Below, piece after piece: positions 1-64,000 of a DNA stretch of 64,000 nucleotides. Under the pieces are notes generated by a model that worked only from the letters and a program-made list of their open reading frames with translations, did not search any database and was not told where the DNA came from. The stretch's first letter is position 1; each line of letters starts with the position of its first letter. Source of the stretch: Desmonostoc muscorum LEGE 12446 (GTDB taxonomy: Bacteria; Cyanobacteriota; Cyanobacteriia; Cyanobacteriales; Nostocaceae); assembly GCF_015207005.2 (NCBI RefSeq), contig NZ_JADEXS020000002.1, positions 372,001 to 436,000 on the forward strand. Reading direction: 5' to 3'. The position numbers were made by a program, and so were the translations under genes.

Positions 1-1
1 T

Positions 2-235
2 CGTCAGATTGCCGAAGAGGGTCAAAATAAGGATTGGCTTGCAGTAGAGCGTTCTGAGTCAGGAGAAGTAATACAAAAGCATTATCATGTGATTTTACAT
101 TATGAACGGATTGGGATAGCAGAGTCTAAATTTGAAGCTATGCAGGACACGTTAATGGGAAATACAGTAGTCGAAAATGCCAAAGTTACTTTGATTGAGA
201 TTGATGCAACATTACCAGTCCAGCCTTTAACTTGA
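2..235 (+). CDS. 3' end of an unrecognised gene (partial)
   Basis: An open frame enters from the left edge and ends at TGA 233-235, giving a 77-residue C-terminus (RQIAEEGQNKDW to ATLPVQPLT). The residue mix is ordinary for a soluble protein. No motif is recognised, and it converges with the minus-strand PEP-CTERM gene 40 bp away. The start and most of the gene lie outside the window, so no function is assigned. Confidence 0.55.
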   Translation, partial: RQIAEEGQNKDWLAVERSESGEVIQKHYHVILHYERIGIAESKFEAMQDTLMGNTVVENAKVTLIEIDATLPVQPLT

Positions 236-277
236 TGACATCAAGGCGATCGTTTAAATGTTGATTAACCAATAACT

Positions 278-919
278 CTAAGTCGATGTTCTATGTCGGC
301 GTAGCAGAAAACCTACTCCAATCAAGCCGATGCTAAATATCGCCGTGGTATTTCTCGGTTCTAGAACTGTTTGAAACGTTTGAAAAGAACCTGAGATTAG
401 AGGTAGACCTCTTACAGGAGCATTTGGATCTGGGTTGAGTGTAAGATTTTCGGACAACAGAAGTGTGCCAATCGCGCCGTCGAATTTACCCGATCCACCA
501 GTAATACTTATAGTATTAGAAACCGTGCCCACAAAATTTTGAAAGTCAAGGGTAGCAGTACCTCTGGTGGTTCCGAATAGCTTATCTTCTCCTTGACCAA
601 AAATTGTAATGTTACCAAGTGGTAAGTCGTCTAACCCAAACGTTGCTGGATCTGGCTCAATTGTAATCACACCTGTATTATTGTCGAGATTGCCATAGCT
701 GATATTTACAAGTCTAGTTAGACCGTATGGCGCATTAGCACTTTCACCTATATTGGTTATTTTTAAAATGTTTCCTGCGATCGGTTCAAGAGTAGTTTCT
801 GAATTGTAGATAGCTGAAAATGGATATTGTATCTGCGCCATCACTTTTTTTGTACCTAGTCCAAAACTCAAAAGCGCGGCAGCTACCGGAGTGAACCATA
901 CAGCCCGTAATCTAAGCAT
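278..919 (-). CDS. secreted PEP-CTERM-type protein
   Basis: 213 residues. The N-terminus is a signal peptide with a hydrophobic stretch (TPVAAALLSFGLG) and a likely cleavage at VMAQ. The body is beta-rich with GTA/GTVS repeats. The C-terminus reads VLEPRNTTAIFSIGLIGVG followed by FLLRRHR: a PEP-CTERM-like tail in which the motif is degenerate (LEP-R), then a membrane helix, then a basic cluster. Such proteins are exported and processed by exosortase (family knowledge). The function of the body is unknown. It is the only gene on its strand here; 920-1232 upstream is AT-rich and holds no gene, only room for its promoter. Confidence 0.75.
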   Translation of the reverse strand: MLRLRAVWFTPVAAALLSFGLGTKKVMAQIQYPFSAIYNSETTLEPIAGNILKITNIGESANAPYGLTRLVNISYGNLDNNTGVITIEPDPATFGLDDLPLGNITIFGQGEDKLFGTTRGTATLDFQNFVGTVSNTISITGGSGKFDGAIGTLLLSENLTLNPDPNAPVRGLPLISGSFQTFQTVLEPRNTTAIFSIGLIGVGFLLRRHRTST

Positions 920-1232
920 AATTAATTTGATTTTGATATTAGGTAGTGTTTACTTTCACTAAAGACAAACTACCGTAAATTTCTCAAAAAATAAACTGTC
1001 TAATTCTAATTAACTATTACTTAAAGGATGTTATCAAAGTTGCAAAAGGTATAATTTTGTACTTGAGTATGCCCAAAATGCTACTTAACTACACTATTAG
1101 TCTGCTCCGCCAAAATTGATTACTGGGTTCGGACTGGGGAAGAAGGTAAAATATAGCGTAATATTTCTCCTCTGATGGGTAGGTAATGTTAAGTATTTGC
1201 CTACAATTTATTCACTGGTGGCTACTCATCAG

Positions 1233-1448
1233 CTAATCATACGAAAACAGTTGAACATTGTTACAATCTCTACATTTACGCGCCCGCAGCTTTTCGCCTC
1301 CTCCCCATCCAGCCTCATCCGCACGGAAATACACCCACTGGCTTACTGATTCTCCAACGGTACGACCCCAAACAAAATTTTGTGAGCCGCAGATCGGACA
1401 TGGCGTTTCTTGTGGGCTAAGGTTTTTGTGATTCGGTTGGTTGTTCAT
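1233..1448 (-). CDS. small zinc-ribbon protein
   Basis: 71 residues from ATG 1448, which has GGGGG 5 nt upstream; a longer TTG start at 1493 has no such site. Two CxxC pairs (CPICGS near residue 18, CRDCN near 62) form a probable zinc ribbon. Between them is a tryptophan/glycine-rich segment (WVYFRADEAGWGGG). Cyanobacterial plasmids often carry small proteins of this kind; the role is unknown. A broken second zinc-knuckle gene lies directly upstream on the same strand. Confidence 0.6.
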   Translation of the reverse strand: MNNQPNHKNLSPQETPCPICGSQNFVWGRTVGESVSQWVYFRADEAGWGGGEKLRARKCRDCNNVQLFSYD

Positions 1449-1483
1449 AAGCTTCCCCCGATAAATTCTGAGTGCAACAGCTA

Positions 1484-1648
1484 TTAGTCCCAATGCACCC
1501 GTGCTGACCAGTCCCGGTCAAATTCAGCACTACACCGGGGGCATCTACCTGTAAACATCGGATGCCAGTCAATCAGTTCTAGCTGCTGTTCTGGTGTCCA
1601 TCTCGCCTGTGGCTAAAAACTAGCTTCAATCCCACTCCAGTTGGGCAT
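1484..1648 (-). pseudogene. small CxxC protein with in-frame TAG
   Basis: AGGAGG precedes ATG 1648, which starts MPNWSGIEASF; then TAG at 1613-1615, and the same frame continues PQARWTPEQQLELIDWHP through a CPRC knuckle to SARVHWD and a TAA at 1484. The part after the stop is strongly protein-like (WTPEQ, DWHPMFTG, CPRC), so I read it as one 54-codon gene with a single nonsense change. The strong ribosome-binding site is retained. Readthrough cannot be excluded. It lies 35 bp from the zinc-ribbon gene and was probably co-transcribed with it. Confidence 0.5.
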
Positions 1649-1808
1649 CAAAATCCTCCTAGCAACTGCTGAATAAAAAATAATTTTGCGTTGAAGCATC
1701 GATTGAAAGAGTTAGTGGTATATTAGTACAAAAGAACTATCAACCAGGTTCAACAGCTTCAAACTGCAATAGTTATTAATATTTTGTACTTCCAAATTGA
1801 GGAATGCT

Positions 1809-2510
1809 ATGGCAGATTCTAATTCCCTATTTTCTTTGTATGAAGAATTAGTACAAGATCATTCCAGCCAATTCGATCCACAAATTGCTTCTTTGCAAGA
1901 GTTGGTCATTACACGAATGCAAGCAATTCGTGACGCAGAACAGAGCTTAGTAGAAGCACAAGCAATAGAACTCAAACGAATTACTGATGCTTTGGCACAT
2001 GATGTTCGTTGCTTGTTGTCAACACCAAGACTAAGAACATTTGCGCAAGAGTTAAAACAGACTAAAAGTAATAATTGGTACACGCGCCAATCTGAATTTA
2101 GTATTGCAGAAGATCCAACTACTTGGTTATTGGCGATGCTCAAACTACCGATAGGTTTGAGCAACTACCAAACTCACGAAGACCTGAATGGTTATGATGA
2201 CGAACGTAACTTTATCGGGTATAGCTATACTCTGTCTCTAAAATTAGGTTCAGTTGAGCATTCGATCAATGAAATACCATTAAAACGCATATATAACGTC
2301 AACGAGTGTAGTGAAACTTCTATAAAAGGGCAAATTGAGGACTACATTTATGGTGACGTAAAATATTTACTTAGAGATATGGAATATCCAGAGTCACAAA
2401 AACAGCAATTAGCGGCTGAAATCAGCACATTAGTGGGTTACTCCCTCAAAATATTCGCACTTAAACCTAGAAGAGCTATTTTTAATTATTCAACCATAGA
2501 GGAAGACTGA
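1809..2510 (+). CDS. unknown protein, first gene of a three-gene cluster
   Basis: 233 residues from ATG 1809, which has GAGG 8 nt upstream. The first 85 residues are helical and probably coiled (LQELVITRMQAIRDAEQSL). The rest is mixed, with a tyrosine/aspartate-rich centre (NGYDDERNFIGYSY). No family recognised and no membrane segment. Its TGA shares one base with the ATG of the next gene (TGATG at 2508-2512), so translation is probably coupled to the TIM-barrel protein and the two are likely to work together. Confidence 0.65.
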   Translation: MADSNSLFSLYEELVQDHSSQFDPQIASLQELVITRMQAIRDAEQSLVEAQAIELKRITDALAHDVRCLLSTPRLRTFAQELKQTKSNNWYTRQSEFSIAEDPTTWLLAMLKLPIGLSNYQTHEDLNGYDDERNFIGYSYTLSLKLGSVEHSINEIPLKRIYNVNECSETSIKGQIEDYIYGDVKYLLRDMEYPESQKQQLAAEISTLVGYSLKIFALKPRRAIFNYSTIEED

Positions 2511-3307
2511 TGCAATTGTATTTGAGCTTGTCAGCCTATGGTGGAGTTTCAACCCGTGAAGCATTAACAATATTTTGGAATGCAGGAATCCGGTATGTTG
2601 AGCTAGCAATTGGGCCTCGACCTGATACTGATTCAGCGCAAGCAGTAGAGGATTTTAGACAACAGGGAATGCTCTATCGAGCGCATCATGCTTTTGTTTG
2701 CAGCGCACGCCACTATCCTTTCAATCTAGCTCAACCTCAAGATTGGAAATATTTTGAACGATTGGCAGATTATCTAGCTAGTATAGGTGTTACCGCTTAT
2801 TCAGTACATGGAGGAAACTTTTGTAAAACCACTGAACGCGTTTTAGCATACACAACATTTGTAGAAAATATTCATCGTCTTCATCGGGTTTGTCTAACGC
2901 GAGGTATTGTTTTGGGTGTAGAAACAATGTATCCTACACTCACAAATAGCACTGTTGAGAACCTTTTGGATAATGCTTCAGAACTTGCTCAATTTTGCCA
3001 AGATGTTCCCCAGGTCAAGATAGTTGTGGACTTGGCCCATCTCAACATTTGGCGTGACAAAACCGAAATACTGTTGAATGAATGGTTGGGACTTCCACCA
3101 GAGAAACTTTTAGAAATTCACATTTCAGACAATGATGGACGGCAAGATATACATTCGCGGATTACGGCCAATACTTGGTGGTTATCTCAGATTACTAATT
3201 TTCCAAAGGGAATTCCCTTGGTGTTAGAGAGCCGATTAAATCGATTGCCTGTTTCAGTAGTGCAGCAAGAGTACGACCGGATCGCTGCTTTAATAGTAAG
3301 CTTTTAA
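2510..3307 (+). CDS. TIM-barrel protein, xylose isomerase/AP-endonuclease-2-like
   Basis: 265 residues. Sequence marks of the sugar phosphate isomerase/epimerase-like barrel are visible in order: YVELAIG (strand 2), YSVHGGNF, LGVETMYP, KIVVDLAHLNIW, LEIHISDNDG and LVLESR. The Glu, Asp, His and Glu in these strands fit the divalent-metal ligands of the family. Substrate unknown; relatives range from sugar epimerases to DUF692-type peptide-modifying enzymes. It overlaps the upstream gene by one base and precedes a HEAT-repeat gene by 123 bp. Confidence 0.7.
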   Translation: MQLYLSLSAYGGVSTREALTIFWNAGIRYVELAIGPRPDTDSAQAVEDFRQQGMLYRAHHAFVCSARHYPFNLAQPQDWKYFERLADYLASIGVTAYSVHGGNFCKTTERVLAYTTFVENIHRLHRVCLTRGIVLGVETMYPTLTNSTVENLLDNASELAQFCQDVPQVKIVVDLAHLNIWRDKTEILLNEWLGLPPEKLLEIHISDNDGRQDIHSRITANTWWLSQITNFPKGIPLVLESRLNRLPVSVVQQEYDRIAALIVSF

Positions 3308-3430
3308 TGTCAAATGAGACTAAGCACTAATAGATTCAGGTAACAAACCAGACATATTTAATAGTTGTTGCATTTTACTACTGGTAAGTGCTTTAAGTCC
3401 AAAACAGAGCGCCTGGTTGTGGGATGATAT

Positions 3431-4369
3431 ATGCCAAGATCACGAAAACTAGAAGAAACTTTATCTATTCTTGCCCAAATTCGAGAGCATCCCACAAGTG
3501 AGTCAGGGATCATAATTTTACGCCAAGGTCTTAAGAGTAAATATTCTATAGCTGTTGCCCAAGCAGCCAAGATAGTAGGCAAATCTACTATTACTGAGTT
3601 GGTTGGCGATCTTGTAGAAGCTTTTGCTCGAATGATGGTCAAACCCGCACAAGTAGACCAAAATTGTCTTGCCAAGAAAGAGATAGCACAAACACTGTAT
3701 CACTTAGAATACAGCGATGAAAACCTTTTTCTGCAAGGGATTCGACATATTCAGATGGAGCCAGTATGGGGAGGAGTTGAAGATACTGCTGCCCATCTTC
3801 GGGGTATATGTGCTTTAGGTCTGGTGAGAATGAACTACTCAGACGTAATGAACGAATTAGCTGATCTACTAGCTGACCCCAAACCAGAAGCAAGAACTGC
3901 TGCTGCAAAGGCGATCGCCTACACAGGAAATCCTCAAGGTGTACCTTTGCTTCGTTTGAAAACTCGCATAGGCGATCAAGCACCACAGGTGATTTCGGAG
4001 TGCTTCAGTGCTTTGTTACAACTAGCTCCAACTGATTCACTTACAATGGTTGCTGGTTTTCTTTTTGACCCAAAGGAGCAAATTTGTGAGTTAGCAGCAT
4101 TGACGTTGGGTGAATCACGATTAGAGAAAGCATTTGATCTTCTCAGAAATTGCTGGGGGCAAACAAGAAACGTAGAACTTCGTCGCACATTGTTACTAGC
4201 AATAGGCATGTTGCGACAAGATAAAGCAATAGATTTTCTGATCTCACTAGTGGCTCAAGGAAAAGATATTGATGCAAAAGATGCGATTGCAGCGTTGGCT
4301 ATTTATCGAGAAGACCGTGAACTGTGGCAGCGAGTTGATCGAGCTAGTGAACAAAGAGCTAATCAATAG
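3431..4369 (+). CDS. HEAT-repeat protein
   Basis: 312 residues built of repeated helical pairs, for example MNELADLLADPKPEARTAAA followed by GNPQGVPLLRL, then ISECFSALLQLAP and ELAALTLGESR. These are PBS-lyase-type HEAT repeats from about residue 100 to 290. Such proteins are scaffolds or, in cyanobacteria, bilin lyase relatives; no phycobilisome gene is near. Its position after the TIM-barrel gene suggests a partner role in the same cluster (inference). Confidence 0.7.
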   Translation: MPRSRKLEETLSILAQIREHPTSESGIIILRQGLKSKYSIAVAQAAKIVGKSTITELVGDLVEAFARMMVKPAQVDQNCLAKKEIAQTLYHLEYSDENLFLQGIRHIQMEPVWGGVEDTAAHLRGICALGLVRMNYSDVMNELADLLADPKPEARTAAAKAIAYTGNPQGVPLLRLKTRIGDQAPQVISECFSALLQLAPTDSLTMVAGFLFDPKEQICELAALTLGESRLEKAFDLLRNCWGQTRNVELRRTLLLAIGMLRQDKAIDFLISLVAQGKDIDAKDAIAALAIYREDRELWQRVDRASEQRANQ

Positions 4370-4505
4370 GGAGTTCAAAATTAGTTCACTTTGTCGTGAA
4401 TAAATGAATTGAGCTAAACGATCGCATTGCTTCTGGGCGGGCGATCGCTTTCACCTTTGCTTGGTGTAGCCTTATGGTTGACACCAGTATATTAATAATA
4501 TTATC

Positions 4506-4838
4506 ATGTCAACTGGCGAGCGCAGTGAAAATAAAATTAAAGTAAAAATGAATATCACAGTAGATGTAACGCCCATCGCTGCGTTTAGGTGGAATGAAGA
4601 AAATGCCCAAAAACTCAGGGAGCTTAGAGAGAAAGCTGGATACAGTAGACAAAAGCTATCTGATGCTGTGGGAGTTTCTGTGGCTTATATTCAGCAGCTA
4701 GAGACTCCTCACGTCTTTATTAACAAACCAAAAAAACCAACTCAGATGACTGTTAGTACAGAAATTCTAGAGAAACTTTGTGCTGCTTTAGATGGGGATA
4801 TCACTTCACTTATTTGGAACATAGATTACAACAGCTAA
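4506..4838 (+). CDS. XRE-family DNA-binding regulator
   Basis: 110 residues. A Cro/C1-type helix-turn-helix covers about residues 36-60 (LRELREKAGYSRQKLSDAVGV, then SVAYIQQLE), followed by an ALDGDITSL C-terminus typical of short XRE proteins. An insertion (HVFINKPKKPTQM) sits between recognition helix and C-terminus. ATG 4506 has no clear ribosome-binding site; ATG 4548 is an alternative. It probably regulates itself or the small gene downstream. Confidence 0.7.
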   Translation: MSTGERSENKIKVKMNITVDVTPIAAFRWNEENAQKLRELREKAGYSRQKLSDAVGVSVAYIQQLETPHVFINKPKKPTQMTVSTEILEKLCAALDGDITSLIWNIDYNS

Positions 4839-4930
4839 GAGAATTATATACTACGCTCACCAGTTAAAACTGCTTGACAATCACTGGTGGGCGTAGTAAG
4901 ATAATAATCATAAGAGAGGAGACGAGCGCG

Positions 4931-5104
4931 ATGCCTCTTTTGAAAAATAAAGAAGCGCTTAAAATTCAACCCTTACAAATCGAGTTAACGATACGAAACC
5001 ACAATAACCAGCCGCCGGGACTAGCAGCCGGAAGCCTTAAACTTGTAATGGTCAAGCCGCCGCGAGATGATTCCGATGACCTACCACGTCTAAAAACTGG
5101 TTGA
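4931..5104 (+). CDS. small unknown protein (57 aa)
   Basis: ATG 4931 follows GAGGAG 9 nt upstream, which favours it over an in-frame TTG at 4874. The product is short and basic at first (MPLLKNKEALKIQPLQIELT), then has PPGLAAGS and an acidic DDSDDL tail. No family recognised. A hairpin terminator follows 25 bp after the stop, supporting a transcribed gene. Confidence 0.5.
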   Translation: MPLLKNKEALKIQPLQIELTIRNHNNQPPGLAAGSLKLVMVKPPRDDSDDLPRLKTG

Positions 5105-5129
5105 AAAAAACTTCAATCTTTGCAGAATA

Positions 5130-5160
5130 AAGGCGATTGTGAACTCCTCAATCGCCTTTT
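5130..5160 (+). terminator. rho-independent terminator
   Basis: Perfect 10-bp stem AAGGCGATTG / CAATCGCCTT with a 9-nt loop, followed by a short T run. It ends the 57-residue gene just upstream. Confidence 0.7.
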
Positions 5161-5337
5161 CAATTGTTACTACGTGGCTGTACAGAGGACACGGTAACAT
5201 CCCAATATCTTCTCTACAGCTTTGTGCTGTCTGATGTTTTGACATCAGCTGATACGCTTTGCCTTGGAATTACTTTATGAGGCTTCGCCAATAAGAGAGT
5301 GAGCGTTGTGCAAGCACAACGTTGTTCATGTAAATCA

Positions 5338-5381
5338 AAAGGCGATCGCAACGGTCTGGACAACTTCTGCGATCGCCTTTA
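5338..5381 (+). terminator. HIP1-built hairpin, terminator-like
   Basis: AAAGGCGATCGCA and TGCGATCGCCTTT form a perfect 13-bp stem around a 17-nt loop; both arms contain GCGATCGC. It lies directly before the broken gene at 5405 and could end upstream transcription or attenuate that gene. A second small hairpin (CGTTGTG / CACAACG) is at 5303-5320. Confidence 0.5.
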
Positions 5382-5404
5382 TTCCTATTACGGAGATAAC
5401 TATT

Positions 5405-6041
5405 ATGCCACAAACAACAACAACTGTAACCTCTTGCGTTAAACCAGTTGAAGAATTGAGATCAGTAGAGATTTCGTTTGAAGATCACGAATTCTATGCA
5501 GGTCAAAAGCTCATAGCTAGCATTACCCACGACGATGACCTAACGCAACCTTGGATAGTGATGGTCAATGGTGAGGAGAGCCATCGCGCGAACACTTTTA
5601 GAGGAGAGCCATCGCGCGAACACTTTTAAAAGATGCTATAGCTACATCACATGGCATTACCAGCGCGGAACACTGCCCATACAAGAAGAAGAAACCCCAG
5701 TCGTTACAACGGGGAACGAAATCATGGTACAGATTGCTGATGAATGCGAAAAGTACGGGTTTGAAATCCTAAACGATGGTATCTACAACCAGGATCAAAA
5801 GCTTGGTGAAGTAGGCTGTACTAATAGCAGATGGTGGGTTATTCGAGCAAGTTCAGTGCATCAGCAAAAGGTTCCGTGTGATTCTGCCCTTGATGCGGTG
5901 TGGATATTGTCGATGGTAGAACTGACGCAACCATCTCGTTCAGAACTGCTGGATAAGCCGTTTGACGAACTCACGCCACAGGAATGGGAGCGGCTACGGG
6001 AATATCAGCCAGTGGTAGAACGGGAGTTGGTAGCGGCGTAG
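5405..6041 (+). pseudogene. plasmid-type protein, frameshifted by a 28-bp tandem duplication
   Basis: Starts at ATG 5405 after GGAG. It reads VEISFEDHEFYAGQ through VMVNGEESHRANTF, then a second copy of 28 bp shifts the frame; the rest continues in the next frame (KRCYSYITWHY ... EYGFEILNDGIYN ... VERELVAA) to 6041. Removing one 28-bp copy restores one frame that aligns along its length with the paralogue at 22014-22808 (VEISFDHHEYYADD, FEILDDGIYNNNG). Function unknown. No intact copy of this family remains in the window. Confidence 0.75.
5573..5628 (+). repeat. 28-bp perfect tandem duplication
   Basis: The unit from GAGGAGAGCCATCGCGCG to CACTTTTA occurs at 5573-5600 and again at 5601-5628 with no difference. 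Because 28 is not a multiple of three it breaks the surrounding gene. Identity of the copies suggests a recent event. Confidence 0.95.
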
Positions 6042-6142
6042 TTAAAGGGAAAAGGCGATTGCTGACAAGGCAGGGCGATCGCTTTTGTACCAAATTCTAT
6101 TCAGTTATAGCAGTATGATACAACACGATTATTCAAGGTAAC

Positions 6143-7060
6143 ATGATCCAACAACCTCATGATAAATTTGCCAAACAGTTTCTAGAAGAATTACTAGCTC
6201 CCTTTGGGGAAGTAAAAACTAACAGGGAAGTAACTGATGAAACAAGATTTGTTGATGTGTTATTTTCGTCAACACCAACATCCGCTACTAATGCAGAAAC
6301 TTTAGGATTATTGGGTAGAATAGCGGTATTAAATACCACTTTACTAGAACCATTTCGCAATCAACCAAGTAAAACAGAAGTACGTAACTGTCTACAAAAA
6401 TTATTTACTGTGATTGCAGACGCGCAACGTTTTGCCAACAGGGAAGACACAACAATAGCGGAGAACGAGCTAGCACAACTGTGGATTATTTCTCCCAGTG
6501 CTTCCAAAGCTCTGCTCAAGGCTTTTGAAGCTAAACTAGACTTAGACAATTGGATGAGCGGGGTGTACTTTCTGCCTGAAGGAGTAAGAGCAGCAATAGT
6601 AGCGATTAACAAGCTACCGCGAACTCCAGACACGCTGTGGTTTAGGCTGTTGGGTCGGGGAAAAGTACAAATCCAAGCAGTAAGTGAACTGGTTGCCCTT
6701 CCACCAGAGAATCTTGTCCGCCGTAATGTTCTTGAAATGGTTTACAGGTGGCGTATCAGTGTAATGACACAAACAGATTTAACTGAAGATGACCAGGAGT
6801 TAATTATGAATTTAACAGAAGCTTATCAAGAAGCAAGAGCGCAAGCGGTACAAGAGGGAGTAGAGCAAGGAGTACAACTTGAACGTCGTCAAGTGGTAGA
6901 AAACTTGTTGAGATTCAGATTTGGTTCTGTGGATGAAGAACTCTCAAGAGTAGTTAATACTTTGTTGCAGTTAGCACCAGATGACTTTGCAAGATTTTTA
7001 CTGGAATTGTCTAGTTTATCCCGTGAAGAGTTGTTAGCAAGATTTAATTCACACGAATAA
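6143..7060 (+). CDS. Rpn/DUF4351-type putative nuclease (PD-(D/E)XK)
   Basis: 305 residues. The N-terminus (HDKFAKQFLEELLAPFGEV, then DETRFVDVLF) is that of the cyanobacterial Rpn-like, PD-(D/E)XK-derived family. The C-terminus (LLRFRFGSVDEELSRVV ... LLELSSLSREELLARF) resembles the DUF4351 tail. A helical stretch (EARAQAVQEGVEQGVQLE) links them. Relatives are multi-copy and described as recombination-promoting nucleases. The ATG has AAGGT 5 nt upstream. An AGCGCT-armed hairpin near 7083-7118 may be its terminator. Confidence 0.7.
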   Translation: MIQQPHDKFAKQFLEELLAPFGEVKTNREVTDETRFVDVLFSSTPTSATNAETLGLLGRIAVLNTTLLEPFRNQPSKTEVRNCLQKLFTVIADAQRFANREDTTIAENELAQLWIISPSASKALLKAFEAKLDLDNWMSGVYFLPEGVRAAIVAINKLPRTPDTLWFRLLGRGKVQIQAVSELVALPPENLVRRNVLEMVYRWRISVMTQTDLTEDDQELIMNLTEAYQEARAQAVQEGVEQGVQLERRQVVENLLRFRFGSVDEELSRVVNTLLQLAPDDFARFLLELSSLSREELLARFNSHE

Positions 7061-7196
7061 CCTGTAACTACAAATAATTATTAGTTAAAAGCGCTTTTGT
7101 GAAATCAAGAGCGCTGTTTTATTGGCTTTACGCTTCATATATCACAATTAAACGGCTGCGCCAATGCAAAAGTGAAAATGCTTTTGGTACAAACAA

Positions 7197-7757
7197 ATGA
7201 ACCCTCAAGAAAATGCCGAATTACTTGCTGCTTTGATGCGTCAAGAGGAACTACTCAAGCAGTTAATCGCTTCAATCAATAAACCGAAACTGGGATTGCA
7301 CTCTGAAGCTGGCAGTAGCAAAATCTACTGCAATCGTCACAATGGTTCACTGTGGTATACCTTAAATAACAGTGAAGCAAATGCGATTACCCAAACTGCC
7401 TTAACTGGATATCTCAAAGAACTCAAATTTGAGAAGTGTGAGCGCAGAGGTAAAGAAGTTTACAAGTTGCTGATTACTATTCTTGCAGACAGACCTTATA
7501 TATTAGAAAGTGGGCATGATACTCACTTTGCTAAATCTGTATTAGCTGCGATCGCAACTTTGACCCCACAACAATAATTATATTCCCCCATCACACTACA
7601 ACCACAGGCGGGGACGACAGATGAAAATGTGTTGTTCTGTCGGGTATGGGTAGAGTCGGAATTAATCAAAGCATCTTATGGTGAAGAAACGGACTGGCGC
7701 GAAATCAGTAAACAGGCAATTGCTGTGGCAAAAGCTGCGAATGAGATTGCCTTTTAA
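7197..7757 (+). pseudogene. unknown plasmid-type protein with in-frame TAA
   Basis: 126 codons run to TAA 7575-7577 (ending LTPQQ). The same frame then continues LYSPITLQPQAGTTDEN, VLFCRVWVESELIK and further to TAA 7755. The continuation matches the layout of the paralogue at 20421-20855 (FAKSFLLAA ... PLIIVANAGDENTVFC), so this was one gene of about 186 codons. The stop follows CAA CAA, as if a third CAA became TAA. Product unknown; the conserved core is ALTGYLKELKF and THFAKSVLAA. Confidence 0.65.
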
Positions 7758-7853
7758 CTCGTTGTAAACAGGGTTTAGGCAACTGTAATTAGAAGTTGCT
7801 TAAGCCTTGTCTACAGCTAATAATGCTGTCTACCTATCGACCAATAACAAGAA

Positions 7854-7964
7854 ATGACAACTACAATCGTTCACCCTAATATCGAAAACTTACAGCAGTT
7901 TTCTGAGGAGTTCGACATTGAGAAATTATTGCAATCTAAAGGAATTCTGCCGTGGCTCTATTAA
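7854..7964 (+). CDS. small unknown protein (36 aa)
   Basis: ATG 7854 to TAA 7962-7964, MTTTIVHPNIENLQQF onward to GILPWLY. It overlaps the next gene by 13 bp, suggesting coupled translation. There is no clear ribosome-binding site. Family unknown. Confidence 0.4.
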   Translation: MTTTIVHPNIENLQQFSEEFDIEKLLQSKGILPWLY

Positions 7965-8191
7965 GCTCATCAAAAGTTTACCAAATAAACGGTACGCTTT
8001 CCCGATATTTGGGTGATGAAGGTACTATACAACATCCACAGTATTTATTTGTACCTCTGCCAAATCAAAGGAAAAAAGCCAGCTTCCGACTAAATCGAAA
8101 CAAACTCATGACTCGCTGTTATGAGGTCGAAGGTATGGTTTATGAAAAACCTGCGGTACAGGATAATTCACAGCAACTTCAACTATTTTGA
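7952..8191 (+). CDS. small unknown protein (79 aa)
   Basis: GTG start inside the previous small gene. Product MALLSSSKVYQINGTLSRYL ... FRLNRNKLMTRCYEVEGM ... NSQQLQLF. The short beta-rich pattern with an LNRNKL core could be an OB-like or SH3-like fold, but no family is recognised. It is part of a run of closely spaced small genes at 7.2-8.7 kb. Confidence 0.5.
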   Translation: MALLSSSKVYQINGTLSRYLGDEGTIQHPQYLFVPLPNQRKKASFRLNRNKLMTRCYEVEGMVYEKPAVQDNSQQLQLF

Positions 8192-8194
8192 GTT

Positions 8195-8323
8195 ATGTCG
8201 ATACATAAACCACCAGTCATTAAAAGACATATTCGGCTACAAAATAGCTCTGCAAAAGTAATCTACAGAGCTAGTACAGACATTCACAAGTTGAGAAATA
8301 CTCGCAAAGAAAGCTTCGCTTAA
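8195..8323 (+). CDS. small basic protein (42 aa)
   Basis: ATG 8195 to TAA 8323, starting 3 bp after the previous stop. Product MSIHKPPVIKRHIRLQNSSA ... HKLRNTRKESFA is strongly basic. No recognised family and only a weak ribosome-binding site. Confidence 0.4.
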   Translation: MSIHKPPVIKRHIRLQNSSAKVIYRASTDIHKLRNTRKESFA

Positions 8324-8358
8324 TCGAGAGTGAAAAATAATGATTGAGGTGAATAATC

Positions 8359-8719
8359 ATGGTACAAGCAATCGACAACACTATCGTTGCAAATTTCCTA
8401 ACTGATGCAGTAGTCGAACGCCACAATTTCTCACAGTTAAATAAAACCCGCATTCGCTTTCGTATTCAACTAAAGAAAAGTACAAAGTCTGCCGCACCTA
8501 AATGGGCAGACGTGCTAAAAGCTGAAGTTTCTGAAATTGAATCAGACCTTGTAAAAGTTACTAATTCCGAAGTCGGTCTGCGAGGTATTAAGGTCTTCAA
8601 AAAGCTAGATGAAGCTGCTGCTCAATTAAGGCAAGAGATTGCTTCGGTTCAAGAGTGGATGTCTGCTGATACTGGTGATTGGGTCTGCCCGATTGATTTG
8701 GCTCCACTCGTTTGGAATC
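8359..8719 (+). pseudogene. unknown gene cut by an IS1634 end
   Basis: Starts at ATG 8359 after GAGGTG and reads 120 codons (MVQAIDNTIVANFLTDAVVE ... MSADTGDWVCPIDLAPLVWN). It then runs into the IS sequence at 8720, which adds ten foreign residues before a stop. The helical part EVSEIESDLVKV to QLRQEIASVQEW is intact; the true C-terminus is lost. Function unknown. Confidence 0.6.
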
Positions 8720-8971
8720 ACTCCCGGTTCGCCCATTTTTTTATGAGTTAGGGAAAATAAGCAGTTAAAAGTATACCTAACGACATATTCCCGAAAGGAC
8801 AGAGTAGGTATATGTTCGGGTTTATGCATACAGAACCTATAATTACTCCCGGTTCGCCCATTTTTTTATGAGTTAGGGAAAATAAGCAGTTAAAAGTATA
8901 CCTAACGACATATTCCCGAAAGGACAGAGTAGGTATATGTTCGGGTTTATGCATACAGAACCTATAATTAC
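8720..8971. repeat. 125-bp tandem duplication at the IS1634 end
   Basis: 8720-8844 is repeated exactly at 8845-8969 (two more bases also match). The unit holds the element's end, a short leader, and the first codons of the transposase (FGFMHTEPIIT). The second copy leads into the transposase frame, the first does not. Confidence 0.9.
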
Positions 8972-9264
8972 AAACGAACGAGTAGATGATATACCTGTAC
9001 TGCTGACACAATTAGAGCGTATGGGTGTAAAGCAGCTCATTAATAAGCATTTTCCTACACATGGAAATTGGGAAGGTGAGAGCCTAGGGAGCGTGGCAAT
9101 AATTTGGTTAACTCACATACTTTCACAAGCCGATCATCGTTTAAACCATGTCCAAGGATGGGTAGCGAAAAGGTTAGAAACATTAAAAATATTTGTTGGG
9201 GAAAAGTTAGGAGAATTAGACCTTACAGACGACCGGACTCTGTTGGCGAATTGCGATCGCTATC
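8937..9264 (+). pseudogene. IS1634-family transposase, N-terminal fragment
   Basis: Reads ERVDDIPVLLTQLERMGVKQ, then HFPTHGNWEGESLGSVAIIW, LSQADHRLNHVQGW and EKLGELDLTDDR. This is the N-terminal (DUF4277-type) domain of IS1634 transposases. About 105 codons are kept; the DDE domain is missing and the frame dissolves at a short inverted repeat near 9241. Confidence 0.75.
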
Positions 9265-9329
9265 CTCAAACCCTTGAGATGTCGTAGCCCCTCATCCCAG
9301 AAATTGCGATCTACATGAATTCGCCAACA
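9241..9329. repeat. small inverted-repeat element
   Basis: TGTTGGCGAATT at 9241-9252 and AATTCGCCAACA at 9318-9329 are perfect 12-bp inverted arms around 65 bp. It sits exactly where the IS1634 fragment breaks off and may be a tiny non-autonomous insertion. Confidence 0.45.
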
Positions 9330-9353
9330 AAGTCAAATTATCCGCTAACTTCC

Positions 9354-9372
9354 CTTTTTGTCCAAAGTCCAA
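9354..9372. mobile_element. solitary IS end (relic)
   Basis: CTTTTTGTCCAAAGTCC matches the terminal repeat of the IS701-like element at 17165-18923, but no transposase is present. It is probably what is left of another copy. Confidence 0.5.
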
Positions 9373-9474
9373 TTACTGAAGCGAGGGATGTCTGCCACTA
9401 TAGAAGATTGGCTTATGGCTGCCGATACCGACTGCATACCGTAGTTTACTTAAAAACCCAAAATTTAAGTCAAT

Positions 9475-9594
9475 CGTAATACCTGCTAAAAGTTCAAAAT
9501 AACCCGTAGTTTATGAATACAACATATCTACAACCGTAACACCTGCTAAAAGTTCAAAATAACCCGTGGTTTATGAGTACAACATATCTACAAC
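9475..9594. repeat. 60-bp tandem duplication
   Basis: 9475-9534 and 9535-9594 differ at only about three positions (for example ATACCTGC versus ACACCTGC). The stretch 9373-9780 otherwise holds no convincing gene; it is upstream of the tetR operator. Confidence 0.85.
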
Positions 9595-9800
9595 ATAACA
9601 AAACGAGTTCTTGGCAATTACCTTTCACTAAAACTTCCGATTCAACTGTCATTGTGGCAGCTATTGCTGTGAAAGGGAATAACTGGGGACTCAAATGTTG
9701 GCAGTGGTTGACGTTGCCATCCCTAAAACACCGATTCAGTAATAGCCATCCAAAAGACGACTTCTATGAACTTGACAATTAGAGTATTTGCTTTAAAATC

Positions 9801-9816
9801 TAGAGTAAATACTCTA
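9801..9816. promoter_or_regulatory. candidate TetR operator
   Basis: TAGAGTA-AA-TACTCTA is a perfect 7-bp inverted repeat 17 bp upstream of the tetR start, with another AGAGTATTT half-site at 9781-9789. Palindromic sites in this position are normal for autoregulating TetR proteins. Confidence 0.55.
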
Positions 9817-10010
9817 AATAAACATTTGCAGCCATGAACACTAGGGATACCAAATCCCGAATTATTGAGACAGCCATTGAGTTGTTTAACCAACACGGCA
9901 CACAGACTATCTCTACCAATCATATTGCCGATTCGATGGGAATTAGTCCCGAAAACCTCTACTACCACTTTAAAAACAAGCAGGAAATTATTCGCATCAT
10001 CTTAGAAACT

Positions 10011-10565
10011 GTTTGAAAAGTCAGAGAAATGGTAAAAAGCTCTCTGGGTATATGGTGTGAATAGATAGTAGACAGCACCCACAGAGCAAGATGAGTAAAG
10101 CATACCCCAGCAATCTGACCCTCCCCCAATATGAATTTCTGAGTGACATGATTCCAGAACCAAAACCTCTGGTGAGCAAGTATTTCGTTTGACAACTATC
10201 TGGGTGGATGGCGGCTTTAATGGCCAGATGTTCAAGGGGCGATGGAATGAGTGCTGTTGGATTGTCCAGGTGGTGCTGCGGCCTGAGCAAACCAAGGGCT
10301 TTCTGCTACTTAAAAAACGTTGAGTGGTAGAGCGCACTTACGGGAAAGCTGATGGGGTGTCGGCGATTAGTCCGAGATTATGAGTTATTACCGGAAACTG
10401 GTCGAAACTGGTGTGTTGCGATCGCCAAGCGATCCAACAACGCTCAATACTGCTCGGTTAAGCATTTTTAACTCGGCATTGGATTTGGGGAAAAGGTTAA
10501 AGGGTAAAGGTTAAAGGTTTTTTCTTTCCCCCTTTCCCCTTCCCCTTTTCCCCTTAACCGACAAG
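10011..10565 (+). mobile_element. IS5-type element, deleted relic inside tetR
   Basis: Contains the start of a transposase (MSKAYPSNLTLPQYEFLSDM at 10091) joined by an internal deletion to its C-terminal part (TIWVDGGFNGQMFKGRW ... VERTYGK), with further stops. A purine/pyrimidine hairpin at 10487-10558 has been added near the right side. Boundaries are approximate, taken from where tetR coding stops and resumes. Confidence 0.7.
10487..10558. repeat. purine/pyrimidine hairpin (copy 1)
   Basis: A G/A-rich arm (GGGGAAAAGGTTAAAGGG) is followed by a complementary C/T-rich arm ending CCCCTTAACC. Similar hairpins occur at 21922 and 49486. Confidence 0.7.
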
Positions 10566-10796
10566 TATTGCAACAACGCTAACCTCAATTACCAAAATTA
10601 TTTGGTTAATCAGCGATTACTGGCTTTCCTTCCTTGACCTTGAGGAAGACGCAATCAATCCGAAAAACGTTCAAGAAGCAGTTAACTTGATTATCGAGGT
10701 CATGCGCCCTTACTTGAGTGATGCTACGCTAGCTGAGTTTTTCCCTGCTACGACACCTTCTACTCCAACAATAAGTTCAGCAAAGGAGACAGTTTT

Positions 10797-11978
10797 GTGA
10801 AGAAAAGAACTTTCCTTAAACTCATGTCTGCCAGTACTGTAACAGTTTTGGTCTCTGGTACTGTTTGGCGGGCATACGATCAAGGGGTTTTCAGCACAGG
10901 TATTGGACCTGCGTATGAACCCTGGCAAACTTGGCGCACTGATGAGCCGTCCGGAGCGTTGGCACTGGTTCGAGCCGCGATTTTAGCAGCAAGTCCTCAC
11001 AACACTCAACCCTGGTTATTCCAGGTTACGGAATCGCAAGTGAAATTGTATGCAGATACTCAACGTCACTTGGGGTCAATGGACCCCTATTTGCGGGAAA
11101 TGTATATCGGTCTAGGTTGTGCTATTGAAAATATGATTTTGACTGCTCAAGCCAAGGGATACAAGTATCAGCTAACGCTTGCACCAGGCATATTAACAGG
11201 TCTACTTCCAAATCCGAAACCTCTACTTGTTGCCACACTTAAACTGTCATCCGGCCAAGTTTTTACAACAGATTTGTATAACGCTATCCCAGATCGTCAC
11301 ACCAACCGTGCAACCTACGACTTCAAACGTTTAGTCGAACCAAAAACGTTGAAAATATTGCAAGCACTTGCCAAGGACGATCCTGATTTGAAAGTGTTTC
11401 TGTTTACAAAAGAGCCAGAGCGCCAAACCTTTGCTGAAGGAACCCTACAAGCAACAGAGGCAATCGTTGCTGATTCTAACATGATCCATGATAGTGACAA
11501 ATGGTTTCGCTCTAATTGGCAGGAACTTCAAAAACATCGAAGCGGTGTTCATATTGATGCATCTGGTATACCCGCAACGGTACGAGCAGTTGCCAAAATT
11601 TCTCCACCTATTTCACAACAGACAGCCCACCAAGCTTGGGTGAACGCGACAAAAACTACACTAGCCAGCACTCCTGTTTTCGGTCTAATTGCGGTACGTG
11701 ATTTGTACGACCAGCCTCAATCCTTACGAGCAGGACAACTCTGGCAGCGAATGCACCTTTTGGTAACTCAGCAGGAGTTAGCAGCGCAACCAATTAATCA
11801 ACTGCCAGAAATGGTTGACCGAGAACGACAATTAGGCAAAGCTCCGCGCACTGCAAACTTTTTAGCAAAACTGATTGGTGATTCTATTTGGAAGCCAACT
11901 TTTGCTTTCCGCCTTGGCTATTCCACTCTGCAAGGATTAGCTAGTGCTCGTCGCTCTGTTGAAGATGTAGTTGTTTAA
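10797..11978 (+). CDS. Acg/nitroreductase-like FMN oxidoreductase, exported or membrane-anchored
   Basis: 393 residues. The N-terminus (MKKRTFLKLMSASTVTVLVS) is a signal or anchor with a KR-x-FLK motif, close to a Tat signal but lacking the second arginine. RAAILAASPHNTQPWLF is the hallmark of the Acg-type nitroreductase superfamily, and AIPDRHTNRATYD is the matching mid-region motif. FMN binding and NAD(P)H-dependent reduction are expected from the family; the substrate is unknown. GTG start overlaps the tetR stop. Loss of the repressor suggests constitutive expression (inference). Confidence 0.75.
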   Translation: MKKRTFLKLMSASTVTVLVSGTVWRAYDQGVFSTGIGPAYEPWQTWRTDEPSGALALVRAAILAASPHNTQPWLFQVTESQVKLYADTQRHLGSMDPYLREMYIGLGCAIENMILTAQAKGYKYQLTLAPGILTGLLPNPKPLLVATLKLSSGQVFTTDLYNAIPDRHTNRATYDFKRLVEPKTLKILQALAKDDPDLKVFLFTKEPERQTFAEGTLQATEAIVADSNMIHDSDKWFRSNWQELQKHRSGVHIDASGIPATVRAVAKISPPISQQTAHQAWVNATKTTLASTPVFGLIAVRDLYDQPQSLRAGQLWQRMHLLVTQQELAAQPINQLPEMVDRERQLGKAPRTANFLAKLIGDSIWKPTFAFRLGYSTLQGLASARRSVEDVVV

Positions 11979-11999
11979 GTTCCAACGCGAACAATTTGT

Positions 12000-12239
12000 T
12001 TAATCCCAACTTGTACTAATGTACAGCCGTCTGTCCCTCAACTCTATCAGCGCTTGACCCGCCTCCAAAAATGCTCTCTCCACACGGTGTTCTAAATGCA
12101 GGCGTAAGCTTTGTTCTTCCTGGGTCAACTCTGTTATTTCAATAGCAGTAACCGTAATCGTTGCTGAGGCTGGGTTGTGTTGGCTAGAAGTATTTTCGGG
12201 AGCAGAATCGGTTGCTGGCTTTGGTTCACCAGATGCCCC
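12000..12239 (-). pseudogene. fragment of the ParB/KorB-like family
   Basis: On the minus strand this reads ASGEPKPATDSAPENTSS ... TVTAIEITELTQEEQSLRLH, LEHRVERAFLEAGQALIELR and DRRLYISTSWD. It matches residues about 35-95 of the intact gene at 23862 (ITVSAVEVPELTEQEQ, RRVERAFFEAGKALAQLRDR). Both ends are lost: the upstream side at a repeat block near 12240, the downstream side at a stop 22 bp from the oxidoreductase gene. Confidence 0.7.
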
Positions 12240-12274
12240 AGGGTTGAAGAAGGCAGAAGGCAGAGGGCAGAGGG

Positions 12275-12371
12275 CAGTCCCAATGAAAAAATTTCATCAC
12301 CATGAATGAAAATGTGATGTGAGACGGATCTATATAGATACTCATCGAAGGAACATTTTCAAGTCAGAAGG
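12275..12371 (+). repeat. 97-bp dispersed block (copy A)
   Basis: Same sequence as 62073-62169 and 62177-62273. It contains CATCAC / GTGATG inverted arms and ATCTATATAGAT. It is preceded by GAAGGCAGAAGGCAG-type heptamer repeats. Confidence 0.9.
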
Positions 12372-12383
12372 ATCAAGTCAGAA

Positions 12384-12470
12384 GGGGATTCAAGCCCCTC
12401 CTGACTTGGAGCCACTGAACAAGAGTTCAGTGGGGGTCTTAAACCCTTGTTCCCAAGGCGTCACGGGCAG
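12384..12470 (+). repeat. approximately 85-bp structured block (copy A)
   Basis: Starts GGGGATTCAAGCCCC and contains AGAGTTCAGTGGGGGTC and CCCTTGTTCCC, with several complementary G/C runs. A diverged copy lies on the opposite strand at 62293-62372. It is followed by pyrimidine heptamers (CCTTCTGCC) complementary to those upstream of the 97-bp block. Confidence 0.7.
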
Positions 12471-12528
12471 AGGACAGGAACCAGAATTCCCTTCTGCCTT
12501 CTGCCTCCTGCCCTCTGCCTTTCCCGAT

Positions 12529-13232
12529 AAAAGCGGCATTTCTTCACCGACAAAAGCCAACCACATTGGTTTGTTGACTCGTAGTGAGCCATCCTGTTGT
12601 AGCCTTTCCACCAGTATAATTGACATCGGATGGTGTGGAGAAAGACGAAAATGCTTTTTTGTCCACAGGCGTATCCTTACCCTACCCAGTTTGGTATCTT
12701 CTTGTTCAATGGTTTGTTCTGGGTCAGCCCAGGTACTGTCATCGTTGAGCTTAAATTTGTCACCGTGTACTCTTGGTTTCCCCCGTCCCGAATATTGTGG
12801 TGGTTCTCCCCATAAACATAGGTTGGAACGCAACCGCATCAGTTTATCTGCCTTAATTTCGGCCGTTTTGATGACAAAGGGCGCACATCCATACTCGATA
12901 TCCCATAGTGTGATTGGTCGTGATGGTAAGTCTTTACACACCTGTTTTAACTGCCATACAGCTTTGTCTATGGGATTTTCCCAACTGGTTATTCGTTCAT
13001 GTCTGAGTGGTAACGCCCAACTGCCTTCGGTTTCTGGTATCCAAGCTATTGTACTGTATCCGTATCCCACAGTTATAGGACGACCACCTCTTCCACCAGT
13101 CGTATAATGCTCGTAGGTTCTTTCTTTTAAAGTACCCGCATCTGGCCTTGACCATGCCGTATGGTCGCCTGCCAAGATGATACGTCCTTGCTTGGGAATT
13201 TTTTTACTGTATAATTGCACAGCAATTCTCAT
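12529..13232 (-). pseudogene. DDE transposase fragment (NF041680/IS701-like)
   Basis: Reads IILAGDHTAWSRPDAGTLKE, GYGYSTIAWIPETEGSWALP, LWDIEYGCAPFVIKTAEIKA and PMWLAFVGEEMPLL. This is the catalytic half of a cyanobacterial DDE transposase of the same superfamily as 17319-18794. The N-terminal 100 or so residues are missing upstream, and the C-terminus is replaced after MPLLSG by translated repeat sequence. Confidence 0.7.
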
Positions 13233-13559
13233 TTTGAAAAAAAATCAGAGAAAATTCTGTTATTTAAATAGAGAACTTGTGTCGAAGCATCATTTTTTGA
13301 CAAATAATTATCATCCAACGTTGGAGATAGACAAGTTTTAAGAAATTTGTCCATGAAAAAACGATTTCAACTGATAAATTCAGATGAAATTTTCAACAAC
13401 TTTTTAGTTTTTTTAATAAATATTTTTCTTTTCATCCTTTAATATGTTGACATTTATCAACTAGAATTTACTCTTTTTAATGGGTCATGTTCTGTGCTGA
13501 CTTTTCACGGGATGTGGAAAAGAAAGAGTAGTTCGCGATAATCTATCGCGAACCACTTG

Positions 13560-13961
13560 TTATTCTTTATTATATTTGGAAGTTTCTTCGACTAAATCTT
13601 TTAAACCCTGTTTGAGAGTCTCAATTGAACGATCTAAAGCTTCAATTTTAGTCCTTGCAGTAATTTGTTCAATGGCATCTATGTAGGCTTGACTACCAGC
13701 CTTACCTAAATGCTTGTACTTGGATAGCTTGCCATCATTTCGAGTCGTAAATATTGGTGTTGTAGCATGTAGTTTATAGTACCAATAAAATTCTTTACGC
13801 CCCTTTGCTAGGTAACGAGCGATTCTACAACTAGGTGGCGCAACAGGCGTTGAGTCGTGTATGGCAGCTACTTCAAGTTCCAGACGCTCCTTCATCGAGA
13901 TCACAAAATCTATACGCTTGTGTAAATCCTCTTGGGCTATGGTTTTTCGGTCTTTCGACAT
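13560..13961 (-). CDS. IS4 passenger protein (DUF6788-like)
   Basis: 133 residues from ATG 13961, with AGGAG 8 nt upstream. N-terminal helices (KRIDFVISMKERLELEV), then CRIARYLAKGRKEFYWYYKL and a second helix (IDAIEQITARTKIEALDRSI). The RKEFYWYYK ... YKHLGKAGSQAY arrangement resembles DUF6788-type small proteins seen near transposases. The protein is identical in copy 2 although the transposases differ. Role unknown; a DNA-binding regulator is one possibility. It is bounded by two TTCGCGA hairpins. Confidence 0.65.
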   Translation of the reverse strand: MSKDRKTIAQEDLHKRIDFVISMKERLELEVAAIHDSTPVAPPSCRIARYLAKGRKEFYWYYKLHATTPIFTTRNDGKLSKYKHLGKAGSQAYIDAIEQITARTKIEALDRSIETLKQGLKDLVEETSKYNKE

Positions 13962-14032
13962 CAAATTAACTCCTAGATTCGCGACTTGTTGTCGCGAACC
14001 ATATTCCTCCTAACAAAGGCGAGTAACTAAAA

Positions 14033-15462
14033 TCAATATATTGATTTTAGATTTTCATGTAGCAACCAACCTTGGCATAAAGTTTCTAATTCCAACCAGC
14101 CTCGCCACAAAACTTGTATCCCAATAGGGCTATTCTTCCTATGTTCTAAGTATCCGCCGAGACGTGCAATTGCTCTAATTGCCCAGTCAACTGTAAGCTG
14201 TATCTGCTTTTTTTGTTTGGGTGGAGTACTAGCAAGTAGCACGTCCATTTGTATTTTTGTTAACACCAATTCTGCTGAACTGTGCGGGGAATTCCGGTGT
14301 AGATAAGTCATTCGCAGTAATTGTGCCGCAATCACTGTTAAAAAACCTAACATTGTTGACATACTCTCCCCTGCCAAGCGGTAACTTTCCGCTTTACAGC
14401 CAGATTTTAGTATTTTGTGATATTCTTCTATCCGCCAGCGATACGTATACCATCGAAGAATTTGAGATGCTTCTGTCTGTGTTGTTATTAACTCGCTTGT
14501 CAGTAGCATCCACGTAATTGGCTCACATCCATCTGGCACATTAATTTCTGTTGCAAAGAGCGCGTAAACGTTAAAATTGCCTGACTTTTTTAACCGAGAA
14601 GGAGGATTTATTGATACTGGACAATACCTGATCTCCAAGGTGGCAGTTCTTTCTTTTCGCTTTTTAGTTTCAGGTAATTCAATCTCTTTTATAAACTGCA
14701 CTTTCTGGGATGTTACATACTCCCATAGATAAGAGTTTTCTCCTTCTAAACAACGATTGTGAGCGGCTCTGACAACTACACCTGTATTTTTATTTTTACG
14801 TTGAAGTGCGAATACTTCTGCAATATCTCCTTCATTTGTCAAAGACATGAATTACTCTTGAGAGTAGTCCCCCATCAGGCATTTCTAAACCTTTAAATAA
14901 TTTGTTTACTTTCTGAAAAACTTCAACCCATCGATAAGATTCTTTCTCTTTAAAAGCTCTATTCTTGGCGATTAAACGTTCTTTTTTTAATCGCTTTTTT
15001 TGCCGTAGATGTTTCCTCTGGTGGTGGAGATGCTTTGTGCTGTCGATGCCACAATTTCTCCCATAATAGTCCTAGTGGCTGACCAAAGTCTGGGTCTAGT
15101 GCTAAAGAACTATGTAAAATTAGTCCGTTCCCACCATTGCCCGTAGGCCCATAATCATCTCTTTTTTCTAATATTTTTTTATAATCCAGATAAGTAGTAT
15201 CTCCTACCGCTAATACTATTGGTATGCCATAAATCTCTTGTGCCGTCTGTTTAAAAGATGGTTGGGTCAATTTCTCAAAAGTTGTTTTGGGGTTAGAAAA
15301 GAATTCGTAGCCACGTTTGAGGTCACTAGCGCTTTGAAATATTTCTGATAGAGGATGACCATATTTTACTTTTAAAGCCTCCGCAATTAACACTGCTCTG
15401 TCGGTCAGACGTTTGTCACCAAAATCACAATCGCGGTACGGGTTTGCTTCTAATAGTTTCAT
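14033..15462 (-). pseudogene. IS4 transposase, frameshifted copy
   Basis: Same gene as 29290-30720, but one homopolymer is two bases shorter (T7 instead of T9 at about 14995-15001) and CGG has become ATTTG-like sequence at about 14840. The first half ends AKKAIKKRTFNRQE and the second half starts out of frame at NEGDIAEVF. The change at 14840 also destroys the VFDREGD motif with a catalytic aspartate. Confidence 0.85.
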
Positions 15463-15593
15463 TTGCACCCCAAAATACGATACTACAAGCACCTTAATAT
15501 TAGAGGACGCAAATTATCTTAAGTCCAGAGGATTGGTTCGCGACCAGCTATCGCGAACCAATCCCCTTTTCCACATCCCGTGAAAAGTCAGAA

Positions 15594-15926
15594 TCTAACC
15601 AACTTAATATACGTTTAGCCTACTATCCACCCTACCACAGCAAATATAATCCAATTGAGCGAGTATGGGGTATATTAGAAAATTCTTGGAATGGCAGTAT
15701 TTTGGACGAAGTTGAAACAGCTTTAAACTTTGCTAAAAATATGACCTGGAAAGGTAAACATCCTGTGGTTAAATTAGTGACTCAAACCTATGAAACTGGG
15801 GTTACGCTTACCAAAGATGCTATGTCTGCTGTCGAAAAACAAATAGAGCGTCTCACTAACTCAAAACATGAAAAATTTCCCAATTTAGGCAAGTGGTTTG
15901 TTGATATTTGTTGTGCCAGCACTTAA
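15594..15926 (+). pseudogene. ISAzo13-family transposase, C-terminal fragment
   Basis: Open from the IS4 boundary: NIRLAYYPPYHSKYNPIERV, then WGILENSWNGSIL, KGKHPVVKLVTQTYETGV and ERLTNSKHEKFPNLGKW. The PPYxSKYNPIE segment carries the last catalytic glutamate of this family. The 5' part is missing and is not on the other side of the IS4, so this is a recombination junction and not a simple insertion. Confidence 0.75.
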
Positions 15927-16031
15927 TTTTTATCACCAGTTCTAAAATGTTTTTACTATAAAATCATCAATATTAATTATGACCATGCACCTGACATTAT
16001 TTACAGAGTGCAGAGTTTTCGCTCTCGTGTT

Positions 16032-16080
16032 TGAGGGGGTAAGTGGTGGTTGCCGACGGCAACCACCACTTACCCCCTCA
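16032..16080. repeat. perfect 23-bp-stem palindrome
   Basis: TGAGGGGGTAAGTGGTGG runs into GTTGCC, loop GAC, then the exact complement to 16080. It lies between the ISAzo13 fragment and the phosphorylase fragment and may be an IS end or a strong bidirectional terminator. AATGATTATCATT follows at 16081-16094. Confidence 0.9.
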
Positions 16081-16092
16081 TAATGATTATCA

Positions 16093-17085
16093 TTATCTTT
16101 TAGATGTCAACTTATGATTTTTTCTGAGTAATTTATTCCTTGGAAGTCCCCAACCATCGAGTATGCTGAAACTGGGAACACCGTTATGTGCTGCTTTCAT
16201 ACCCGATGTTCCAGAAGCTTCTAAAGGTCGCTGTGGCGTGTTGAGCCATAGATCCACGCCAGATACAATCAGCTTGGATAGCTCCATGTCGTAATTTTCC
16301 AAAAAAACTATAGGTATCTGCTTCTGTAATTGGTGGGAAATTTCAAATATCCGTCGAATTAACTCTTTGCCAGCGTAATCTTTAGGGTGCGCCTTACCAG
16401 CAAAAACAAACTGTAAAGAACCAACCTGTTTGGCAATTTCCAAAAGTTGATCGATATCTGAAAAAATTAAATCTGCCCGCTTGTAAAGAGTAGCTCTGCG
16501 AGCAAAGCCAATCGTCAGAGTCTCCGCAGATAGCGAAAAATCGGTTTTTTCCTGAATGTAAGTTAAAAGACGAATTTTAGCCGCTAAATGGGCTGACCAA
16601 ATCTCCTGTTGGGGAATACTGATGGCGTGCCTTAGCATTGAGGGATCGTTACTCCAACCAGGAATATATCTCTCGTAGAGGGTTCTAAAGCTGTCACAAG
16701 TCCACGTCAATGAGTGAACACCATTTGTAATGTGGTGGATGGGATAGCCGGGGAACATTTCTTGCGAAACTTCCTCATGTCGCTTGGCAACACCGTTGAC
16801 ATAGTGGCTCAAGTTTAGTCCTAGCATAGTCATGTTTAGGCGATCGCGTCCCCCCAACATTTGCAGTACATCAAACGGCACTATGTGTCCCAAACTATAC
16901 TGCACTAAGCCGTAGTCAAACTGGTCGTGTCCTGCTGGAACAGGGGTATGAGTAGTAAAAACGCATTGATTTCTGATGCTACTAAAATCCCATGTTTCTG
17001 TATTTATCCCGTTTCGTTCTTTTAGCAACTCTAAAAGCAGCAAACTGGCGTGTCCTTCGTTCATATGGAATCTTTCAACCCACAT
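16093..17085 (-). pseudogene. glgP: alpha-glucan (glycogen) phosphorylase, internal fragment
   Basis: Contains HMNEGHASLLLLELL, CVFTTHTPVPAGHDQFDYG, HHITNGVHSLTW, IGFARRATLYKRADLIF, FVFAGKAHPKD and NTPQRPLEASGTSGMKAAHN, all marks of GT35 phosphorylases of the short (TIGR02094-like) type. About 320 of some 850 residues remain. The N-terminal part is absent upstream (IS701-like element at 17165) and the last 17 residues after ILDGWG are foreign. It cannot be functional. Confidence 0.85.
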
Positions 17086-17254
17086 TCCGCACCCTAACTG
17101 TCACAAATGGGTTTTTACTGAATATTTTCTCTATAATTAGAGTAAAAAAACACTTTACTTATTCTTGGACTTTGGACAAAAAGAAGTTTATTCGCGAGTG
17201 TGACTCGCGAATAAATGAATGATTAATCTTGTTTATAGTGACGAGCAGAAAAAA

Positions 17255-17328
17255 GCATAGCCATCAGACCCCCAACAAATAGTAATATCAACTACAAAGT
17301 ATCTTTGGGTAAATACTGATGGCTATGC
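17255..17328 (+). promoter_or_regulatory. stem that would hide the transposase start codon
   Basis: GCATAGCCATCAG at 17255-17267 is the exact complement of CTGATGGCTATGC at 17316-17328, which contains the transposase ATG (17319). An RNA read from outside the element could fold this 13-bp stem and block initiation, a known way for IS elements to limit transposition. Confidence 0.6.
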
Positions 17329-18794
17329 CAAAATTTAATAACAATCAATTAATAGCGCAATTTCAAGATTTTAGACAAAAAATTTACAACTGTTTTTCTT
17401 CATGTAGCGACGCCTGTATGGATTTGTTGGATGCGCTTGCGGGTAATACGGGAGCCAATTCAATTGCGGAGTTATCTTTAAGTCCTTTGTTTCCCAGAAG
17501 CTATAATTCTATTTATAAAGCAATTCAAAAATCATTTAATACAAATATTCAGGAGAAGAACAATGAAGAAGAAGAACAAGAAGAACAAGAAAAACCCAAT
17601 AACTTAATTAGGGTGGTATCTGAGTTAATTAAGCAACCACAACAACGCCCTTTTTACTTATTCGCTCTTGATACAACACCGCATCCGCGTCCTTACGCGA
17701 GGACTTTAGCTGAACGTGGGTATATTTACCAGCCAAATACTATCAAGGGTAACAAACCGATTAATATTGGTCATTCTTATTCGATACTTTCTATCTTACC
17801 AGAGAAAGAAACTGGGAATGCCGCCCCTTGGTCAATACCAATATCAGGAGAAAGGGTATCACTTGATAAAACTGGTGTTGATGTGGGTAGTGAACAAATT
17901 TCCTCAGTAATGTCTGATTCATCACTGCCCTGGCAGGAAAAATTGTGCGTCTTAGTAGCAGATAGCGCCTATAGTCAGCGTTCATTTCTGTTTGACCAAT
18001 CCAAACACAAAAATGTGGTAGTGATAGCCAGAGTTCGTAGTAATCGAATTTTCTACCAATCTCCACCCGTTGATGAGTCAAAGAAAAAACGTGGTTGTCC
18101 AAAAAAATACGGTGAACGGTTTAATTTAGCTGATGTTGAAACTTGGCACTCTCCCGACGAGACAACACAAATTCAGCAGACAACCTGTAAGGGTCGTCTT
18201 TTAAACATCACCATACTCGCTTGGCATCAAATGTTGATGAGGGGAACCAAGCACCAAAAAATGTATTGTCATCCTTTTACTCTGCTCAGAATTCATGTGA
18301 CTGATGATACTAATCAATCTCTCTGGAAACCAATGTGGTTAATTGTCATAGGTGAGCAACGTGGAGAAATCTCACCTACGGTTGCAAACCATTGCTATAG
18401 ACAAAGGTTTGATATTGAACACATGCTGCGATTTAGCAAGCAGCGTTTGTTGATGACGCAGTTTCAAACTCCAGATGTTTTGCATGAGGAAAATTGGATA
18501 CATTTAGTAATCCTAGCTTACGTACAGTTGTGGGCGGCAAGGGAGTTAGCAACACACTTACCCAGGCCATGGGAGCGTTATTTAGAACAAAACAATGATA
18601 AAATTGCCACTCCAAGTGTAGTGCAACGCGATTTTCAGAGAATTATTTCAGAGATTGGTACACCCGCTCGTTCTCCCAAAACCAGAGGAAATTCCATCGG
18701 TCGAGTTCAAGGTCAAGTTCAAACACAACGAACTAAGCATCCTGTTGTCAAGAAGAAGTCAAAATCAACACTCGCTAAAGTCAAAGCCGCATAA
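17319..18794 (+). CDS. DDE transposase (IS701-like)
   Basis: 491 residues, intact. N-terminus MPKFNNNQLIAQFQDFRQKI ... CMDLLDALAGNTGANSIAEL; first catalytic aspartate in YLFALDTTPHPRPYART; second in LCVLVADSAYSQRSF; the glutamate in RQRFDIEHMLRFSKQRLLM. A glutamate-rich linker lies near residue 85. The C-terminal tail is very basic (RTKHPVVKKKSKSTLAKVK). It catalyses movement of the element in which it lies. Confidence 0.85.
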   Translation: MAMPKFNNNQLIAQFQDFRQKIYNCFSSCSDACMDLLDALAGNTGANSIAELSLSPLFPRSYNSIYKAIQKSFNTNIQEKNNEEEEQEEQEKPNNLIRVVSELIKQPQQRPFYLFALDTTPHPRPYARTLAERGYIYQPNTIKGNKPINIGHSYSILSILPEKETGNAAPWSIPISGERVSLDKTGVDVGSEQISSVMSDSSLPWQEKLCVLVADSAYSQRSFLFDQSKHKNVVVIARVRSNRIFYQSPPVDESKKKRGCPKKYGERFNLADVETWHSPDETTQIQQTTCKGRLLNITILAWHQMLMRGTKHQKMYCHPFTLLRIHVTDDTNQSLWKPMWLIVIGEQRGEISPTVANHCYRQRFDIEHMLRFSKQRLLMTQFQTPDVLHEENWIHLVILAYVQLWAARELATHLPRPWERYLEQNNDKIATPSVVQRDFQRIISEIGTPARSPKTRGNSIGRVQGQVQTQRTKHPVVKKKSKSTLAKVKAA

Positions 18795-18930
18795 ATTTTC
18801 TTAGGCTTTAGGCGTTTAACTCAGTCTGACTCAGTTTGTAAAATAACTGGGGTAATTTCTGATGACTAGTTTTTTGTTCGCGAGTGTGACTCGCGAACAA
18901 ACTTCTTTTTGTCCAAAGTCCAAAACTCAA

Positions 18931-19923
18931 TCATGCGTTTTTCTGTTGTTGGGATAAAATTCTTTTGAGTCGTTCAAAAATTAGTGCAGCGCATTGCGGG
19001 ACAATGGCATTGCCCAGAGCGATCAACTGTTGTTTGTGTTGTCTTCTGATGGCTTGGTATTCGCAAGAGAGTTGGCGATATTCTTGTTGGCAATAGAGCG
19101 TAAGCGCTGCAATTTCTCTACGACTGAGCCGACTGAAGCTGGGGACTGTGGCAGCAGTAAGGCAATCTGTAAGTCCTGCGTGGGTAAGGAGACATCTGTC
19201 CAACCTTGCGGAAAACCCATCATCGCCTCTACTAGATGTACGTTGAGCGATCGCTCTGGCTCCGTATTCAACTGAGTTGTGACTTTGTGATGATCTGTGG
19301 AAGTTGCAATGATTACCGCCGCCGACAAATGCAGCGTTTGTCCGCTCTTTCTCGTACTGGTTCCAGGATGTATGCCGTCTTGAGCTTTGGGAGTTGGTAG
19401 CAATAATCCAAACTCGTTCTCGTTTGTGGATGGCCCCCACTTGGCTTGCCGAAAGCACTCCCCACTGCACATCAAACCCCATCTTGGCAAACTGCCATAG
19501 TACGGTGCGGAAAAATTGACCGCCTTCAGCAGTGAGCAATCCGGGTACGTTTTCCACAATTGCCCATCTTGGTCGAACTTGGCGAAGGATTCTAAAGAAC
19601 TCACTGAACAGATTGCGTTCATCCTGCGATGCAAGACGTTTTCCGGCGAGGCTAAAGGGAGGGCAGGGGAGTCCGGCGATAATACCGTCAACTTCTCCAA
19701 CTCCGACTCTTGCCAAAGACTCAACTGTAATGTCATGGATATCAGGAATAATTGGAATATGTGGGAAGCGCAGATTTAAAACTTGTTGGCAGTAATGATT
19801 AATCTCACAAAAAGCCACAGTTTCAAAACCGCCGCTAATCAAATGACCGAGGGTGAAGCCGCCAATACCAGAACAAAGGTCAAGGACTTTTTGAGTTTTA
19901 AAGGGAGTGATTTGTTCTGTCAT
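18931..19923 (-). CDS. dcm: C5 cytosine DNA methyltransferase
   Basis: 330 residues. Motif I VLDLCSGIGGFTLG, motif IV GLPCPPFSLAG with the catalytic Cys, motif VI WAIVENVPG, motif VIII KRERVWIIA and motif X ALGNAIVPQCA, in the correct order. The target-recognition region (about residues 185-290) is rich in Ser, Arg, His and Asn and overlaps a second reading frame. No restriction endonuclease is next to it, so it looks like a solitary or phage-type enzyme. ATG overlaps the upstream gene's stop (ATGA). It is the last gene of a minus-strand operon. Confidence 0.9.
   Translation of the reverse strand: MTEQITPFKTQKVLDLCSGIGGFTLGHLISGGFETVAFCEINHYCQQVLNLRFPHIPIIPDIHDITVESLARVGVGEVDGIIAGLPCPPFSLAGKRLASQDERNLFSEFFRILRQVRPRWAIVENVPGLLTAEGGQFFRTVLWQFAKMGFDVQWGVLSASQVGAIHKRERVWIIATNSQSSRRHTSWNQYEKERTNAAFVGGGNHCNFHRSSQSHNSVEYGARAIAQRTSSRGDDGFSARLDRCLLTHAGLTDCLTAATVPSFSRLSRREIAALTLYCQQEYRQLSCEYQAIRRQHKQQLIALGNAIVPQCAALIFERLKRILSQQQKNA
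19023..19736 (-). CDS. fully nested reading frame inside dcm
   Basis: 237 residues from ATG 19736 to the stop at 19023, on the same strand as dcm but in the +1 frame. It reads SSLESFAKFDQDGQLWKT, GSLPRWGLMCSGECFRQAKW, LLLPTPKAQDGI and HLVEAMMGFPQGWTDV. These resemble the conserved PRWGxMxxGECF ... LPTPxAxDG ... LMGFPxGWTD pattern of small phage and cyanobacterial proteins found beside cytosine methyltransferases (from memory, not checked). The unbroken length and these motifs suggest real dual coding. No ribosome-binding site is obvious. Confidence 0.45.
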   Translation of the reverse strand: MTLQLSLWQESELEKLTVLSPDSPALPLASPENVLHRRMNAICSVSSLESFAKFDQDGQLWKTYPDCSLLKAVNFSAPYYGSLPRWGLMCSGECFRQAKWGPSTNENEFGLLLPTPKAQDGIHPGTSTRKSGQTLHLSAAVIIATSTDHHKVTTQLNTEPERSLNVHLVEAMMGFPQGWTDVSLPTQDLQIALLLPQSPASVGSVVEKLQRLRSIANKNIANSLANTKPSEDNTNNS

Positions 19924-20318
19924 ACTTTCCTGCCTAACAAGTAATTAATTGCTTCTGGATCAAGAGAGGTGATACGTTTTTTAATTGATTGAGGTGGGTT
20001 ATCAAAAAACTGCTTAAGATGCCATCTCCGAATTTGGTAATGTCTGGCAGAACGTTTTGTAGCTTTGAGCCATCCTCTTTTTACCCACCTTGTGACAGTT
20101 GAGAAATTCAATTGAAGAACTTGAGCAATTTCTTTACAAGAATAGTTATCAAGAGTGGGACGGGCTGAATAACCTAAGCTATTTAACTTCAGATAAATTG
20201 CAACTGGTGTGCGATAGAATCCTCGTCTTTTTAGGCTTGAGGCTATTTGCTTGATTGTATAGACTTCAGCTTTCGCCTCAATAATTTCTAGTTCTTCATC
20301 ACTCCATTTGATATTCAT
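19920..20318 (-). CDS. DNA-binding helix-turn-helix protein
   Basis: 132 residues. N-terminus MNIKWSDEELEIIEAKAEVY, then YTIKQIASSLKRRGFYRTPV is Myb/SANT-like; the second half (SCKEIAQVLQLNFSTVTRWV KRGWL) is MerR-like helix-turn-helix. Both neighbours overlap it by 4 bp. It is probably the operon's regulator or a DNA-binding partner of the methyltransferase. Confidence 0.65.
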   Translation of the reverse strand: MNIKWSDEELEIIEAKAEVYTIKQIASSLKRRGFYRTPVAIYLKLNSLGYSARPTLDNYSCKEIAQVLQLNFSTVTRWVKRGWLKATKRSARHYQIRRWHLKQFFDNPPQSIKKRITSLDPEAINYLLGRKV

Positions 20319-20431
20319 GATCTCACCTCTGATATTGATGTAGAGATAGAATGTGTGTCAGTCTGTCCTTGTACAATTTGAGCGCTGATTGATTCAAAGT
20401 CCACCTGATAAATATTCAAATCAATCAGCAT
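20315..20431 (-). CDS. small unknown protein (38 aa)
   Basis: ATG 20431 lies inside the end of the upstream gene (AATGCTGATTGA), and the stop overlaps the next ATG (ATGA). Product MLIDLNIYQVDFESISAQIV ... SISTSISEVRS. A longer start upstream would overlap the neighbour much more. The tight coupling on both sides is the main evidence. Confidence 0.45.
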   Translation of the reverse strand: MLIDLNIYQVDFESISAQIVQGQTDTHSISTSISEVRS

Positions 20432-20855
20432 TTTTGTTCCATTCTCTTTCAATTCTGCTTTTAGTTGCAGCATCGTAAAGATTACAGAAAACTGTATTCT
20501 CGTCGCCAGCATTCGCAACGATAATCAGTGGTTTGGAAAAATCCTGGACTAATGATGCAGCTAAAAGGAAGCTTTTGGCGAAATTGGTTTCAATGCCAGT
20601 TCTCACTATATAAAGTTCATCAGCGCTGACAACAATATCAAGTTTAAGGTTGTCCTTGCCTTTGAACTCTTTAGTCGTTAGGCGCAGTTCAGACAAGTAC
20701 CCAGTTAATGCCCTTTGGGAAACTGGAATTTTCTTATCTTGGTTGATATTGAACTTGTACCAAACGTAAGATTCTCCGTCTACTTCTCCCTGATTTACAT
20801 AGAGATAAATCGGTTCGGGAGGGTTGCATAAACCTAGTTTGATTTCAGTAATCAT
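20421..20855 (-). CDS. unknown plasmid-type protein, paralogue of the 7197 gene
   Basis: 144 residues. Core ALTGYLSELRLTTKEFKGKD, LYIVRTGIETNFAKSFLLAA and DENTVFCNLYDAA align with the broken gene at 7197-7757. Beta-rich N-terminus (YLYVNQGEVDGESYVWYKFN). No recognised domain; a single-strand-binding-like fold is possible. First gene of the tightly overlapping set that ends with dcm. Confidence 0.6.
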   Translation of the reverse strand: MITEIKLGLCNPPEPIYLYVNQGEVDGESYVWYKFNINQDKKIPVSQRALTGYLSELRLTTKEFKGKDNLKLDIVVSADELYIVRTGIETNFAKSFLLAASLVQDFSKPLIIVANAGDENTVFCNLYDAATKSRIEREWNKNAD

Positions 20856-20956
20856 GTTGACTGTAACCTGTGCAATAATTAGTGGTTTGTAACGGAACAG
20901 GAGAGTGCTTTACGAATGCTTGAAGAAAAGGTGATATTCAAGCAATCGCTTCTTTA

Positions 20957-21346
20957 CTAAACAGAAGATTCTTGATTCCGCTCTAGCTCCCATTCCAGAT
21001 AGGTGAGCGCAGTTTGAGCATCGGCAATGTTTAAATCAGGTTGATATCCCTCGTTCAGGAGTTGTTTATAGTCTGGGTGCGTAGCAATAAGGGATATCAG
21101 GTTTTGAGCTTGTTCAACTAATTGCTGGAGGCTGGAGTTAGACATTTCAATGCCCAGTCGTGAACATAAATCTTCTGCTTTCACTCCTGTTATTCCTGGC
21201 TCAATCTCCGTTTCCAATTCTTCAAGTAGAGATTGAAAATCTGGGTGTTCATCATTGATTTCAACCTCAAATAAATCTGTGCTCTGTGTAACGACTGTTG
21301 CCCAATCTGGTAAAGTTTGTGCGATTGTCTTAGCGTAAAGTTTCAT
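20957..21346 (-). CDS. unknown acidic protein (129 aa)
   Basis: ATG 21346 follows GGAGAAAATT. Product MKLYAKTIAQTLPDWATVVT ... FQSLLEELETEIEPGITGVK ... TALTYLEWELERNQESSV, acidic and helical. No family recognised. It is 25 bp downstream of the previous gene in the same minus-strand operon. Confidence 0.55.
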   Translation of the reverse strand: MKLYAKTIAQTLPDWATVVTQSTDLFEVEINDEHPDFQSLLEELETEIEPGITGVKAEDLCSRLGIEMSNSSLQQLVEQAQNLISLIATHPDYKQLLNEGYQPDLNIADAQTALTYLEWELERNQESSV

Positions 21347-21371
21347 AATTTTCTCCTCTGGGATTAATAAC

Positions 21372-21572
21372 CTAAAAATCCTCGGCAATCTCCAACAAAA
21401 AGCCGCGTCCCGTATTCTGTATTTGCACCAGTTCTTTATCCAGCAGAGTTTGAATGACTGAATCGGAGAATTGGAATTGCAAACGATGCAATGGAACACA
21501 ACCGCCACAAAGCCGAATCGAACGCAGCAAATGATTGGCTCTACGGTCAAAACTGTTTGTAGAATTAGCCAT
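21372..21572 (-). CDS. small unknown protein (66 aa)
   Basis: ATG 21572 lies within the last codons of the upstream gene (AATGGCTAA), and an in-frame GTG at 21581 is an alternative. Product SFDRRANHLLRSIRLCGGCV ... IQTLLDKELVQIQNTGRGFL looks like a winged-helix core. Translationally coupled. Confidence 0.55.
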   Translation of the reverse strand: MANSTNSFDRRANHLLRSIRLCGGCVPLHRLQFQFSDSVIQTLLDKELVQIQNTGRGFLLEIAEDF

Positions 21573-21891
21573 TGTTTGCACCCTTAGTTAATACGGTTAA
21601 CTGTCGGTTGAGAATGCTTATCTGTTGTTGATAAAAGTCAATCTCTGCGGTAATTTGCTGGAATAATTCTTCTGGCGTGAGCGGTTGGATTTGATCCTCT
21701 TTCAAGTACGATATTTCATCAGAATTCTTGTTAGGCATCAGAGCATAACGCCAACCATCATCAAATTGTTCAGCCAATTCTGTACCAGATGGGTAGTAGT
21801 AAAGTCCTAGAATTGTGCCTTGTTCTGTACGCTGTTCCAAGGCAAAGCGGGGGTAGCCCCAGTGTTGGGGGATGGAGATTGTGGGTTGCAT
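21565..21891 (-). CDS. unknown protein (108 aa), head of the dcm operon
   Basis: MQPTISIPQHWGYPRFALEQ, then GLYYYPSGTELAEQFDDGWR and a helical C-terminus (QQITAEIDFYQQQISILNRQ). The N-terminal part is a compact beta domain. Its end overlaps the next gene by 8 bp. A purine/pyrimidine hairpin lies directly upstream (21922-22000), between it and the next minus-strand gene. Confidence 0.6.
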   Translation of the reverse strand: MQPTISIPQHWGYPRFALEQRTEQGTILGLYYYPSGTELAEQFDDGWRYALMPNKNSDEISYLKEDQIQPLTPEELFQQITAEIDFYQQQISILNRQLTVLTKGANNG

Positions 21892-21921
21892 TGATTTAAT
21901 GGGGATTGGTGAATAAATAAT

Positions 21922-22000
21922 TAGGGAAAGGGGGAAAGGGCAAAGGGGAAGGGAATGAAGAAATTTACCTTTCCCCCTTTCCCTTTAACCTTTTCCCAGG
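21922..22000. repeat. purine/pyrimidine hairpin (copy 2)
   Basis: GGGAAAGGGGGAAAGGGCA is followed by the complementary CTTTCCCCCTTTCCCTTT. Same kind of repeat as at 10487 and 49486. Confidence 0.75.
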
Positions 22001-22013
22001 CGAAGCCCAAAAC

Positions 22014-22808
22014 TTACGCTGTAACTAACTCCGTTCTCTCCAGCAGCCGTTGCAATTTATTGCCAGTTAGCTGTTCTAAGGGTTGGTCTAAAATATATTC
22101 ATCAAAAATGGATTTATCATCAGTAGCCACGTCCACCATTGATAATGAGCGCACTGCATCATAGACCGAGTTAGAATACTGCTGCTAACCTGAATAACGC
22201 CTCTTCACCCACCAGTCACCGTCAGTGCATCCGACTTGCCCCAGTTTCACGCCGTTGTTGTTGTAAATGCCATCATCGAGAATTTCAAACCCGTAATTCT
22301 GGCACTCGTTGAAGATATGCGCCATGATTTGGTTTTCGGTCGTGGGGGGTGTTGCTTCTTTTTCCTGCACAGGTAATGAAGCATCTTTGTAGTGAGTGCA
22401 GATGAAGCGATCGCAACGCATTAGAGTGTTGGCACGAAATATTTCTTTCTCGTTGACCATTACTACCCAGGGTTGCGTTAAGTGGTTGTCGTCATGGCTG
22501 ATGCTGGCTACCAGTTTGTCATCAGCATAATATTCGTGATGGTCAAACGAGATTTCGACTATTGTGAGGGGTTCAGGAGCTACGGCTTGGGCTTGGTCAG
22601 CGATGTAGTTGTCGAGTTCAGCTTGAGCGAGGGCTTGGTTGTCAACTTTCTGAAGCTGGGTGGATTGGTGGGTGATGATTGCGTTTACCCAGGTGTCAGT
22701 CGCTCTTTTGTCGTCGGTGGGTGTAACACCGAGTTCGCCAGCGATTCTTTTGAGGCGGGGGAGGTTATAGCGGCAAAGGGCTTGCTGTGTGTAGGTTGGA
22801 TGGGTCAT
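22014..22808 (-). pseudogene. SAP-like plasmid protein with in-frame TAG
   Basis: ATG 22808 follows AGGAAATC. The N-terminus (YNLPRLKRIAGELGVTPTDD, then DTWVNAI) is SAP-like. The body (VEISFDHHEYYADD ... FEILDDGIYNNNG ... VGCTDGDWWVKRRYSG) matches the broken gene at 5405. TAG 22185-22187 interrupts it, and the same frame continues QQYSNSVYDAVRSLSMVDV to LLERTELVTA and TAA 22014. The continuation aligns with the C-terminus of the 5405 gene, so the stop is internal. Shortened product: 207 residues. Confidence 0.7.
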
Positions 22809-22904
22809 AATAAGATTTCCTGTAAAAGGGTCAAAGGGCGATCGCACAAGTTTTCCAGGCTGAAGCGGTTGTCCTTTGTTTTATCTCTTATTATTTTACA
22901 TATT

Positions 22905-23252
22905 TTATGGAAATTGGTCAACAGCTACGGACGAGATTTTTTGTAACAATGGGTAACTAAGGGTTTGTGCTACAACAGGATAAAATTGCCTAAGCTCGAT
23001 CCCTAAAATTTGACAATACTTCAAGATAAGAGACAAAGAAACAGAGCGATCACCTTTACCCTTCCATTTTTCTATTTTATGAATTAACTGCTGAGAACAA
23101 GGTTCTCCAAGCCTTGTGATTGCTTGTGCTACTTCTTCTCTAGAAAGTTTTTTGTCTTCTCTTTGCTGAAATAAAAACTCACCATATTCCTGATCCCAGT
23201 CAATCCGGGATACCAAATCCAAAGGTATTCCTTGCATTACGATTTCTCTCAC
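22905..23252 (-). CDS. XRE-family regulator
   Basis: 115 residues. Helix-turn-helix KLSREEVAQAITRLGEPCSQ, then QLIHKIEKW; C-terminus LILKYCQILGIELRQFYP. GTG 23252 has AGGAG 7 nt upstream; an internal ATG lies five codons on. It sits between the SAP-like gene and the ParB-like gene and may regulate either. Confidence 0.7.
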   Translation of the reverse strand: MREIVMQGIPLDLVSRIDWDQEYGEFLFQQREDKKLSREEVAQAITRLGEPCSQQLIHKIEKWKGKGDRSVSLSLILKYCQILGIELRQFYPVVAQTLSYPLLQKISSVAVDQFP

Positions 23253-23425
23253 TGATACTCCTATATTTACACGATATGTGGAAATAGTGGTATACTTCTT
23301 CTATGAAGTATGTAAAACCTAAGCAGTATTAGCGTAGAGCCTAAATCGTGAAAGCGATCGCTCTAATTTTGTGTTGTCGTTTAGGAAGTAAGTTGAGAGT
23401 TCTTACTCTGAAGGGGTTCTAAAAA

Positions 23426-23627
23426 ATGACAGACCCACAAGTAATACTTTCCAGCAATCAATGGTGCAACGAATGCCCACGCTGGGCTGCACCAAGCCAT
23501 ACATAAACTGCGACACGGTTCAATTAACGAAGTGAAGCAACCGTTGGCACGTAAAAATGCTGTACTGGCAATGGTTATAGCTCCACAAGTACTACAAGTA
23601 CACCTCGGGGTTATCAAAGCGGTATGA
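23426..23627 (+). pseudogene. possible small frameshifted gene
   Basis: ATG 23426 reads MTDPQVILS; after a +1 shift the next frame gives PAINGATNAHAGLHQAIHKL, RHGSINEVKQPLARKNAVLA and HLGVIKAV before TGA 23627. The second part looks like a real soluble helical protein. Nothing else gene-like is seen in 23253-23861; a weak CCCCAACCT / AGGTTTGGGG hairpin is at 23756-23781. Confidence 0.35.
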
Positions 23628-23861
23628 GCTTACTTGCCGCTTTCGTTGTCATGGACATTTTATACACAGGAATGTAGAGACAATGCCAAAGCCGACAAAG
23701 CAACAAGGATGGCTACCGCAGATGCAAATATATATCTAAATAAGTTAAGGAAAAACCCCAACCTCAGTAAAAGGTTTGGGGAATTCATATCAATTTAATC
23801 ACACCCCCATCATGGCACAACTCGATATTTGCTCAAGTACTGTTCAGTTAGGGGTGAAATA

Positions 23862-24947
23862 ATGGCTAAACCACCCTCTAAGCGCAAAAAAGCTACCTCT
23901 GCTGCATCCAGTGACGATACGCTACCAGATAACCTTACCCAAGAAGAAAACCCAGCTACAGCAACAATTACGGTTAGTGCTGTTGAAGTTCCAGAATTAA
24001 CCGAGCAGGAACAGCGCGATCGCCTTCACTTAGAGCGCCGTGTGGAACGGGCGTTTTTTGAGGCAGGCAAGGCATTGGCTCAGTTGCGCGATCGCAGGTT
24101 ATACAGATCCACTCATCGCACATTTGAGGAGTATTGTCGTGATAGATTTGGATACACCCATCGCCGAGTCAATTATCTAATAGCTGGTTCTGTAATATTT
24201 GACAACATAGTAACGGGAACAAATTGTTCCCAAAATGAGGGAGTGGATGAAACGGGAACAAATTGTTCCCAAAACGAGGAAGTGGATAAAACGGGAACAA
24301 ATTGTTCCCAAAATGGGGAAGTGGATGAAACGGGAACAAATTGTTCCCAAAATGGGGAAGTGGATGAAACGGGAACAAATTGTTCCCAAAACGAGGAAGT
24401 AGACAAAACTCGACCTAACCTCTCACGAATCCTGCCGACTAACGAAGGACAAGTGCGCCCTCTGGCAAAGCTAGAACCCCAGCAGCAGGTTAAAGTTTGG
24501 CAACGGGCAGTACAGGAGGCTGACGGTAAAGTTCCCAGTGCCAGGATCGTTGCTGATGTGGTGCAGAAAATTATGGAACGTACCAGAATACCCAACACCT
24601 ACCAAATTGGCGAGGTATGCCAAATCTTAGCCAGAGATAATCCAGAACTCAGGGGCAAGGGTGGCTGCTGGGGCATAGTTAACCATGTGGGCGAATTCAG
24701 CTGTACTGTCAAAACCTGGGATAGCGAGTACACGGTTGGGTTGCAACATCTGAAGTCCTTCAACTACCTGCCTGCGGAGCGTGAGCAGATGCGGGTGATT
24801 TGCGATCGCATCAGTCGAGTGTATTCGAGTGGGCTGGAGGAATCGGTGCAGAGGTTTTTGGAGTCGTTGGGGAAGGTGAACCGTTCTTATTTGACAGCTT
24901 TGGAAGAGAAAGTGTTGAGTTTGCTGGAAGCTGAAATTGCAAATTAA
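23862..24947 (+). CDS. ParB/KorB-like cyanobacterial plasmid protein with internal repeat array
   Basis: 361 residues from ATG 23862 (AGGGG upstream). N-terminal helical domain (RRVERAFFEAGKALAQLRDR, then FEEYCRDRFGYTHRRVNYLI) looks like a DNA-binding helix-turn-helix. Then come five 13-residue repeats TGTNCSQNEEVDK, and a ParB/KorB-like middle (PTNEGQVRPLAKLEPQQQVK, then GKVPSARIVADVV). The C-terminus (EVCQILARDNPELRGKGGCW) is a small beta domain followed by helices. Partition or regulation is likely (inference). Fragments of two more copies lie at 12000 and 34981. Confidence 0.65.
   Translation: MAKPPSKRKKATSAASSDDTLPDNLTQEENPATATITVSAVEVPELTEQEQRDRLHLERRVERAFFEAGKALAQLRDRRLYRSTHRTFEEYCRDRFGYTHRRVNYLIAGSVIFDNIVTGTNCSQNEGVDETGTNCSQNEEVDKTGTNCSQNGEVDETGTNCSQNGEVDETGTNCSQNEEVDKTRPNLSRILPTNEGQVRPLAKLEPQQQVKVWQRAVQEADGKVPSARIVADVVQKIMERTRIPNTYQIGEVCQILARDNPELRGKGGCWGIVNHVGEFSCTVKTWDSEYTVGLQHLKSFNYLPAEREQMRVICDRISRVYSSGLEESVQRFLESLGKVNRSYLTALEEKVLSLLEAEIAN
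24215..24387. repeat. five palindromes at 39-bp spacing inside the ParB-like gene
   Basis: GGGAACAAATTGTTCCC (8-bp arms, one central base) occurs at 24215, 24254, 24293, 24332 and 24371, all perfect. Each belongs to a 39-bp unit that encodes TGTNCSQNxxVDE/K. Bases between the palindromes vary, the palindromes do not. Confidence 0.95.
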
Positions 24948-25032
24948 CGTTTGTTAAATAATGTTTGACTGTCCTCCTCGTTACTTCCGGTTGAAATAGG
25001 CTATTTATGTAATGCTAAGGGGATTTACCAAG

Positions 25033-26892
25033 ATGCCAAAAAAGAGCCAGAGCAATTCTTTGAGTAAGATTAAACAAGAAACCTCTGTTGGTTCGCGCAT
25101 CTTTGAAGCACTTACAGAAAGGGAAATTTCCCAGCTACTGGATGAATTATTTGCGATTTTATCCGACGAACAGCGAGTAACTGTGTTTGCTAAACTGCAA
25201 GGGAATACCCAGGAGACTTTAACTCAAATCATCGCTCCACCTCAAACAGTAGAACAGGTAAAAACAAGCAAAGCACAACCAATTTCTTTGGCAAAATTAG
25301 CTCAAACTTGGTCTCAATTATGGGGAGAATGGAATCAGATTATTTGGCAAGCATCACAGTCAGAGGGAAAATATATAGTCCAAGAAGCAAGCTGGGAAGA
25401 ACCTTATTTTGATGACTGTACTTTTGTTGAAGATTTAGAAGCAGTTGCACAAAAGATGAAGCCATTGGTAAAAACGGCTTTTGAGAATGGCTTTAGTAAT
25501 GACGATGGTTTTGCAGCCAGTTTGTTGTCAGCAGAAAGTGAAATCTCTAATGGTATACCCGACTGGATGGAAATTGCTAATGGTATTCATTTGGAAGGAG
25601 CGACAACAAGTAGCTTGTTGGAATGGGAATGGTTATTGGTGCAGTCACAAGGACAAAATGGGTTCAAATTAGCTCAAAGAATTAGGGAATTGGATGAGGA
25701 ATTTTACCACACCAGTTTAGATGATGATGCTGTGATCGATTTCTTTTCCAATTTACCTGATGTTGAAAAAAAGTTAATTTTTGACGGATTGACAGCCAAT
25801 CGAGAAGTTTCTCTGTGGAAGCATGACTTAGAGAATACTTTTTCTTATTGGCATATAGTTTACATGGAATTGATGCAGCAATTTGCAACCCCAGAGATAT
25901 ATTTGAACAATCTCCGGGCGACTATTTCCCAGGAATGGCAAAATGGTTTACCTGTAATTGAGGATTTGTTGGCTAAACAAGAATATAGAGAAAGTCTTAC
26001 AGTGATTCAAGAGACTTTGGATGCGTTATTAAAAAACAAACCTGACTTGAATCCCTGGATACCGGAAAACTCGCTGCTATTTGTTGCTGTGGATGGATTT
26101 TCTTACGCTCCTGGGAATTGGGAAAAGGAAAAAACTTTACTTCGCTATTATCAGCAAGCTGTTCGAGAATTGGGAGAAATCGAACGGGTGAATGCGTTGT
26201 CAATTCAATATATTACTTTTGAATGTTGTTACGACTGGTCGAGTATGTTCAAAGCTTTTGCTGAGATACCAGTTAATAAAGAGACTCAGCAAGCCTTGTT
26301 TACATCTTGGCGTGAATCAATAATTAAACGTGGTACACCATACAGATATTCATATTTTTATACAAATCAAAAACCCCTAGATACTTGGTGGTTGCATTGG
26401 TTGCTCGATAGTATTACAACTGAGGAAAAAGGACATACTTGGTTTAGGCAACAAATTATCGAGTGGTTGGAGAATTTACCTGGAGATGAAGGACAACTGG
26501 GTGGGGAATATAGTATTTTACATTTGTTAACAAAAGATTTGACCGAGATAAAGTATCAGGGAAAATCCCCCTATCCTAAGTTTTATGAGATTGTGATTCT
26601 ACCAAACCAACTATCAACACGGGATGATATTTCTAGGAGAATGTATCTCCAAGAATATGCGCCCCCTGATTTGTGGGAAAGAGTGATGGCTTATTGGCAA
26701 GCAAATTTACACAACTTTGTACCCAGACCGGACTCGTCTCAAAGCTCTGATTATACGAAAAATGCACAATGGATGTCTGCTTTGAAGGAGTTAGCACCAC
26801 AGAGTTATGATAGTTTGTTGTCTCAATGGAAAGTCCAGCATAAGCGACGACCTAATTTGTGGAAAGCGATGAGAAATTTGGGATTGGATTGA
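25033..26892 (+). CDS. large unknown protein (about 619 aa)
   Basis: ATG 25033 with AAGGGG upstream is preferred to ATG 25012. No signal peptide or membrane segment. Rich in Trp and acidic residues (TWSQLWGEWNQIIWQAS, TWWLHWLLDSITTEEKGHTW). Two helical-repeat-like halves and a basic C-terminus (QWKVQHKRRPNLWKAMRNLG). I do not recognise the family. No close partner: 85 bp after the ParB-like gene and 115 bp before a secreted protein. Confidence 0.65.
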   Translation: MPKKSQSNSLSKIKQETSVGSRIFEALTEREISQLLDELFAILSDEQRVTVFAKLQGNTQETLTQIIAPPQTVEQVKTSKAQPISLAKLAQTWSQLWGEWNQIIWQASQSEGKYIVQEASWEEPYFDDCTFVEDLEAVAQKMKPLVKTAFENGFSNDDGFAASLLSAESEISNGIPDWMEIANGIHLEGATTSSLLEWEWLLVQSQGQNGFKLAQRIRELDEEFYHTSLDDDAVIDFFSNLPDVEKKLIFDGLTANREVSLWKHDLENTFSYWHIVYMELMQQFATPEIYLNNLRATISQEWQNGLPVIEDLLAKQEYRESLTVIQETLDALLKNKPDLNPWIPENSLLFVAVDGFSYAPGNWEKEKTLLRYYQQAVRELGEIERVNALSIQYITFECCYDWSSMFKAFAEIPVNKETQQALFTSWRESIIKRGTPYRYSYFYTNQKPLDTWWLHWLLDSITTEEKGHTWFRQQIIEWLENLPGDEGQLGGEYSILHLLTKDLTEIKYQGKSPYPKFYEIVILPNQLSTRDDISRRMYLQEYAPPDLWERVMAYWQANLHNFVPRPDSSQSSDYTKNAQWMSALKELAPQSYDSLLSQWKVQHKRRPNLWKAMRNLGLD

Positions 26893-27007
26893 TGTAAAGC
26901 ATTAAACTCCAGGTCTAAACTAGAAATAAGCGAATTTATGACTGCAACAAATTGAATTTTTTTTAGTCTTTTGAACAGTCGTTTGATTTTTTAAGAAGGT
27001 ATCTACT

Positions 27008-27388
27008 ATGAATCGAATTCTCAAACGCGCATTTCTACCCAGTTTCATGGCTGCCAGTTTAACTGCAATCTCCTTAGTTCCTCTTCAACCAGCAGCAGCT
27101 AACGACCGAATTTTAGGAGATGCAGCCCTTGGTGCTGGTACTTGTGTAGTAACTGGAGCTGCTAGAAGACGTGGTACTGTTTTACGCAATGCTGCTAAGT
27201 GTGCTGCGGCTGGTGCTGCCGTCAATTTGGTTGGACGTAAGAAAAAACGTAACTTAGGTAGAGATGCCGCAGTCGGTGCAGCAAGTAGCGCCGGGGTTCG
27301 CGCTATTCTTGGCGGGCGCGAAGATGTGGCTGGGGATTTATTAGATGGCGCAGCAGCAGGTGCAGCTATTAATATTTTGAGGAGATAA
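27008..27388 (+). CDS. small secreted glycine-zipper protein
   Basis: 126 residues. Signal peptide (FLPSFMAASLTAISLVPLQP) with cleavage near AAA-ND. The mature part repeats GDAALGAGTC, AAKCAAAGAAVNLVG, RDAAVGAASSAGVRAI and DLLDGAAAGAAINIL, a glycine-zipper-like alternation of small residues with basic loops. Such proteins associate with membranes. AAGAAGGTATCTACT precedes the ATG. Confidence 0.65.
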   Translation: MNRILKRAFLPSFMAASLTAISLVPLQPAAANDRILGDAALGAGTCVVTGAARRRGTVLRNAAKCAAAGAAVNLVGRKKKRNLGRDAAVGAASSAGVRAILGGREDVAGDLLDGAAAGAAINILRR

Positions 27389-27905
27389 ACTCTCAATTCG
27401 TAATCTCTAATTCCGACTTGAGAGTTTACGAATTTATCTTGCAACTTCTCTGGCAGAATTAGAGAAGTTGCTCCCACTTCACTCCCCAACTGGAAACCGC
27501 CGCATCATCAAAGCCATTGTTGTTAGACAGCAGGGATTATCTGATGTTGAATCGCAGATTTGGCACAAGGCGATCGCTCTTGCTGTGTACAAGTCTGATC
27601 GCTCCTCCCCAAGCGCAATCTTCCAGTTACCGATGCCGATTTAGCCTTTTCAGAACGGTTTTTCAACGGAACTGTTGGGGTCGCTTGAGGGCTGTGGTGG
27701 GCGGTAGTAAGGCGATCGCACTGAGCGCATTTTTAACAAAGTTCCACAACACAAGCCAATATAAAAATAAGTTTTTGAGCCAAGGCTAGTATATTTGGTC
27801 GTGTAATCGCAATTTTAATTGTTAGTGCAAGAGCTAAGTAGACTGGTTTGTTGTAAATATAGGAGTATCAACTGATTTACTATCTGAAAATTGTAATTAC
27901 TTTCA
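27389..27905. other. gene-poor stretch
   Basis: No convincing gene. On the plus strand a start-less frame from about 27411 to 27645 (LEKLLPLHSPTGNRRIIKAI, VVRQQGLSDVESQIWHKAIA) is protein-like and could be a decayed gene. Two GCGATCGC sites are present. Confidence 0.4.
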
Positions 27906-28376
27906 ATGGATTCCGACTCAATTAAAGACCTAGAAATAGCCGCTCATGTCTTGACAATTGCGAGAACGCATGGAATTTCTGTTAAAGAAGCTGTTCAGTT
28001 ATATATTCAAAGGGTGAAATGGGAGAAATGGGAAGCCGAACAGCAAAAACAAAGTGATACAAGTTTATCTGACAGTTTAAAAGAAAGACTCAGCCCCCAA
28101 AAGTGGAAAGCATTGATGAGCTACGTTCGTCATCATCCTAGTAATGAACAACTGACCCAAGCCTATTATCAAGCTAAACAAGAAGGTAAATTAAAGTTAG
28201 CTAAATTATTAGTACCCAAAATTTTTTACTTAAGAAACTCTGATTTTGTTGGAAAAAAGTATTGTGAAGCAGGAGCGATAGTTGAAGCAGAAGAATATGA
28301 CAATGTAATTTGTCATATTTGGTTATCACCTGTTGAGTGTGAATTTATTTTTCCAAATGAGGTGGAATTTATTTAA
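27906..28376 (+). CDS. unknown protein (156 aa)
   Basis: MDSDSIKDLEIAAHVLTIAR, then VKEAVQLYIQRVKWEKWEAE, a helical N-terminus; LSPQKWKALMSYVRHHPSNE follows; a beta-rich C-terminus ends PNEVEFI. Soluble, no recognised family. It precedes the DUF5674 gene by 85 bp and may share its promoter. Confidence 0.55.
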   Translation: MDSDSIKDLEIAAHVLTIARTHGISVKEAVQLYIQRVKWEKWEAEQQKQSDTSLSDSLKERLSPQKWKALMSYVRHHPSNEQLTQAYYQAKQEGKLKLAKLLVPKIFYLRNSDFVGKKYCEAGAIVEAEEYDNVICHIWLSPVECEFIFPNEVEFI

Positions 28377-28816
28377 TTGTTCAATACAGAGATTTATTTG
28401 GCGGTTCCACAAAAATAAAACTTGTAGCTAGTTACGTATTTAGAGTGTTAGGAGTGAGATTTTGGTACTCATTATCAAGCAAAGAGCAATATTAGAAGAA
28501 TTTCATCAAAAGCTGCAAACTTTGGAACTATATATCAAAATAGCAGTAGACATAGAAAGAGGGATTTTAGCTGGAGGAGGAGAGAAACACGCTTTTTGTG
28601 AAGCAGCATTGCTTGAAGACGGTAGTAGACAGCGAGATATCTGGGGTGCTGACTAGACTCCTTTTAATCAATCAATCGCCTATGAATCGATTATTAACAT
28701 TCGCCCAAGTCAAAATAATCGCTCAATGCTAATTCAAGACCCAGTAATTAGAGCTGACTTTTCACGGGATGTGGAAAAGAAAGAGTAGTTCGCGATAATC
28801 TATCGCGAACCACTTG

Positions 28817-29218
28817 TTATTCTTTATTATATTTGGAAGTTTCTTCGACTAAATCTTTTAAACCCTGTTTGAGAGTCTCAATTGAACGATCTAAAGCTTC
28901 AATTTTAGTCCTTGCAGTAATTTGTTCAATGGCATCTATGTAGGCTTGACTACCAGCCTTACCTAAATGCTTGTACTTGGATAGCTTGCCATCATTTCGA
29001 GTCGTAAATATTGGTGTTGTAGCATGTAGTTTATAGTACCAATAAAATTCTTTACGCCCCTTTGCTAGGTAACGAGCGATTCTACAACTAGGTGGCGCAA
29101 CAGGCGTTGAGTCGTGTATGGCAGCTACTTCAAGTTCCAGACGCTCCTTCATCGAGATCACAAAATCTATACGCTTGTGTAAATCCTCTTGGGCTATGGT
29201 TTTTCGGTCTTTCGACAT
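28817..29218 (-). CDS. IS4 passenger protein (DUF6788-like), copy 2
   Basis: Same 133-residue protein as at 13560-13961, with no amino-acid difference. It lies downstream of the transposase on the same strand and is separated from it by a hairpin. Two identical copies in elements whose transposases have diverged by frameshifts indicate recent spread of the element. Confidence 0.65.
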   Translation of the reverse strand: MSKDRKTIAQEDLHKRIDFVISMKERLELEVAAIHDSTPVAPPSCRIARYLAKGRKEFYWYYKLHATTPIFTTRNDGKLSKYKHLGKAGSQAYIDAIEQITARTKIEALDRSIETLKQGLKDLVEETSKYNKE

Positions 29219-29289
29219 CAAATTAACTCCTAGATTCGCGACTTGTTGTCGCGAACCATATTCCTCCTAACAAAGGCGAGTAACTAAAA

Positions 29290-30720
29290 TCAATATATTG
29301 ATTTTAGATTTTCATGTAGCAACCAACCTTGGCATAAAGTTTCTAATTCCAACCAGCCTCGCCACAAAACTTGTATCCCAATAGGGCTATTCTTCCTATG
29401 TTCTAAGTATCCGCCGAGACGTGCAATTGCTCTAATTGCCCAGTCAACTGTAAGCTGTATCTGCTTTTTTTGTTTGGGTGGAGTACTAGCAAGTAGCACG
29501 TCCATTTGTATTTTTGTTAACACCAATTCTGCTGAACTGTGCGGGGAATTCCGGTGTAGATAAGTCATTCGCAGTAATTGTGCCGCAATCACTGTTAAAA
29601 AACCTAACATTGTTGACATACTCTCCCCTGCCAAGCGGTAACTTTCCGCTTTACAGCCAGATTTTAGTATTTTGTGATATTCTTCTATCCGCCAGCGATA
29701 CGTATACCATCGAAGAATTTGAGATGCTTCTGTCTGTGTTGTTATTAACTCGCTTGTCAGTAGCATCCACGTAATTGGCTCACATCCATCTGGCACATTA
29801 ATTTCTGTTGCAAAGAGCGCGTAAACGTTAAAATTGCCTGACTTTTTTAACCGAGAAGGAGGATTTATTGATACTGGACAATACCTGATCTCCAAGGTGG
29901 CAGTTCTTTCTTTTCGCTTTTTAGTTTCAGGTAATTCAATCTCTTTTATAAACTGCACTTTCTGGGATGTTACATACTCCCATAGATAAGAGTTTTCTCC
30001 TTCTAAACAACGATTGTGAGCGGCTCTGACAACTACACCTGTATTTTTATTTTTACGTTGAAGTGCGAATACTTCTGCAATATCTCCTTCACGGTCAAAG
30101 ACATGAATTACTCTTGAGAGTAGTCCCCCATCAGGCATTTCTAAACCTTTAAATAATTTGTTTACTTTCTGAAAAACTTCAACCCATCGATAAGATTCTT
30201 TCTCTTTAAAAGCTCTATTCTTGGCGATTAAACGTTCTTTTTTTAATCGCTTTTTTTTTGCCGTAGATGTTTCCTCTGGTGGTGGAGATGCTTTGTGCTG
30301 TCGATGCCACAATTTCTCCCATAATAGTCCTAGTGGCTGACCAAAGTCTGGGTCTAGTGCTAAAGAACTATGTAAAATTAGTCCGTTCCCACCATTGCCC
30401 GTAGGCCCATAATCATCTCTTTTTTCTAATATTTTTTTATAATCCAGATAAGTAGTATCTCCTACCGCTAATACTATTGGTATGCCATAAATCTCTTGTG
30501 CCGTCTGTTTAAAAGATGGTTGGGTCAATTTCTCAAAAGTTGTTTTGGGGTTAGAAAAGAATTCGTAGCCACGTTTGAGGTCACTAGCGCTTTGAAATAT
30601 TTCTGATAGAGGATGACCATATTTTACTTTTAAAGCCTCCGCAATTAACACTGCTCTGTCGGTCAGACGTTTGTCACCAAAATCACAATCGCGGTACGGG
30701 TTTGCTTCTAATAGTTTCAT
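29290..30720 (-). CDS. IS4-family transposase (IS50/Tn5-like)
   Basis: 476 residues from ATG 30720 (GGGGTG upstream; GTG 30750 is the longer alternative). N-terminal Tn5-type DNA-binding domain (YRDCDFGDKRLTDRAVLIAE ... ASDLKRGYEFFSNP). Catalytic DDE: AVGDTTYLDY, HVFDREGDI and the YREK signature YRWRIEEYHKILKSG. It cuts and joins the 26-bp ends. A C-terminal dimerisation-like region follows. Confidence 0.9.
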   Translation of the reverse strand: MKLLEANPYRDCDFGDKRLTDRAVLIAEALKVKYGHPLSEIFQSASDLKRGYEFFSNPKTTFEKLTQPSFKQTAQEIYGIPIVLAVGDTTYLDYKKILEKRDDYGPTGNGGNGLILHSSLALDPDFGQPLGLLWEKLWHRQHKASPPPEETSTAKKKRLKKERLIAKNRAFKEKESYRWVEVFQKVNKLFKGLEMPDGGLLSRVIHVFDREGDIAEVFALQRKNKNTGVVVRAAHNRCLEGENSYLWEYVTSQKVQFIKEIELPETKKRKERTATLEIRYCPVSINPPSRLKKSGNFNVYALFATEINVPDGCEPITWMLLTSELITTQTEASQILRWYTYRWRIEEYHKILKSGCKAESYRLAGESMSTMLGFLTVIAAQLLRMTYLHRNSPHSSAELVLTKIQMDVLLASTPPKQKKQIQLTVDWAIRAIARLGGYLEHRKNSPIGIQVLWRGWLELETLCQGWLLHENLKSIY

Positions 30721-30898
30721 TTGCACCCCAAAATACGATACTACAAGCACCTTAATATTAGAGGACGCAAATTATCTTAAGTCCAGAGGATTGGTTCGCG
30801 ACCAGCTATCGCGAACCAATCCCCTTTTCCACATCCCGTGAAAAGTCAGGTAATTAGAGAATGGGTTAAACAAATTGCTCAGGAGTTAATTGGTGGAC

Positions 30899-31255
30899 AT
30901 GAACCAGAAGTTAGATGAAAAACAAGCACGGTTTCAAAGTGAAAATACATCACTTCGCTTAGGACACATAGCTTCCAATTTAGCAAGGATTAGAACATTT
31001 TGTAACAGCGCTTATAAAGAAGCTGTTGAAAGTGTGACAGATGAAACTATATGTTTTATTGAATGGACGGCAGCAGAAATTGAATCTGAGTATGCCGAAG
31101 AATTGGTTAACATTCAAATACAACTAGCACGTTGGAAATTAAAATTTGATAGTCTTTGGTCTAATGAGAGCGAATGTAAAAATATGTCCGAGCAAGCTAG
31201 TACTTGGTCAGCGCGAGTATTAGATATGTCAGGGTTGCTGTCTGAATCTATCTAA
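30899..31255 (+). CDS. unknown helical protein (118 aa)
   Basis: ATG 30899 lies within the 3' end of the DUF5674 gene in another frame (GGTGG 5 nt upstream), so the two were coupled before the IS4 arrived. Product MNQKLDEKQARFQSENTSLR ... IRTFCNSAYKEAVESVTDET ... IQIQLARWKLKFDSLW is wholly helical. Family unknown. Expression now depends on readthrough or a promoter at the IS end. Confidence 0.55.
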   Translation: MNQKLDEKQARFQSENTSLRLGHIASNLARIRTFCNSAYKEAVESVTDETICFIEWTAAEIESEYAEELVNIQIQLARWKLKFDSLWSNESECKNMSEQASTWSARVLDMSGLLSESI

Positions 31256-31287
31256 AATTTTATTTAAAGACTGTTGCCTTCTTGTAC

Positions 31288-31569
31288 ATGAATACTGAAA
31301 CACCCACCAATTCTCCAGATATTTACTCAATTTTGAGTCAAACTCAACGCTTGCTTTTTTAGTGATGGAGAGATTAAACCCGTTTTAGATGGTTGCTCTA
31401 ATACTTCAAAGTTACTCGTGCTTATTTGAGTTCAGTTGGAAGTTTTGATAACTTAGAATATGCTTGGTGGCTGCGAAGAGAATTTGAAGAGATTGAAGCC
31501 AAAGGAATCACAATTAGAGCTATTGGAATTGGAAACCGCAATTATGGGATCAAGTTTTGTTTAGTTTAA
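31288..31569 (+). pseudogene. peroxiredoxin-like (AhpC/TSA-type) gene remnant
   Basis: Starts MNTETPTNSPDIYSILSQTQ, then after frame changes SDGEIKPVLDGCSNTSKLLV and GSFDNLEYAWWLRREFEEIE, AKGITIRAIGIGNRNYGIKF. At least two frameshifts, and the second half of the protein is missing. It resembles a cyanobacterial redoxin-like family (recalled). Confidence 0.55.
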
Positions 31570-31665
31570 TTTTCACTCTATTTGTAATTATTCAGTAATC
31601 TTGACATTGTAACTAGTGGATATACTTAGTTATGTTGAAGACAAAATTTAGATAACAAGATTACT

Positions 31666-33303
31666 GTGTTTAATCTAGAAGATTTCTTCAACCTTTCAAC
31701 TGACTTATTCTGTATCATCTCAAGGGATGGTTGCTACCAGCAAGTCAATCCTGCATGGGAAAAGGTATTGGGATGGAAACCAGAAAACTTAATTGGGCAT
31801 TCTTGGTTAGAATTAGTACATCCAGAAGATATTGTAATCAATCAGCTACCAACTGAACCACTGCAAAATTTGCACTGGGATAACCGTTATCTTCACAAAG
31901 ATGGTAGTTATCAGTGGTTGTCATGGAGTGTATCAACTGACCAACAGGGACTCATCTATGCAATAGGCAAAGACATCAACCAGCTTCAACGGCAAATAGA
32001 AGCACTCTCAACGGAACGCCAAAGCCTTTATAACCTATTGAATCAGCTACCCGCTTTCCTTTATCTGCAACCTAATGATTATGGCGTAGGATTTTATAAC
32101 CAACGCTTCTTGGAGGTATTTGGAAACCCCACAGGGAAACGTTGTTATGAGGCGATCGCTGGGCTGAAGCAGCCTTGTTCAGTCTGTCCTACCTTTCGCG
32201 TCTTTGAAACTAATGCTCCGCAACTTTGGGAATGGGTTGATAGTAAAACAGGCAATGTGTATCAGATTTATGATTATCCGTTCAAAAATATGAACGGTGA
32301 ACCAATGGTTGTGGAAATGGGTTTAGATATTACTGCTGTGAAAAAGGCAGAGGTAGCCTTGCGACAGCGCGAGAAGGAATTAACCGAAAAAAATCAACAA
32401 CTCACTGAAGCACTAAAACAATTAAAAAAGACGCAAGCGCAACTAATTCAAACTGAGAAGATGTCTTCTTTAGGACAACTAGTGGCTGGAGTGGCTCATG
32501 AAATTAACAACCCTATTAGCTTTATCAATGGTAATGTTACTCATGCTAAAGAATATGTTCAACAATTACTAGAAATACTACAACTCTACCAACAAGAATA
32601 TCCTGACCCTGCACCAGTAATTCAGTCAGCCATTGCAGCGAACGAGTTAGAATTTATTACTGAAGACCTAAAAAAATTGCTAGAATCTATGAAAACGGGA
32701 AGCGAGCGCATTCGTGATATTGTTGTATCCTTGCGGAACTTCTCTCGACTAGATGAAGCCCAAATGAAAACTGTGGATATCCACAGTGGTATTGAAAGTA
32801 CACTATTGATTTTGCAAAACCGCCTCAAAGATAAATCAGACCATCCGTCAATTGAAATTATCAAAGAATACGGTCAGTTGCCTTTAGTAGAATGTTATGC
32901 GGGTCAACTTAATCAGGTGTTGATGAATATCCTCACTAATGCCATCGATGCGTTAGAAAATTTATCTGTTATTAATCAGCCACACAACCCACAAATCGTT
33001 ATCCGCACTCTTGTCCTCAACTTAGATTGGATTGCGATTGAGATTGCTGACAATGGCATAGGAATGTCGCAAGAAGTTCAACAGCGCCTATTTGACCCGT
33101 TTTTTACGACCAAACCAGTAGGTAAGGGAACTGGTTTAGGAATGTCAATTAGCTATCAAATTATCACAGAAAAACATCAAGGACATTTAAACTGTATTTC
33201 ATCTCCAGGAGCAGGAACTAAATTCATAATCGAGATTCCCATTCAACAAATTAAACCTGTACAAGCAAAGATACAAGAAGCTCATAATATCCCAGTTACA
33301 TAA
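31666..33303 (+). CDS. PAS-domain sensor histidine kinase
   Basis: 545 residues, no membrane segment. PAS 1 about 5-105 (TDLFCIISRDGCYQQVNPAW), PAS 2 about 115-225 with a CSVCP motif (QPCSVCPTFRVF). Coiled linker (REKELTEKNQQLTEALKQL). H-box VAGVAHEINNPISFING, N-box MNILTNAIDALE, G1 IADNGIGMS, F-box DPFFTTKPV, G2 GKGTGLGMSIS. GTG start without a strong ribosome-binding site. No response regulator is adjacent. Confidence 0.85.
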   Translation: MFNLEDFFNLSTDLFCIISRDGCYQQVNPAWEKVLGWKPENLIGHSWLELVHPEDIVINQLPTEPLQNLHWDNRYLHKDGSYQWLSWSVSTDQQGLIYAIGKDINQLQRQIEALSTERQSLYNLLNQLPAFLYLQPNDYGVGFYNQRFLEVFGNPTGKRCYEAIAGLKQPCSVCPTFRVFETNAPQLWEWVDSKTGNVYQIYDYPFKNMNGEPMVVEMGLDITAVKKAEVALRQREKELTEKNQQLTEALKQLKKTQAQLIQTEKMSSLGQLVAGVAHEINNPISFINGNVTHAKEYVQQLLEILQLYQQEYPDPAPVIQSAIAANELEFITEDLKKLLESMKTGSERIRDIVVSLRNFSRLDEAQMKTVDIHSGIESTLLILQNRLKDKSDHPSIEIIKEYGQLPLVECYAGQLNQVLMNILTNAIDALENLSVINQPHNPQIVIRTLVLNLDWIAIEIADNGIGMSQEVQQRLFDPFFTTKPVGKGTGLGMSISYQIITEKHQGHLNCISSPGAGTKFIIEIPIQQIKPVQAKIQEAHNIPVT

Positions 33304-33456
33304 ATAGTGTCTTTTTAGGGACAAAATAGCAAGGTTGTCAATAGATAATTATCCTGCACTAGCTGGAACTGCAACTGAAAACCAATATAGAGCGATCGCA
33401 CTACCAATTCTGACACGTATGTATGGATTAGAACGTAGCCTATCACAGTAGAAAAT

Positions 33457-34728
33457 CTATTCCCAGCTTTCTTCTTCTTCACCATATTGCGCTGGCGGTT
33501 CACCATCAGATTCAAGAATCTTGGGCTTTTTCATTTTGTCATTGGCTGGTTCAATTTTCTCCACATATAAATCAAATTCCCACTCTTGCAGTAAATCAAA
33601 GATAAATTGTAAATGACTGCCTACCTCTAAGGATAAATCGCCTAAACGAAAATCGCAGGTATCAGGGGGAATTTCGACAACAGGATGATTAAATTCCAAA
33701 GTTCTTCCTAAACGGTCTTTGTGAATAAATCTGTAGAGGTGTTCTGGATCAAAATCAAATGCTTGCACAATTGCGGCAGCGACTTCATCTAAATTCAAAT
33801 AACTTGGGATAGCAATCCGTCGCCAAGCATTCTGTAAAGTGGCTTTAAATATGTAAACACCCTCAGTAAAACCGCCTTCGGCAATCACTAAAGTTTGTGA
33901 CCATTCCGGGAAATAGGGTTGGAGATAAGGTTTTAAATTGTCAAAAGCTATGCGAAAATCTAACCTAAAAGTGGCGTAATCTTCTATTTGGATATTTGAG
34001 CGACTTTCTGTTAATACAGCCATGAGAGCATTACCCCAAGCCTTGGGGTTTACATGAGTAAAACTCCAGCCTTTAGCGGCTTGTGGTTTTCCTGATGTCA
34101 GTTCAATTAATCCAAATAAATGTAAGAGAGCAAGATTGTGGAAACCAGGATAATAAACTAATTTATCTTGTTCTGAGTAATTATTAATTTTTAATCCTTC
34201 TTCTGGAAGATTGTTCCAAAATAATAAACAGCGATATGCTTGGTCAAACATATCTCTTTGGTCGCCTAAGAGTTCGCTTTCTCCCCAAACTAACCAAGAT
34301 TCTAACAGTGTGAAATATTGTTCTGTGTGGTTTAATCCTTGCCAAATTTGCAGAATTTTTGGGTCTAAAACTAACTTGCTCTTTTTACTTTCGGTAATAA
34401 CTTGAGACACTCCAGAGGCGCGGAGAAGGAAATAAAGACCGTGAATATAAGGATAGGATTTTTGTACAGGACGTTTGAGGTTAATATCTATGGGATAACT
34501 CAATTGTGAGTTAAGTTCTTGGAGATACTTAAGCGAGAATTGGTGATAAGTGCTACTAACTTCAACGCCGTTGGGTTGGAGAAATTCTAAAATAGTTTGA
34601 AAATCCCGCAGAATTGTTCCTGGAATATTTTGACTAATGGTTTGCTGTTGAAGTAGTTCTTTTTTATCTTCCGTCAGTGGTAGTTTATCTCGGATTTGAT
34701 CTGGAATGAGGGAAAATAAGTTACTCAT
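33457..34728 (-). CDS. plasmid pRiA4b Orf3-like protein
   Basis: 423 residues. The C-terminal 150 (AWRRIAIPSYLNLDEVAAAI, VQAFDFDPEHLYRF, LSLEVGSHLQFIFDLLQEWE, then PKILESDGEPPAQYGEEEE) match the IS1096/pRiA4b Orf3 passenger-type domain. The first 270 residues are unknown. Related domains occur on plasmids and transposons; the molecular role is not established. Its ATG overlaps the stop of a small upstream gene by 8 bp. Confidence 0.75.
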   Translation of the reverse strand: MSNLFSLIPDQIRDKLPLTEDKKELLQQQTISQNIPGTILRDFQTILEFLQPNGVEVSSTYHQFSLKYLQELNSQLSYPIDINLKRPVQKSYPYIHGLYFLLRASGVSQVITESKKSKLVLDPKILQIWQGLNHTEQYFTLLESWLVWGESELLGDQRDMFDQAYRCLLFWNNLPEEGLKINNYSEQDKLVYYPGFHNLALLHLFGLIELTSGKPQAAKGWSFTHVNPKAWGNALMAVLTESRSNIQIEDYATFRLDFRIAFDNLKPYLQPYFPEWSQTLVIAEGGFTEGVYIFKATLQNAWRRIAIPSYLNLDEVAAAIVQAFDFDPEHLYRFIHKDRLGRTLEFNHPVVEIPPDTCDFRLGDLSLEVGSHLQFIFDLLQEWEFDLYVEKIEPANDKMKKPKILESDGEPPAQYGEEEESWE

Positions 34729-34897
34729 CTGAGTTGAAAGGAGGAATTTGTATGGCGGTTAATCTCACAACTTGGCCATTTTGCCAAATGCTAATAGATT
34801 CTACTAAACGGCGGTGTCTTTCAATAGCTTTTTTCATAGCGAGTTTAACACCTGCGTCGATTTGGCTAGATAATTTCTCAGGAATTGCCTTATTCAT
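34721..34897 (-). CDS. small unknown protein (58 aa) coupled to the pRiA4b-like gene
   Basis: ATG 34897 to TAA 34721-34723. Product MNKAIPEKLSSQIDAGVKLA, then MKKAIERHRRLVESISIWQN and GQVVRLTAIQIPP. The HRxxxESIxxWxxGxVV pattern recurs in small cyanobacterial plasmid proteins (recalled). The overlap ATGAGTAA with the next start supports translation. The ribosome-binding site is weak. Confidence 0.6.
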   Translation of the reverse strand: MNKAIPEKLSSQIDAGVKLAMKKAIERHRRLVESISIWQNGQVVRLTAIQIPPFNSDE

Positions 34898-34951
34898 CCG
34901 AATGTCAGCAGATGCAGTTAATCAGCGATGGTGCTGTTTTTCCCACAGGAA

Positions 34952-34980
34952 GCGATGCCTGCGGCGGGCTACGCCTACGC
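34952..34980. repeat. short GC-rich cyanobacterial repeat
   Basis: GCGATGCCTGCGGCGGGC followed by TACGCCTACGC. A near copy is at 47260-47287, and relatives (GCGATAGCCGAAGGC at 43525, GCGATCGCCTACGGCGGG at 52120) sit at other gene break points. Confidence 0.7.
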
Positions 34981-35160
34981 ATTCATAGGCTATGGGAAAA
35001 TCAAAACTTGGAAGATGCCTCAAGTGCTGTCTTAAAGCACTTGGGAGAGTTGAAGCGACCGTATTTGACAGCTATGGAGAAGAAGCTGTTGAGTGTGATT
35101 GAAAAAGAATACGGCATTATAGATGAGATACCACGTAATTTTCAATCAGCCAAGGACTAG
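34981..35160 (+). pseudogene. C-terminal fragment of the ParB/KorB-like family
   Basis: Reads LWENQNLEDASSAVLKHLGE, then LKRPYLTAMEKKLLSVIEKE and YGIIDEI before TAG 35160. It matches the C-terminus of the gene at 23862 (ESLGKVNRSYLTALEEKVLS). The fragment begins directly at the short repeat 34952-34980. Confidence 0.7.
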
Positions 35161-35172
35161 GAGAAAACAGTA

Positions 35173-35427
35173 ATGCAAAGTATTAAGTTATGTTCTCATG
35201 TTGGGGGTGATGGCATTTTGCACCTTGAGATTCCTGTTGGCATAACAGACAAAGAAATGGAAGTCGTAGTGATTTATCAACAAATAGAACCATCAGCGCC
35301 CCCGAAAACACCCCAAGAATTAGGATGGCCAGCCGGATTTTTTGAACAAACAGCTGGATCATTAGCAGATGACCCAATTCAAAGATATCCCCAAGGTGAG
35401 CATGACACTAGGGAGCCATTAGAGTGA
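35173..35427 (+). CDS. antitoxin of a VapBC-type pair
   Basis: 84 residues, ATG 35173 with AGGAG 9 nt upstream. The N-terminus is short and beta-rich (SHVGGDGILHLEIPVGITDK); the C-terminal tail (FFEQTAGSLADDPIQRYPQG) is the typical toxin-wrapping segment found in cyanobacterial VapB-like antitoxins. It overlaps the toxin gene by 4 bp (GTGA) and is expected to neutralise it and autoregulate. Confidence 0.8.
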   Translation: MQSIKLCSHVGGDGILHLEIPVGITDKEMEVVVIYQQIEPSAPPKTPQELGWPAGFFEQTAGSLADDPIQRYPQGEHDTREPLE

Positions 35428-35822
35428 GATATTTGTTAGATACCAATGCTTGTATTGTTTATCTGAATCGTCCTATGTCTGCTGTGAGGCAGAGGTTAGA
35501 ATCGCTATCACCAGCAGATATCGTTGTTTGTTCGGTAGTAAAAGCCGAACTATTCTATGGTGCAATGCGAAGTAATAATCCCACACGGACTTTAACATTA
35601 CAAGAAGCATTCTTAAATAATTTTGTATCTTTGCCTTTTGATGATCGGGCAGCTCGAATTTTTGGCACAATTCGGGCAGAGTTAGGGACGCTTGGTACAC
35701 CAATAGGGCCTTATGATTTGCAGATTGCAGCGATTGCGCTAGTGAATAACTTAACATTAGTTACGCACAACATAAGAGAATTTAGTCGCGTTAGTGGGCT
35801 GGTGATTGAGGATTGGGAGTAA
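35424..35822 (+). CDS. vapC: VapC-type PIN-domain toxin
   Basis: 132 residues. Acidic PIN residues visible: D6 in RYLLDTNACI, E42 in VKAELFYGA, and an Asp near residue 98 in PIGPYDLQIAA, with THNIREFSR near the end. PIN toxins are Mg-dependent ribonucleases that cut tRNA or rRNA. GTG start overlapping the antitoxin stop. The pair lies between mobile fragments and may help stabilise the replicon. Confidence 0.85.
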   Translation: MRYLLDTNACIVYLNRPMSAVRQRLESLSPADIVVCSVVKAELFYGAMRSNNPTRTLTLQEAFLNNFVSLPFDDRAARIFGTIRAELGTLGTPIGPYDLQIAAIALVNNLTLVTHNIREFSRVSGLVIEDWE

Positions 35823-35849
35823 CAGCAATGATATCTTTTGTGGATTTAA

Positions 35850-36320
35850 ATGAAAACTAATGCTGCTCGACTACTGGACAAACTAGGTATTCCCTACCAA
35901 ATCCTGAGCTATGAAGTAGATCCTGACGATCTGGCTGCTGAAAGTACAGCCCAGAAAGTAGGACTTCCCGCAGAGCAAGTTTTTAAGACTCTAGTAGTCA
36001 GAGGTGACACAACAGGTATCTGCTTTGCTGTTGTGCCGGGAAATGCTCAGTTAGATTTAAAAGCCTTGGCGCGAATTTCAGGAAACCGCAAGGTTGAGAC
36101 AGTTGCCCTCAAGGAAGTTCAGCCACTAACAGGATATATCCGTGGCGGTGTGACAGCTTTAGCTAGCAAAAAAGACTATCCCGTTTATCTTGATGAAACT
36201 GCAACTCTATTTGAGCAGATTACTGTTTCTGGTGGAATGCGAGGAATGCTGCTTCTACTATCGCCAGATGATTATTTACGTGCAGTTAAGGGTACTTTGG
36301 GAGCAATTGTACAAAATTAA
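35850..36320 (+). CDS. ybaK: Cys-tRNA(Pro)/Cys-tRNA(Cys) deacylase
   Basis: 156 residues, full length for YbaK/EbsC. LLDKLGIPYQILSYEVDP, AQKVGLPAEQVFKTLVVRGD, FAVVPGNAQLDLKALARISG, GYIRGGVTALASKKDYPVY and ISGGMRG-like TVSGGMRGMLLLLSP. The conserved lysine is in VFKTLV. It frees Cys from mischarged tRNA(Pro). A housekeeping-type gene in an otherwise accessory region. Confidence 0.9.
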   Translation: MKTNAARLLDKLGIPYQILSYEVDPDDLAAESTAQKVGLPAEQVFKTLVVRGDTTGICFAVVPGNAQLDLKALARISGNRKVETVALKEVQPLTGYIRGGVTALASKKDYPVYLDETATLFEQITVSGGMRGMLLLLSPDDYLRAVKGTLGAIVQN

Positions 36321-36346
36321 GGGTCAGTGGATGGATTGGTTCTAGG

Positions 36347-37615
36347 TTATAAACTTGCTAAAACAAGCAATTCAGTTTGCCAACCTTCACTATGGCTTAG
36401 GGTAAGGACAGTATAACCAGTCTCGTACCTAAGATTATCCCGTTCAATCTGGTCTTGCCTGCGCTTATCAGGACTATCATGAACTGAACCATCACAGAAA
36501 ATAGCGATCGCCTCTTCCTCATAAACAAAATCTGGTTTACAGTTTGCCTCTGGAATAAATTTCTGAGCAGCATCGGGTAATTTGTACCCCCGTTGATAAA
36601 TTTCTTGCAAAACCACACGCTCAAAATCAGAGTTAGGGTCTGTCTGTTCCAGCAATTTTTGATATTGCTGATCGCGAGAAAGCCCTTTGACCTGAGTAAT
36701 AACGCTACTCTCCAGTAAGAGGTCAAGCCAAGGTTTGATGAGGTGACGATTTATCAGTGCATGGTCAAATTGATTGCGGTAAGAGAGCAAGCATTCATAG
36801 CAAGCTTGAATACAACTGTCTTTAGGTTGTGTAAAATGACAAATGTCGAAAGCTGCATCAGCAATTTTCTTAAATGCCTCTGGTTTTTCTAATAACTGAG
36901 AGAGTACACCTGCACCACCTTCAGCAGCTTCCCAGAACAGTAAATACTTGCCTTCGCCTAGTCGTTCGGAGTCGAGTTCATCAGCTTCTAATTTGTAAAC
37001 GGCTTGAATTGCAGTTTCTAAAGTGTATTGCAAGGTGGCAATAAAAGCTTCTCTGTCCTCCACAGGAGCATTTAATGGTTCAACAATCAAGATATTGCAA
37101 GTATCATCAACCATTAAATTGACTTCGGTATGCAAGCTATCGGGTGTCTGTTGAGTCTGTGGATTTTTATGGTCGCCCCATACACCCGTTGTTGGATTGA
37201 GCTTAAATCCTCGTTCTTCTCTATTCTTCTTCAGTCCCCGATTAATTCGCCAAATGGTAGCTGTAGCTCCATAGGTTAATTTGAACAGTGGCGTACCGTC
37301 AGCAGCTTGAACAATAGCTGATTCCCGCTTTTGGCTAGCGTAACGGAAATGTGTGGTGATGTTGTAGCCATACTTGAGCCGTTCTTCTTCGTCGCAGGTA
37401 ATGCGTTCTCGACGACGAGCGATCGCAGTTTCCATTGGCAGTACACGAGTCAATTTGGCTACATTGCCATGAGCATCAGGTTTAATTTCTGCGCCGCAGT
37501 TTTCACAAGTGTCACGAAAATCGCCGTCGTGGTAATACCCGCAGTTAGCGCAGACACTCACCCGTTTATACTCGCCTTCAATGCCACCAACAGGAACTTT
37601 TGTTTTAGCCACCAT
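36347..37615 (-). pseudogene. DUF1998 helicase C-terminal fragment with nuclease-like tail
   Basis: 422 residues remain. Zinc ribbon CANCGYYHDGDFRDTCENCG; DUF1998-type region ALFWEAAEGGAGVL-like (LLFWEAAEGGAGVLSQLLEK); Cys cluster DSCIQACYECLLSYRNQFDH; a C-terminal DUF559/Vsr-like end (CKPDFVYEEEAIAIFCDGSV). Relatives are DEAD/H helicases such as MrfA/MrfB and DISARM DrmB (family knowledge). The helicase core is missing upstream, where an IS630 begins 8 bp before the first codon. Probably remains of a defence or repair helicase. Confidence 0.65.
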
Positions 37616-37622
37616 GAATTTA

Positions 37623-38771
37623 TACTAAGTTGCGTTCAAAGGTAGTATTCTGAGATGGGGAAAGAAAGTTAAAGAACGCAGGCGATCGCTATCAGAACAA
37701 AGCTCGACTAAACCCTGGCATAGTACCTCCTCAACTTGGTCTAAAGTAGGAAAGACTTGATTATAAAAGTGTTTTTCTCGAATATCTTCCCAGATGTGTT
37801 CAACAGGCATTAATTCTGGGCTATGAGCAGGTTGAAAAATTAAACGAATATTTTCCGGAACTTTTAAAGCATTAGAACGATGCCAAGATGCTTTATCTAA
37901 CTGTAAAATTACAAAATAATCAGCAAACTCTTGAGAAATTTGTGATAAAAATAAATTCATCATTTTAGTATTAGCATAAGGCAAAGTTAAGCAGGTCATC
38001 TTGCCTAATTCGGGTGCAACTGCGGCGTAGGCATAAATATACTGCCTGACTTGTTGTTTTGGTACAGTTGGGCGTATACCTTGTGGACACCAACAAGCCC
38101 GAACCTCCCCAATCCGACCAAATCTGCCTTCATCTCCTGCCATTAATACTACAGGTCTAGTATCAGATGACTCTCTTGTTTGATTTATTTGTTCTACTAG
38201 CTGAGGAAAGTTTTTTTAAATTCATCAACAGCATTTGGGTCTTTTTTGGGATGAGTTGGTCTTGGGACTATTTTACGCCATTGATGCCGTTCTAATAGCC
38301 GATAAATTGTCGTCTTATGCACTGGAAAACCATATTCTTTTTCATAGGCAAGTTTGATTTGCATTGCGGTTGCAACCTGACCACGACGCGCCTTTTCTTT
38401 AAAAGAATCTATCAGTTCTTTTTCTTGTTCCCAGCTTAAATAGCAATTATGTCTACCCCCTTTCCCTGGCGTTGATGACCCGACTTCTCCTTGACGGTTG
38501 TATTGCTGAATTATTTTCCTGACAAATCCTTTGGATACTCCTACGTGTAAAGCTATCTCGGCTGCTGTTCTTGGGTCTGCGATCGCATTGTATATCACTA
38601 GCCATTTTTGTCTCTCCCAATGCGATTGGGCTAATTTTACTCTTTGTTTTACCGTCTCTAAATCTAAATGGGGAAAAGCTTGCGTTACTTGAGCCATATA
38701 CACCCGTCAGACTTCACTTTTGTTTTCGTCATCTCTTTTTCTAGACTACTACATCTGACTGCAACTTGGTA
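37623..38771 (-). mobile_element. IS630-family element
   Basis: Imperfect ends TACTAAGTTGC at 37623 and its complement GCAACTTGGTA to 38771, adjoining TA as IS630 targets require. Contains two transposase frames linked by a slippery site. The sequences left and right of it belong to different, oppositely oriented gene fragments, so the site has been rearranged. Confidence 0.75.
37625..38703 (-). CDS. IS630 transposase, two frames joined by -1 frameshift
   Basis: Frame 1 (38703-38197): helix-turn-helix DNA-binding half (DPRTAAEIALHVGVSKGFVR, KTTIYRLLERHQW). Frame 2 (to 37625): DDE half (MAGDEGRFGRIG with the first Asp, VILQLDKASWHRSNAL, QPAHSPELMPVEHIWE with the last Glu). The junction is TTTAAAAAAACTTTCC; A-AAA-AAC is a classical -1 slippery heptamer, common in this family. 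Frame 2 upstream of its first ATG is open back to the slip (KNFPQLVEQINQTRESS). Confidence 0.75.
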
Positions 38772-38772
38772 T

Positions 38773-38937
38773 GACCTCGAAGCCTGCCGTCAAACCATCA
38801 CCCCGCTTGCGATTCAGGACGCTGCGGCGGTCGAAAGAATGCAGGCTTGGGCATCCACCGCACGACGGGCTAGTAGCCCTGCGGTTGCGGTGAAAACTCA
38901 ATCGCTACGTGCTGCCAAATACAGAAACCTAAACTGA
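38773..38937 (+). pseudogene. C-terminal gene fragment beside the IS630
   Basis: Open from the IS end to TGA 38937: DLEACRQTITPLAIQDAAAV, ERMQAWASTARRASSPAVAV and KTQSLRAAKYRNLN. GC content is clearly higher than nearby genes, suggesting a different origin. No family recognised. The rest of the gene is not on the other side of the IS. Confidence 0.5.
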
Positions 38938-38944
38938 TATTAAT

Positions 38945-38987
38945 TGCGGTTGCTCCCTAATCCTATGGGGGCAATCACTTTTTTTTT
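38945..38987 (+). terminator. rho-independent terminator
   Basis: TTGCTCCC and GGGGGCAA form a stem followed by nine T. It would end the plus-strand gene whose 3' fragment lies just upstream. Confidence 0.6.
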
Positions 38988-39031
38988 AGTAATTGACAGC
39001 AGTTTCTTAATAATGAGATAGACCAAAGAAA

Positions 39032-39382
39032 ATGGCAACAGACTTAGTTACTTATTACGGGCAGACTCCAATCATTGACCAACTGGTTAATAAATATGGT
39101 GCGTATTTAGAGAAGTTAAACAGAGAAACAAAACTGCTATTACGAGTAACTCTGTCTACATACATTGTTATGCAACAAGAGTACACTCCAACTGAATATC
39201 CATTTTCTACAGCCCTTGAAGATGCTTTGTGTGAGCTAGTAATTCCTGATTCTATCCCCCAAGATTTATACGATATCTGCTCTACTTTAAATGGATTAAC
39301 AACACACGAAGCAGAAACAATACTTGAAGCTTTACAACATCAAATTAGATGGGGCAATGCCCAAATAGAAAGAAGTGTTTGA
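39032..39382 (+). CDS. unknown protein (116 aa)
   Basis: MATDLVTYYGQTPIIDQLVN, then YLEKLNRETKLLLRVTLSTY and a mostly helical rest (IPQDLYDICSTLNGLTTHEA). No recognised family. First of three closely spaced plus-strand genes ending in a WGR protein, followed by a terminator, so probably an operon. Confidence 0.55.
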   Translation: MATDLVTYYGQTPIIDQLVNKYGAYLEKLNRETKLLLRVTLSTYIVMQQEYTPTEYPFSTALEDALCELVIPDSIPQDLYDICSTLNGLTTHEAETILEALQHQIRWGNAQIERSV

Positions 39383-39430
39383 AAATCAAACACCAATTTA
39401 TTAATCAAATTAATTAGACCGGAGGAGAAT

Positions 39431-39577
39431 ATGAGCCAATATCCAAGTTTTGAGGACTTCAAAAACTCTTTGTTAAACAAAAATGTTCCACCACCTGTCA
39501 AATCCAAACAAGAAAGCTTTGAAACCTTTAAGAACAGGATTTTAGGCGTATCAAATACACAACCTACAGACAAATAA
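39431..39577 (+). CDS. small unknown protein (48 aa)
   Basis: Strong ribosome-binding site GGAGGAG 4 nt before ATG 39431. Product MSQYPSFEDFKNSLLNKNVP, then a second related segment KSKQESFETFKNRILGVSNT: an internal duplication of an S-F-E-x-F-K-N-x-(I/L)-L motif. It ends 5 bp before the WGR gene. The duplicated motif suggests two copies of one binding site for a partner. Confidence 0.6.
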   Translation: MSQYPSFEDFKNSLLNKNVPPPVKSKQESFETFKNRILGVSNTQPTDK

Positions 39578-39582
39578 TCAAC

Positions 39583-40143
39583 ATGGAAATCTATTTAGTG
39601 TATGTTGATGCTATCCAGAACAGCAACAAATTTTGGTCTGGTAAAGTCGAAGGTAACAGTCTCACTGTTGAATGGGGTAGAGTTGGTTACAAGTCTCAAG
39701 CAAAAGTTCATGAATGTAGTTCTAATTCTGCTGCTGTCAAGAAATTTTATAATTTGGTAGCCGAGAAAAAGGGTAAAGGCTACCGAGAGAGTCAACCTCA
39801 GATAGACAGCAGTTGCTCCCATTACGAGATAGAGAGAGCAATTCAATTACTCAATGCTTTACGCTCTTATGTTGTTAACAGAAACTTTGATGAGCATTAC
39901 ATCCAAATGCTAAATCAATATCTGAAAATAGTACCAACACCTTTAGGGATGCAGATAGACCCGTATAGAATTTACCGCACAGTAGCAGATGTTGACTATC
40001 AGCAAGAATTACTCAATTCTCTGCTAACGACACCTGCACCAATTGTTGCTGCGGTGGCTGTTGGTCATGCCCCTGAAGCAACAACAGAAATTAAGGTTGT
40101 CAGTCTCAAGACTATCAGCAAGAACTTCTGGCGACATTTGTAA
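39583..40143 (+). CDS. WGR-domain protein
   Basis: 186 residues. The N-terminal 75 are a WGR domain (YLVYVDAIQNSNKFWSGKVE, then LTVEWGRVGYKSQAKVHEC). WGR domains in PARP and MolR-like proteins bind nucleic acid. The helical second half (HYEIERAIQLLNALRSYVVN) resembles the PARP regulatory region, without a catalytic part. Probably a nucleic-acid-binding adaptor. Confidence 0.75.
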   Translation: MEIYLVYVDAIQNSNKFWSGKVEGNSLTVEWGRVGYKSQAKVHECSSNSAAVKKFYNLVAEKKGKGYRESQPQIDSSCSHYEIERAIQLLNALRSYVVNRNFDEHYIQMLNQYLKIVPTPLGMQIDPYRIYRTVADVDYQQELLNSLLTTPAPIVAAVAVGHAPEATTEIKVVSLKTISKNFWRHL

Positions 40144-40149
40144 ACGAAT

Positions 40150-40190
40150 TACCACAAAGCTTCTCTAATAGTAGTTTTGTGGTAGTTTTT
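40150..40190 (+). terminator. rho-independent terminator after the WGR gene
   Basis: TACCACAAA / TTTGTGGTA 9-bp stem followed by a T run (GTTTTTT). Confidence 0.8.
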
Positions 40191-40220
40191 TATCGTTGAA
40201 AATTAAAACAATGAGTGAAT

Positions 40221-40454
40221 ATGGGGAAAATAATTGTTAGTTCTTGGGAATCAGAGGGGTATGGACATCATTCTTATATTGATGAGCAAATACATCCTCA
40301 ATACCTAAAAATAAGAGAAATATGCGAACGGTTAGGAATTGATATCCCAGAAATGGACACTCAAATTACGTCACTTAGCACAAGGACAGAGATTATTGCC
40401 GATGAATCTGTACTGGATTATGTGGAGCCAATTTACCATAGCGATGCGGATTAA
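40221..40454 (+). CDS. small unknown protein (77 aa)
   Basis: ATG 40221: MGKIIVSSWESEGYGHHSYI ... REICERLGIDIPEMDTQITS ... YVEPIYHSDAD. Acidic, soluble, unknown family. A hairpin ATATCCCTTAGTGCA / TGCACTGGGAGATAT follows at 40462-40495. Confidence 0.5.
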   Translation: MGKIIVSSWESEGYGHHSYIDEQIHPQYLKIREICERLGIDIPEMDTQITSLSTRTEIIADESVLDYVEPIYHSDAD

Positions 40455-40680
40455 TTAAGTATATCCCTTAGTGCAGTATGCACTGGGAGATATTTCTAAC
40501 TTACTTTCAGCTTAATCGCTTGTTTGTCCTCTGGGTTTTTGCGTGTGACCCCCTTAACCATTAAAATATTTTTTCTGAATGTGGAAATTTTATGTAAATA
40601 TGACCACATATACCTGACGAAAGTTTACAATATAATTACTGAAACTAATCTAGCTACAACCAAAGGCTTTGGTTCGACCC

Positions 40681-41037
40681 ATGACTGATAATAAACAAGT
40701 TGTCTGCCAACTCACTCAACAAAAACCAAGACGTGTTTTGGTTGTAGCTCCAAGTAAACTCACTATCCACCACCGTCACAGACAATCCTTTCAGGTACTA
40801 CCTACTTTAAGCAATTACATTTTCAAAGTCATCGCTAAATTGTCTATCGTCAGCGCTATGTTGTTTGGCATCAGTGCATTAGGCTATTCGGGATTAGAAA
40901 TTGTTGAAGCTAAAACAATCCCTAAAGTAGAAGACAGATACGATTGGCGAACCCAAAAACATATTTGTTTCGGTTGGATGTTAGTTGCTTTTTCTAGCTT
41001 CCTTGGAAGTGCTTCTTTTGGTAACGAGTCTCATTAA
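40681..41037 (+). CDS. small membrane protein (118 aa)
   Basis: ATG 40681. A basic N-terminus (QQKPRRVLVVAPSKLTIHHR) is followed by a membrane segment VIAKLSIVSAMLFGISALGY, an extracytoplasmic loop and a second hydrophobic stretch (FGWMLVAFSSFLGSASFG). Two-helix topology. Function unknown. Confidence 0.5.
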   Translation: MTDNKQVVCQLTQQKPRRVLVVAPSKLTIHHRHRQSFQVLPTLSNYIFKVIAKLSIVSAMLFGISALGYSGLEIVEAKTIPKVEDRYDWRTQKHICFGWMLVAFSSFLGSASFGNESH

Positions 41038-41062
41038 TCAGATCCAAGAGAGTTAAGCAGCC

Positions 41063-41365
41063 TTAAAAATTAATGCGACGATAGATTTCAGTCAAGGGAA
41101 TTTCTACGTTTAAACTGTGCAGCATAATCGTCCGCTCAAGGTGAGAGTGAACTTGCCATAGCCAGCGATCATTACTGTTGCGATCCCGCGTTGTGATATT
41201 GCTCAATGTAGGGTTCAGTTTGGCTGACAAGCACATATTCACAAAAGCTGGCAAGAGAGCGATATTTTCTGAACTTGTCCCCTCGGTCATAAGCTTCGGT
41301 AGATGCCAATTGAGCAAATGCTTAGTAAAGTAATTCCAATTTCGTTCTTTTACATCCATAAACAT
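41063..41365 (-). CDS. unknown protein (100 aa)
   Basis: MFMDVKERNWNYFTKHLLNW, LPAFVNMCLSAKLNPTLSNI, DRWLWQVHSHLERTIMLHSL. No recognised family; it could be a fragment. It converges with the small membrane-protein gene. Confidence 0.4.
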   Translation of the reverse strand: MFMDVKERNWNYFTKHLLNWHLPKLMTEGTSSENIALLPAFVNMCLSAKLNPTLSNITTRDRNSNDRWLWQVHSHLERTIMLHSLNVEIPLTEIYRRINF

Positions 41366-41491
41366 ATTAAACCCAAAAATTGAATAACATCCTTCAAGAT
41401 TCTCTTAAGCATAATTTTGAGATTGTCACAGACGCTTTGTAGCTAGCCAAAACCTTTCTCTTTATTCATGCAATAACACCATTGTACTCTG

Positions 41492-42577
41492 TTAATTCAA
41501 TCCTCCTTCTTTTCTCTCCCAGGCTTTAGCTAGCTCTGGTATTTGTCGACGGATAGGTGAAGGAATAACTACTGTCTCAATACCAGAATCACCCGACTTG
41601 ATCCGATGCTGTTTCACCCCCCAACCCATGTCCAGGTATTTCTGATGCAGCTGGCGATAGGCAATTTGCAAAGCGTCAGAACGCATAGCCAAATTGTAGG
41701 GAAGTAGTTCTGGTCGTTGAGCTTCAACCACGCGTTGATCTTGCAAAAATGCCCTTAAATTCCGTCTTTGTGCATCACTGTCAGCCCAGAAATAGGTGAG
41801 GAAGTTACGCAGCTGCATCCACCAGGTAATAGTAGTGCGATCGTCAATGGGAACGTGTACTCCAAAAAGAATCAACTTGGACTTTCCAGGGAGGTGAATA
41901 TCCTGTCGGGTAACATTAGGCATATAAAAGGTTGCTTTTGCCTCAACCGATGCACCACCTTTGTGACGAGTGAAATATTTCCAGAGTCCTTTGGACGGGG
42001 AGGGTTTGAGATTGACAAATAAGCTGCCGCTCCAACTTGATAAATTAACCTCAGACGATTCAAGGATCTGTGGCTCAAAACCATGAACAAATGGCAGGTG
42101 GGAGATGTCGAGACCGTTTTCAACTACGCGGGTGTAGGGAGCGTTCCATTTGAATGTGCCAGAGATCGCCCGCCAGGTAGAATCGCCGAACTCTGGAAGT
42201 AGGGGTAACGGCGGACGCTCTGCTTCCGGGAGATCGCCCAAGAACAACCAAACCCAACCATATTTTTCTTCAACAGGGTAGGCATCGATGTGGGCTAACT
42301 TAGGAATTGGGGTTTGGGGTTTGTTAGCAGGAATTTCCACAGCTGCACCGTCTGCTGCATATTTCCAACCATGATAGGGACAGCGAATACAGTCGCCTTC
42401 TACCTGGCCATCAGCCAGAAAACCGCCACGATGGACGCACAAATTACTTAGAGCAACAACCTGATTTTTAGAGTTGCGGTATAAAACAAATTCCTCACCC
42501 AACATACTGATGTGCTTGGGTTTGTTGGTGATGGCGGAACTTGACTCGGCTACATACCAGAAGTTTTTTAATCCCAT
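41492..42577 (-). CDS. Rieske-type aromatic ring-hydroxylating oxygenase
   Basis: 361 residues. Rieske [2Fe-2S] site C47-x-H49 (NLCVHRGG) and C66-xx-H69 (CIRCPYHGW). Mononuclear iron site NGLDISHLPFVH near residues 155-166. The arrangement is that of the PaO/CAO-like family of cyanobacterial and plant oxygenases, which act on chlorophyll derivatives or small aromatics with a ferredoxin donor. The substrate cannot be inferred. No reductase gene is adjacent. 42578-42911 upstream carries no gene. Confidence 0.85.
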   Translation of the reverse strand: MGLKNFWYVAESSSAITNKPKHISMLGEEFVLYRNSKNQVVALSNLCVHRGGFLADGQVEGDCIRCPYHGWKYAADGAAVEIPANKPQTPIPKLAHIDAYPVEEKYGWVWLFLGDLPEAERPPLPLLPEFGDSTWRAISGTFKWNAPYTRVVENGLDISHLPFVHGFEPQILESSEVNLSSWSGSLFVNLKPSPSKGLWKYFTRHKGGASVEAKATFYMPNVTRQDIHLPGKSKLILFGVHVPIDDRTTITWWMQLRNFLTYFWADSDAQRRNLRAFLQDQRVVEAQRPELLPYNLAMRSDALQIAYRQLHQKYLDMGWGVKQHRIKSGDSGIETVVIPSPIRRQIPELAKAWERKEGGLN

Positions 42578-42911
42578 TTACCTCTCCTCCTTTGCCTTAA
42601 GAAAGGGGCGAAAAGTCTAATACGCTCTACCTTTAAAGTTGGGTCATGGGCGCTGATTGAGATAAAAGCTTTGTAAAAATCTGCTTACTAGTATCGAGAT
42701 TTAACTATCACAAGTGACTTTGGCAAAAAGATGTTTACACTTTAATCTTAGAAGTTTAAGAAACTCTTTTGCAGGTTTTCTCCAAGTATTCCTGCCAGCT
42801 TCCGTTTTTCCATACGCTCTTGTCATGCATTAGTATCGAGAGCTATGTCTACGATTAGCTACGCCTACGCATTGCTTTGAGTCCCAATCCAATGGCATTT
42901 GAACGACAATT

Positions 42912-43235
42912 ATGAGTAACCCTCTTTCCCATCCCGAAGATCCAGGCTTCCATTCATCTATTCAGGAGAATCTAAAACAGCTTTCTGCTCAGTTAGGATC
43001 TCCTTTGTCCGAATTATCAGTCATGGAAATATACCAGAATGCGTGCGATCTACTGAGCCACGTTTCTCCATCACCTCTTACTCTTACCCGTGTTGCCGGA
43101 ACATTACTCGTCTACCGAGTCACGGACACAGAACCGGAAGAATTTGAGTGGTTCAGCACCCAAGTAAAACAATGTCTGGACGAAGAAGAAGTTGAGGAGT
43201 TGATTGAATCCATACATCGCACGGATGCTTTGTAA
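42912..43235 (+). CDS. unknown protein (107 aa)
   Basis: MSNPLSHPEDPGFHSSIQEN, SELSVMEIYQNACDLLSHVS, EEFEWFSTQVKQCLDEEEVE. Acidic and helical. No clear ribosome-binding site and no recognised family. Confidence 0.45.
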   Translation: MSNPLSHPEDPGFHSSIQENLKQLSAQLGSPLSELSVMEIYQNACDLLSHVSPSPLTLTRVAGTLLVYRVTDTEPEEFEWFSTQVKQCLDEEEVEELIESIHRTDAL

Positions 43236-43538
43236 TCGCTGAAAAAGCAGCAGTCTCGCCCACATCGGATACAGCCGCATTATCGAGAGTAATTCCACTG
43301 CATTAGCTTGAGGCGTATACACAGTTTTCCCAGACAGCGCAATCACAATCCTTTGCCACCTCGCCCACTCAAAGGGAGCGAACATCTACGGTGGGCTAAA
43401 CAGCGCCATCACAGTAGACTTGGCCTGTTGTGCCTCCGGCTTCCTCTCTTCCTTGCAAGCTGCCACAAACACGGCTTCCGTTGACTTGACTCCCTTCCAA
43501 GTGCGTAACGCTTCTTTGAGATAGGCGATAGCCGAAGG
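43236..43538 (-). pseudogene. plasmid-type gene fragment with in-frame TAG
   Basis: Minus strand: SAIAYLKEALRTWKGVKSTE, AVFVAACKEERKPEAQQAKS and MALFSPP, then TAG 43386-43388, then in the same frame MFAPFEWARWQRIVIALSGK and TVYTPQANAVELLSIMRLYP. Both sides look like one conserved cyanobacterial plasmid protein. The N-terminus is cut at the palindromic repeat 43525-43557. The 3' limit is uncertain because the frame runs on under the opposite gene. Confidence 0.55.
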
Positions 43539-43557
43539 CTTAAGCTTCGCTTATCGC
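43525..43557. repeat. short cyanobacterial palindromic repeat
   Basis: GCGATAGCCGAAGGCTTAA then GCTTCGCTTATCGC; the arms GCGATA / TATCGC and CGAAGGC-type centre fold on themselves. It truncates the neighbouring gene fragment. Confidence 0.65.
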
Positions 43558-43599
43558 ACAGTTTTAGAATGAGCCAGTGGCAAAGATAACCTTATTTCG

Positions 43600-44361
43600 T
43601 TAGTTCGGTTCCACTCTCAAATAAAATTGTGTAGCCACAAACTTGGTATCTCTCTTGGTTGGATCTATGTTTTCTACTACCTCAGTTTTACCTACAGCAA
43701 TCAAACCTTGATCAAAAATTTCGTTTGTTGCTGCGTCAAGTTGTTTTTGTGTTGCACCAGTTTGACTCAAATCAATTGACGAAACTTGAGCAGTCTTAGG
43801 TTTATTTAGAACCAGATTATCTGTAGAGAAGCAAGGAGTTGTGATGCAACGAATGCCATTGTCTTTTAATGCCACAAAAGTACCTTTTGCTGGGGCAGTT
43901 GTCGCCGCATAGAAGGCTTCTTTTACTCTCAAATTCCCAAACTCACCGAATCCAGAAAAGGTTGCTGGAACGATGTTACCTCTGAGAACCACACGGCTAC
44001 CATCATCATTTTGAATTTTTATTAGTTCGTAAGGCGAGACTTTCAGCGAACTCCAATCAATTGCAGACACATAGCATTCGGAGCGAAAAACACCATCTAA
44101 GCAAGGAGTAGCTTTCAAGTTGACTTGTTTTATAAAATACCCACCGCATACTGGAGAAGCACATTTGCGAAAATCTCTCCGTATCGTATAATATCCCCAT
44201 TGGGGAAACTCTTGATTTTTGACAGTGGCTGCAACAGAATCAGTAGTCTCTGGAGCAGAAATATTTTGCGCCGATACTTTGGAGAAAAATCCGTTGGTGA
44301 CTATTATTGCACCTAATAAAGGAATAATTGAGGCTTTGTAGTTCAATGATTGTTTGTTCAT
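43600..44361 (-). CDS. secreted DUF6748-like protein
   Basis: 253 residues from ATG 44361. Signal peptide (KASIIPLLGAIIVTNGFFSK, cleavage near VSAQ). Mature part begins with a conserved-looking WGYYTIRRDFRKCASPVCGG, then CLDGVFRSECYVSAIDWSSL and GIRCITTPCFST, with paired cysteines likely to be disulphides. The YxIRRDxRxCxxPxCGGY pattern is that of DUF6748 (recalled). Function unknown; exported. Confidence 0.65.
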   Translation of the reverse strand: MNKQSLNYKASIIPLLGAIIVTNGFFSKVSAQNISAPETTDSVAATVKNQEFPQWGYYTIRRDFRKCASPVCGGYFIKQVNLKATPCLDGVFRSECYVSAIDWSSLKVSPYELIKIQNDDGSRVVLRGNIVPATFSGFGEFGNLRVKEAFYAATTAPAKGTFVALKDNGIRCITTPCFSTDNLVLNKPKTAQVSSIDLSQTGATQKQLDAATNEIFDQGLIAVGKTEVVENIDPTKRDTKFVATQFYLRVEPN

Positions 44362-44430
44362 GGTAGTTTTCGATTTTATTTGAGGGTTAAATACCTTTGT
44401 TAAGAGCAGGGTTGACAGCATTTCTGGCAA

Positions 44431-44761
44431 AAACTGCCAAAATTACCTATACACAAGCTCGTAGTTGACAAGGTAGATTGGAATACCATAACTTTTACAC
44501 TACTGACAATAGGTTAAAAAACCTTACAGGAAACCTTAAAGGAATTTTAAGAACTCATTGTTTTAGCCAAACTTTGTCCCAGAATCACCTGACTGTACGC
44601 CCAATCTCTGCATTTAGCCAAACCTGCGATGGCGCGCCCGCCGGAGGCGATCGCACAAGAACAGCAAAAGCCGACTCAAGCAGATCATTGAGTTTGCAGA
44701 CTCCGATTTCGAGGGTGGGATCACCCCAGTAAAAATTCACCACAACCGTAATAATTCCCGT
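44431..44761. other. stretch without a supported gene
   Basis: Holds the promoter side of the secreted protein and a GGCGCGCCCGCCGGAGGC GC-rich repeat near 44630. A start-less minus-strand frame (GDPTLEIGVCKLNDLLESAF) at about 44600-44735 may be a gene remnant. Confidence 0.35.
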
Positions 44762-45808
44762 TTATCCCACCAACACCCCATCCACATAAGCAATCCCCCA
44801 CTGCGGAAACTTCGCCAGTAACTTCTTAATCACAATCTGCTTTCGCCGGATCATCATTCCAGCACTCCTGCAAGAAGTCAAAACCCGGATTCTCGCCCGA
44901 ATTACCCGCAACCTTGAGTTTCTGCATCCGCTCCGGTCGTACATTTGACCGTGCAACAATCGCCTCATGTGACCATTTTTCAGCACTGGGGACAGACGCG
45001 GCGGAACTTTCACCCTCATGAGTGCCTTTCACTTCTACACCCAAAACTGAATTTTCAGCCAACAAAGAAGCGGAATTACTTTGTTCTACCTGCCCCTGAG
45101 TTTGATTAGCGATCGCAGAATTTAAAGATTTTTCGTTTTGGGCGACGGATGCTGCGGAACAAGTACCTTCATGACAGTCTCTCGGCTCAACGCCACAATC
45201 CTGGTTTTCAGCCAACAACGGAGCAGGTTGACTTGGTGCAGCATCCACAAGCGTTAGCGTCGTACAGTCCGTTACCGCAGGTAACTCTTCTTCCTTCTCT
45301 GACACGCTTTGAACAGACTGAGGCGACGCGACCCCCAAGGGAGCGATCGCCGTCTCCTCCACTTGCGAATTTTCTGTAAGCGTGTCAGAGATACAGCTAA
45401 CGAACTCTTTTGAAGAGTTCGTTAGCTGTTCTTGAGTAGTTCGTGAGGTTTCACAGAATCCCTGCTCTGAATGAATTTGACCTAAAATAGATGCTTGATT
45501 TAAAGCACCCATTTCTTCAGAGCCAGCATCTATCTCTGAATCCCCAACATTTGATTCTCGTTTTTCAGCATCTGGTTTTGGTGATGCAGAATTAGCTTTC
45601 TCCCAAAATTCCTTCATTCGACTGCGATGCAAATTTTTCACCATCCAGCTAGCTGTTTCCCGGCCATCCTGAATTGACTTGTCAGGCTTGAAAATGAATA
45701 GCCCACTGTCGGAGAGAATTTTCTTCGCAGAGATAAAAGTACTGTAACCCAAAGCACTTGTTAGCGGCATCCATCGAGAACCATAAGGGTCAGCCGTCCA
45801 AGCTGAAG
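44762..45808 (-). pseudogene. replication-type plasmid protein, truncated and frameshifted (copy a)
   Basis: Open from 45808 without a start: TSAWTADPYGSRWMPLTSAL, GYSTFISAKKILSDSGLFIF, KPDKSIQDGRETASWMVKNL, a winged-helix-like domain. A long Ser/Glu/Ala-rich linker follows, then EKWSHEAIVARSNVRPERMQ, NPGFDFLQECWNDDPAKADC. The original end (QIVIKKLLAKFPQWGIAYVD) follows in the +1 frame to 44762. The same family occurs at 49744, 51724 and 54880. The N-terminus is lost at the stop of the kinase gene. Best guess: replication or partition accessory protein. Confidence 0.6.
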
Positions 45809-47218
45809 TTAACTAGAACGAACTAAGTCAGAGATTGCTTTAACTAACGCTATTGGCTCGATTGGTTTGGTAATATGTCGGTCAAAGCCAGCTTTTAGTG
45901 CCTGTTGCTGATTGATTTCACCAGCATAAGCAGTTAAAGCAATGGCTTTGATCTGCCTATATTGTGGCCATAAATTTCTGAGTTGCTGTATCAACATATA
46001 ACCATCAATATTAGGCATCCCAATATCACTCAGTAAAACATCAAATTTAGACTGGTTAAGTATGGTTAATGCCTCTTGTGCTGAACAAGCAGCAGTGACA
46101 CTGGTTCCATGCTGCTCTAGCACAAACGCAATCAATTCCCTAGTATCAGGCTCATCATCCACTACTAAAATTTTGATCCCACTCAAATCAACAGATAAAT
46201 CACACAATCTACTGGACTGAGTTTTTGCCACCTGGGGAGACATGAATGGTAATCGGATTATAAAGGTGGCTCCTTGCTCAACACCTGGACTTTGCGCCTC
46301 GATTGTGCCACCATGCAGTTCTACTAATTGGCGTGCGATCGCCAAACCTAATCCTAGCCCACCGAACTTTCTAGTGATGGAGCCATCTTCTTGGCGGAAG
46401 TAGTCAAAAATATGAGCTAGAAAGTCAGGAGCAATACCTTTGCCTGTATCGCTAATAGTAATTTGAGCCACATTGCCCATCTGCTCTAAATGGATGTTCA
46501 CCTGTCCGCCCGGAGGGGTAAATTTGACGGCGTTGGAGAGCAGATTCCAAATCACCTGTTGTAAACGAGTTGCATCACCTATAACCTGACCAATATTTGG
46601 TTCAAGTGCTGTTTGCAGCGTGATTGACTTAGCTTGGGCCGCCAGCTGTACCGTTTCCATTGCCCCCATAATCGTAGCTGCGAGGTCTACCGGACTGCAA
46701 TTCAGGTTAAGTTTGCCTCGCAGAATGCGTGAAACATCCAACAAATCTTCTATCAGTTCTGCTTGCAATTGAGCATTGCGGTGAATAGTTGCCAGTCCTT
46801 CTTCTATCTTGGCTTCAGAGAGCTTGCGTTTTAGAAGAAGACTAGACCAGCCTAATATCGGATTCAGAGGTGAGCGTAACTCATGTGAAAGCACCGCTAA
46901 AAACTCATCTTTAACTCGGTTTGCGGCTTGGGCTTCTTCTCGTGATTGGCGTAACTCTGCTTCTGCGAGTTTATGATTAGTAATATCTATCAGTATCCCA
47001 TCCCATGCGTTGCCTTCTGTCGTCGGCACAGCACGGGAACTGCCAGTAATCCATTTGAGTTTACCTGATGGCGTAATAATCCGTCCTTCCCACCGCCAGG
47101 GTAAAAAATTCTCCACAGCATAAGTGAGTGAAGATTTAAACGACGCTACATCCTCTGGATGAATTAATTCCACAAAGGAATTTCCCTCTTGAACAATCGT
47201 TTGCGCCTCCAACTCCAA
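45809..47218 (-). CDS. hybrid PAS histidine kinase with receiver, N-terminally truncated
   Basis: 469 residues from TTG 47218; the frame is open back to a stop at 47282 within a short repeat (47260-47287). PAS/PAC end (WRWEGRIITPSGKLKWITGS), H-box DEFLAVLSHELRSPLNPILG, N-box WNLLSNAVKFTP, G1 ISDTGKGIAPDF, G2 GGLGLGLAIARQLV. Receiver domain about 350-469 with VDDEPD, phospho-Asp in DVLLSDIGMP and KP in DRHITKPIEP. Upstream sensor domains seem to have been removed by the ISKra4 insertion. Confidence 0.8.
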   Translation of the reverse strand: MELEAQTIVQEGNSFVELIHPEDVASFKSSLTYAVENFLPWRWEGRIITPSGKLKWITGSSRAVPTTEGNAWDGILIDITNHKLAEAELRQSREEAQAANRVKDEFLAVLSHELRSPLNPILGWSSLLLKRKLSEAKIEEGLATIHRNAQLQAELIEDLLDVSRILRGKLNLNCSPVDLAATIMGAMETVQLAAQAKSITLQTALEPNIGQVIGDATRLQQVIWNLLSNAVKFTPPGGQVNIHLEQMGNVAQITISDTGKGIAPDFLAHIFDYFRQEDGSITRKFGGLGLGLAIARQLVELHGGTIEAQSPGVEQGATFIIRLPFMSPQVAKTQSSRLCDLSVDLSGIKILVVDDEPDTRELIAFVLEQHGTSVTAACSAQEALTILNQSKFDVLLSDIGMPNIDGYMLIQQLRNLWPQYRQIKAIALTAYAGEINQQQALKAGFDRHITKPIEPIALVKAISDLVRSS

Positions 47219-47221
47219 TAG

Positions 47222-49169
47222 GGGAGCAATGCGATTTTGTGAGGTCTGGTCAAAAACAAGCGATGCCTGCGGCGGGCGTAGCCATCGCTAAAAATTATAT
47301 TTAGGTACAAGGTGATTTTATTTGCAAATAAAATACTGGTTTGCACAAAAATTCATCTTGATGAAATATCTCAAAAAGATTAATAGCAAGTCATTTGACG
47401 ATTTTTTATAAAAATATCTGCAATCAGCCTTTCATACTTAGTATGAATTATGTCAAAAAGTAAATTAAAGGCAAGATTAAAGTATAAAATTTATCAAGCA
47501 GCTTGGGGTTTGATAAAAGAATTAAAGATAGAACCACAAAAATTATCCCAACTTCCAGCCATCCATTGACAACGCAGATGTAAGATAATTTCTGCATTTT
47601 CTTTCAACCAAAATTTACTGTTACCCTTGATTCTTAAGTTGACAACTTGACGAATTAAACTCTCAATTGCTCCACTACCTATTGGTAGTTTTTGGTCTAG
47701 TATCTTAGCGTAATTTAAACGCCTTTCACGATAGGCACGTAAAAGGTAATTTCTCTGTGTGACCATAGTTTTACAACGCTCTCCCGTAGCTTCAGATATA
47801 AATTCATCCATCTGCCTAATTATGGTCATGGCATTACTTTTTTTTAAAGTTCTCCGTGCTTTTTTAAACCAATTATTCCGCTCCTTATCATCACTAAACG
47901 CTACATCAGCAAATTTCTGTAGCCGTTCAGTAACATGGTAAAAATCAAATAATTGATAAGTCGCATCGGGAGATTTCAATTTCTTTAAAAGAGGGGGAAT
48001 ATGCTTCCAAATCCATTCAGCACCGTCAGCAACTAATAAAACTTGTTTTGCTTGACTAATTCCCAAACTAATCAGATGCATTTCTAAAATTGGCAAAAAG
48101 CCTTTATAGTCTTCATAAGTGCCATCATTTACAATGTTTATTTCGCCATTTTTAACTTTTTTACCCTGTTCATCAACCACATAAATTGTTAATAATTTTG
48201 GCTCAACCCATTCCCCTGTAAAGCCGTGCTTGTTTGTTTTGAGATTTTTTCTACCTTTTTTATTAATCCTAATTCTACTCCTGCCACCATCTACAGCAAT
48301 CACAACTCTCTGGTCTTTAAGTATATTCCCACCAGGTAATTTACCTTGTTGCAAGTTAGATATTTTAGTTTGACGTAAATCAATGCTGATTTGACCAAAT
48401 TTATATGTCAATCGTTCAATTCGTTTAAGACTAATATTAATTCCCCAATCACCCAGGATTGTATGTGCGGCTTCAAAAGAACTAGCTATGGCACCATATT
48501 TTGTAATATCTGACCAAACTAATGGGGTCAAGCCTTCTGACATTCCTAACCATTTTAGCAAGGGGCAGAATCCAACATTAGTAGATTTATTCTTCGCTTT
48601 CTTTTCTCTTTTTTGAACAACGTATGGTAATTTAAGATTTACTACAACATTACCTACTGTTAATATTTCCCTCTTCGTATAACCGTGTCTTTGTGTGTCG
48701 GTATGCCACCATCCTTTGGTTTGATTAATTGCTGTTTGATGAGCCGACTCTGATTGAGAAAGCTTATGCAATAATATGGCGATACATTGACCCGCTAAAA
48801 CTAAGGCAGCCTGTCTAATTTTTTCTTCTCTTTCTTTAACTATTTTTCCAGACCACTCCTCGATATTTTTCAAATCTAAAAGGTTAGTCACATCCTTTTG
48901 AAAATCTGATAATGAATCGGCAAAATTTAAATTTGCAGATATATTTTTTTTCATAAAGGTAGATACTTCCTATTTCAAAACTATTCCTGAAAGGAAATTT
49001 TACCTTTTTTTCTAGTAGCAACAATGTACAGAAACTTTGTTTTTGGTAGCAGGTTGTATCTTCTAAGCAATATTGCTGCAACTTTTGTATAAAATACTAA
49101 ATATATACGTAAGAGTTTATTAGCGATCGCTCTCCAGGTGGGGTCATCTCACAAAATCGCATTGCTCCC
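47222..49169 (-). mobile_element. ISKra4-type element with candidate 22-bp ends
   Basis: GGGAGCAATGCGATTTTGT and three more bases at 47222-47243 recur as an exact reverse complement at 49148-49169, flanking the transposase. Outside lie two unrelated gene fragments (hybrid kinase and SDR). No target duplication. A palindrome ATTTTATTTG / CAAATAAAAT is at 47317-47336. The left part also carries the short repeat 47260-47287, so the left boundary is less certain. Confidence 0.55.
47494..48954 (-). CDS. ISKra4-family transposase
   Basis: 486 residues, intact. Catalytic region: VVIAVDGGRSRIRIN (first Asp), VLLVADGAEWIWKHIP (second), LFDFYHVTERLQKFAD, and KLPIGSGAIESLIRQVVNLR with the Glu. Basic inserts KKGRKNLKTNKHG are typical. 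N-terminal helices (FQKDVTNLLDLKNIEEW) precede. ATG 48954. Confidence 0.85.
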   Translation of the reverse strand: MKKNISANLNFADSLSDFQKDVTNLLDLKNIEEWSGKIVKEREEKIRQAALVLAGQCIAILLHKLSQSESAHQTAINQTKGWWHTDTQRHGYTKREILTVGNVVVNLKLPYVVQKREKKAKNKSTNVGFCPLLKWLGMSEGLTPLVWSDITKYGAIASSFEAAHTILGDWGINISLKRIERLTYKFGQISIDLRQTKISNLQQGKLPGGNILKDQRVVIAVDGGRSRIRINKKGRKNLKTNKHGFTGEWVEPKLLTIYVVDEQGKKVKNGEINIVNDGTYEDYKGFLPILEMHLISLGISQAKQVLLVADGAEWIWKHIPPLLKKLKSPDATYQLFDFYHVTERLQKFADVAFSDDKERNNWFKKARRTLKKSNAMTIIRQMDEFISEATGERCKTMVTQRNYLLRAYRERRLNYAKILDQKLPIGSGAIESLIRQVVNLRIKGNSKFWLKENAEIILHLRCQWMAGSWDNFCGSIFNSFIKPQAA

Positions 49170-49353
49170 GCGCCGACTTCAGTTTGTCACGGTCGAGCAG
49201 ATTTGCCGAAATGGGAAGGATTCCTTGCTCTGTCGATGGGTTGCGGGCTAGCCCGTACACCGTCCAATCACTCGTCCTTACAAGGTGGTCGGAAAGGTTC
49301 TTGCCCACAATGCCTGTCGAACCTACGACAAGCGCAATCTGTCTGGTGTTCAT
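49144..49353 (-). pseudogene. SDR/epimerase N-terminal fragment
   Basis: ATG 49353: MNTRQIALVVGSTGIVGKNL, then SDWTVYGLARNPSTEQGILP and DRDKLKSAREQC. GSTGIVG is the Rossmann NAD(P) loop of atypical SDRs (progesterone 5-beta-reductase-like). It stops after 69 codons at the ISKra4 end; full-length relatives have about 350. Confidence 0.7.
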
Positions 49354-49485
49354 CAAGATCGTCTTTTCTACTGTAACTGTCAGCTTCAATAGTGCCACAG
49401 GTTGAAAACAAGTACTATCTATCTGTGTGTAGTGGTACAGGATTAGTTGTACTATAGACCTCTTGCAAAAGTGCTTTTTGCAAGA

Positions 49486-49560
49486 GGGGGAAAAGGGTAA
49501 AGGTTAAAGGGGAAGGGGACAATACAAAACTTTTTCCCCTTCCCCCTTGCCCTTTTCCCG
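49486..49560. repeat. purine/pyrimidine hairpin (copy 3)
   Basis: GGGGGAAAAGGGTAAAGG is followed by the complementary CCCCTTCCCCCTTGCCC. CCTCTTGCAAAA / TTTTTGCAAGAGG forms another stem immediately left (49459-49487). Confidence 0.75.
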
Positions 49561-49743
49561 ACTTATGCAAGAAGTCTTATTATCACCTCTCCGGCAAGTG
49601 ATAGATGATTTTAGATCAAAGTGCGATGCCCTTGGCAACCACTTCGTGGTATCGGGGCACTTTTACGGAAAGAAATCTCTAAACTAGAGGAAAAAGCACT
49701 TGTTAAGCCTGTAGGCAGTCGCAGATTTGACTGTGCTACAATC

Positions 49744-49905
49744 AATCGCCTCATGTGACCATTTTTCAGCGCTGGTGACAGGCGCAGAGGAACTTTCACC
49801 CTCATGATCTGCTTTCACTTCAACACCAGAGACTTGGTTTTCTTCTGGCAAGGAAGCAGAATAACCCTGTTCTACAAGCCCATGCGGTTGATTAGCGATC
49901 GCTAC
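49744..49905 (-). pseudogene. plasmid-type protein fragment (copy b)
   Basis: Reads VAIANQPHGLVEQGYSASLP, ENQVSGVEVKADHEGESSSA and SAEKWSHEAI, the linker and start of the C-terminal domain of the 44762 family. After HEAI the sequence diverges. Only about 54 codons remain. Confidence 0.65.
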
Positions 49906-49980
49906 TCATCCTCACATCAACACTCCCCACGCTAAATGCTAAATTTTATTTAGCCACCCAGCAGGAGTTTTCTTTTTCTT

Positions 49981-50502
49981 ATGTGGTTCTGGTCTGCCGA
50001 TTCAGTAGAACAAGAATTATTTGATTTGTATGCCCCAGCCCTGCAATCGCTCGGTGTAAATTTTAATGACGAGCAACTCCAAGACACTCTAGAAGCAGCA
50101 AGCTATGGCTTAGAAGATGCTTTCAGGAGCGCAATCGTTTATATACTCTGGCTCGAAGAAAACCTAAAGCCGATCTACCCGACTGCGATATTAATTGAGG
50201 CACTGGCAAATGAATGGCGCACCAAATACTGGAAGCCGGAGTATCTGGAACTTGAACAGTTGCTTTCTTCTGGAAAGCGCTGGTGGAGGGCAGCAGTGGA
50301 TAAGTGGGGTTACGACGAGCGTAATCAACTGGTTTCAGACATATTTGACGACCACGGGCAGGAATTTATTAAGTTCCGAAATGGTAAAGAAATTTTAGTT
50401 GATACTGCTTATAAGTGGGGATGGGAGCGAGTCGCAGATTATGCGTCCCCTTTTTCAGAAAATAATTGGTCGCTTGGCAGTATCAATGCAAGGGAATCTT
50501 GA
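49981..50502 (+). CDS. unknown protein (173 aa)
   Basis: MWFWSADSVEQELFDLYAPA, then LWLEENLKPIYPTAILIEAL and SGKRWWRAAVDKWGYDERNQ. Tryptophan-rich, soluble, probably helical. Ribosome-binding site weak (AGGAG 21 nt upstream). No recognised family. Confidence 0.6.
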   Translation: MWFWSADSVEQELFDLYAPALQSLGVNFNDEQLQDTLEAASYGLEDAFRSAIVYILWLEENLKPIYPTAILIEALANEWRTKYWKPEYLELEQLLSSGKRWWRAAVDKWGYDERNQLVSDIFDDHGQEFIKFRNGKEILVDTAYKWGWERVADYASPFSENNWSLGSINARES

Positions 50503-50785
50503 TTTACACCTTCTGCACAAGAGTAGATAAGCACCGTCAAGCAGCAATTCAAAATTCAAAATTATTAATTCAAAATTAAAGGCAATTGGAGCTTAAACTC
50601 ACCACTTTCTTGTTGACCGCCAAATCAAACATTGTTGCGGGGGCTTGTACCCACAATAAATAAATAAACTAGCCCTTATTTATATTTTGCGTGAATTTGC
50701 TGGAAATTATTGGCATTTCTAGTATAAAAAGGTTACATTGCTGTGGAGAGTCTCGAATGTTAAAGTTTATCGGAGAAATAAGATC

Positions 50786-51451
50786 GTGACAATCGTAAAT
50801 GTACTAAAAAAGTTATCAATAGCTTCTCCTTTCATCCTGACAACAGCTTTAGTTTCTGTACCATCTGTATACGCATCTGAAGCGATACAGAGTTTCGCTG
50901 GTGGATCTAACTTCCCAGCTTTTAATGGTACAAATCAAACAATTGGTTGGTCATTCACTGCTAATGAAAACCTCTCGGTTACTGCATTAGGTTTTTACGA
51001 TCAAACTCTTGCGAATCCTCTATCACAATCCCACTTAGTTGGTTTGTGGACATCGGACGGGAATTTATTAGCTTCAACAACTGTCCAAACCACCAGTCCA
51101 CTAACTGGAAGCTTTCGTTACCAGGATATTACCTCAGTCAATCTTCTTGCTGGAATGTCATACGTTATTGGTGCAGCAATAACTAGTCCATTTAGTGATA
51201 TTTATACTGTTCCCGGATTTGTAAATACGGCTCCAGAAATTACTCTCACCGGTAGCGCCAGAAATGGTTCATCCCAAGGCTTTAGTTTTCCTTCAACCCT
51301 GACGGCAGGTAACGGTAGGATTGGCCCCAATTTCAAATTTGACGTAGTTACCCAAGCTGTTCCCGAACCCGCCTCCCTGATTGGTATCTTAGGCTTAGGT
51401 GCTTTCGGTATCACGTCTCTTCGTAAACGTAAGCAATTAGTTGCAGAATAA
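50786..51451 (+). CDS. PEP-CTERM protein with DUF4082-like domain
   Basis: 221 residues from GTG 50786 (GGAG upstream). Signal peptide (LSIASPFILTTALVSVPSVY, cleavage near AYA-S). Body resembles DUF4082: NQTIGWSFTANENLSVTALG, SQSHLVGLWTSDGNLLASTT, YQDITSVNLLAGMSYVIGAA. C-terminus VPEPASLIGILGLGAFGITS plus RKRKQ is a textbook PEP-CTERM. Exported and processed by exosortase, probably surface-exposed. Confidence 0.85.
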   Translation: MTIVNVLKKLSIASPFILTTALVSVPSVYASEAIQSFAGGSNFPAFNGTNQTIGWSFTANENLSVTALGFYDQTLANPLSQSHLVGLWTSDGNLLASTTVQTTSPLTGSFRYQDITSVNLLAGMSYVIGAAITSPFSDIYTVPGFVNTAPEITLTGSARNGSSQGFSFPSTLTAGNGRIGPNFKFDVVTQAVPEPASLIGILGLGAFGITSLRKRKQLVAE

Positions 51452-51723
51452 ACGAACGGACATTAAATAGGACTTTATGTGCTTCTTTGCCTCTCCCTTG
51501 CGCGTGCGCTGGGGGAGGCGCTTCGCGCTCTTGGGTGTAAGTAGTTCGATAGAGTCGGGGCTTACTACCAAATTGAGACAATTTAGTTCAAAGAGTAAGG
51601 AGTGGGGTTGCCACGGTAGGGTTCAAAACAGACAAGTAGAATCTGTGATAGTGCATAAATAAAGGTCGAAACTACATGGTCTTATATTGCGATCGCCATC
51701 GGCTCATGGTGGGTGCGCCATCG

Positions 51724-52127
51724 CTACTTATTCCACTTCACCAGCACCCCATCAACAACTGCAATTCCCCACTGTGGAAACTTCGCCAGCAGTTTCTTGA
51801 TCACTATCTGCTTTCGCCGGGTCGTCACTCCAGCACGAGAGCAAGAAGTCAAACCCCGGATTCTGCCCCGAATTCGCCGCAACCTTGAGTTTCTGCATCC
51901 GCTCCGGTCGTACATTTGCCCTTGCAACTATCGCCTCATGTGACCATTTCTCAGGATTTGGCACGGGCGCAGAGGAACTTTCACCCTCATGATCCGCTTT
52001 GACTTCTACACCCGAAACTGAATTTTCAGTCATCAACTCAGTAGAGGGGCAACTCGGTTCTATTTTCTGATCTGCGATCACTGAAGTTGAAGATTTTTTG
52101 TAATTGTTCGGCTCGATAGGCGATCGC
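51724..52127 (-). pseudogene. plasmid-type protein fragment (copy c), frameshifted
   Basis: Reads VIADQKIEPSCPSTELMTEN, SVSGVEVKADHEGESSSAPV, EKWSHEAIVARANVRPERMQ, LKVAANSGQNPGFDFLLSCW and SDDPAKADSD. The true end QIVIKKLLAKFPQWGIAVVD follows in the +1 frame to 51724. It shares this same frameshift position with copy a. Confidence 0.65.
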
Positions 52128-52355
52128 CTACGGCGGGTCTTCGACCATCGCAGATGGTGTTGGTTCACTCCCCAAGATTATGGTACCAGCTTCAAGCGCT
52201 TGGGTGTTGTTCATAGCGCTGGCAAGATTCTTCAACGCCATACCCATGAGTCGTAAGCATTCTTGGGCATTTTCCTTGGGCGGTTCCTGGGCTAGTCTAC
52301 TTAGCTTACTAACCGTCTTTACCTTTCCATGTTCCCTCCTCGCTTGCTCTTAGCA
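52128..52355 (-). pseudogene. start-less coding fragment upstream of copy c
   Basis: Minus strand: QARREHGKVKTVSKLSRLAQ, ECLRLMGMALKNLASAMNNT and QALEAGTIILGSEPTP, stop TAG 52128-52130 inside the short repeat 52120-52151. It may be an earlier part of the same ancestral gene as copy c, separated by the repeat. The rest of 52356-52485 carries no gene, only the promoter side of the EF-G paralogue. Confidence 0.45.
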
Positions 52356-52485
52356 GGTCGGTTCCATACGAAAAAAAGAAAAAATACATAAATCAGTCTA
52401 TCCATTCTTTTGTACTACATATATAATACAAAATATATCACCACTCAGTTGGTGACTATTTATCGCTTGAACAAAAGGAAATTTT

Positions 52486-54489
52486 ATGATTCCCCGAACA
52501 CGCATCCGAAATATTGGTATCTCTGCCCACATCGATTCTGGTAAAACTACGTTGTCAGAACGAATTCTCTTCTACACGGGCAGAATCCACGCTATTGAGG
52601 AAGTGCGGGGAGGCGGTAAGGGTGCAACGATGGACTTTATGCCAGAAGAAAAACTACATGGTATAACCATCACTTCTGCTGCTACCACCTGCCAGTGGCA
52701 CGATACCCAAATCAACCTGATTGATACACCTGGACACGTAGATTTCACAATAGAAGTGGAACGCGCCTTGCGGGTATTGGATGGGGCAGTGATGGTGCTG
52801 TGTGCTGTGGCGGGTGTGCAGTCCCAGTCCATTACGGTGGATCGGCAAATGAAGCGCTACCGAGTGCCGCGTTTGGCGTTCATCAACAAGATGGATCGGA
52901 CGGGAGCAGATCCATTTCGTGTAGTACAGGGAATACGCGATCGCTTACAACTAAATGCAATATTGCTCCAGTACCCGATCGGCAGTGAAGACCAATTCCA
53001 GGGAGTGATCGACCTAATAGAAATGACTGCTGACTACTTTGAAGGTGAAAACGGGGAAAACTGGCTTTTTAAGCCAATTCCCGAATCACTTAGGGATGAA
53101 GCACAACAGGCACGCGAAAGATTGCTAGATGCTTTGTCGCTGTTTTCAGAACCGATGACCGAGATGCTACTGGCGGGTGAGGAAATTCCTAAAGAATTAA
53201 TTTGGGAAACCATCCGACAGGCAACCTTGAGCCTAGAATTCACGCCTGTACTGCTGGGTTCGGCATTCAAAAATAAAGGAGTGCAAAACTTATTAGATGC
53301 AGTTACGCTTTATCTACCATCTCCGATAGATAGAGAAGTGGTCAAAACCGCAGAGTCGATTAGTGTCTACCCTAACCTCGATGCTTCCTTGGTGGCGTTG
53401 GCATTTAAACTCACTGTTGAATCCTTTGGGCAGTTGACCTATACCCGGATTTACTCTGGGACGCTCAAACCCGGCGATACAGTCTACAACTCGCGGACTG
53501 AACAGCGAGTGCAAATCGGTCGCTTGGTGCGGATGCACGCCAATAAGCGAGAAGAATTAAAAGTTGCCGTTGCTGGGGATATTGTGGCTCTGTTGGGTGT
53601 GGATTGTGCTTCTGGTGATACATTATGTTCTGGGGAACCACTGGTATCTCTAGAGAAGATGTTTGTGCCAGAACCAGTGATTACGCTAGCGATTACGCCC
53701 AAAAAGCAGGAAGACAGCGATCGCCTTTCCAAAGCACTCAATCGTTTTCAAAGGGAAGACCCTACCTTCCGCTTGAGCATCGACCCCGAATCAGGATCAA
53801 CTCTGATTTCTGGGATGGGTGAACTCCACTTGGAAATCTACCTCGAACGCATCCAACGCGAATATAATGCTGAGGTCTACGTTGGTACTCCTGCTGTGGC
53901 GTACCGGGAAACCATTAGACAACAAGCTACCTTTGACTACCGATTTAAGAAACAGTCAGGCGGTCCCGGTCAGTACGCCCATATTACTGGGTGGATTGAA
54001 CCCACAGATGAATCGTTTATCTTTGAGAATCGGGTGGTTGGGGGTGCGATTCCTAAAGAATATATCCCGGCGTGTGAGAAAGGTTTCCGTGAGGCGATGG
54101 AATCAGGAGAACTGGAAGGCTATCCCGTAACTGGCGTGAAAGTTGTTTTGGATGGTGGTTCTTATCACCCAATTGACTCTTCAGAATTGGCTTTCCGGTC
54201 AGCGTCCCATCAGGCTATTGAAGGTGCGATCGCCAAAGCAAAACCCTACATCCTCGAACCCATAATGCTTGTAGAGGTGGAAACACCTAACGAGTTCATG
54301 GGAAGGGTTCAAGGTGACTTATCCTCCCGTCGAGGTTTGTTGTTGGGTTCTGAGACAATGCAGGGATATACGGTGATTCGAGCCGAAGTACCGCTAGCGC
54401 GAATGTTTGGGTATTCTACAGAATTGCGATCGCTTACTTCTGGTATGGCTACTTTTTCAATGGAGTTTGCCTGCTATCGCCAGTCCTGA
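52486..54489 (+). CDS. fusA: elongation factor G paralogue
   Basis: 667 residues, with all five EF-G domains. P-loop AHIDSGKTT (14-22), DTPGHVDF with catalytic His84, NKMD at 134-137, GSAFKNKG (G5). Domain IV tip region [20 protein letters not shown]. Switch I reads [10 protein letters not shown] at 54-63: the usual Glu-Arg before GITIT is replaced by Leu-His. It stands alone, not with rpsL, rpsG and tuf, so it is an accessory paralogue. It might serve special translation, recycling or drug tolerance (inference). AAAGGAAATTTT precedes the ATG. Confidence 0.85.
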
Positions 54490-54879
54490 ACCTATTAGAC
54501 ATCTCCGAAAAATAATTGTTTTGACGTAGCAATGCTATGTCTCTACAAGGGTTCTGGGGAACCCATATTTAATTTCTAGAGATGTCTATTTGTGAAAATT
54601 CGTGGTGTCCAGATCCCCGACTTCATAAAAGTTGTCGGGAATCTAATTTTTCGCAAATGATTTAGGATTGCTAGAGTTGAAATTAGTGATCGCCTTTGCT
54701 TGGGTTTAAATCATCTCTACCATTTAGGGAATCAATACTATTTAGTTCATTTGGCGATATAAGTGTCCGCCACAATATTGGATCGAGCGCGTGTTGCTTA
54801 ATCGCTTACTCTGTCTAGTTTTTAGACTTTTTATTACGTCGAACTCAGGTTTTATAAAGTTCTCAAACTACCGCTCACA
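54490..54879. repeat. intergenic stretch with cyanobacterial hairpin repeats
   Basis: No gene. TAGACATCTC at 54495 pairs with GAGATGTCTA at 54580. GACGTAGCAATGCTATGTC (54523) and AGATCCCCGACTT / AGTTGTCGGGAATCT (54610-54645) are common cyanobacterial dispersed hairpins. One may be the EF-G terminator. Confidence 0.55.
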
Positions 54880-55219
54880 CTACTCTTCCCACTCAATCAG
54901 CACCCCATCCACAATCGCAACCCCCCACTGCGGAAACTTCGCCAGCAGCTTCTTGATCACAATTTGCAAAGCCGGGTCATCATTCCAGCACTCTTGCAAG
55001 AAGTCCAACCCCGGATTCTCCCCCGAATTTGCCGCTCGATTTAGTTTTTCCCTTCTTACAGGTCGCACATTTGACAAAAGCTACAATCGCCTCATGCGAC
55101 CACTTTTCAGGATTTGGCACGGGTGCAGCGGAACTTTGACCTTCATGATTTGCTTTTATTTCTCCACCCGAAACTGAATTTTCAACTAACAACGAAGTGG
55201 GATTATCTTGTTCCCACAC
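54880..55219 (-). pseudogene. plasmid-type protein fragment (copy d), frameshifted
   Basis: Reads LLVENSVSGGEIKANHEGQS and PNPEKWSHEAIVAF; after a +1 shift near 55065 NVRPVRREKLNRAANSGENP, GLDFLQECWNDDPALQIVIK and KLLAKFPQWGVAIVDGVLIE end at TAG 54880. Here the PALQIVIKK junction is in frame, showing that copies a and c carry an extra base at that point. Confidence 0.65.
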
Positions 55220-55313
55220 TCAAATGGCATTAATATCTTAATGAGGGTGCCATTCGTTTCAAAAATTGTTTTACTTATCCAGTTTACAACTTTTAACAAA
55301 TCCAGATGAATTT

Positions 55314-56291
55314 ATGTCTTGTAAAATCGGTATTTCATACATTATTAAGTTTGGAGATACACTTTTTGATATTGCTAAACGAGAGTTAGGTGACATCAAA
55401 CAGTGGCACCAAATTCTCAAACCTAATGGCACTTCCTTCGCAGAATATGAGACAAATAATTTGGAGGTAGGGCAAGAAATTTGCTTGCCTCAAAGAACAA
55501 AAGAAGAGAAGATTTACACTGTATGTCTTAATGCTGAAGATTTTAAAGGACGAGATGCATACACAGTAATACAGAGCGTCTTTGGGAAAGGTGCAATAGA
55601 AGCTCCAGATAATTGCGATTCCACACATGCCCCACACATTACCCAGGATACGGATAACAGTATAGGTAATCATTTTGTATTTCACATACATCGCGATCAA
55701 GATTGCGATCCAGTTACCCACAGTCCAAATCGACAGCGTTGTGAGATCAAAGTCTTCAATCGTTCTGATGACAAGCTTAAAGGTTACAAAGGAGCAACAT
55801 TTGCTTATGATTGGAGATTCCAAATCAACAATGATATGACCGTCTCAAAATCTTTTACCCACTTTTTTCAACTTAAGTCAGTAGGAAGCAATACGGATAC
55901 TCCTCTCGTGACTATCTCAGGTGCAAAAGTTAAAGGCATTGATAAAATTCAAGTGCGCTTCATTACTCCCTTAAAGGAAAAAGTTTTAGCAGATTACAAC
56001 TGGTCAGATATCAAAGGCGAATGGCTAAATGTTTACTGTCAAGCTAAATTCGACTATCAAGGTTATTTAATTCTCACAATCAAGAAACTTGATGGTACTT
56101 TATTACTGTCAGTCAAAGAACCGAACCTCAATCTCTGGCAAGATGGTGATTACGTCCGGCCTAAATGGGGAATATATCGCAGTCTGAATGACAAGAAAAA
56201 TCTTCGTCCTAATGAAGAGACTGTAAGATTTGCCAACTTCTCAATTACTAATGGAAATACTCTATTTAACTCTTACATAACTGGCAAATAA
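55314..56291 (+). CDS. LysM-domain polysaccharide lyase-like protein
   Basis: 325 residues from ATG 55314. LysM domain about 5-60 (YIIKFGDTLFDIAKRELGDI, then LEVGQEICLP). The following 250 residues resemble the heparin-lyase/PF14099 beta-jelly-roll (FVFHIHRDQDCDP, RQRCEIKVFN, FAYDWRFQINNDM, THFFQLKSVG, KWGIYRSL). No signal peptide is visible. It would bind and cut or modify an acidic polysaccharide. It opens a glycan gene region. The low GC resembles the genes to its right. Confidence 0.65.
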   Translation: MSCKIGISYIIKFGDTLFDIAKRELGDIKQWHQILKPNGTSFAEYETNNLEVGQEICLPQRTKEEKIYTVCLNAEDFKGRDAYTVIQSVFGKGAIEAPDNCDSTHAPHITQDTDNSIGNHFVFHIHRDQDCDPVTHSPNRQRCEIKVFNRSDDKLKGYKGATFAYDWRFQINNDMTVSKSFTHFFQLKSVGSNTDTPLVTISGAKVKGIDKIQVRFITPLKEKVLADYNWSDIKGEWLNVYCQAKFDYQGYLILTIKKLDGTLLLSVKEPNLNLWQDGDYVRPKWGIYRSLNDKKNLRPNEETVRFANFSITNGNTLFNSYITGK

Positions 56292-56380
56292 AAATACTTT
56301 TTGAGTAAAATCGCAAATTAATTTGTTAAGCGATCACTGGCAGAAAACCTTAAACATAATAGCATTGATTTCCCAAAGAA

Positions 56381-56424
56381 AAAGCAAATGATTTGGAAGT
56401 GGGTCAGGAAATCTGTTAGCCATC
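56381..56424 (+). pseudogene. LysM remnant
   Basis: AANDLEVGQEIC-like frame (NDLEVGQEIC) before TAG repeats the end of the LysM domain at 55455-55490. A leftover of a partial duplication. The rest of 56292-56607 has no gene. Confidence 0.45.
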
Positions 56425-56607
56425 TTGTGAGATAGGAACTAATAAACTCTCTAACAGAGTAGTAGTAAGTACTGAGTACTGAGTATTTTCTGTCTGGCAC
56501 ACTCTCTGTTTTAAAGACCTTCACTGAGCTTGACACATAACAAATTACAAACATCGTTCCTCAGCATGATCAATAGTGCTGAACAATCAAACAGAAAAGT
56601 GAATAAA

Positions 56608-57528
56608 TCAAGAATGCTGTAAAGCGAATTTAAATTTATTTACCAGAATATCATAACAAGATCCCTTTTTTGGCTTGGTCTTCCAATGATTATGCCAATG
56701 ATATGCATACGAATTATTTAGCATATCCATTACTAAATCATCCTTAAAAAAACTATCAAAGCCTATACAATTTTTTTGTTTCCAAAGAGGATCAAAAATT
56801 TCACATGGTAAAATTTTTAGTTCCTTAATAAGAGGTTCTGTTTTTGAAAAAATAAACCAAGGTACGACTGTATCATATTTTTCTACAAGGGCTGATATAT
56901 TCTTTTTTAAAATTCCTTTATCTGATGAGAATAATATAGCACTGTTAGCAAACTTTTGATGTTCCCACTCATAAACAAAATCGCCCTGCTCATAAAGACT
57001 AGTAAAATCTTTTAAAAAACAAACATCTAAATCAGTGTATACAAAGCTATCCTTTTCCTTTACACACATTAATAATCTAAAAATATCACCCCAATAACTA
57101 AGTTTATACTGCTCTTTAACAGAGCCATAGAATGGTATTTCAATAATTGATTTACTTGTTGCTGTTAGACCCATTACAGGATGCCTTAAGCGAGATGGAT
57201 GTCTTGGCAGTCTATCTAGAAAAACTTTTTTATACATTTGACTTTTTAAAGTAAAATATTTATTGTATGCTTGAATGATTAAAGTATCGAAATAATTCTG
57301 TTCTCGGCTAGGAAAAAACTTTTCAAAAATAGTACCTTTAGACAAATATTCTAATTTAATTTCTTTAATTTCTACTCTTGAGTTTTTGAAAAGAAAACTG
57401 ATATCTTTTAAATTATTACAATTTTCTAAATATAATTCTAGATTTCCAGTTTGTGTAGCGAGAAAAGAAGAAAAAAATAATTCACTTATAGCAGGGATGT
57501 TTCCGTTCCAGTAAGCAAGAAATTTCAT
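56608..57528 (-). CDS. glycosyltransferase with DXD motif (GT32-like)
   Basis: 306 residues. LSYWGDIFRLLMCVKEKDSF, then VYTDLDVCFLKDF holds the metal- and nucleotide-sugar-binding D-x-D (DLD). YAYHWHNHWKT near the end is typical of GT32/Gb3-synthase-like enzymes. It transfers a sugar to an unknown acceptor. Very AT-rich, Lys/Phe/Ile-rich composition differs from the left half of the window. First of four glycan genes on this strand. Confidence 0.7.
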   Translation of the reverse strand: MKFLAYWNGNIPAISELFFSSFLATQTGNLELYLENCNNLKDISFLFKNSRVEIKEIKLEYLSKGTIFEKFFPSREQNYFDTLIIQAYNKYFTLKSQMYKKVFLDRLPRHPSRLRHPVMGLTATSKSIIEIPFYGSVKEQYKLSYWGDIFRLLMCVKEKDSFVYTDLDVCFLKDFTSLYEQGDFVYEWEHQKFANSAILFSSDKGILKKNISALVEKYDTVVPWFIFSKTEPLIKELKILPCEIFDPLWKQKNCIGFDSFFKDDLVMDMLNNSYAYHWHNHWKTKPKKGSCYDILVNKFKFALQHS

Positions 57529-57703
57529 AATCTTAGATTTTTACTTATTATATCTGACAAATAATCCCTCATATGAGGAGAAAATTCACTTTACACTTAC
57601 ATAATTTTTTAGCATATTGACTGTTTCCAATCTTATAACTAAAAATTTATATTTTCTGTATAGTCTTATTAAGATTCACCAATATTAACATCAAAAATAT
57701 TTA

Positions 57704-58411
57704 TTAATTATTTGTTAGTAAATCAATAAACCTATTAACATCTTTACAACCATAGTTAAAGGTGTCTATCCCATATTTCACAACTAAATTAGTCAGGATA
57801 GATTGGTCACATCTATGCTGTTGAAATCCCGGTAAGTCTGGCAAACCACAAGTATTTTCGAGATGACGAGATGCAATTCTTTCATCTAAATTATATCTCA
57901 GCCACTCTGATACAAATTTGAGAGTAAAATTATTTTTCTCTAGTAACATCCATGTAGCTTGAACTTGTTTTGCTTTATAATACTGTGGCTGATCGCAATC
58001 CATATATACAAAAGTATCTCTTTTCGTCCAATGCGAATTTTCAAACTTAATTTGATGAAAAAATGTACCTTTATTACTAATACATAAATCTACTAATATT
58101 TGAAGAGATCGTTTTACACCCCAAGGTCCACAATCATAGTAAAATACTATATCACCATCTTGAATTTTATTGAGAATATCTAGGATAATATAAGGTTTAA
58201 AAACATAGCCATTTTCCAAAATTGATTTATCTAAATATATCCTATTTTGTACATAAAAGTTTGTTTTCAATAAATCTTCTTCACTCCAAGAAACAATATT
58301 TGTAATACCTTGCTCTCTGGCGGTTAAATTTAAATTTAACTGATTCTGTCTATATAATCCACTTTTACGGCCAAATCTGTCGTCAGCGTAATTGAGAAGA
58401 TACAATTCCAT
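57704..58411 (-). CDS. glycosyltransferase-like protein
   Basis: 235 residues from ATG 58411 (AAGGA 7 nt upstream; a GTG lies 7 codons earlier). FKPYIILDILNKIQDGDIVF, then YYDCG; TFVYMDCDQPQYYKAKQVQA; LKFVSEWLRYNLDERIASRH; PDLPGFQQHRCDQSILTNL. These match a family of small glycosyltransferase-like proteins in polysaccharide loci (recalled), with Asp/Cys motifs in place of a clear DXD. Donor and acceptor unknown. Confidence 0.6.
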   Translation of the reverse strand: MELYLLNYADDRFGRKSGLYRQNQLNLNLTAREQGITNIVSWSEEDLLKTNFYVQNRIYLDKSILENGYVFKPYIILDILNKIQDGDIVFYYDCGPWGVKRSLQILVDLCISNKGTFFHQIKFENSHWTKRDTFVYMDCDQPQYYKAKQVQATWMLLEKNNFTLKFVSEWLRYNLDERIASRHLENTCGLPDLPGFQQHRCDQSILTNLVVKYGIDTFNYGCKDVNRFIDLLTNN

Positions 58412-58529
58412 AAATTCCTTGTTTTGTTTCACAGTTTCGTTTTAGCAGATAAGGAAAGCATCACTTTCCCTATAAATATCAAGAAACATTTCTGTCTTTT
58501 AGAGGAAAATTAAACTTAGTGACTGGAAT

Positions 58530-60434
58530 CTATAAACTAAATAACCAATATGGAATAATTTTAAATTCATGAGAAAAAGTTGGCTGAACTTGGTATTTTG
58601 AAATAATAGTAGAAGTGTCAATTTCAAATTGAAGTTCTGGATATTGATGACAAGCCACATAATATAGAGGTAAAAGACGTTGAATATCAAAGTTTGAACT
58701 TTGGTTATAAGTCCAGGGTTTTTGATAATAAGGTAGCAGCCACTGAAAAAGTTTAGCAAAAATTTGCTGATCCTGATATTGAAATTTCCATAAATCAATA
58801 CCAATATGCTGGCTAATTTGAGCAAGATTTACCCATACTTGTAAATTTAAAACATAGCAACTAAATACATCACTACGATTCTTTTGTAAGGACTGAGTAG
58901 CATTTTGCTCAAACTGCTGCATAAGTAGTAATTTGCTGTGTTGTACAACGTGTATCAAAGTACGAATATCATGGATAAATGCAGCTAATGATGCTACTAA
59001 CAAAGAATGAGTATTTATGTGTATACTTTGCTTATTTTGGTTGGTATTTTGATTATTATCTTGAAGCCAGTTGAGAAAATTTAGGCATAAAAATTTCAAA
59101 GATTCATCGTCAGAAGTTGTCCAATACCCAGAGGGAGAGAGAATAACAATAGCATCTAACAATACATAAAAATTTGTATTTTTTAAAATTTGATAGTAAG
59201 TTGTTTCTGATTGTTTTTTACACTTGGCAGATCCTAAATGAGGATTTATGTATATAGCTAATTCAATTAACCATATCCTAACTAACTTAGTAGCACGGAT
59301 AGCATATTGTTCATCTCCTGTAAAATACCAAGCAATGGCTAGTTGAATAGTATAATCAACCATTAATTGAAAACACTTTTGCTCATCATTTATGTTTTTT
59401 ACAACTAATAATAGATGACTAATAAGTTCAAAAACTTCACTATCTCCGCTTTGCCATGCTTGTCTTGTCTTCAAAAGGTTTACTTCATTATAAATTAACA
59501 AATTGTTTTTAGACAAAGTTTGACTTACAATCTGTTCATCTAGATCATTAAGAAACTCTTTAATAGCGTAAAAACGTATTTCTACTCTCTTGCTTACATC
59601 TTGTTCACATTCTGATACCCCTGAAAATAGACGTGCTACCCAGCCAGTAAAGTGAAATTGTTCTGATTTGGATAATAGTTGTTTTTTTTCTTTTTCCCAA
59701 GGTTGAAGGCCCCATTGATTCCATACACCAGGAACTGACAAACGACTCAGTAACTCTGCTTTAGGACGATTACTATACCACCTATTTTCATCAAATTCTT
59801 CCTTAGCATCTCGACGAAAAATAATCTGTGGTTCTTCAGTAGGATTTTGATTAAAATTAAGGTCAAGTAAAAGCTCATTGTTCAAAACTCTGCTCATTGG
59901 AACAATAAAGTATTTATTATTTTCAAAGGACTCTACATCATCAACTATCTTTGCCCAAGCATTTTTAGTAAGGAAACAGTTTCCATCCCAAGGAAGAACC
60001 CATTTAGCTAAAGTACGACCTTCACATAGAGCAATATTTCGCGCCTTGTTATTGTTCATTACATAAAGAATTTTGTACCGATAAAGATAATTTTCTAGTT
60101 TTCTTTGGTCAAAATTTAAGGTTTTTATATACTGCTTATCATGAAATTTAAATTCAAAAAAACCTTGAAAATCAAAATCAATTCTAGTGTACTCTTCTTG
60201 AATAAATGGAATATGAATATATTTTTGATTATATTTATTTAAAAGTTTTAAAATTGCTTTTTCATATTCTGAATCTACTATACGATTGACTACCCATCGC
60301 TTATTACACTTTATTAAAAACGGTTCATATTTAAGAATAAACTCAGTATTCTCTAATGTTTGACCTTTTTTATGACGTGGTGATAGATCATTTCCTAATA
60401 TCCGATATAAAACAAAAGTATTGTCTTTATCCAT
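58530..60434 (-). CDS. fusion: glycosyltransferase-like domain plus alginate-lyase-like domain
   Basis: 634 residues. N-terminus (about 1-300): FVLYRILGNDLSPRHKKGQT, KRWVVNRIVD, LPWDGNCFLTKNAWAKI, a nucleotide-sugar-transferase-like family. C-terminus (about 320-600): alginate-lyase (PF05426)-like alpha barrel: TIQLAIAWYFTGDEQYAIRA, YINPHLGSAK, GYWTTSDDESLKFLCLNFLN. The usual NHGxWY-type active site is replaced by INTHSLLV, so lyase activity is uncertain. Making and trimming one polysaccharide with a single protein is possible (inference). Confidence 0.65.
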   Translation of the reverse strand: MDKDNTFVLYRILGNDLSPRHKKGQTLENTEFILKYEPFLIKCNKRWVVNRIVDSEYEKAILKLLNKYNQKYIHIPFIQEEYTRIDFDFQGFFEFKFHDKQYIKTLNFDQRKLENYLYRYKILYVMNNNKARNIALCEGRTLAKWVLPWDGNCFLTKNAWAKIVDDVESFENNKYFIVPMSRVLNNELLLDLNFNQNPTEEPQIIFRRDAKEEFDENRWYSNRPKAELLSRLSVPGVWNQWGLQPWEKEKKQLLSKSEQFHFTGWVARLFSGVSECEQDVSKRVEIRFYAIKEFLNDLDEQIVSQTLSKNNLLIYNEVNLLKTRQAWQSGDSEVFELISHLLLVVKNINDEQKCFQLMVDYTIQLAIAWYFTGDEQYAIRATKLVRIWLIELAIYINPHLGSAKCKKQSETTYYQILKNTNFYVLLDAIVILSPSGYWTTSDDESLKFLCLNFLNWLQDNNQNTNQNKQSIHINTHSLLVASLAAFIHDIRTLIHVVQHSKLLLMQQFEQNATQSLQKNRSDVFSCYVLNLQVWVNLAQISQHIGIDLWKFQYQDQQIFAKLFQWLLPYYQKPWTYNQSSNFDIQRLLPLYYVACHQYPELQFEIDTSTIISKYQVQPTFSHEFKIIPYWLFSL

Positions 60435-60473
60435 TTAAAAAAACACTCCAACTTAAATTTGCTAACTTTAGTA

Positions 60474-61478
60474 TTAAAAACGCAGGTAATTATTAAATTT
60501 GTTTTCTTTTAATTTAGTAACATTATTTTCTTGACTTAGGAGATAAACTTGTCTATTTAGAAGATTTGGCATTGTAAATCTTGCTTGTTTAATAACATTA
60601 GTAAATGTTGATCTATGAGTTCCAATGAAAATTTTACTATGTATACAAATATACTGTTCAATGCAGCCAATTATTTCATTGTTTGTGATTTCTCCTATCT
60701 CATCTAGAAAATTATTTAAGGAAATGATATTAAATTTTTGATACAATGGTTGTAAGATTTCTTTTTGTTTTTCATCAGTAGCTAAAAATAAATTTTGCTT
60801 ATTCAAGAAAATATTTTCTAAACACTCTACTACAACATCTGGCTCTAGTAGATAAAAGAAATCTCCTCTTCTTAAATGAAGACTATTATAATCACCTAGT
60901 TTTCTAATTATATTTTCTGCCTTAGTAATTATATCTTTTTGAAAATGGATATACTTGTTAATCAGTGATTTATAAAAAATATATTTTTCTGAGGATAGAT
61001 AAGTAAATAAATCATTCCCTTGTAGATTTTCAAAAAATAGAATTGGTGTAAGGTCATTTTCAAATTCTTTTAAAAATCCTCGAATAGTAGTAGTTTGTGA
61101 CCAAATTTTACAATGTTTTTGAAAATAAATATCTTCCACAGAACCCGGAGAAGGTAATTTATCTATCCATAAATGTTTTTCAGCACCTCCGATACTAGTA
61201 ATATATTTTTTTGGCACATCTTGGACAATAGGACTATCCATATCAATAATTTTTACAATTTGTTGAAGATCTTTGATATCTAAAAAAACACTCCAATGAG
61301 CAAAAGAATCTTGCTTTTGTTCATTAATATTAGAATTATTATTCAAAACTACTCGTGGAAGTATTAATGTACGTTGAAGTTCTTTTGCCATAAGAATTGC
61401 ATTTTCTAATGACTGTCTTTGATTATTAAATCCACTAGCACTCTTGTATGTTAAATATTTTTCTTCAGTGGCAATCAT
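60474..61478 (-). CDS. O-fucosyltransferase-like protein
   Basis: 334 residues. TYKSASGFNNQRQSLENAIL, then AKELQRTLILPRV is the N-terminal mark of the GDP-fucose O-fucosyltransferase superfamily; NSLHLRRGDFFYLL carries the catalytic HxRRGD-like Arg; IFIGTHRSTFTNVI is the donor-binding end. Known members transfer fucose; the acceptor here is unknown. GAGAAG precedes the ATG. 61479-61857 upstream has no other gene and probably holds the promoter of the four-gene set. Confidence 0.75.
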   Translation of the reverse strand: MIATEEKYLTYKSASGFNNQRQSLENAILMAKELQRTLILPRVVLNNNSNINEQKQDSFAHWSVFLDIKDLQQIVKIIDMDSPIVQDVPKKYITSIGGAEKHLWIDKLPSPGSVEDIYFQKHCKIWSQTTTIRGFLKEFENDLTPILFFENLQGNDLFTYLSSEKYIFYKSLINKYIHFQKDIITKAENIIRKLGDYNSLHLRRGDFFYLLEPDVVVECLENIFLNKQNLFLATDEKQKEILQPLYQKFNIISLNNFLDEIGEITNNEIIGCIEQYICIHSKIFIGTHRSTFTNVIKQARFTMPNLLNRQVYLLSQENNVTKLKENKFNNYLRF

Positions 61479-61857
61479 TTCTTCTCAATTAAATAGTTCA
61501 AAATTATCATAAGTTTGTTATTGTAAACGCAAAAAGTACTCTTTTGTCGATATATATGGTATGTTAATTAATCCTCCATTCTTTAATTATCTGACTTACC
61601 TAACTCTTAAATGCGATTTAGCACAGCACATTGCAAGCATAATTGGACTGCTTTATTCTGATAGATAGCGTCTTATTAACTTACCTCCAAAACTGTTTTA
61701 TTTTGAAATATACCTTCTTTAATTTGATTTTGACCAATTAGAAACGTCAACTGTACTTTGTCAACAAGTTTTCTAAATCAGATTATATTCAAGTATTTTG
61801 TATTTCTTTATTACTTATTTAGGAGCGCTGACAAGACGCTGATGATTTAGTAAGCAG

Positions 61858-62007
61858 TTAAATTCGGCTTTTGAAAACTCTCCCAAATCCAGCAATAGCA
61901 AGTAGTGCGTAACCGTAGTTCAGATATGCTTCCAGAGGAGCTTCAGAAATAGCTAAGTTCTTCTTCATAAATTCTGAAGCGGTCACTGCTTCTTTGATAT
62001 TGCTCAT
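61858..62007 (-). CDS. small peptide gene (49 aa)
   Basis: ATG 62007 with GAGG 7 nt upstream, stop 61858. Product MSNIKEAVTASEFMKKNLAI, SEAPLEAYLNYGYALLAIAG and FGRVFKSRI: a leader-like acidic/helical N-terminus followed by a hydrophobic small-residue core and basic tail. It could be a small membrane peptide or a peptide-natural-product precursor, but no modifying enzyme is adjacent. The upstream promoter region is replaced by the 97-bp repeats. Confidence 0.5.
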   Translation of the reverse strand: MSNIKEAVTASEFMKKNLAISEAPLEAYLNYGYALLAIAGFGRVFKSRI

Positions 62008-62072
62008 AAATTACCTCTTTGATTTTTTTAAAATCTATTTTGCTTGCAAAAGTTATCAGGAAAGGCAGAGGG

Positions 62073-62273
62073 CAGTCCCAATGAAAAAATTTCATCACCA
62101 TGAATGAAAATGTGATGTGAGACGGATCTATATAGATACTCATCGAAGGAACATTTTCAAGTCAGAAGGCAGAAGGCAGTCCCAATGAAAAAATTTCATC
62201 ACCATGAATGAAAATGTGATGTGAGACGGATCTATATAGATACTCATCGAAGGAACATTTTCAAGTCAGAAGG
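62073..62273 (+). repeat. 97-bp dispersed block, two tandem copies (B and C)
   Basis: 62073-62169 and 62177-62273 are identical to each other and to 12275-12371, joined by a single GCAGAAGG-type spacer. Preceded by AAAGGCAGAGGGCAG. Confidence 0.95.
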
Positions 62274-62292
62274 AAATTCTGACTCCTGCACT

Positions 62293-62372
62293 CTGCCTGT
62301 GACCAAAGGGAACAAGGGTCTAAAACCCCGCCGTCTACACGGCGCTTACAATTGGGCGGGGTCTGAATCCCC
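62293..62372 (-). repeat. approximately 85-bp structured block (copy B, inverted)
   Basis: On the minus strand GGGGATTCAGACCCCGCCC leads to GGGGTTTTAGACCC and TTGTTCCC, matching 12384-12470. Relative to the 97-bp block it is inverted compared with the 12-kb site. Followed by long pyrimidine heptamers (TTCTGCC) to 62425. 62426-62692 has no gene. Confidence 0.65.
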
Positions 62373-62692
62373 GTCCAATTGTTCCTTCTGCCTTCTGCCC
62401 TCTGCCTTCTGCCTTCTGCCTTCTTCAATAATTTTAGTAAGTTAAAATATATCAGTAATTAAATATGTGTGCAAGGACAGTTAAGACATTTAAGACATTT
62501 AAGTACTAATTATCTAAAAGCTGGTTAGTAAGCCTTTATTATCAAGCTACTAACTTCAATATAAGCTGTTAATAACATGAGAGCGTTTTTTTTCGGGGGA
62601 GATGGCACTGACAATGCGGTAAGTTAACCAAATACCCAAATCTGAGTAACTTGTTATCTACCTAGCTTCATATTTTTATCTTGGGCATCAGC

Positions 62693-63875
62693 CAGGGCTA
62701 TTTCATTCTAAAAAGCTGCTTGAGTGTGTCTAGTCCAAAAGAACATAAACGTTGAGCTTGTGCCATATTTTTAAACATATTGTTTCGGTATAAATTGAGT
62801 GAAAAATTGCGAGTGAGCGCAAAAATCTGAGGTAAGGGTGTAGTGCGAATTCGGGATGCATCTTCACCTTGGGTAACGTCCCGAACGTAATGAACTTTAT
62901 TCTCAACACCCCAATATCCTCTGATTCGTTCAGCTATTTGTTGAGCCGTTTCAGTTAGAGATGAAATGTAATAACGAGTCTCAGTAGTTACTTCAATTAC
63001 ATTGTGTGTGAAAACCTGACGTTCTGATTTGACTTGAATCAAAGTGGTAAGTCCAGGCCAAGGACGAATACCATCAAGATTTTGACAAATACTGACATGT
63101 CGCTTTTCGATTCGACCATGACCTTTATTTATCTGCTCAAAAGAAAATTCCGGTGTAAAATTAGTTTTGATATCTTTGAATAAACTAGGTTGATTCCCTT
63201 TCAAGGCAGCAATATAATCATTGCCACTGTTGATAATCAACTCACAAGTTTTTTTTGTGTATTAATAGCATCAAAGGCAAAAACTACTCCCCTGAGAGCC
63301 AGTTTCTCAATCAACTCAGGTAATGCTTTTATTTCGTTGGTTTTGGCATCAACTTCAAACGGTTCTAAAATCAATCCTCGCTCTACAAGGTAAGCACTGA
63401 CCAACATAATTGCTGGGTGGGAATCAGAATGTGGATTATCATTTTCTACTTGATATGAGCCTTTGAGGACTTTACCATCCATACCAACAGTTTCTCCAGG
63501 CAGTGGTTTGATGTCAAAGAAATTCGCAAGGCATACGGAATACTCTTCGTAATTTATGTGTAATAAATTACGACGGACTGTACTGTAAGAAGGAAGCCTA
63601 TTCTTTGTCGGTTTCAAGAGGTCTATCAACTCCTCACGGTAGCTTGAAATCCAATCTCCAATTGCTAGAAATCCTTTATTGCCTGCGGCGATCGCCAATG
63701 TGAACAGCGCAAGACATAATGGTAGAGTATGTCGCTGTCCGGCGCGGCGACGGGGGTCTTCTAGACCTGCAAAAGCTTTGATAATTTCGATTTCAGACAC
63801 GGTAGTAGATACTTGAAGTAGAGCTGGCGATGAATTCTACCATATTGCGTCTACATTTAGAATGAAATAGCCCTG
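62693..63875 (-). mobile_element. ISAs1-family element
   Basis: CAGGGCTATTTCATTCTAAA at 62693 and its exact reverse complement ending at 63875 are 20-bp inverted ends. Length 1,183 bp. No target duplication is visible. Contains one transposase gene in two frames. Confidence 0.85.
62698..63800 (-). CDS. ISAs1 transposase in two frames
   Basis: First frame 63800-63237: FAGLEDPRRRAGQRHTLPLC, LALFTLAIAAGNKGFLAIGD, PGETVGMDGKVLKGSYQ, GVVFAFDAINTQKKLVS. Second frame to 62698: LIINSGNDYIAALKGNQPSL, RIRGYWGVENKVHYVRDVTQ, GEDASRIRTTPLPQIFALTR. The join is at C-AAAAAAAA-CTT (about 63248-63256); a -1 slip restores one protein (QKKTCELIINSG). It may be programmed slippage or an inactivating indel. Confidence 0.75.
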
Positions 63876-64000
63876 ATTGAAAGCCGTGGTGAACTAGTGA
63901 TTGACGCGAAACAAATCAAGGGAGTACCATTCTTTCTCACAAGTACAATTGCTCATGTAGTCGAAGATTTTTTAGGGAAAAGTATACAACCAAACCTATT
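63876..64000 (+). CDS. possible gene portion running off the right edge
   Basis: Open from the IS end to the window edge: IESRGELVIDAKQIKGVPFF, LTSTIAHVVEDFLGKSIQPN. Protein-like in composition. No start codon is seen within the window, so the gene was probably cut by the ISAs1. No family recognised. Confidence 0.4.
   Translation, partial: MESRGELVIDAKQIKGVPFFLTSTIAHVVEDFLGKSIQPNL

Follow-up and report, generated by a model that had tools for sequence, protein, structure and literature searches.

A single locus of Desmonostoc muscorum LEGE 12446 very probably encodes one predicted heterodimeric C5 DNA methyltransferase in two overlapping reading frames. Within the 64,000-nucleotide stretch that we analysed (hereafter the window), the catalytic subunit, alpha (330 aa), occupies 18931..19923 on the minus strand, and a protein nested in its +1 frame, beta (237 aa), occupies 19023..19736 on the same strand; beta is the proposed recognition and motif IX subunit. 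Alpha would bind AdoMet and carry the catalytic cysteine within motifs I-VIII, followed by a disordered stretch and then by motif X. Beta, started from its own ATG inside the alpha gene, would provide the DNA-recognition region, made of LPTP modules, and motif IX, and its binding to alpha would complete the enzyme. From the sequence comparisons presented below we infer that beta is translated in the cell of the window, binds alpha and decides the target sequence.

Alpha is a methyltransferase without a recognisable motif IX

Alpha matched PF00145 at 7.6e-44, over residues 12-194 only (positions 2-181 of the 324 in the profile), and phrog_363 at 9.4e-65. TIGR00675 covers residues 13-184 with the N-terminal half of its profile, and HhaI, found by searching PDB sequences, matches residues 12-177. 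The motif numbers given to the alpha segments follow those of the C5 methyltransferase family. Sequence and alignment place motif I (VLDLCSGIGG) at 19858..19887, and alignment places motif IV with the catalytic Pro-Cys (GLPCPPFS) at 19651..19674, motif VI (ENV) at 19546..19554 and motif VIII (KRERVWII) at 19402..19425, all on the minus strand. Motifs IV and VI lie within the overlap, and the DNA of motif VIII reads into ENEFGLL in the beta frame. The hallmarks of a C5 methyltransferase, namely motif I, the catalytic PC, ENV and the RxR of motif VIII, are thus all present. Motif X (QQLIALGNAIVPQ; 18994..19032, minus strand, by alignment) is found about 120 residues beyond motifs I-VIII. P86 and C87, E124 and N125, and G304 and N305 are invariant in 11 of 11 aligned alphas.

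A profile of 46 alphas aligned with 18 canonical dcm proteins over motifs I-VIII only (E 5.8e-38), and a viral motif-IX profile gave no match in frame 0, the alpha frame, of the window. In alpha, the catalytic motifs are not accompanied by the recognition region and motif IX; it is an incomplete methyltransferase with motifs I-VIII and X and no recognisable motif IX. The statement of the first-pass annotation that all catalytic motifs are intact therefore stands for I-VIII and X, but motif IX is in the nested frame. An AlphaFold2 model of alpha (46 sequences; pLDDT 75.4, pTM 0.68) has a core of motifs I-VIII mostly above 85 pLDDT, motif X at 64-67 and the final 20 residues at about 90. Residues 205-260 (19144..19311, minus strand), which stand in the place of the recognition region of canonical enzymes, fall below 50 and are predicted to be disordered.

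The nested frame belongs to a protein family

The first-pass annotation had pointed to 237 codons opening with ATG in the +1 frame inside the methyltransferase gene, and this was confirmed in the list of open reading frames. The whole open frame extends over 250 codons from alpha nucleotide 149 (19026..19775, minus strand), and the beta ATG lies at alpha nucleotide 188 (19734..19736, minus strand). All three motifs quoted at that time were found in the beta translation. The profile search of the nested protein that had been proposed gave a match to phrog_1008 over two stretches (4.8e-17, 63 bits), a family whose name, 'DNA methyltransferase', hides that the match here sits off the frame of the catalytic subunit. 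The family to which the motifs had been likened was thus recovered. It does not merely stand beside such methyltransferases: among the best 80 of 277 confirmed viral matches selected by beta motifs, beta lies in the +1 frame of alpha in 78, and none of the 80 loci is without alpha.

Searches of Pfam, NCBIfam and PDB sequences with beta gave no match, and phrog_1008 matches occur in 6 of 292 genomes of the phylum. A 78-row beta profile matched 2636 of 8000 scored candidates of a protein database at 1e-5; among the 120 matches listed, the named ones are annotated as hypothetical protein or as DNA (cytosine-5)-methyltransferase 1. A viral scan with the alpha of the window as sole query found nothing, alignments being required; with a viral beta as query, matches at 1e-5 came from 187 phage records. 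A ParB-like domain considered in the long beta of another locus (L030) was dropped, as Pfam gave no family.

Three parts of beta can be distinguished, all on the minus strand: an N part (LESFAKFD..LWKT..PRWGLMCSGE..LPTPKAQDG; 19374..19595), defined by alignments and the viral profile; an LPTP/variable part (19263..19400), the proposed recognition region according to alignment and substitution pattern; and a motif IX-like segment (EPERSLNVHLVEAMMGFPQGWTDV; 19191..19262), which scores 31.6 bits with the viral motif-IX profile. Eleven aligned betas share invariant M89, G92, L113, P114, A118, E170, W179 and T180. The C-terminal segment, RSLNxxxVExMMGFPxGWTD, is similar to motif IX of canonical enzymes (RRLTPRECARLQGFPDSF in the control gene L201). 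When beta was compared with canonical enzymes by hhalign, the sole match placed residues 159-182 on motif IX and was not significant (E 0.074, probability 0.8%). Relatives in which the segment stands before motif X in one chain provide the better link to motif IX. An AlphaFold2 model of beta alone was poor (pLDDT 62.7, pTM 0.30), which we count against the heterodimer; it would fit a fold that depends on a partner, or a weak alignment.

Beta is not an echo of the methyltransferase

Because alpha and beta are read from the same nucleotides, we permuted the synonymous codons of alpha and rescored the +1 frame. The 250-codon open stretch of the window was reached in 10 of 2000 shuffles, and those of nine other Nostoc-group genes in 0 to 33 of 2000; the length of the +2 frame of the window is unremarkable (786 of 2000). 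Using HMMs built from viral rows only, cut from a joint alignment, the +1 frame of the window scored 76.4 bits with the beta N part (shuffle maximum 48.2) and 31.6 bits with motif IX (shuffle maximum 11.7), and none of 1000 shuffles reached either score. Three relatives, L009, L012 and L032, behaved in the same way: for neither part was the real score equalled or exceeded in any of 1000 shuffles. Shuffles still averaged 24 bits with the N part, against 76 for the real sequence; an echo of alpha in this part exists and is substantial, yet it is far below the real score.

We then took viral genes picked by alpha alone (the best 80 of 589 confirmed matches) and scored them with HMMs whose source alignment contains the window. 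In 78 of these genes the longest +1 frame was longer than in at least 95 of 100 shuffles, and in 70 it was longer than in all 100; the +2 frame gave 5 and 0. With the motif-IX profile, the +1 frame outscored each of its 100 shuffles in 74 of the 80 genes; with the beta N profile it did so in 47 and failed in 33. In the +2 frame the corresponding numbers are 3 and 1. Among 30 canonical dcm genes of the bacterial order of the window, scored with the same HMMs, a long +1 frame was present in 2, a long +2 frame in 3, and the beta profiles in none. It should be noted that the three viral sets used in this study, selected by beta motifs, by alpha, or as relatives of locus L173 (the best 80 of 598 confirmed matches), are best matches from scans that each ended at 600 stretches and not random samples, and that contigs recur across them (e.g., L095/L195 and L173/L235), so that counts from different sets are not additive. 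Beta is a conserved, selected protein and not a mere echo of the methyltransferase.

Constraint is relayed from alpha to beta and back

In a +1 overlap, the first codon positions of alpha are the third positions of beta. In nine Nostoc-group genes, the 94 codons outside the overlap had 27/15/62 variable columns at alpha positions 1/2/3, and the 230 codons inside it had 118/68/114; in the overlap, alpha third positions vary less (p=0.0097) and first positions more (p=0.0002). The catalytic part of the overlap had 44/19/61 variable columns in 116 codons, and the variable part 74/49/52 in 113. Compared with the 61 N-terminal codons alone, the catalytic part showed a third-position drop (p=0.016) and no significant first-position rise (p=0.32).

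The mismatch rates at alpha positions 1/2/3 in 71 disjoint IMG/VR pairs were.112/.067/.315 in motifs I-V,.138/.069/.211 in VI-VIII,.322/.165/.155 in the recognition region,.211/.093/.088 in the beta motif IX and.124/.074/.304 in motif X. Alpha third positions changed more than first positions in I-V in 71 of 71 pairs and in motif X in 61 pairs against 3 (5 ties), and first more than third in the recognition region in 59 against 6 (4 ties) and in motif IX in 56 against 4 (9 ties). A pool of 82 pairs, 71 of them from IMG/VR, gave the same outcome. From the recognition region to motif X of canonical enzymes, third positions change most (.176/.122/.445, from 3 pairs only).

Constraint is thus relayed from alpha (I-VIII) to beta (recognition region and IX) and again to alpha (X), and it turns between the frames of the Nostoc-group genes as in the viral pairs. 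This is the outcome of the test of constraint in both frames that the first-pass annotation had suggested: beta-like substitution in the recognition region and motif IX, alpha-like in I-VIII and X. This pattern and the predicted disorder of alpha residues 205-260 are the indirect grounds on which we propose that the recognition region lies in beta.

Frames and architectures across relatives

The first-pass annotation had stated that homologous genes without the open frame, together with motifs similar to no protein, would refute it. All 10 complete Nostoc-group genes keep the nested frame open (the incomplete loci L013 and L014 being left out of the count), and the frame is unusually long in the 78 of 80 viral genes mentioned above. 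A methyltransferase with an overlapping partner, as it had been proposed, is therefore supported by the open frames, the family match, the shuffles and the constraint tests.

Motif IX matched in the +1 frame in 73 of the best 80 of 589 alpha-selected viral loci; here, as for the beta-selected loci, the HMMs were those whose source alignment contains the window. Among the others, L120 and L135 stop at a contig end, L141, L144, L177 and L181 have a divergent MGFP/MGYP/LGYP segment in the +1 frame by eye, and L173 has motif IX in the alpha frame. In the best 80 of 598 relatives of L173, motif IX is in the +1 frame in 49, 2 are truncated, and 29, including the contig of L173 itself, carry motif IX in alpha directly before motif X, with the beta N part still in the +1 frame. 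Beta is shortened and ends ahead of IX in those of the 29 that were displayed. As a nested beta remains in these loci, the supply of motif IX is not its only job. Mycobacteriophage Phasih (L006) joins an LPTP segment, IX and X to alpha in a single chain and retains the beta N part in the +1 frame; in mycobacteriophage Backyardigan (L315), gp74 ends after motif VIII and gp73, in the +1 frame, holds the LPTP segments, IX and X.

In the two beta-selected loci outside the +1 rule (2 of the best 80 of 277), beta is in the frame of alpha itself, as a single ORF in L055 and after a stop in L057, apparently as a result of indels. In two cyanobacterial loci, alpha is wholly enclosed by a longer ORF of the beta frame, which has 732 codons in L027 and 600 in L029. 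By eye, the C-terminal parts of these ORFs (L027:1196-3391; L029 on the reverse strand) are alike, YPRVEG...HWYxAY.

A quick tree of 214 alphas (214 of 269 distinct rows, at <90% identity, with canonical enzymes from one bacterial order) split off 29 canonical enzymes by a branch with 100% SH-aLRT. On this tree, the type with motif IX in alpha needs two changes, one of them at the long branch of Phasih.

Some further arrangements were seen. The predicted protein P0012 joins the alpha start to the beta frame, into which an HNH_3 match (1.7e-08) and a weak AP2 match are inserted. L017 and L022 (genome G042) have a beta-like stretch with one TAG stop in the +2 frame of alpha, perhaps a decayed copy. 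L227 (genome G492) has a beta-like chain that unites LPTP, IX and X in a single frame; the adjacent ORF resembles a transposase by eye.

How beta may be started

In 54 of 151 IMG/VR loci with a +1 motif-IX match, the starts of alpha and beta are separated by 4 nt, the alpha start codon being directly followed by A and then by the beta ATG (the pattern required ATG for beta). One leader could serve both alpha and beta at such tandem starts. In the 25 rows listed, alpha starts with ATG in 13, GTG in 6 and TTG in 6. The beta frame opens only within alpha in 76 of the 151 loci, as in the window. No clear Shine-Dalgarno sequence was seen by eye at the beta ATG of the window, which also counts against the heterodimer. 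This ATG is kept in 10 of 10 Nostoc-group genes, where the His codon of alpha could be CAC; His codons in these alpha genes are 45 CAC to 39 CAT.

When these observations are considered jointly, the following picture of a phage-type C5 methyltransferase clade, in which one stretch of DNA makes one enzyme in two frames, seems reasonably probable as a whole. Catalysis would reside in alpha, and recognition and motif IX in the nested +1 beta, along which alpha would be filler until it takes up again with motif X. The split apparently has a single origin and was kept in phages, plasmids and cyanobacteria, and motif IX apparently moved between the frames more than once. Starts 4 nt apart would set the subunit ratio in many phages, and the nesting would be inverted in some cyanobacteria, with alpha within a longer beta-frame gene.

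Alternative explanations

We first suspected that the conserved motifs of alpha simply force similar strings and few stops on the +1 frame, no product being made. The 24-bit average of shuffled alphas, the 10 of 2000 shuffles that attain the open length and the long +1 frame of 2 of 30 canonical dcm genes are what such an echo would produce. The profile scores of the window, attained by 0 of 1000 shuffles, are not, nor is a motif IX score that no shuffle attains in 74 of the 80 viral genes picked by alpha and in 0 of 30 canonical dcm genes. Moreover, within the overlap, change is reduced at the third positions of alpha and increased at those of beta, and the beta frame of L027 and L029 extends beyond alpha on both sides. 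The echo was ruled out as the source of the similarity by the shuffles and the dcm control, and we leave it almost no probability.

If beta is a real protein, it might still have a separate job, as an inhibitor, a regulator or a DNA-binding accessory, rather than be a subunit; the N part that persists in those 29 of the 80 L173 relatives whose motif IX lies in alpha would agree with this. We consider it unlikely, as alpha is without motif IX where beta has one, a segment of this kind is part of one chain in Phasih and of a split pair in Backyardigan, and constraint is relayed and not just added. Alternatively, a programmed frameshift from alpha I-VIII into the beta recognition region and IX, and a second one back for X, could yield one chain, since the relay of constraint reads as one protein, and P0012 and L055 join both frames. 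This would require two opposite shifts; beta is provided with separate starts (tandem in 54 of 151 loci, and the ATG kept in 10 of 10), and its N part over VI-VIII is itself conserved (above all shuffles in 47 of 80). The joins in L055 and P0012 are ahead of motif VI and would lose ENV, so that both look like indels. The frameshift is accordingly very improbable, and the heterodimer of alpha and nested beta remains our preferred reading.

Known systems and annotation

The beta subunit of M.EcoHK31I is encoded in an alternative frame inside the alpha gene, and the small subunit of the window likewise lies in another frame within the gene of the large one. As described in PMC3404938, M.EcoHK31I (YGGCCR) is a two-polypeptide C5 methyltransferase with motifs I-VIII and X in the large subunit and IX alone in the small one, and M.AquI (CYCGRG) has I-VIII in the larger subunit and IX-X in the smaller. 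An enzyme split in two is hence of a kind already known. As in M.EcoHK31I, the large subunit of the window has I-VIII and X and lacks IX; motif IX in the small subunit is supported by the viral profile and by the one-chain relatives. The same source gives the M.EcoHK31I recognition region as predicted in the large subunit, whereas here alpha 205-260 is predicted to be disordered, with beta-like substitutions, and we put this region in the nested beta; the likeness of the two enzymes is by description. Going by that text, the window resembles M.AquI in being split in two polypeptides, the smaller with motif IX, and differs from it in having motif X in alpha. An M.AquI-like look occurs within the LPTP group in Backyardigan gp74/gp73, P0011, P0014 and P0015.

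Paenibacillus phage Likha gp51/gp52 (L316; 304-1341 and 488-1192, offset +1) are both annotated as DNA methyltransferase; the likeness is by GenBank annotation alone, and the record shown states no mechanism. In PMC11855218, the ShiLan element has a homing HNH endonuclease in an insert, in a 'third frame'; unlike the beta of the window, this HNH is not part of the methyltransferase, and, being out of frame, it may be compared with the HNH_3 match of P0012. A literature search, with subscription papers and REBASE outside its scope, found no description of a family-wide nested beta. The recognition region in a nested frame, the breadth across the phage-type clade, the tandem starts and the frame swaps of motif IX look new.

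Ten of 12 public records examined (9 phage, 3 plasmid) name one frame only. Both are named in Likha (both frames) and Backyardigan (both halves), beta only in SOVA965 and phPA-G, and alpha only in eight: MW202627, S-H1, Phasih, MW202462, SBP5phi2 and the Nostoc, Leptospira and Acinetobacter plasmids. In Pseudomonas phage VB_PaD_phPA-G (L317:868-1609), beta is annotated as a hypothetical protein, and the overlapping alpha is absent from the record. The two-frame arrangement recurs in many phage genomes. If our reading is true, half of the enzyme is absent from the annotation of many genomes carrying the family, and anyone who predicts motifs, clones the gene or assigns methylomes with only the annotated frame would fail. 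The family would also form a large natural collection of long overprinting on one strand, from bacteria as well as phages, in which each frame is open to an assay of enzyme activity.

Genomic neighbourhood and a second copy

A helix-turn-helix gene (19920..20318, minus strand; HTH_23, 6.8e-07) lies upstream of alpha and overlaps its start by 4 nt, and a DDE transposase gene (17319-18794) adjoins the alpha gene. A small gene is also found upstream of alpha in plasmid pC052_A of Nostoc sp. C052, where alpha alone is annotated. Three upstream ORFs tested against PADLOC families gave no match. The eight named loci closest to the gene of the window are all from Nostoc.

The 9.6 Mb genome, in which the window spans G000:C2:372001-436000, has a second copy of the gene (L031; G000:C2:269832-270821). 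Its alpha differs at 21 nt, 20 of them in the first 153 nt and one at nt 927, its beta span is identical at the DNA level, and its flanks are unlike those of the window in an ungapped comparison. We read this copy as a possible product of recent recombination or cassette transfer. In the window, a cluster of transposase ORFs (DDE_5, Tn5-like pieces) occupies 12390-18794, and amid it lies a partial phosphorylase-like ORF (16093-17085) that matches PF00343 positions 321-579 of 713.
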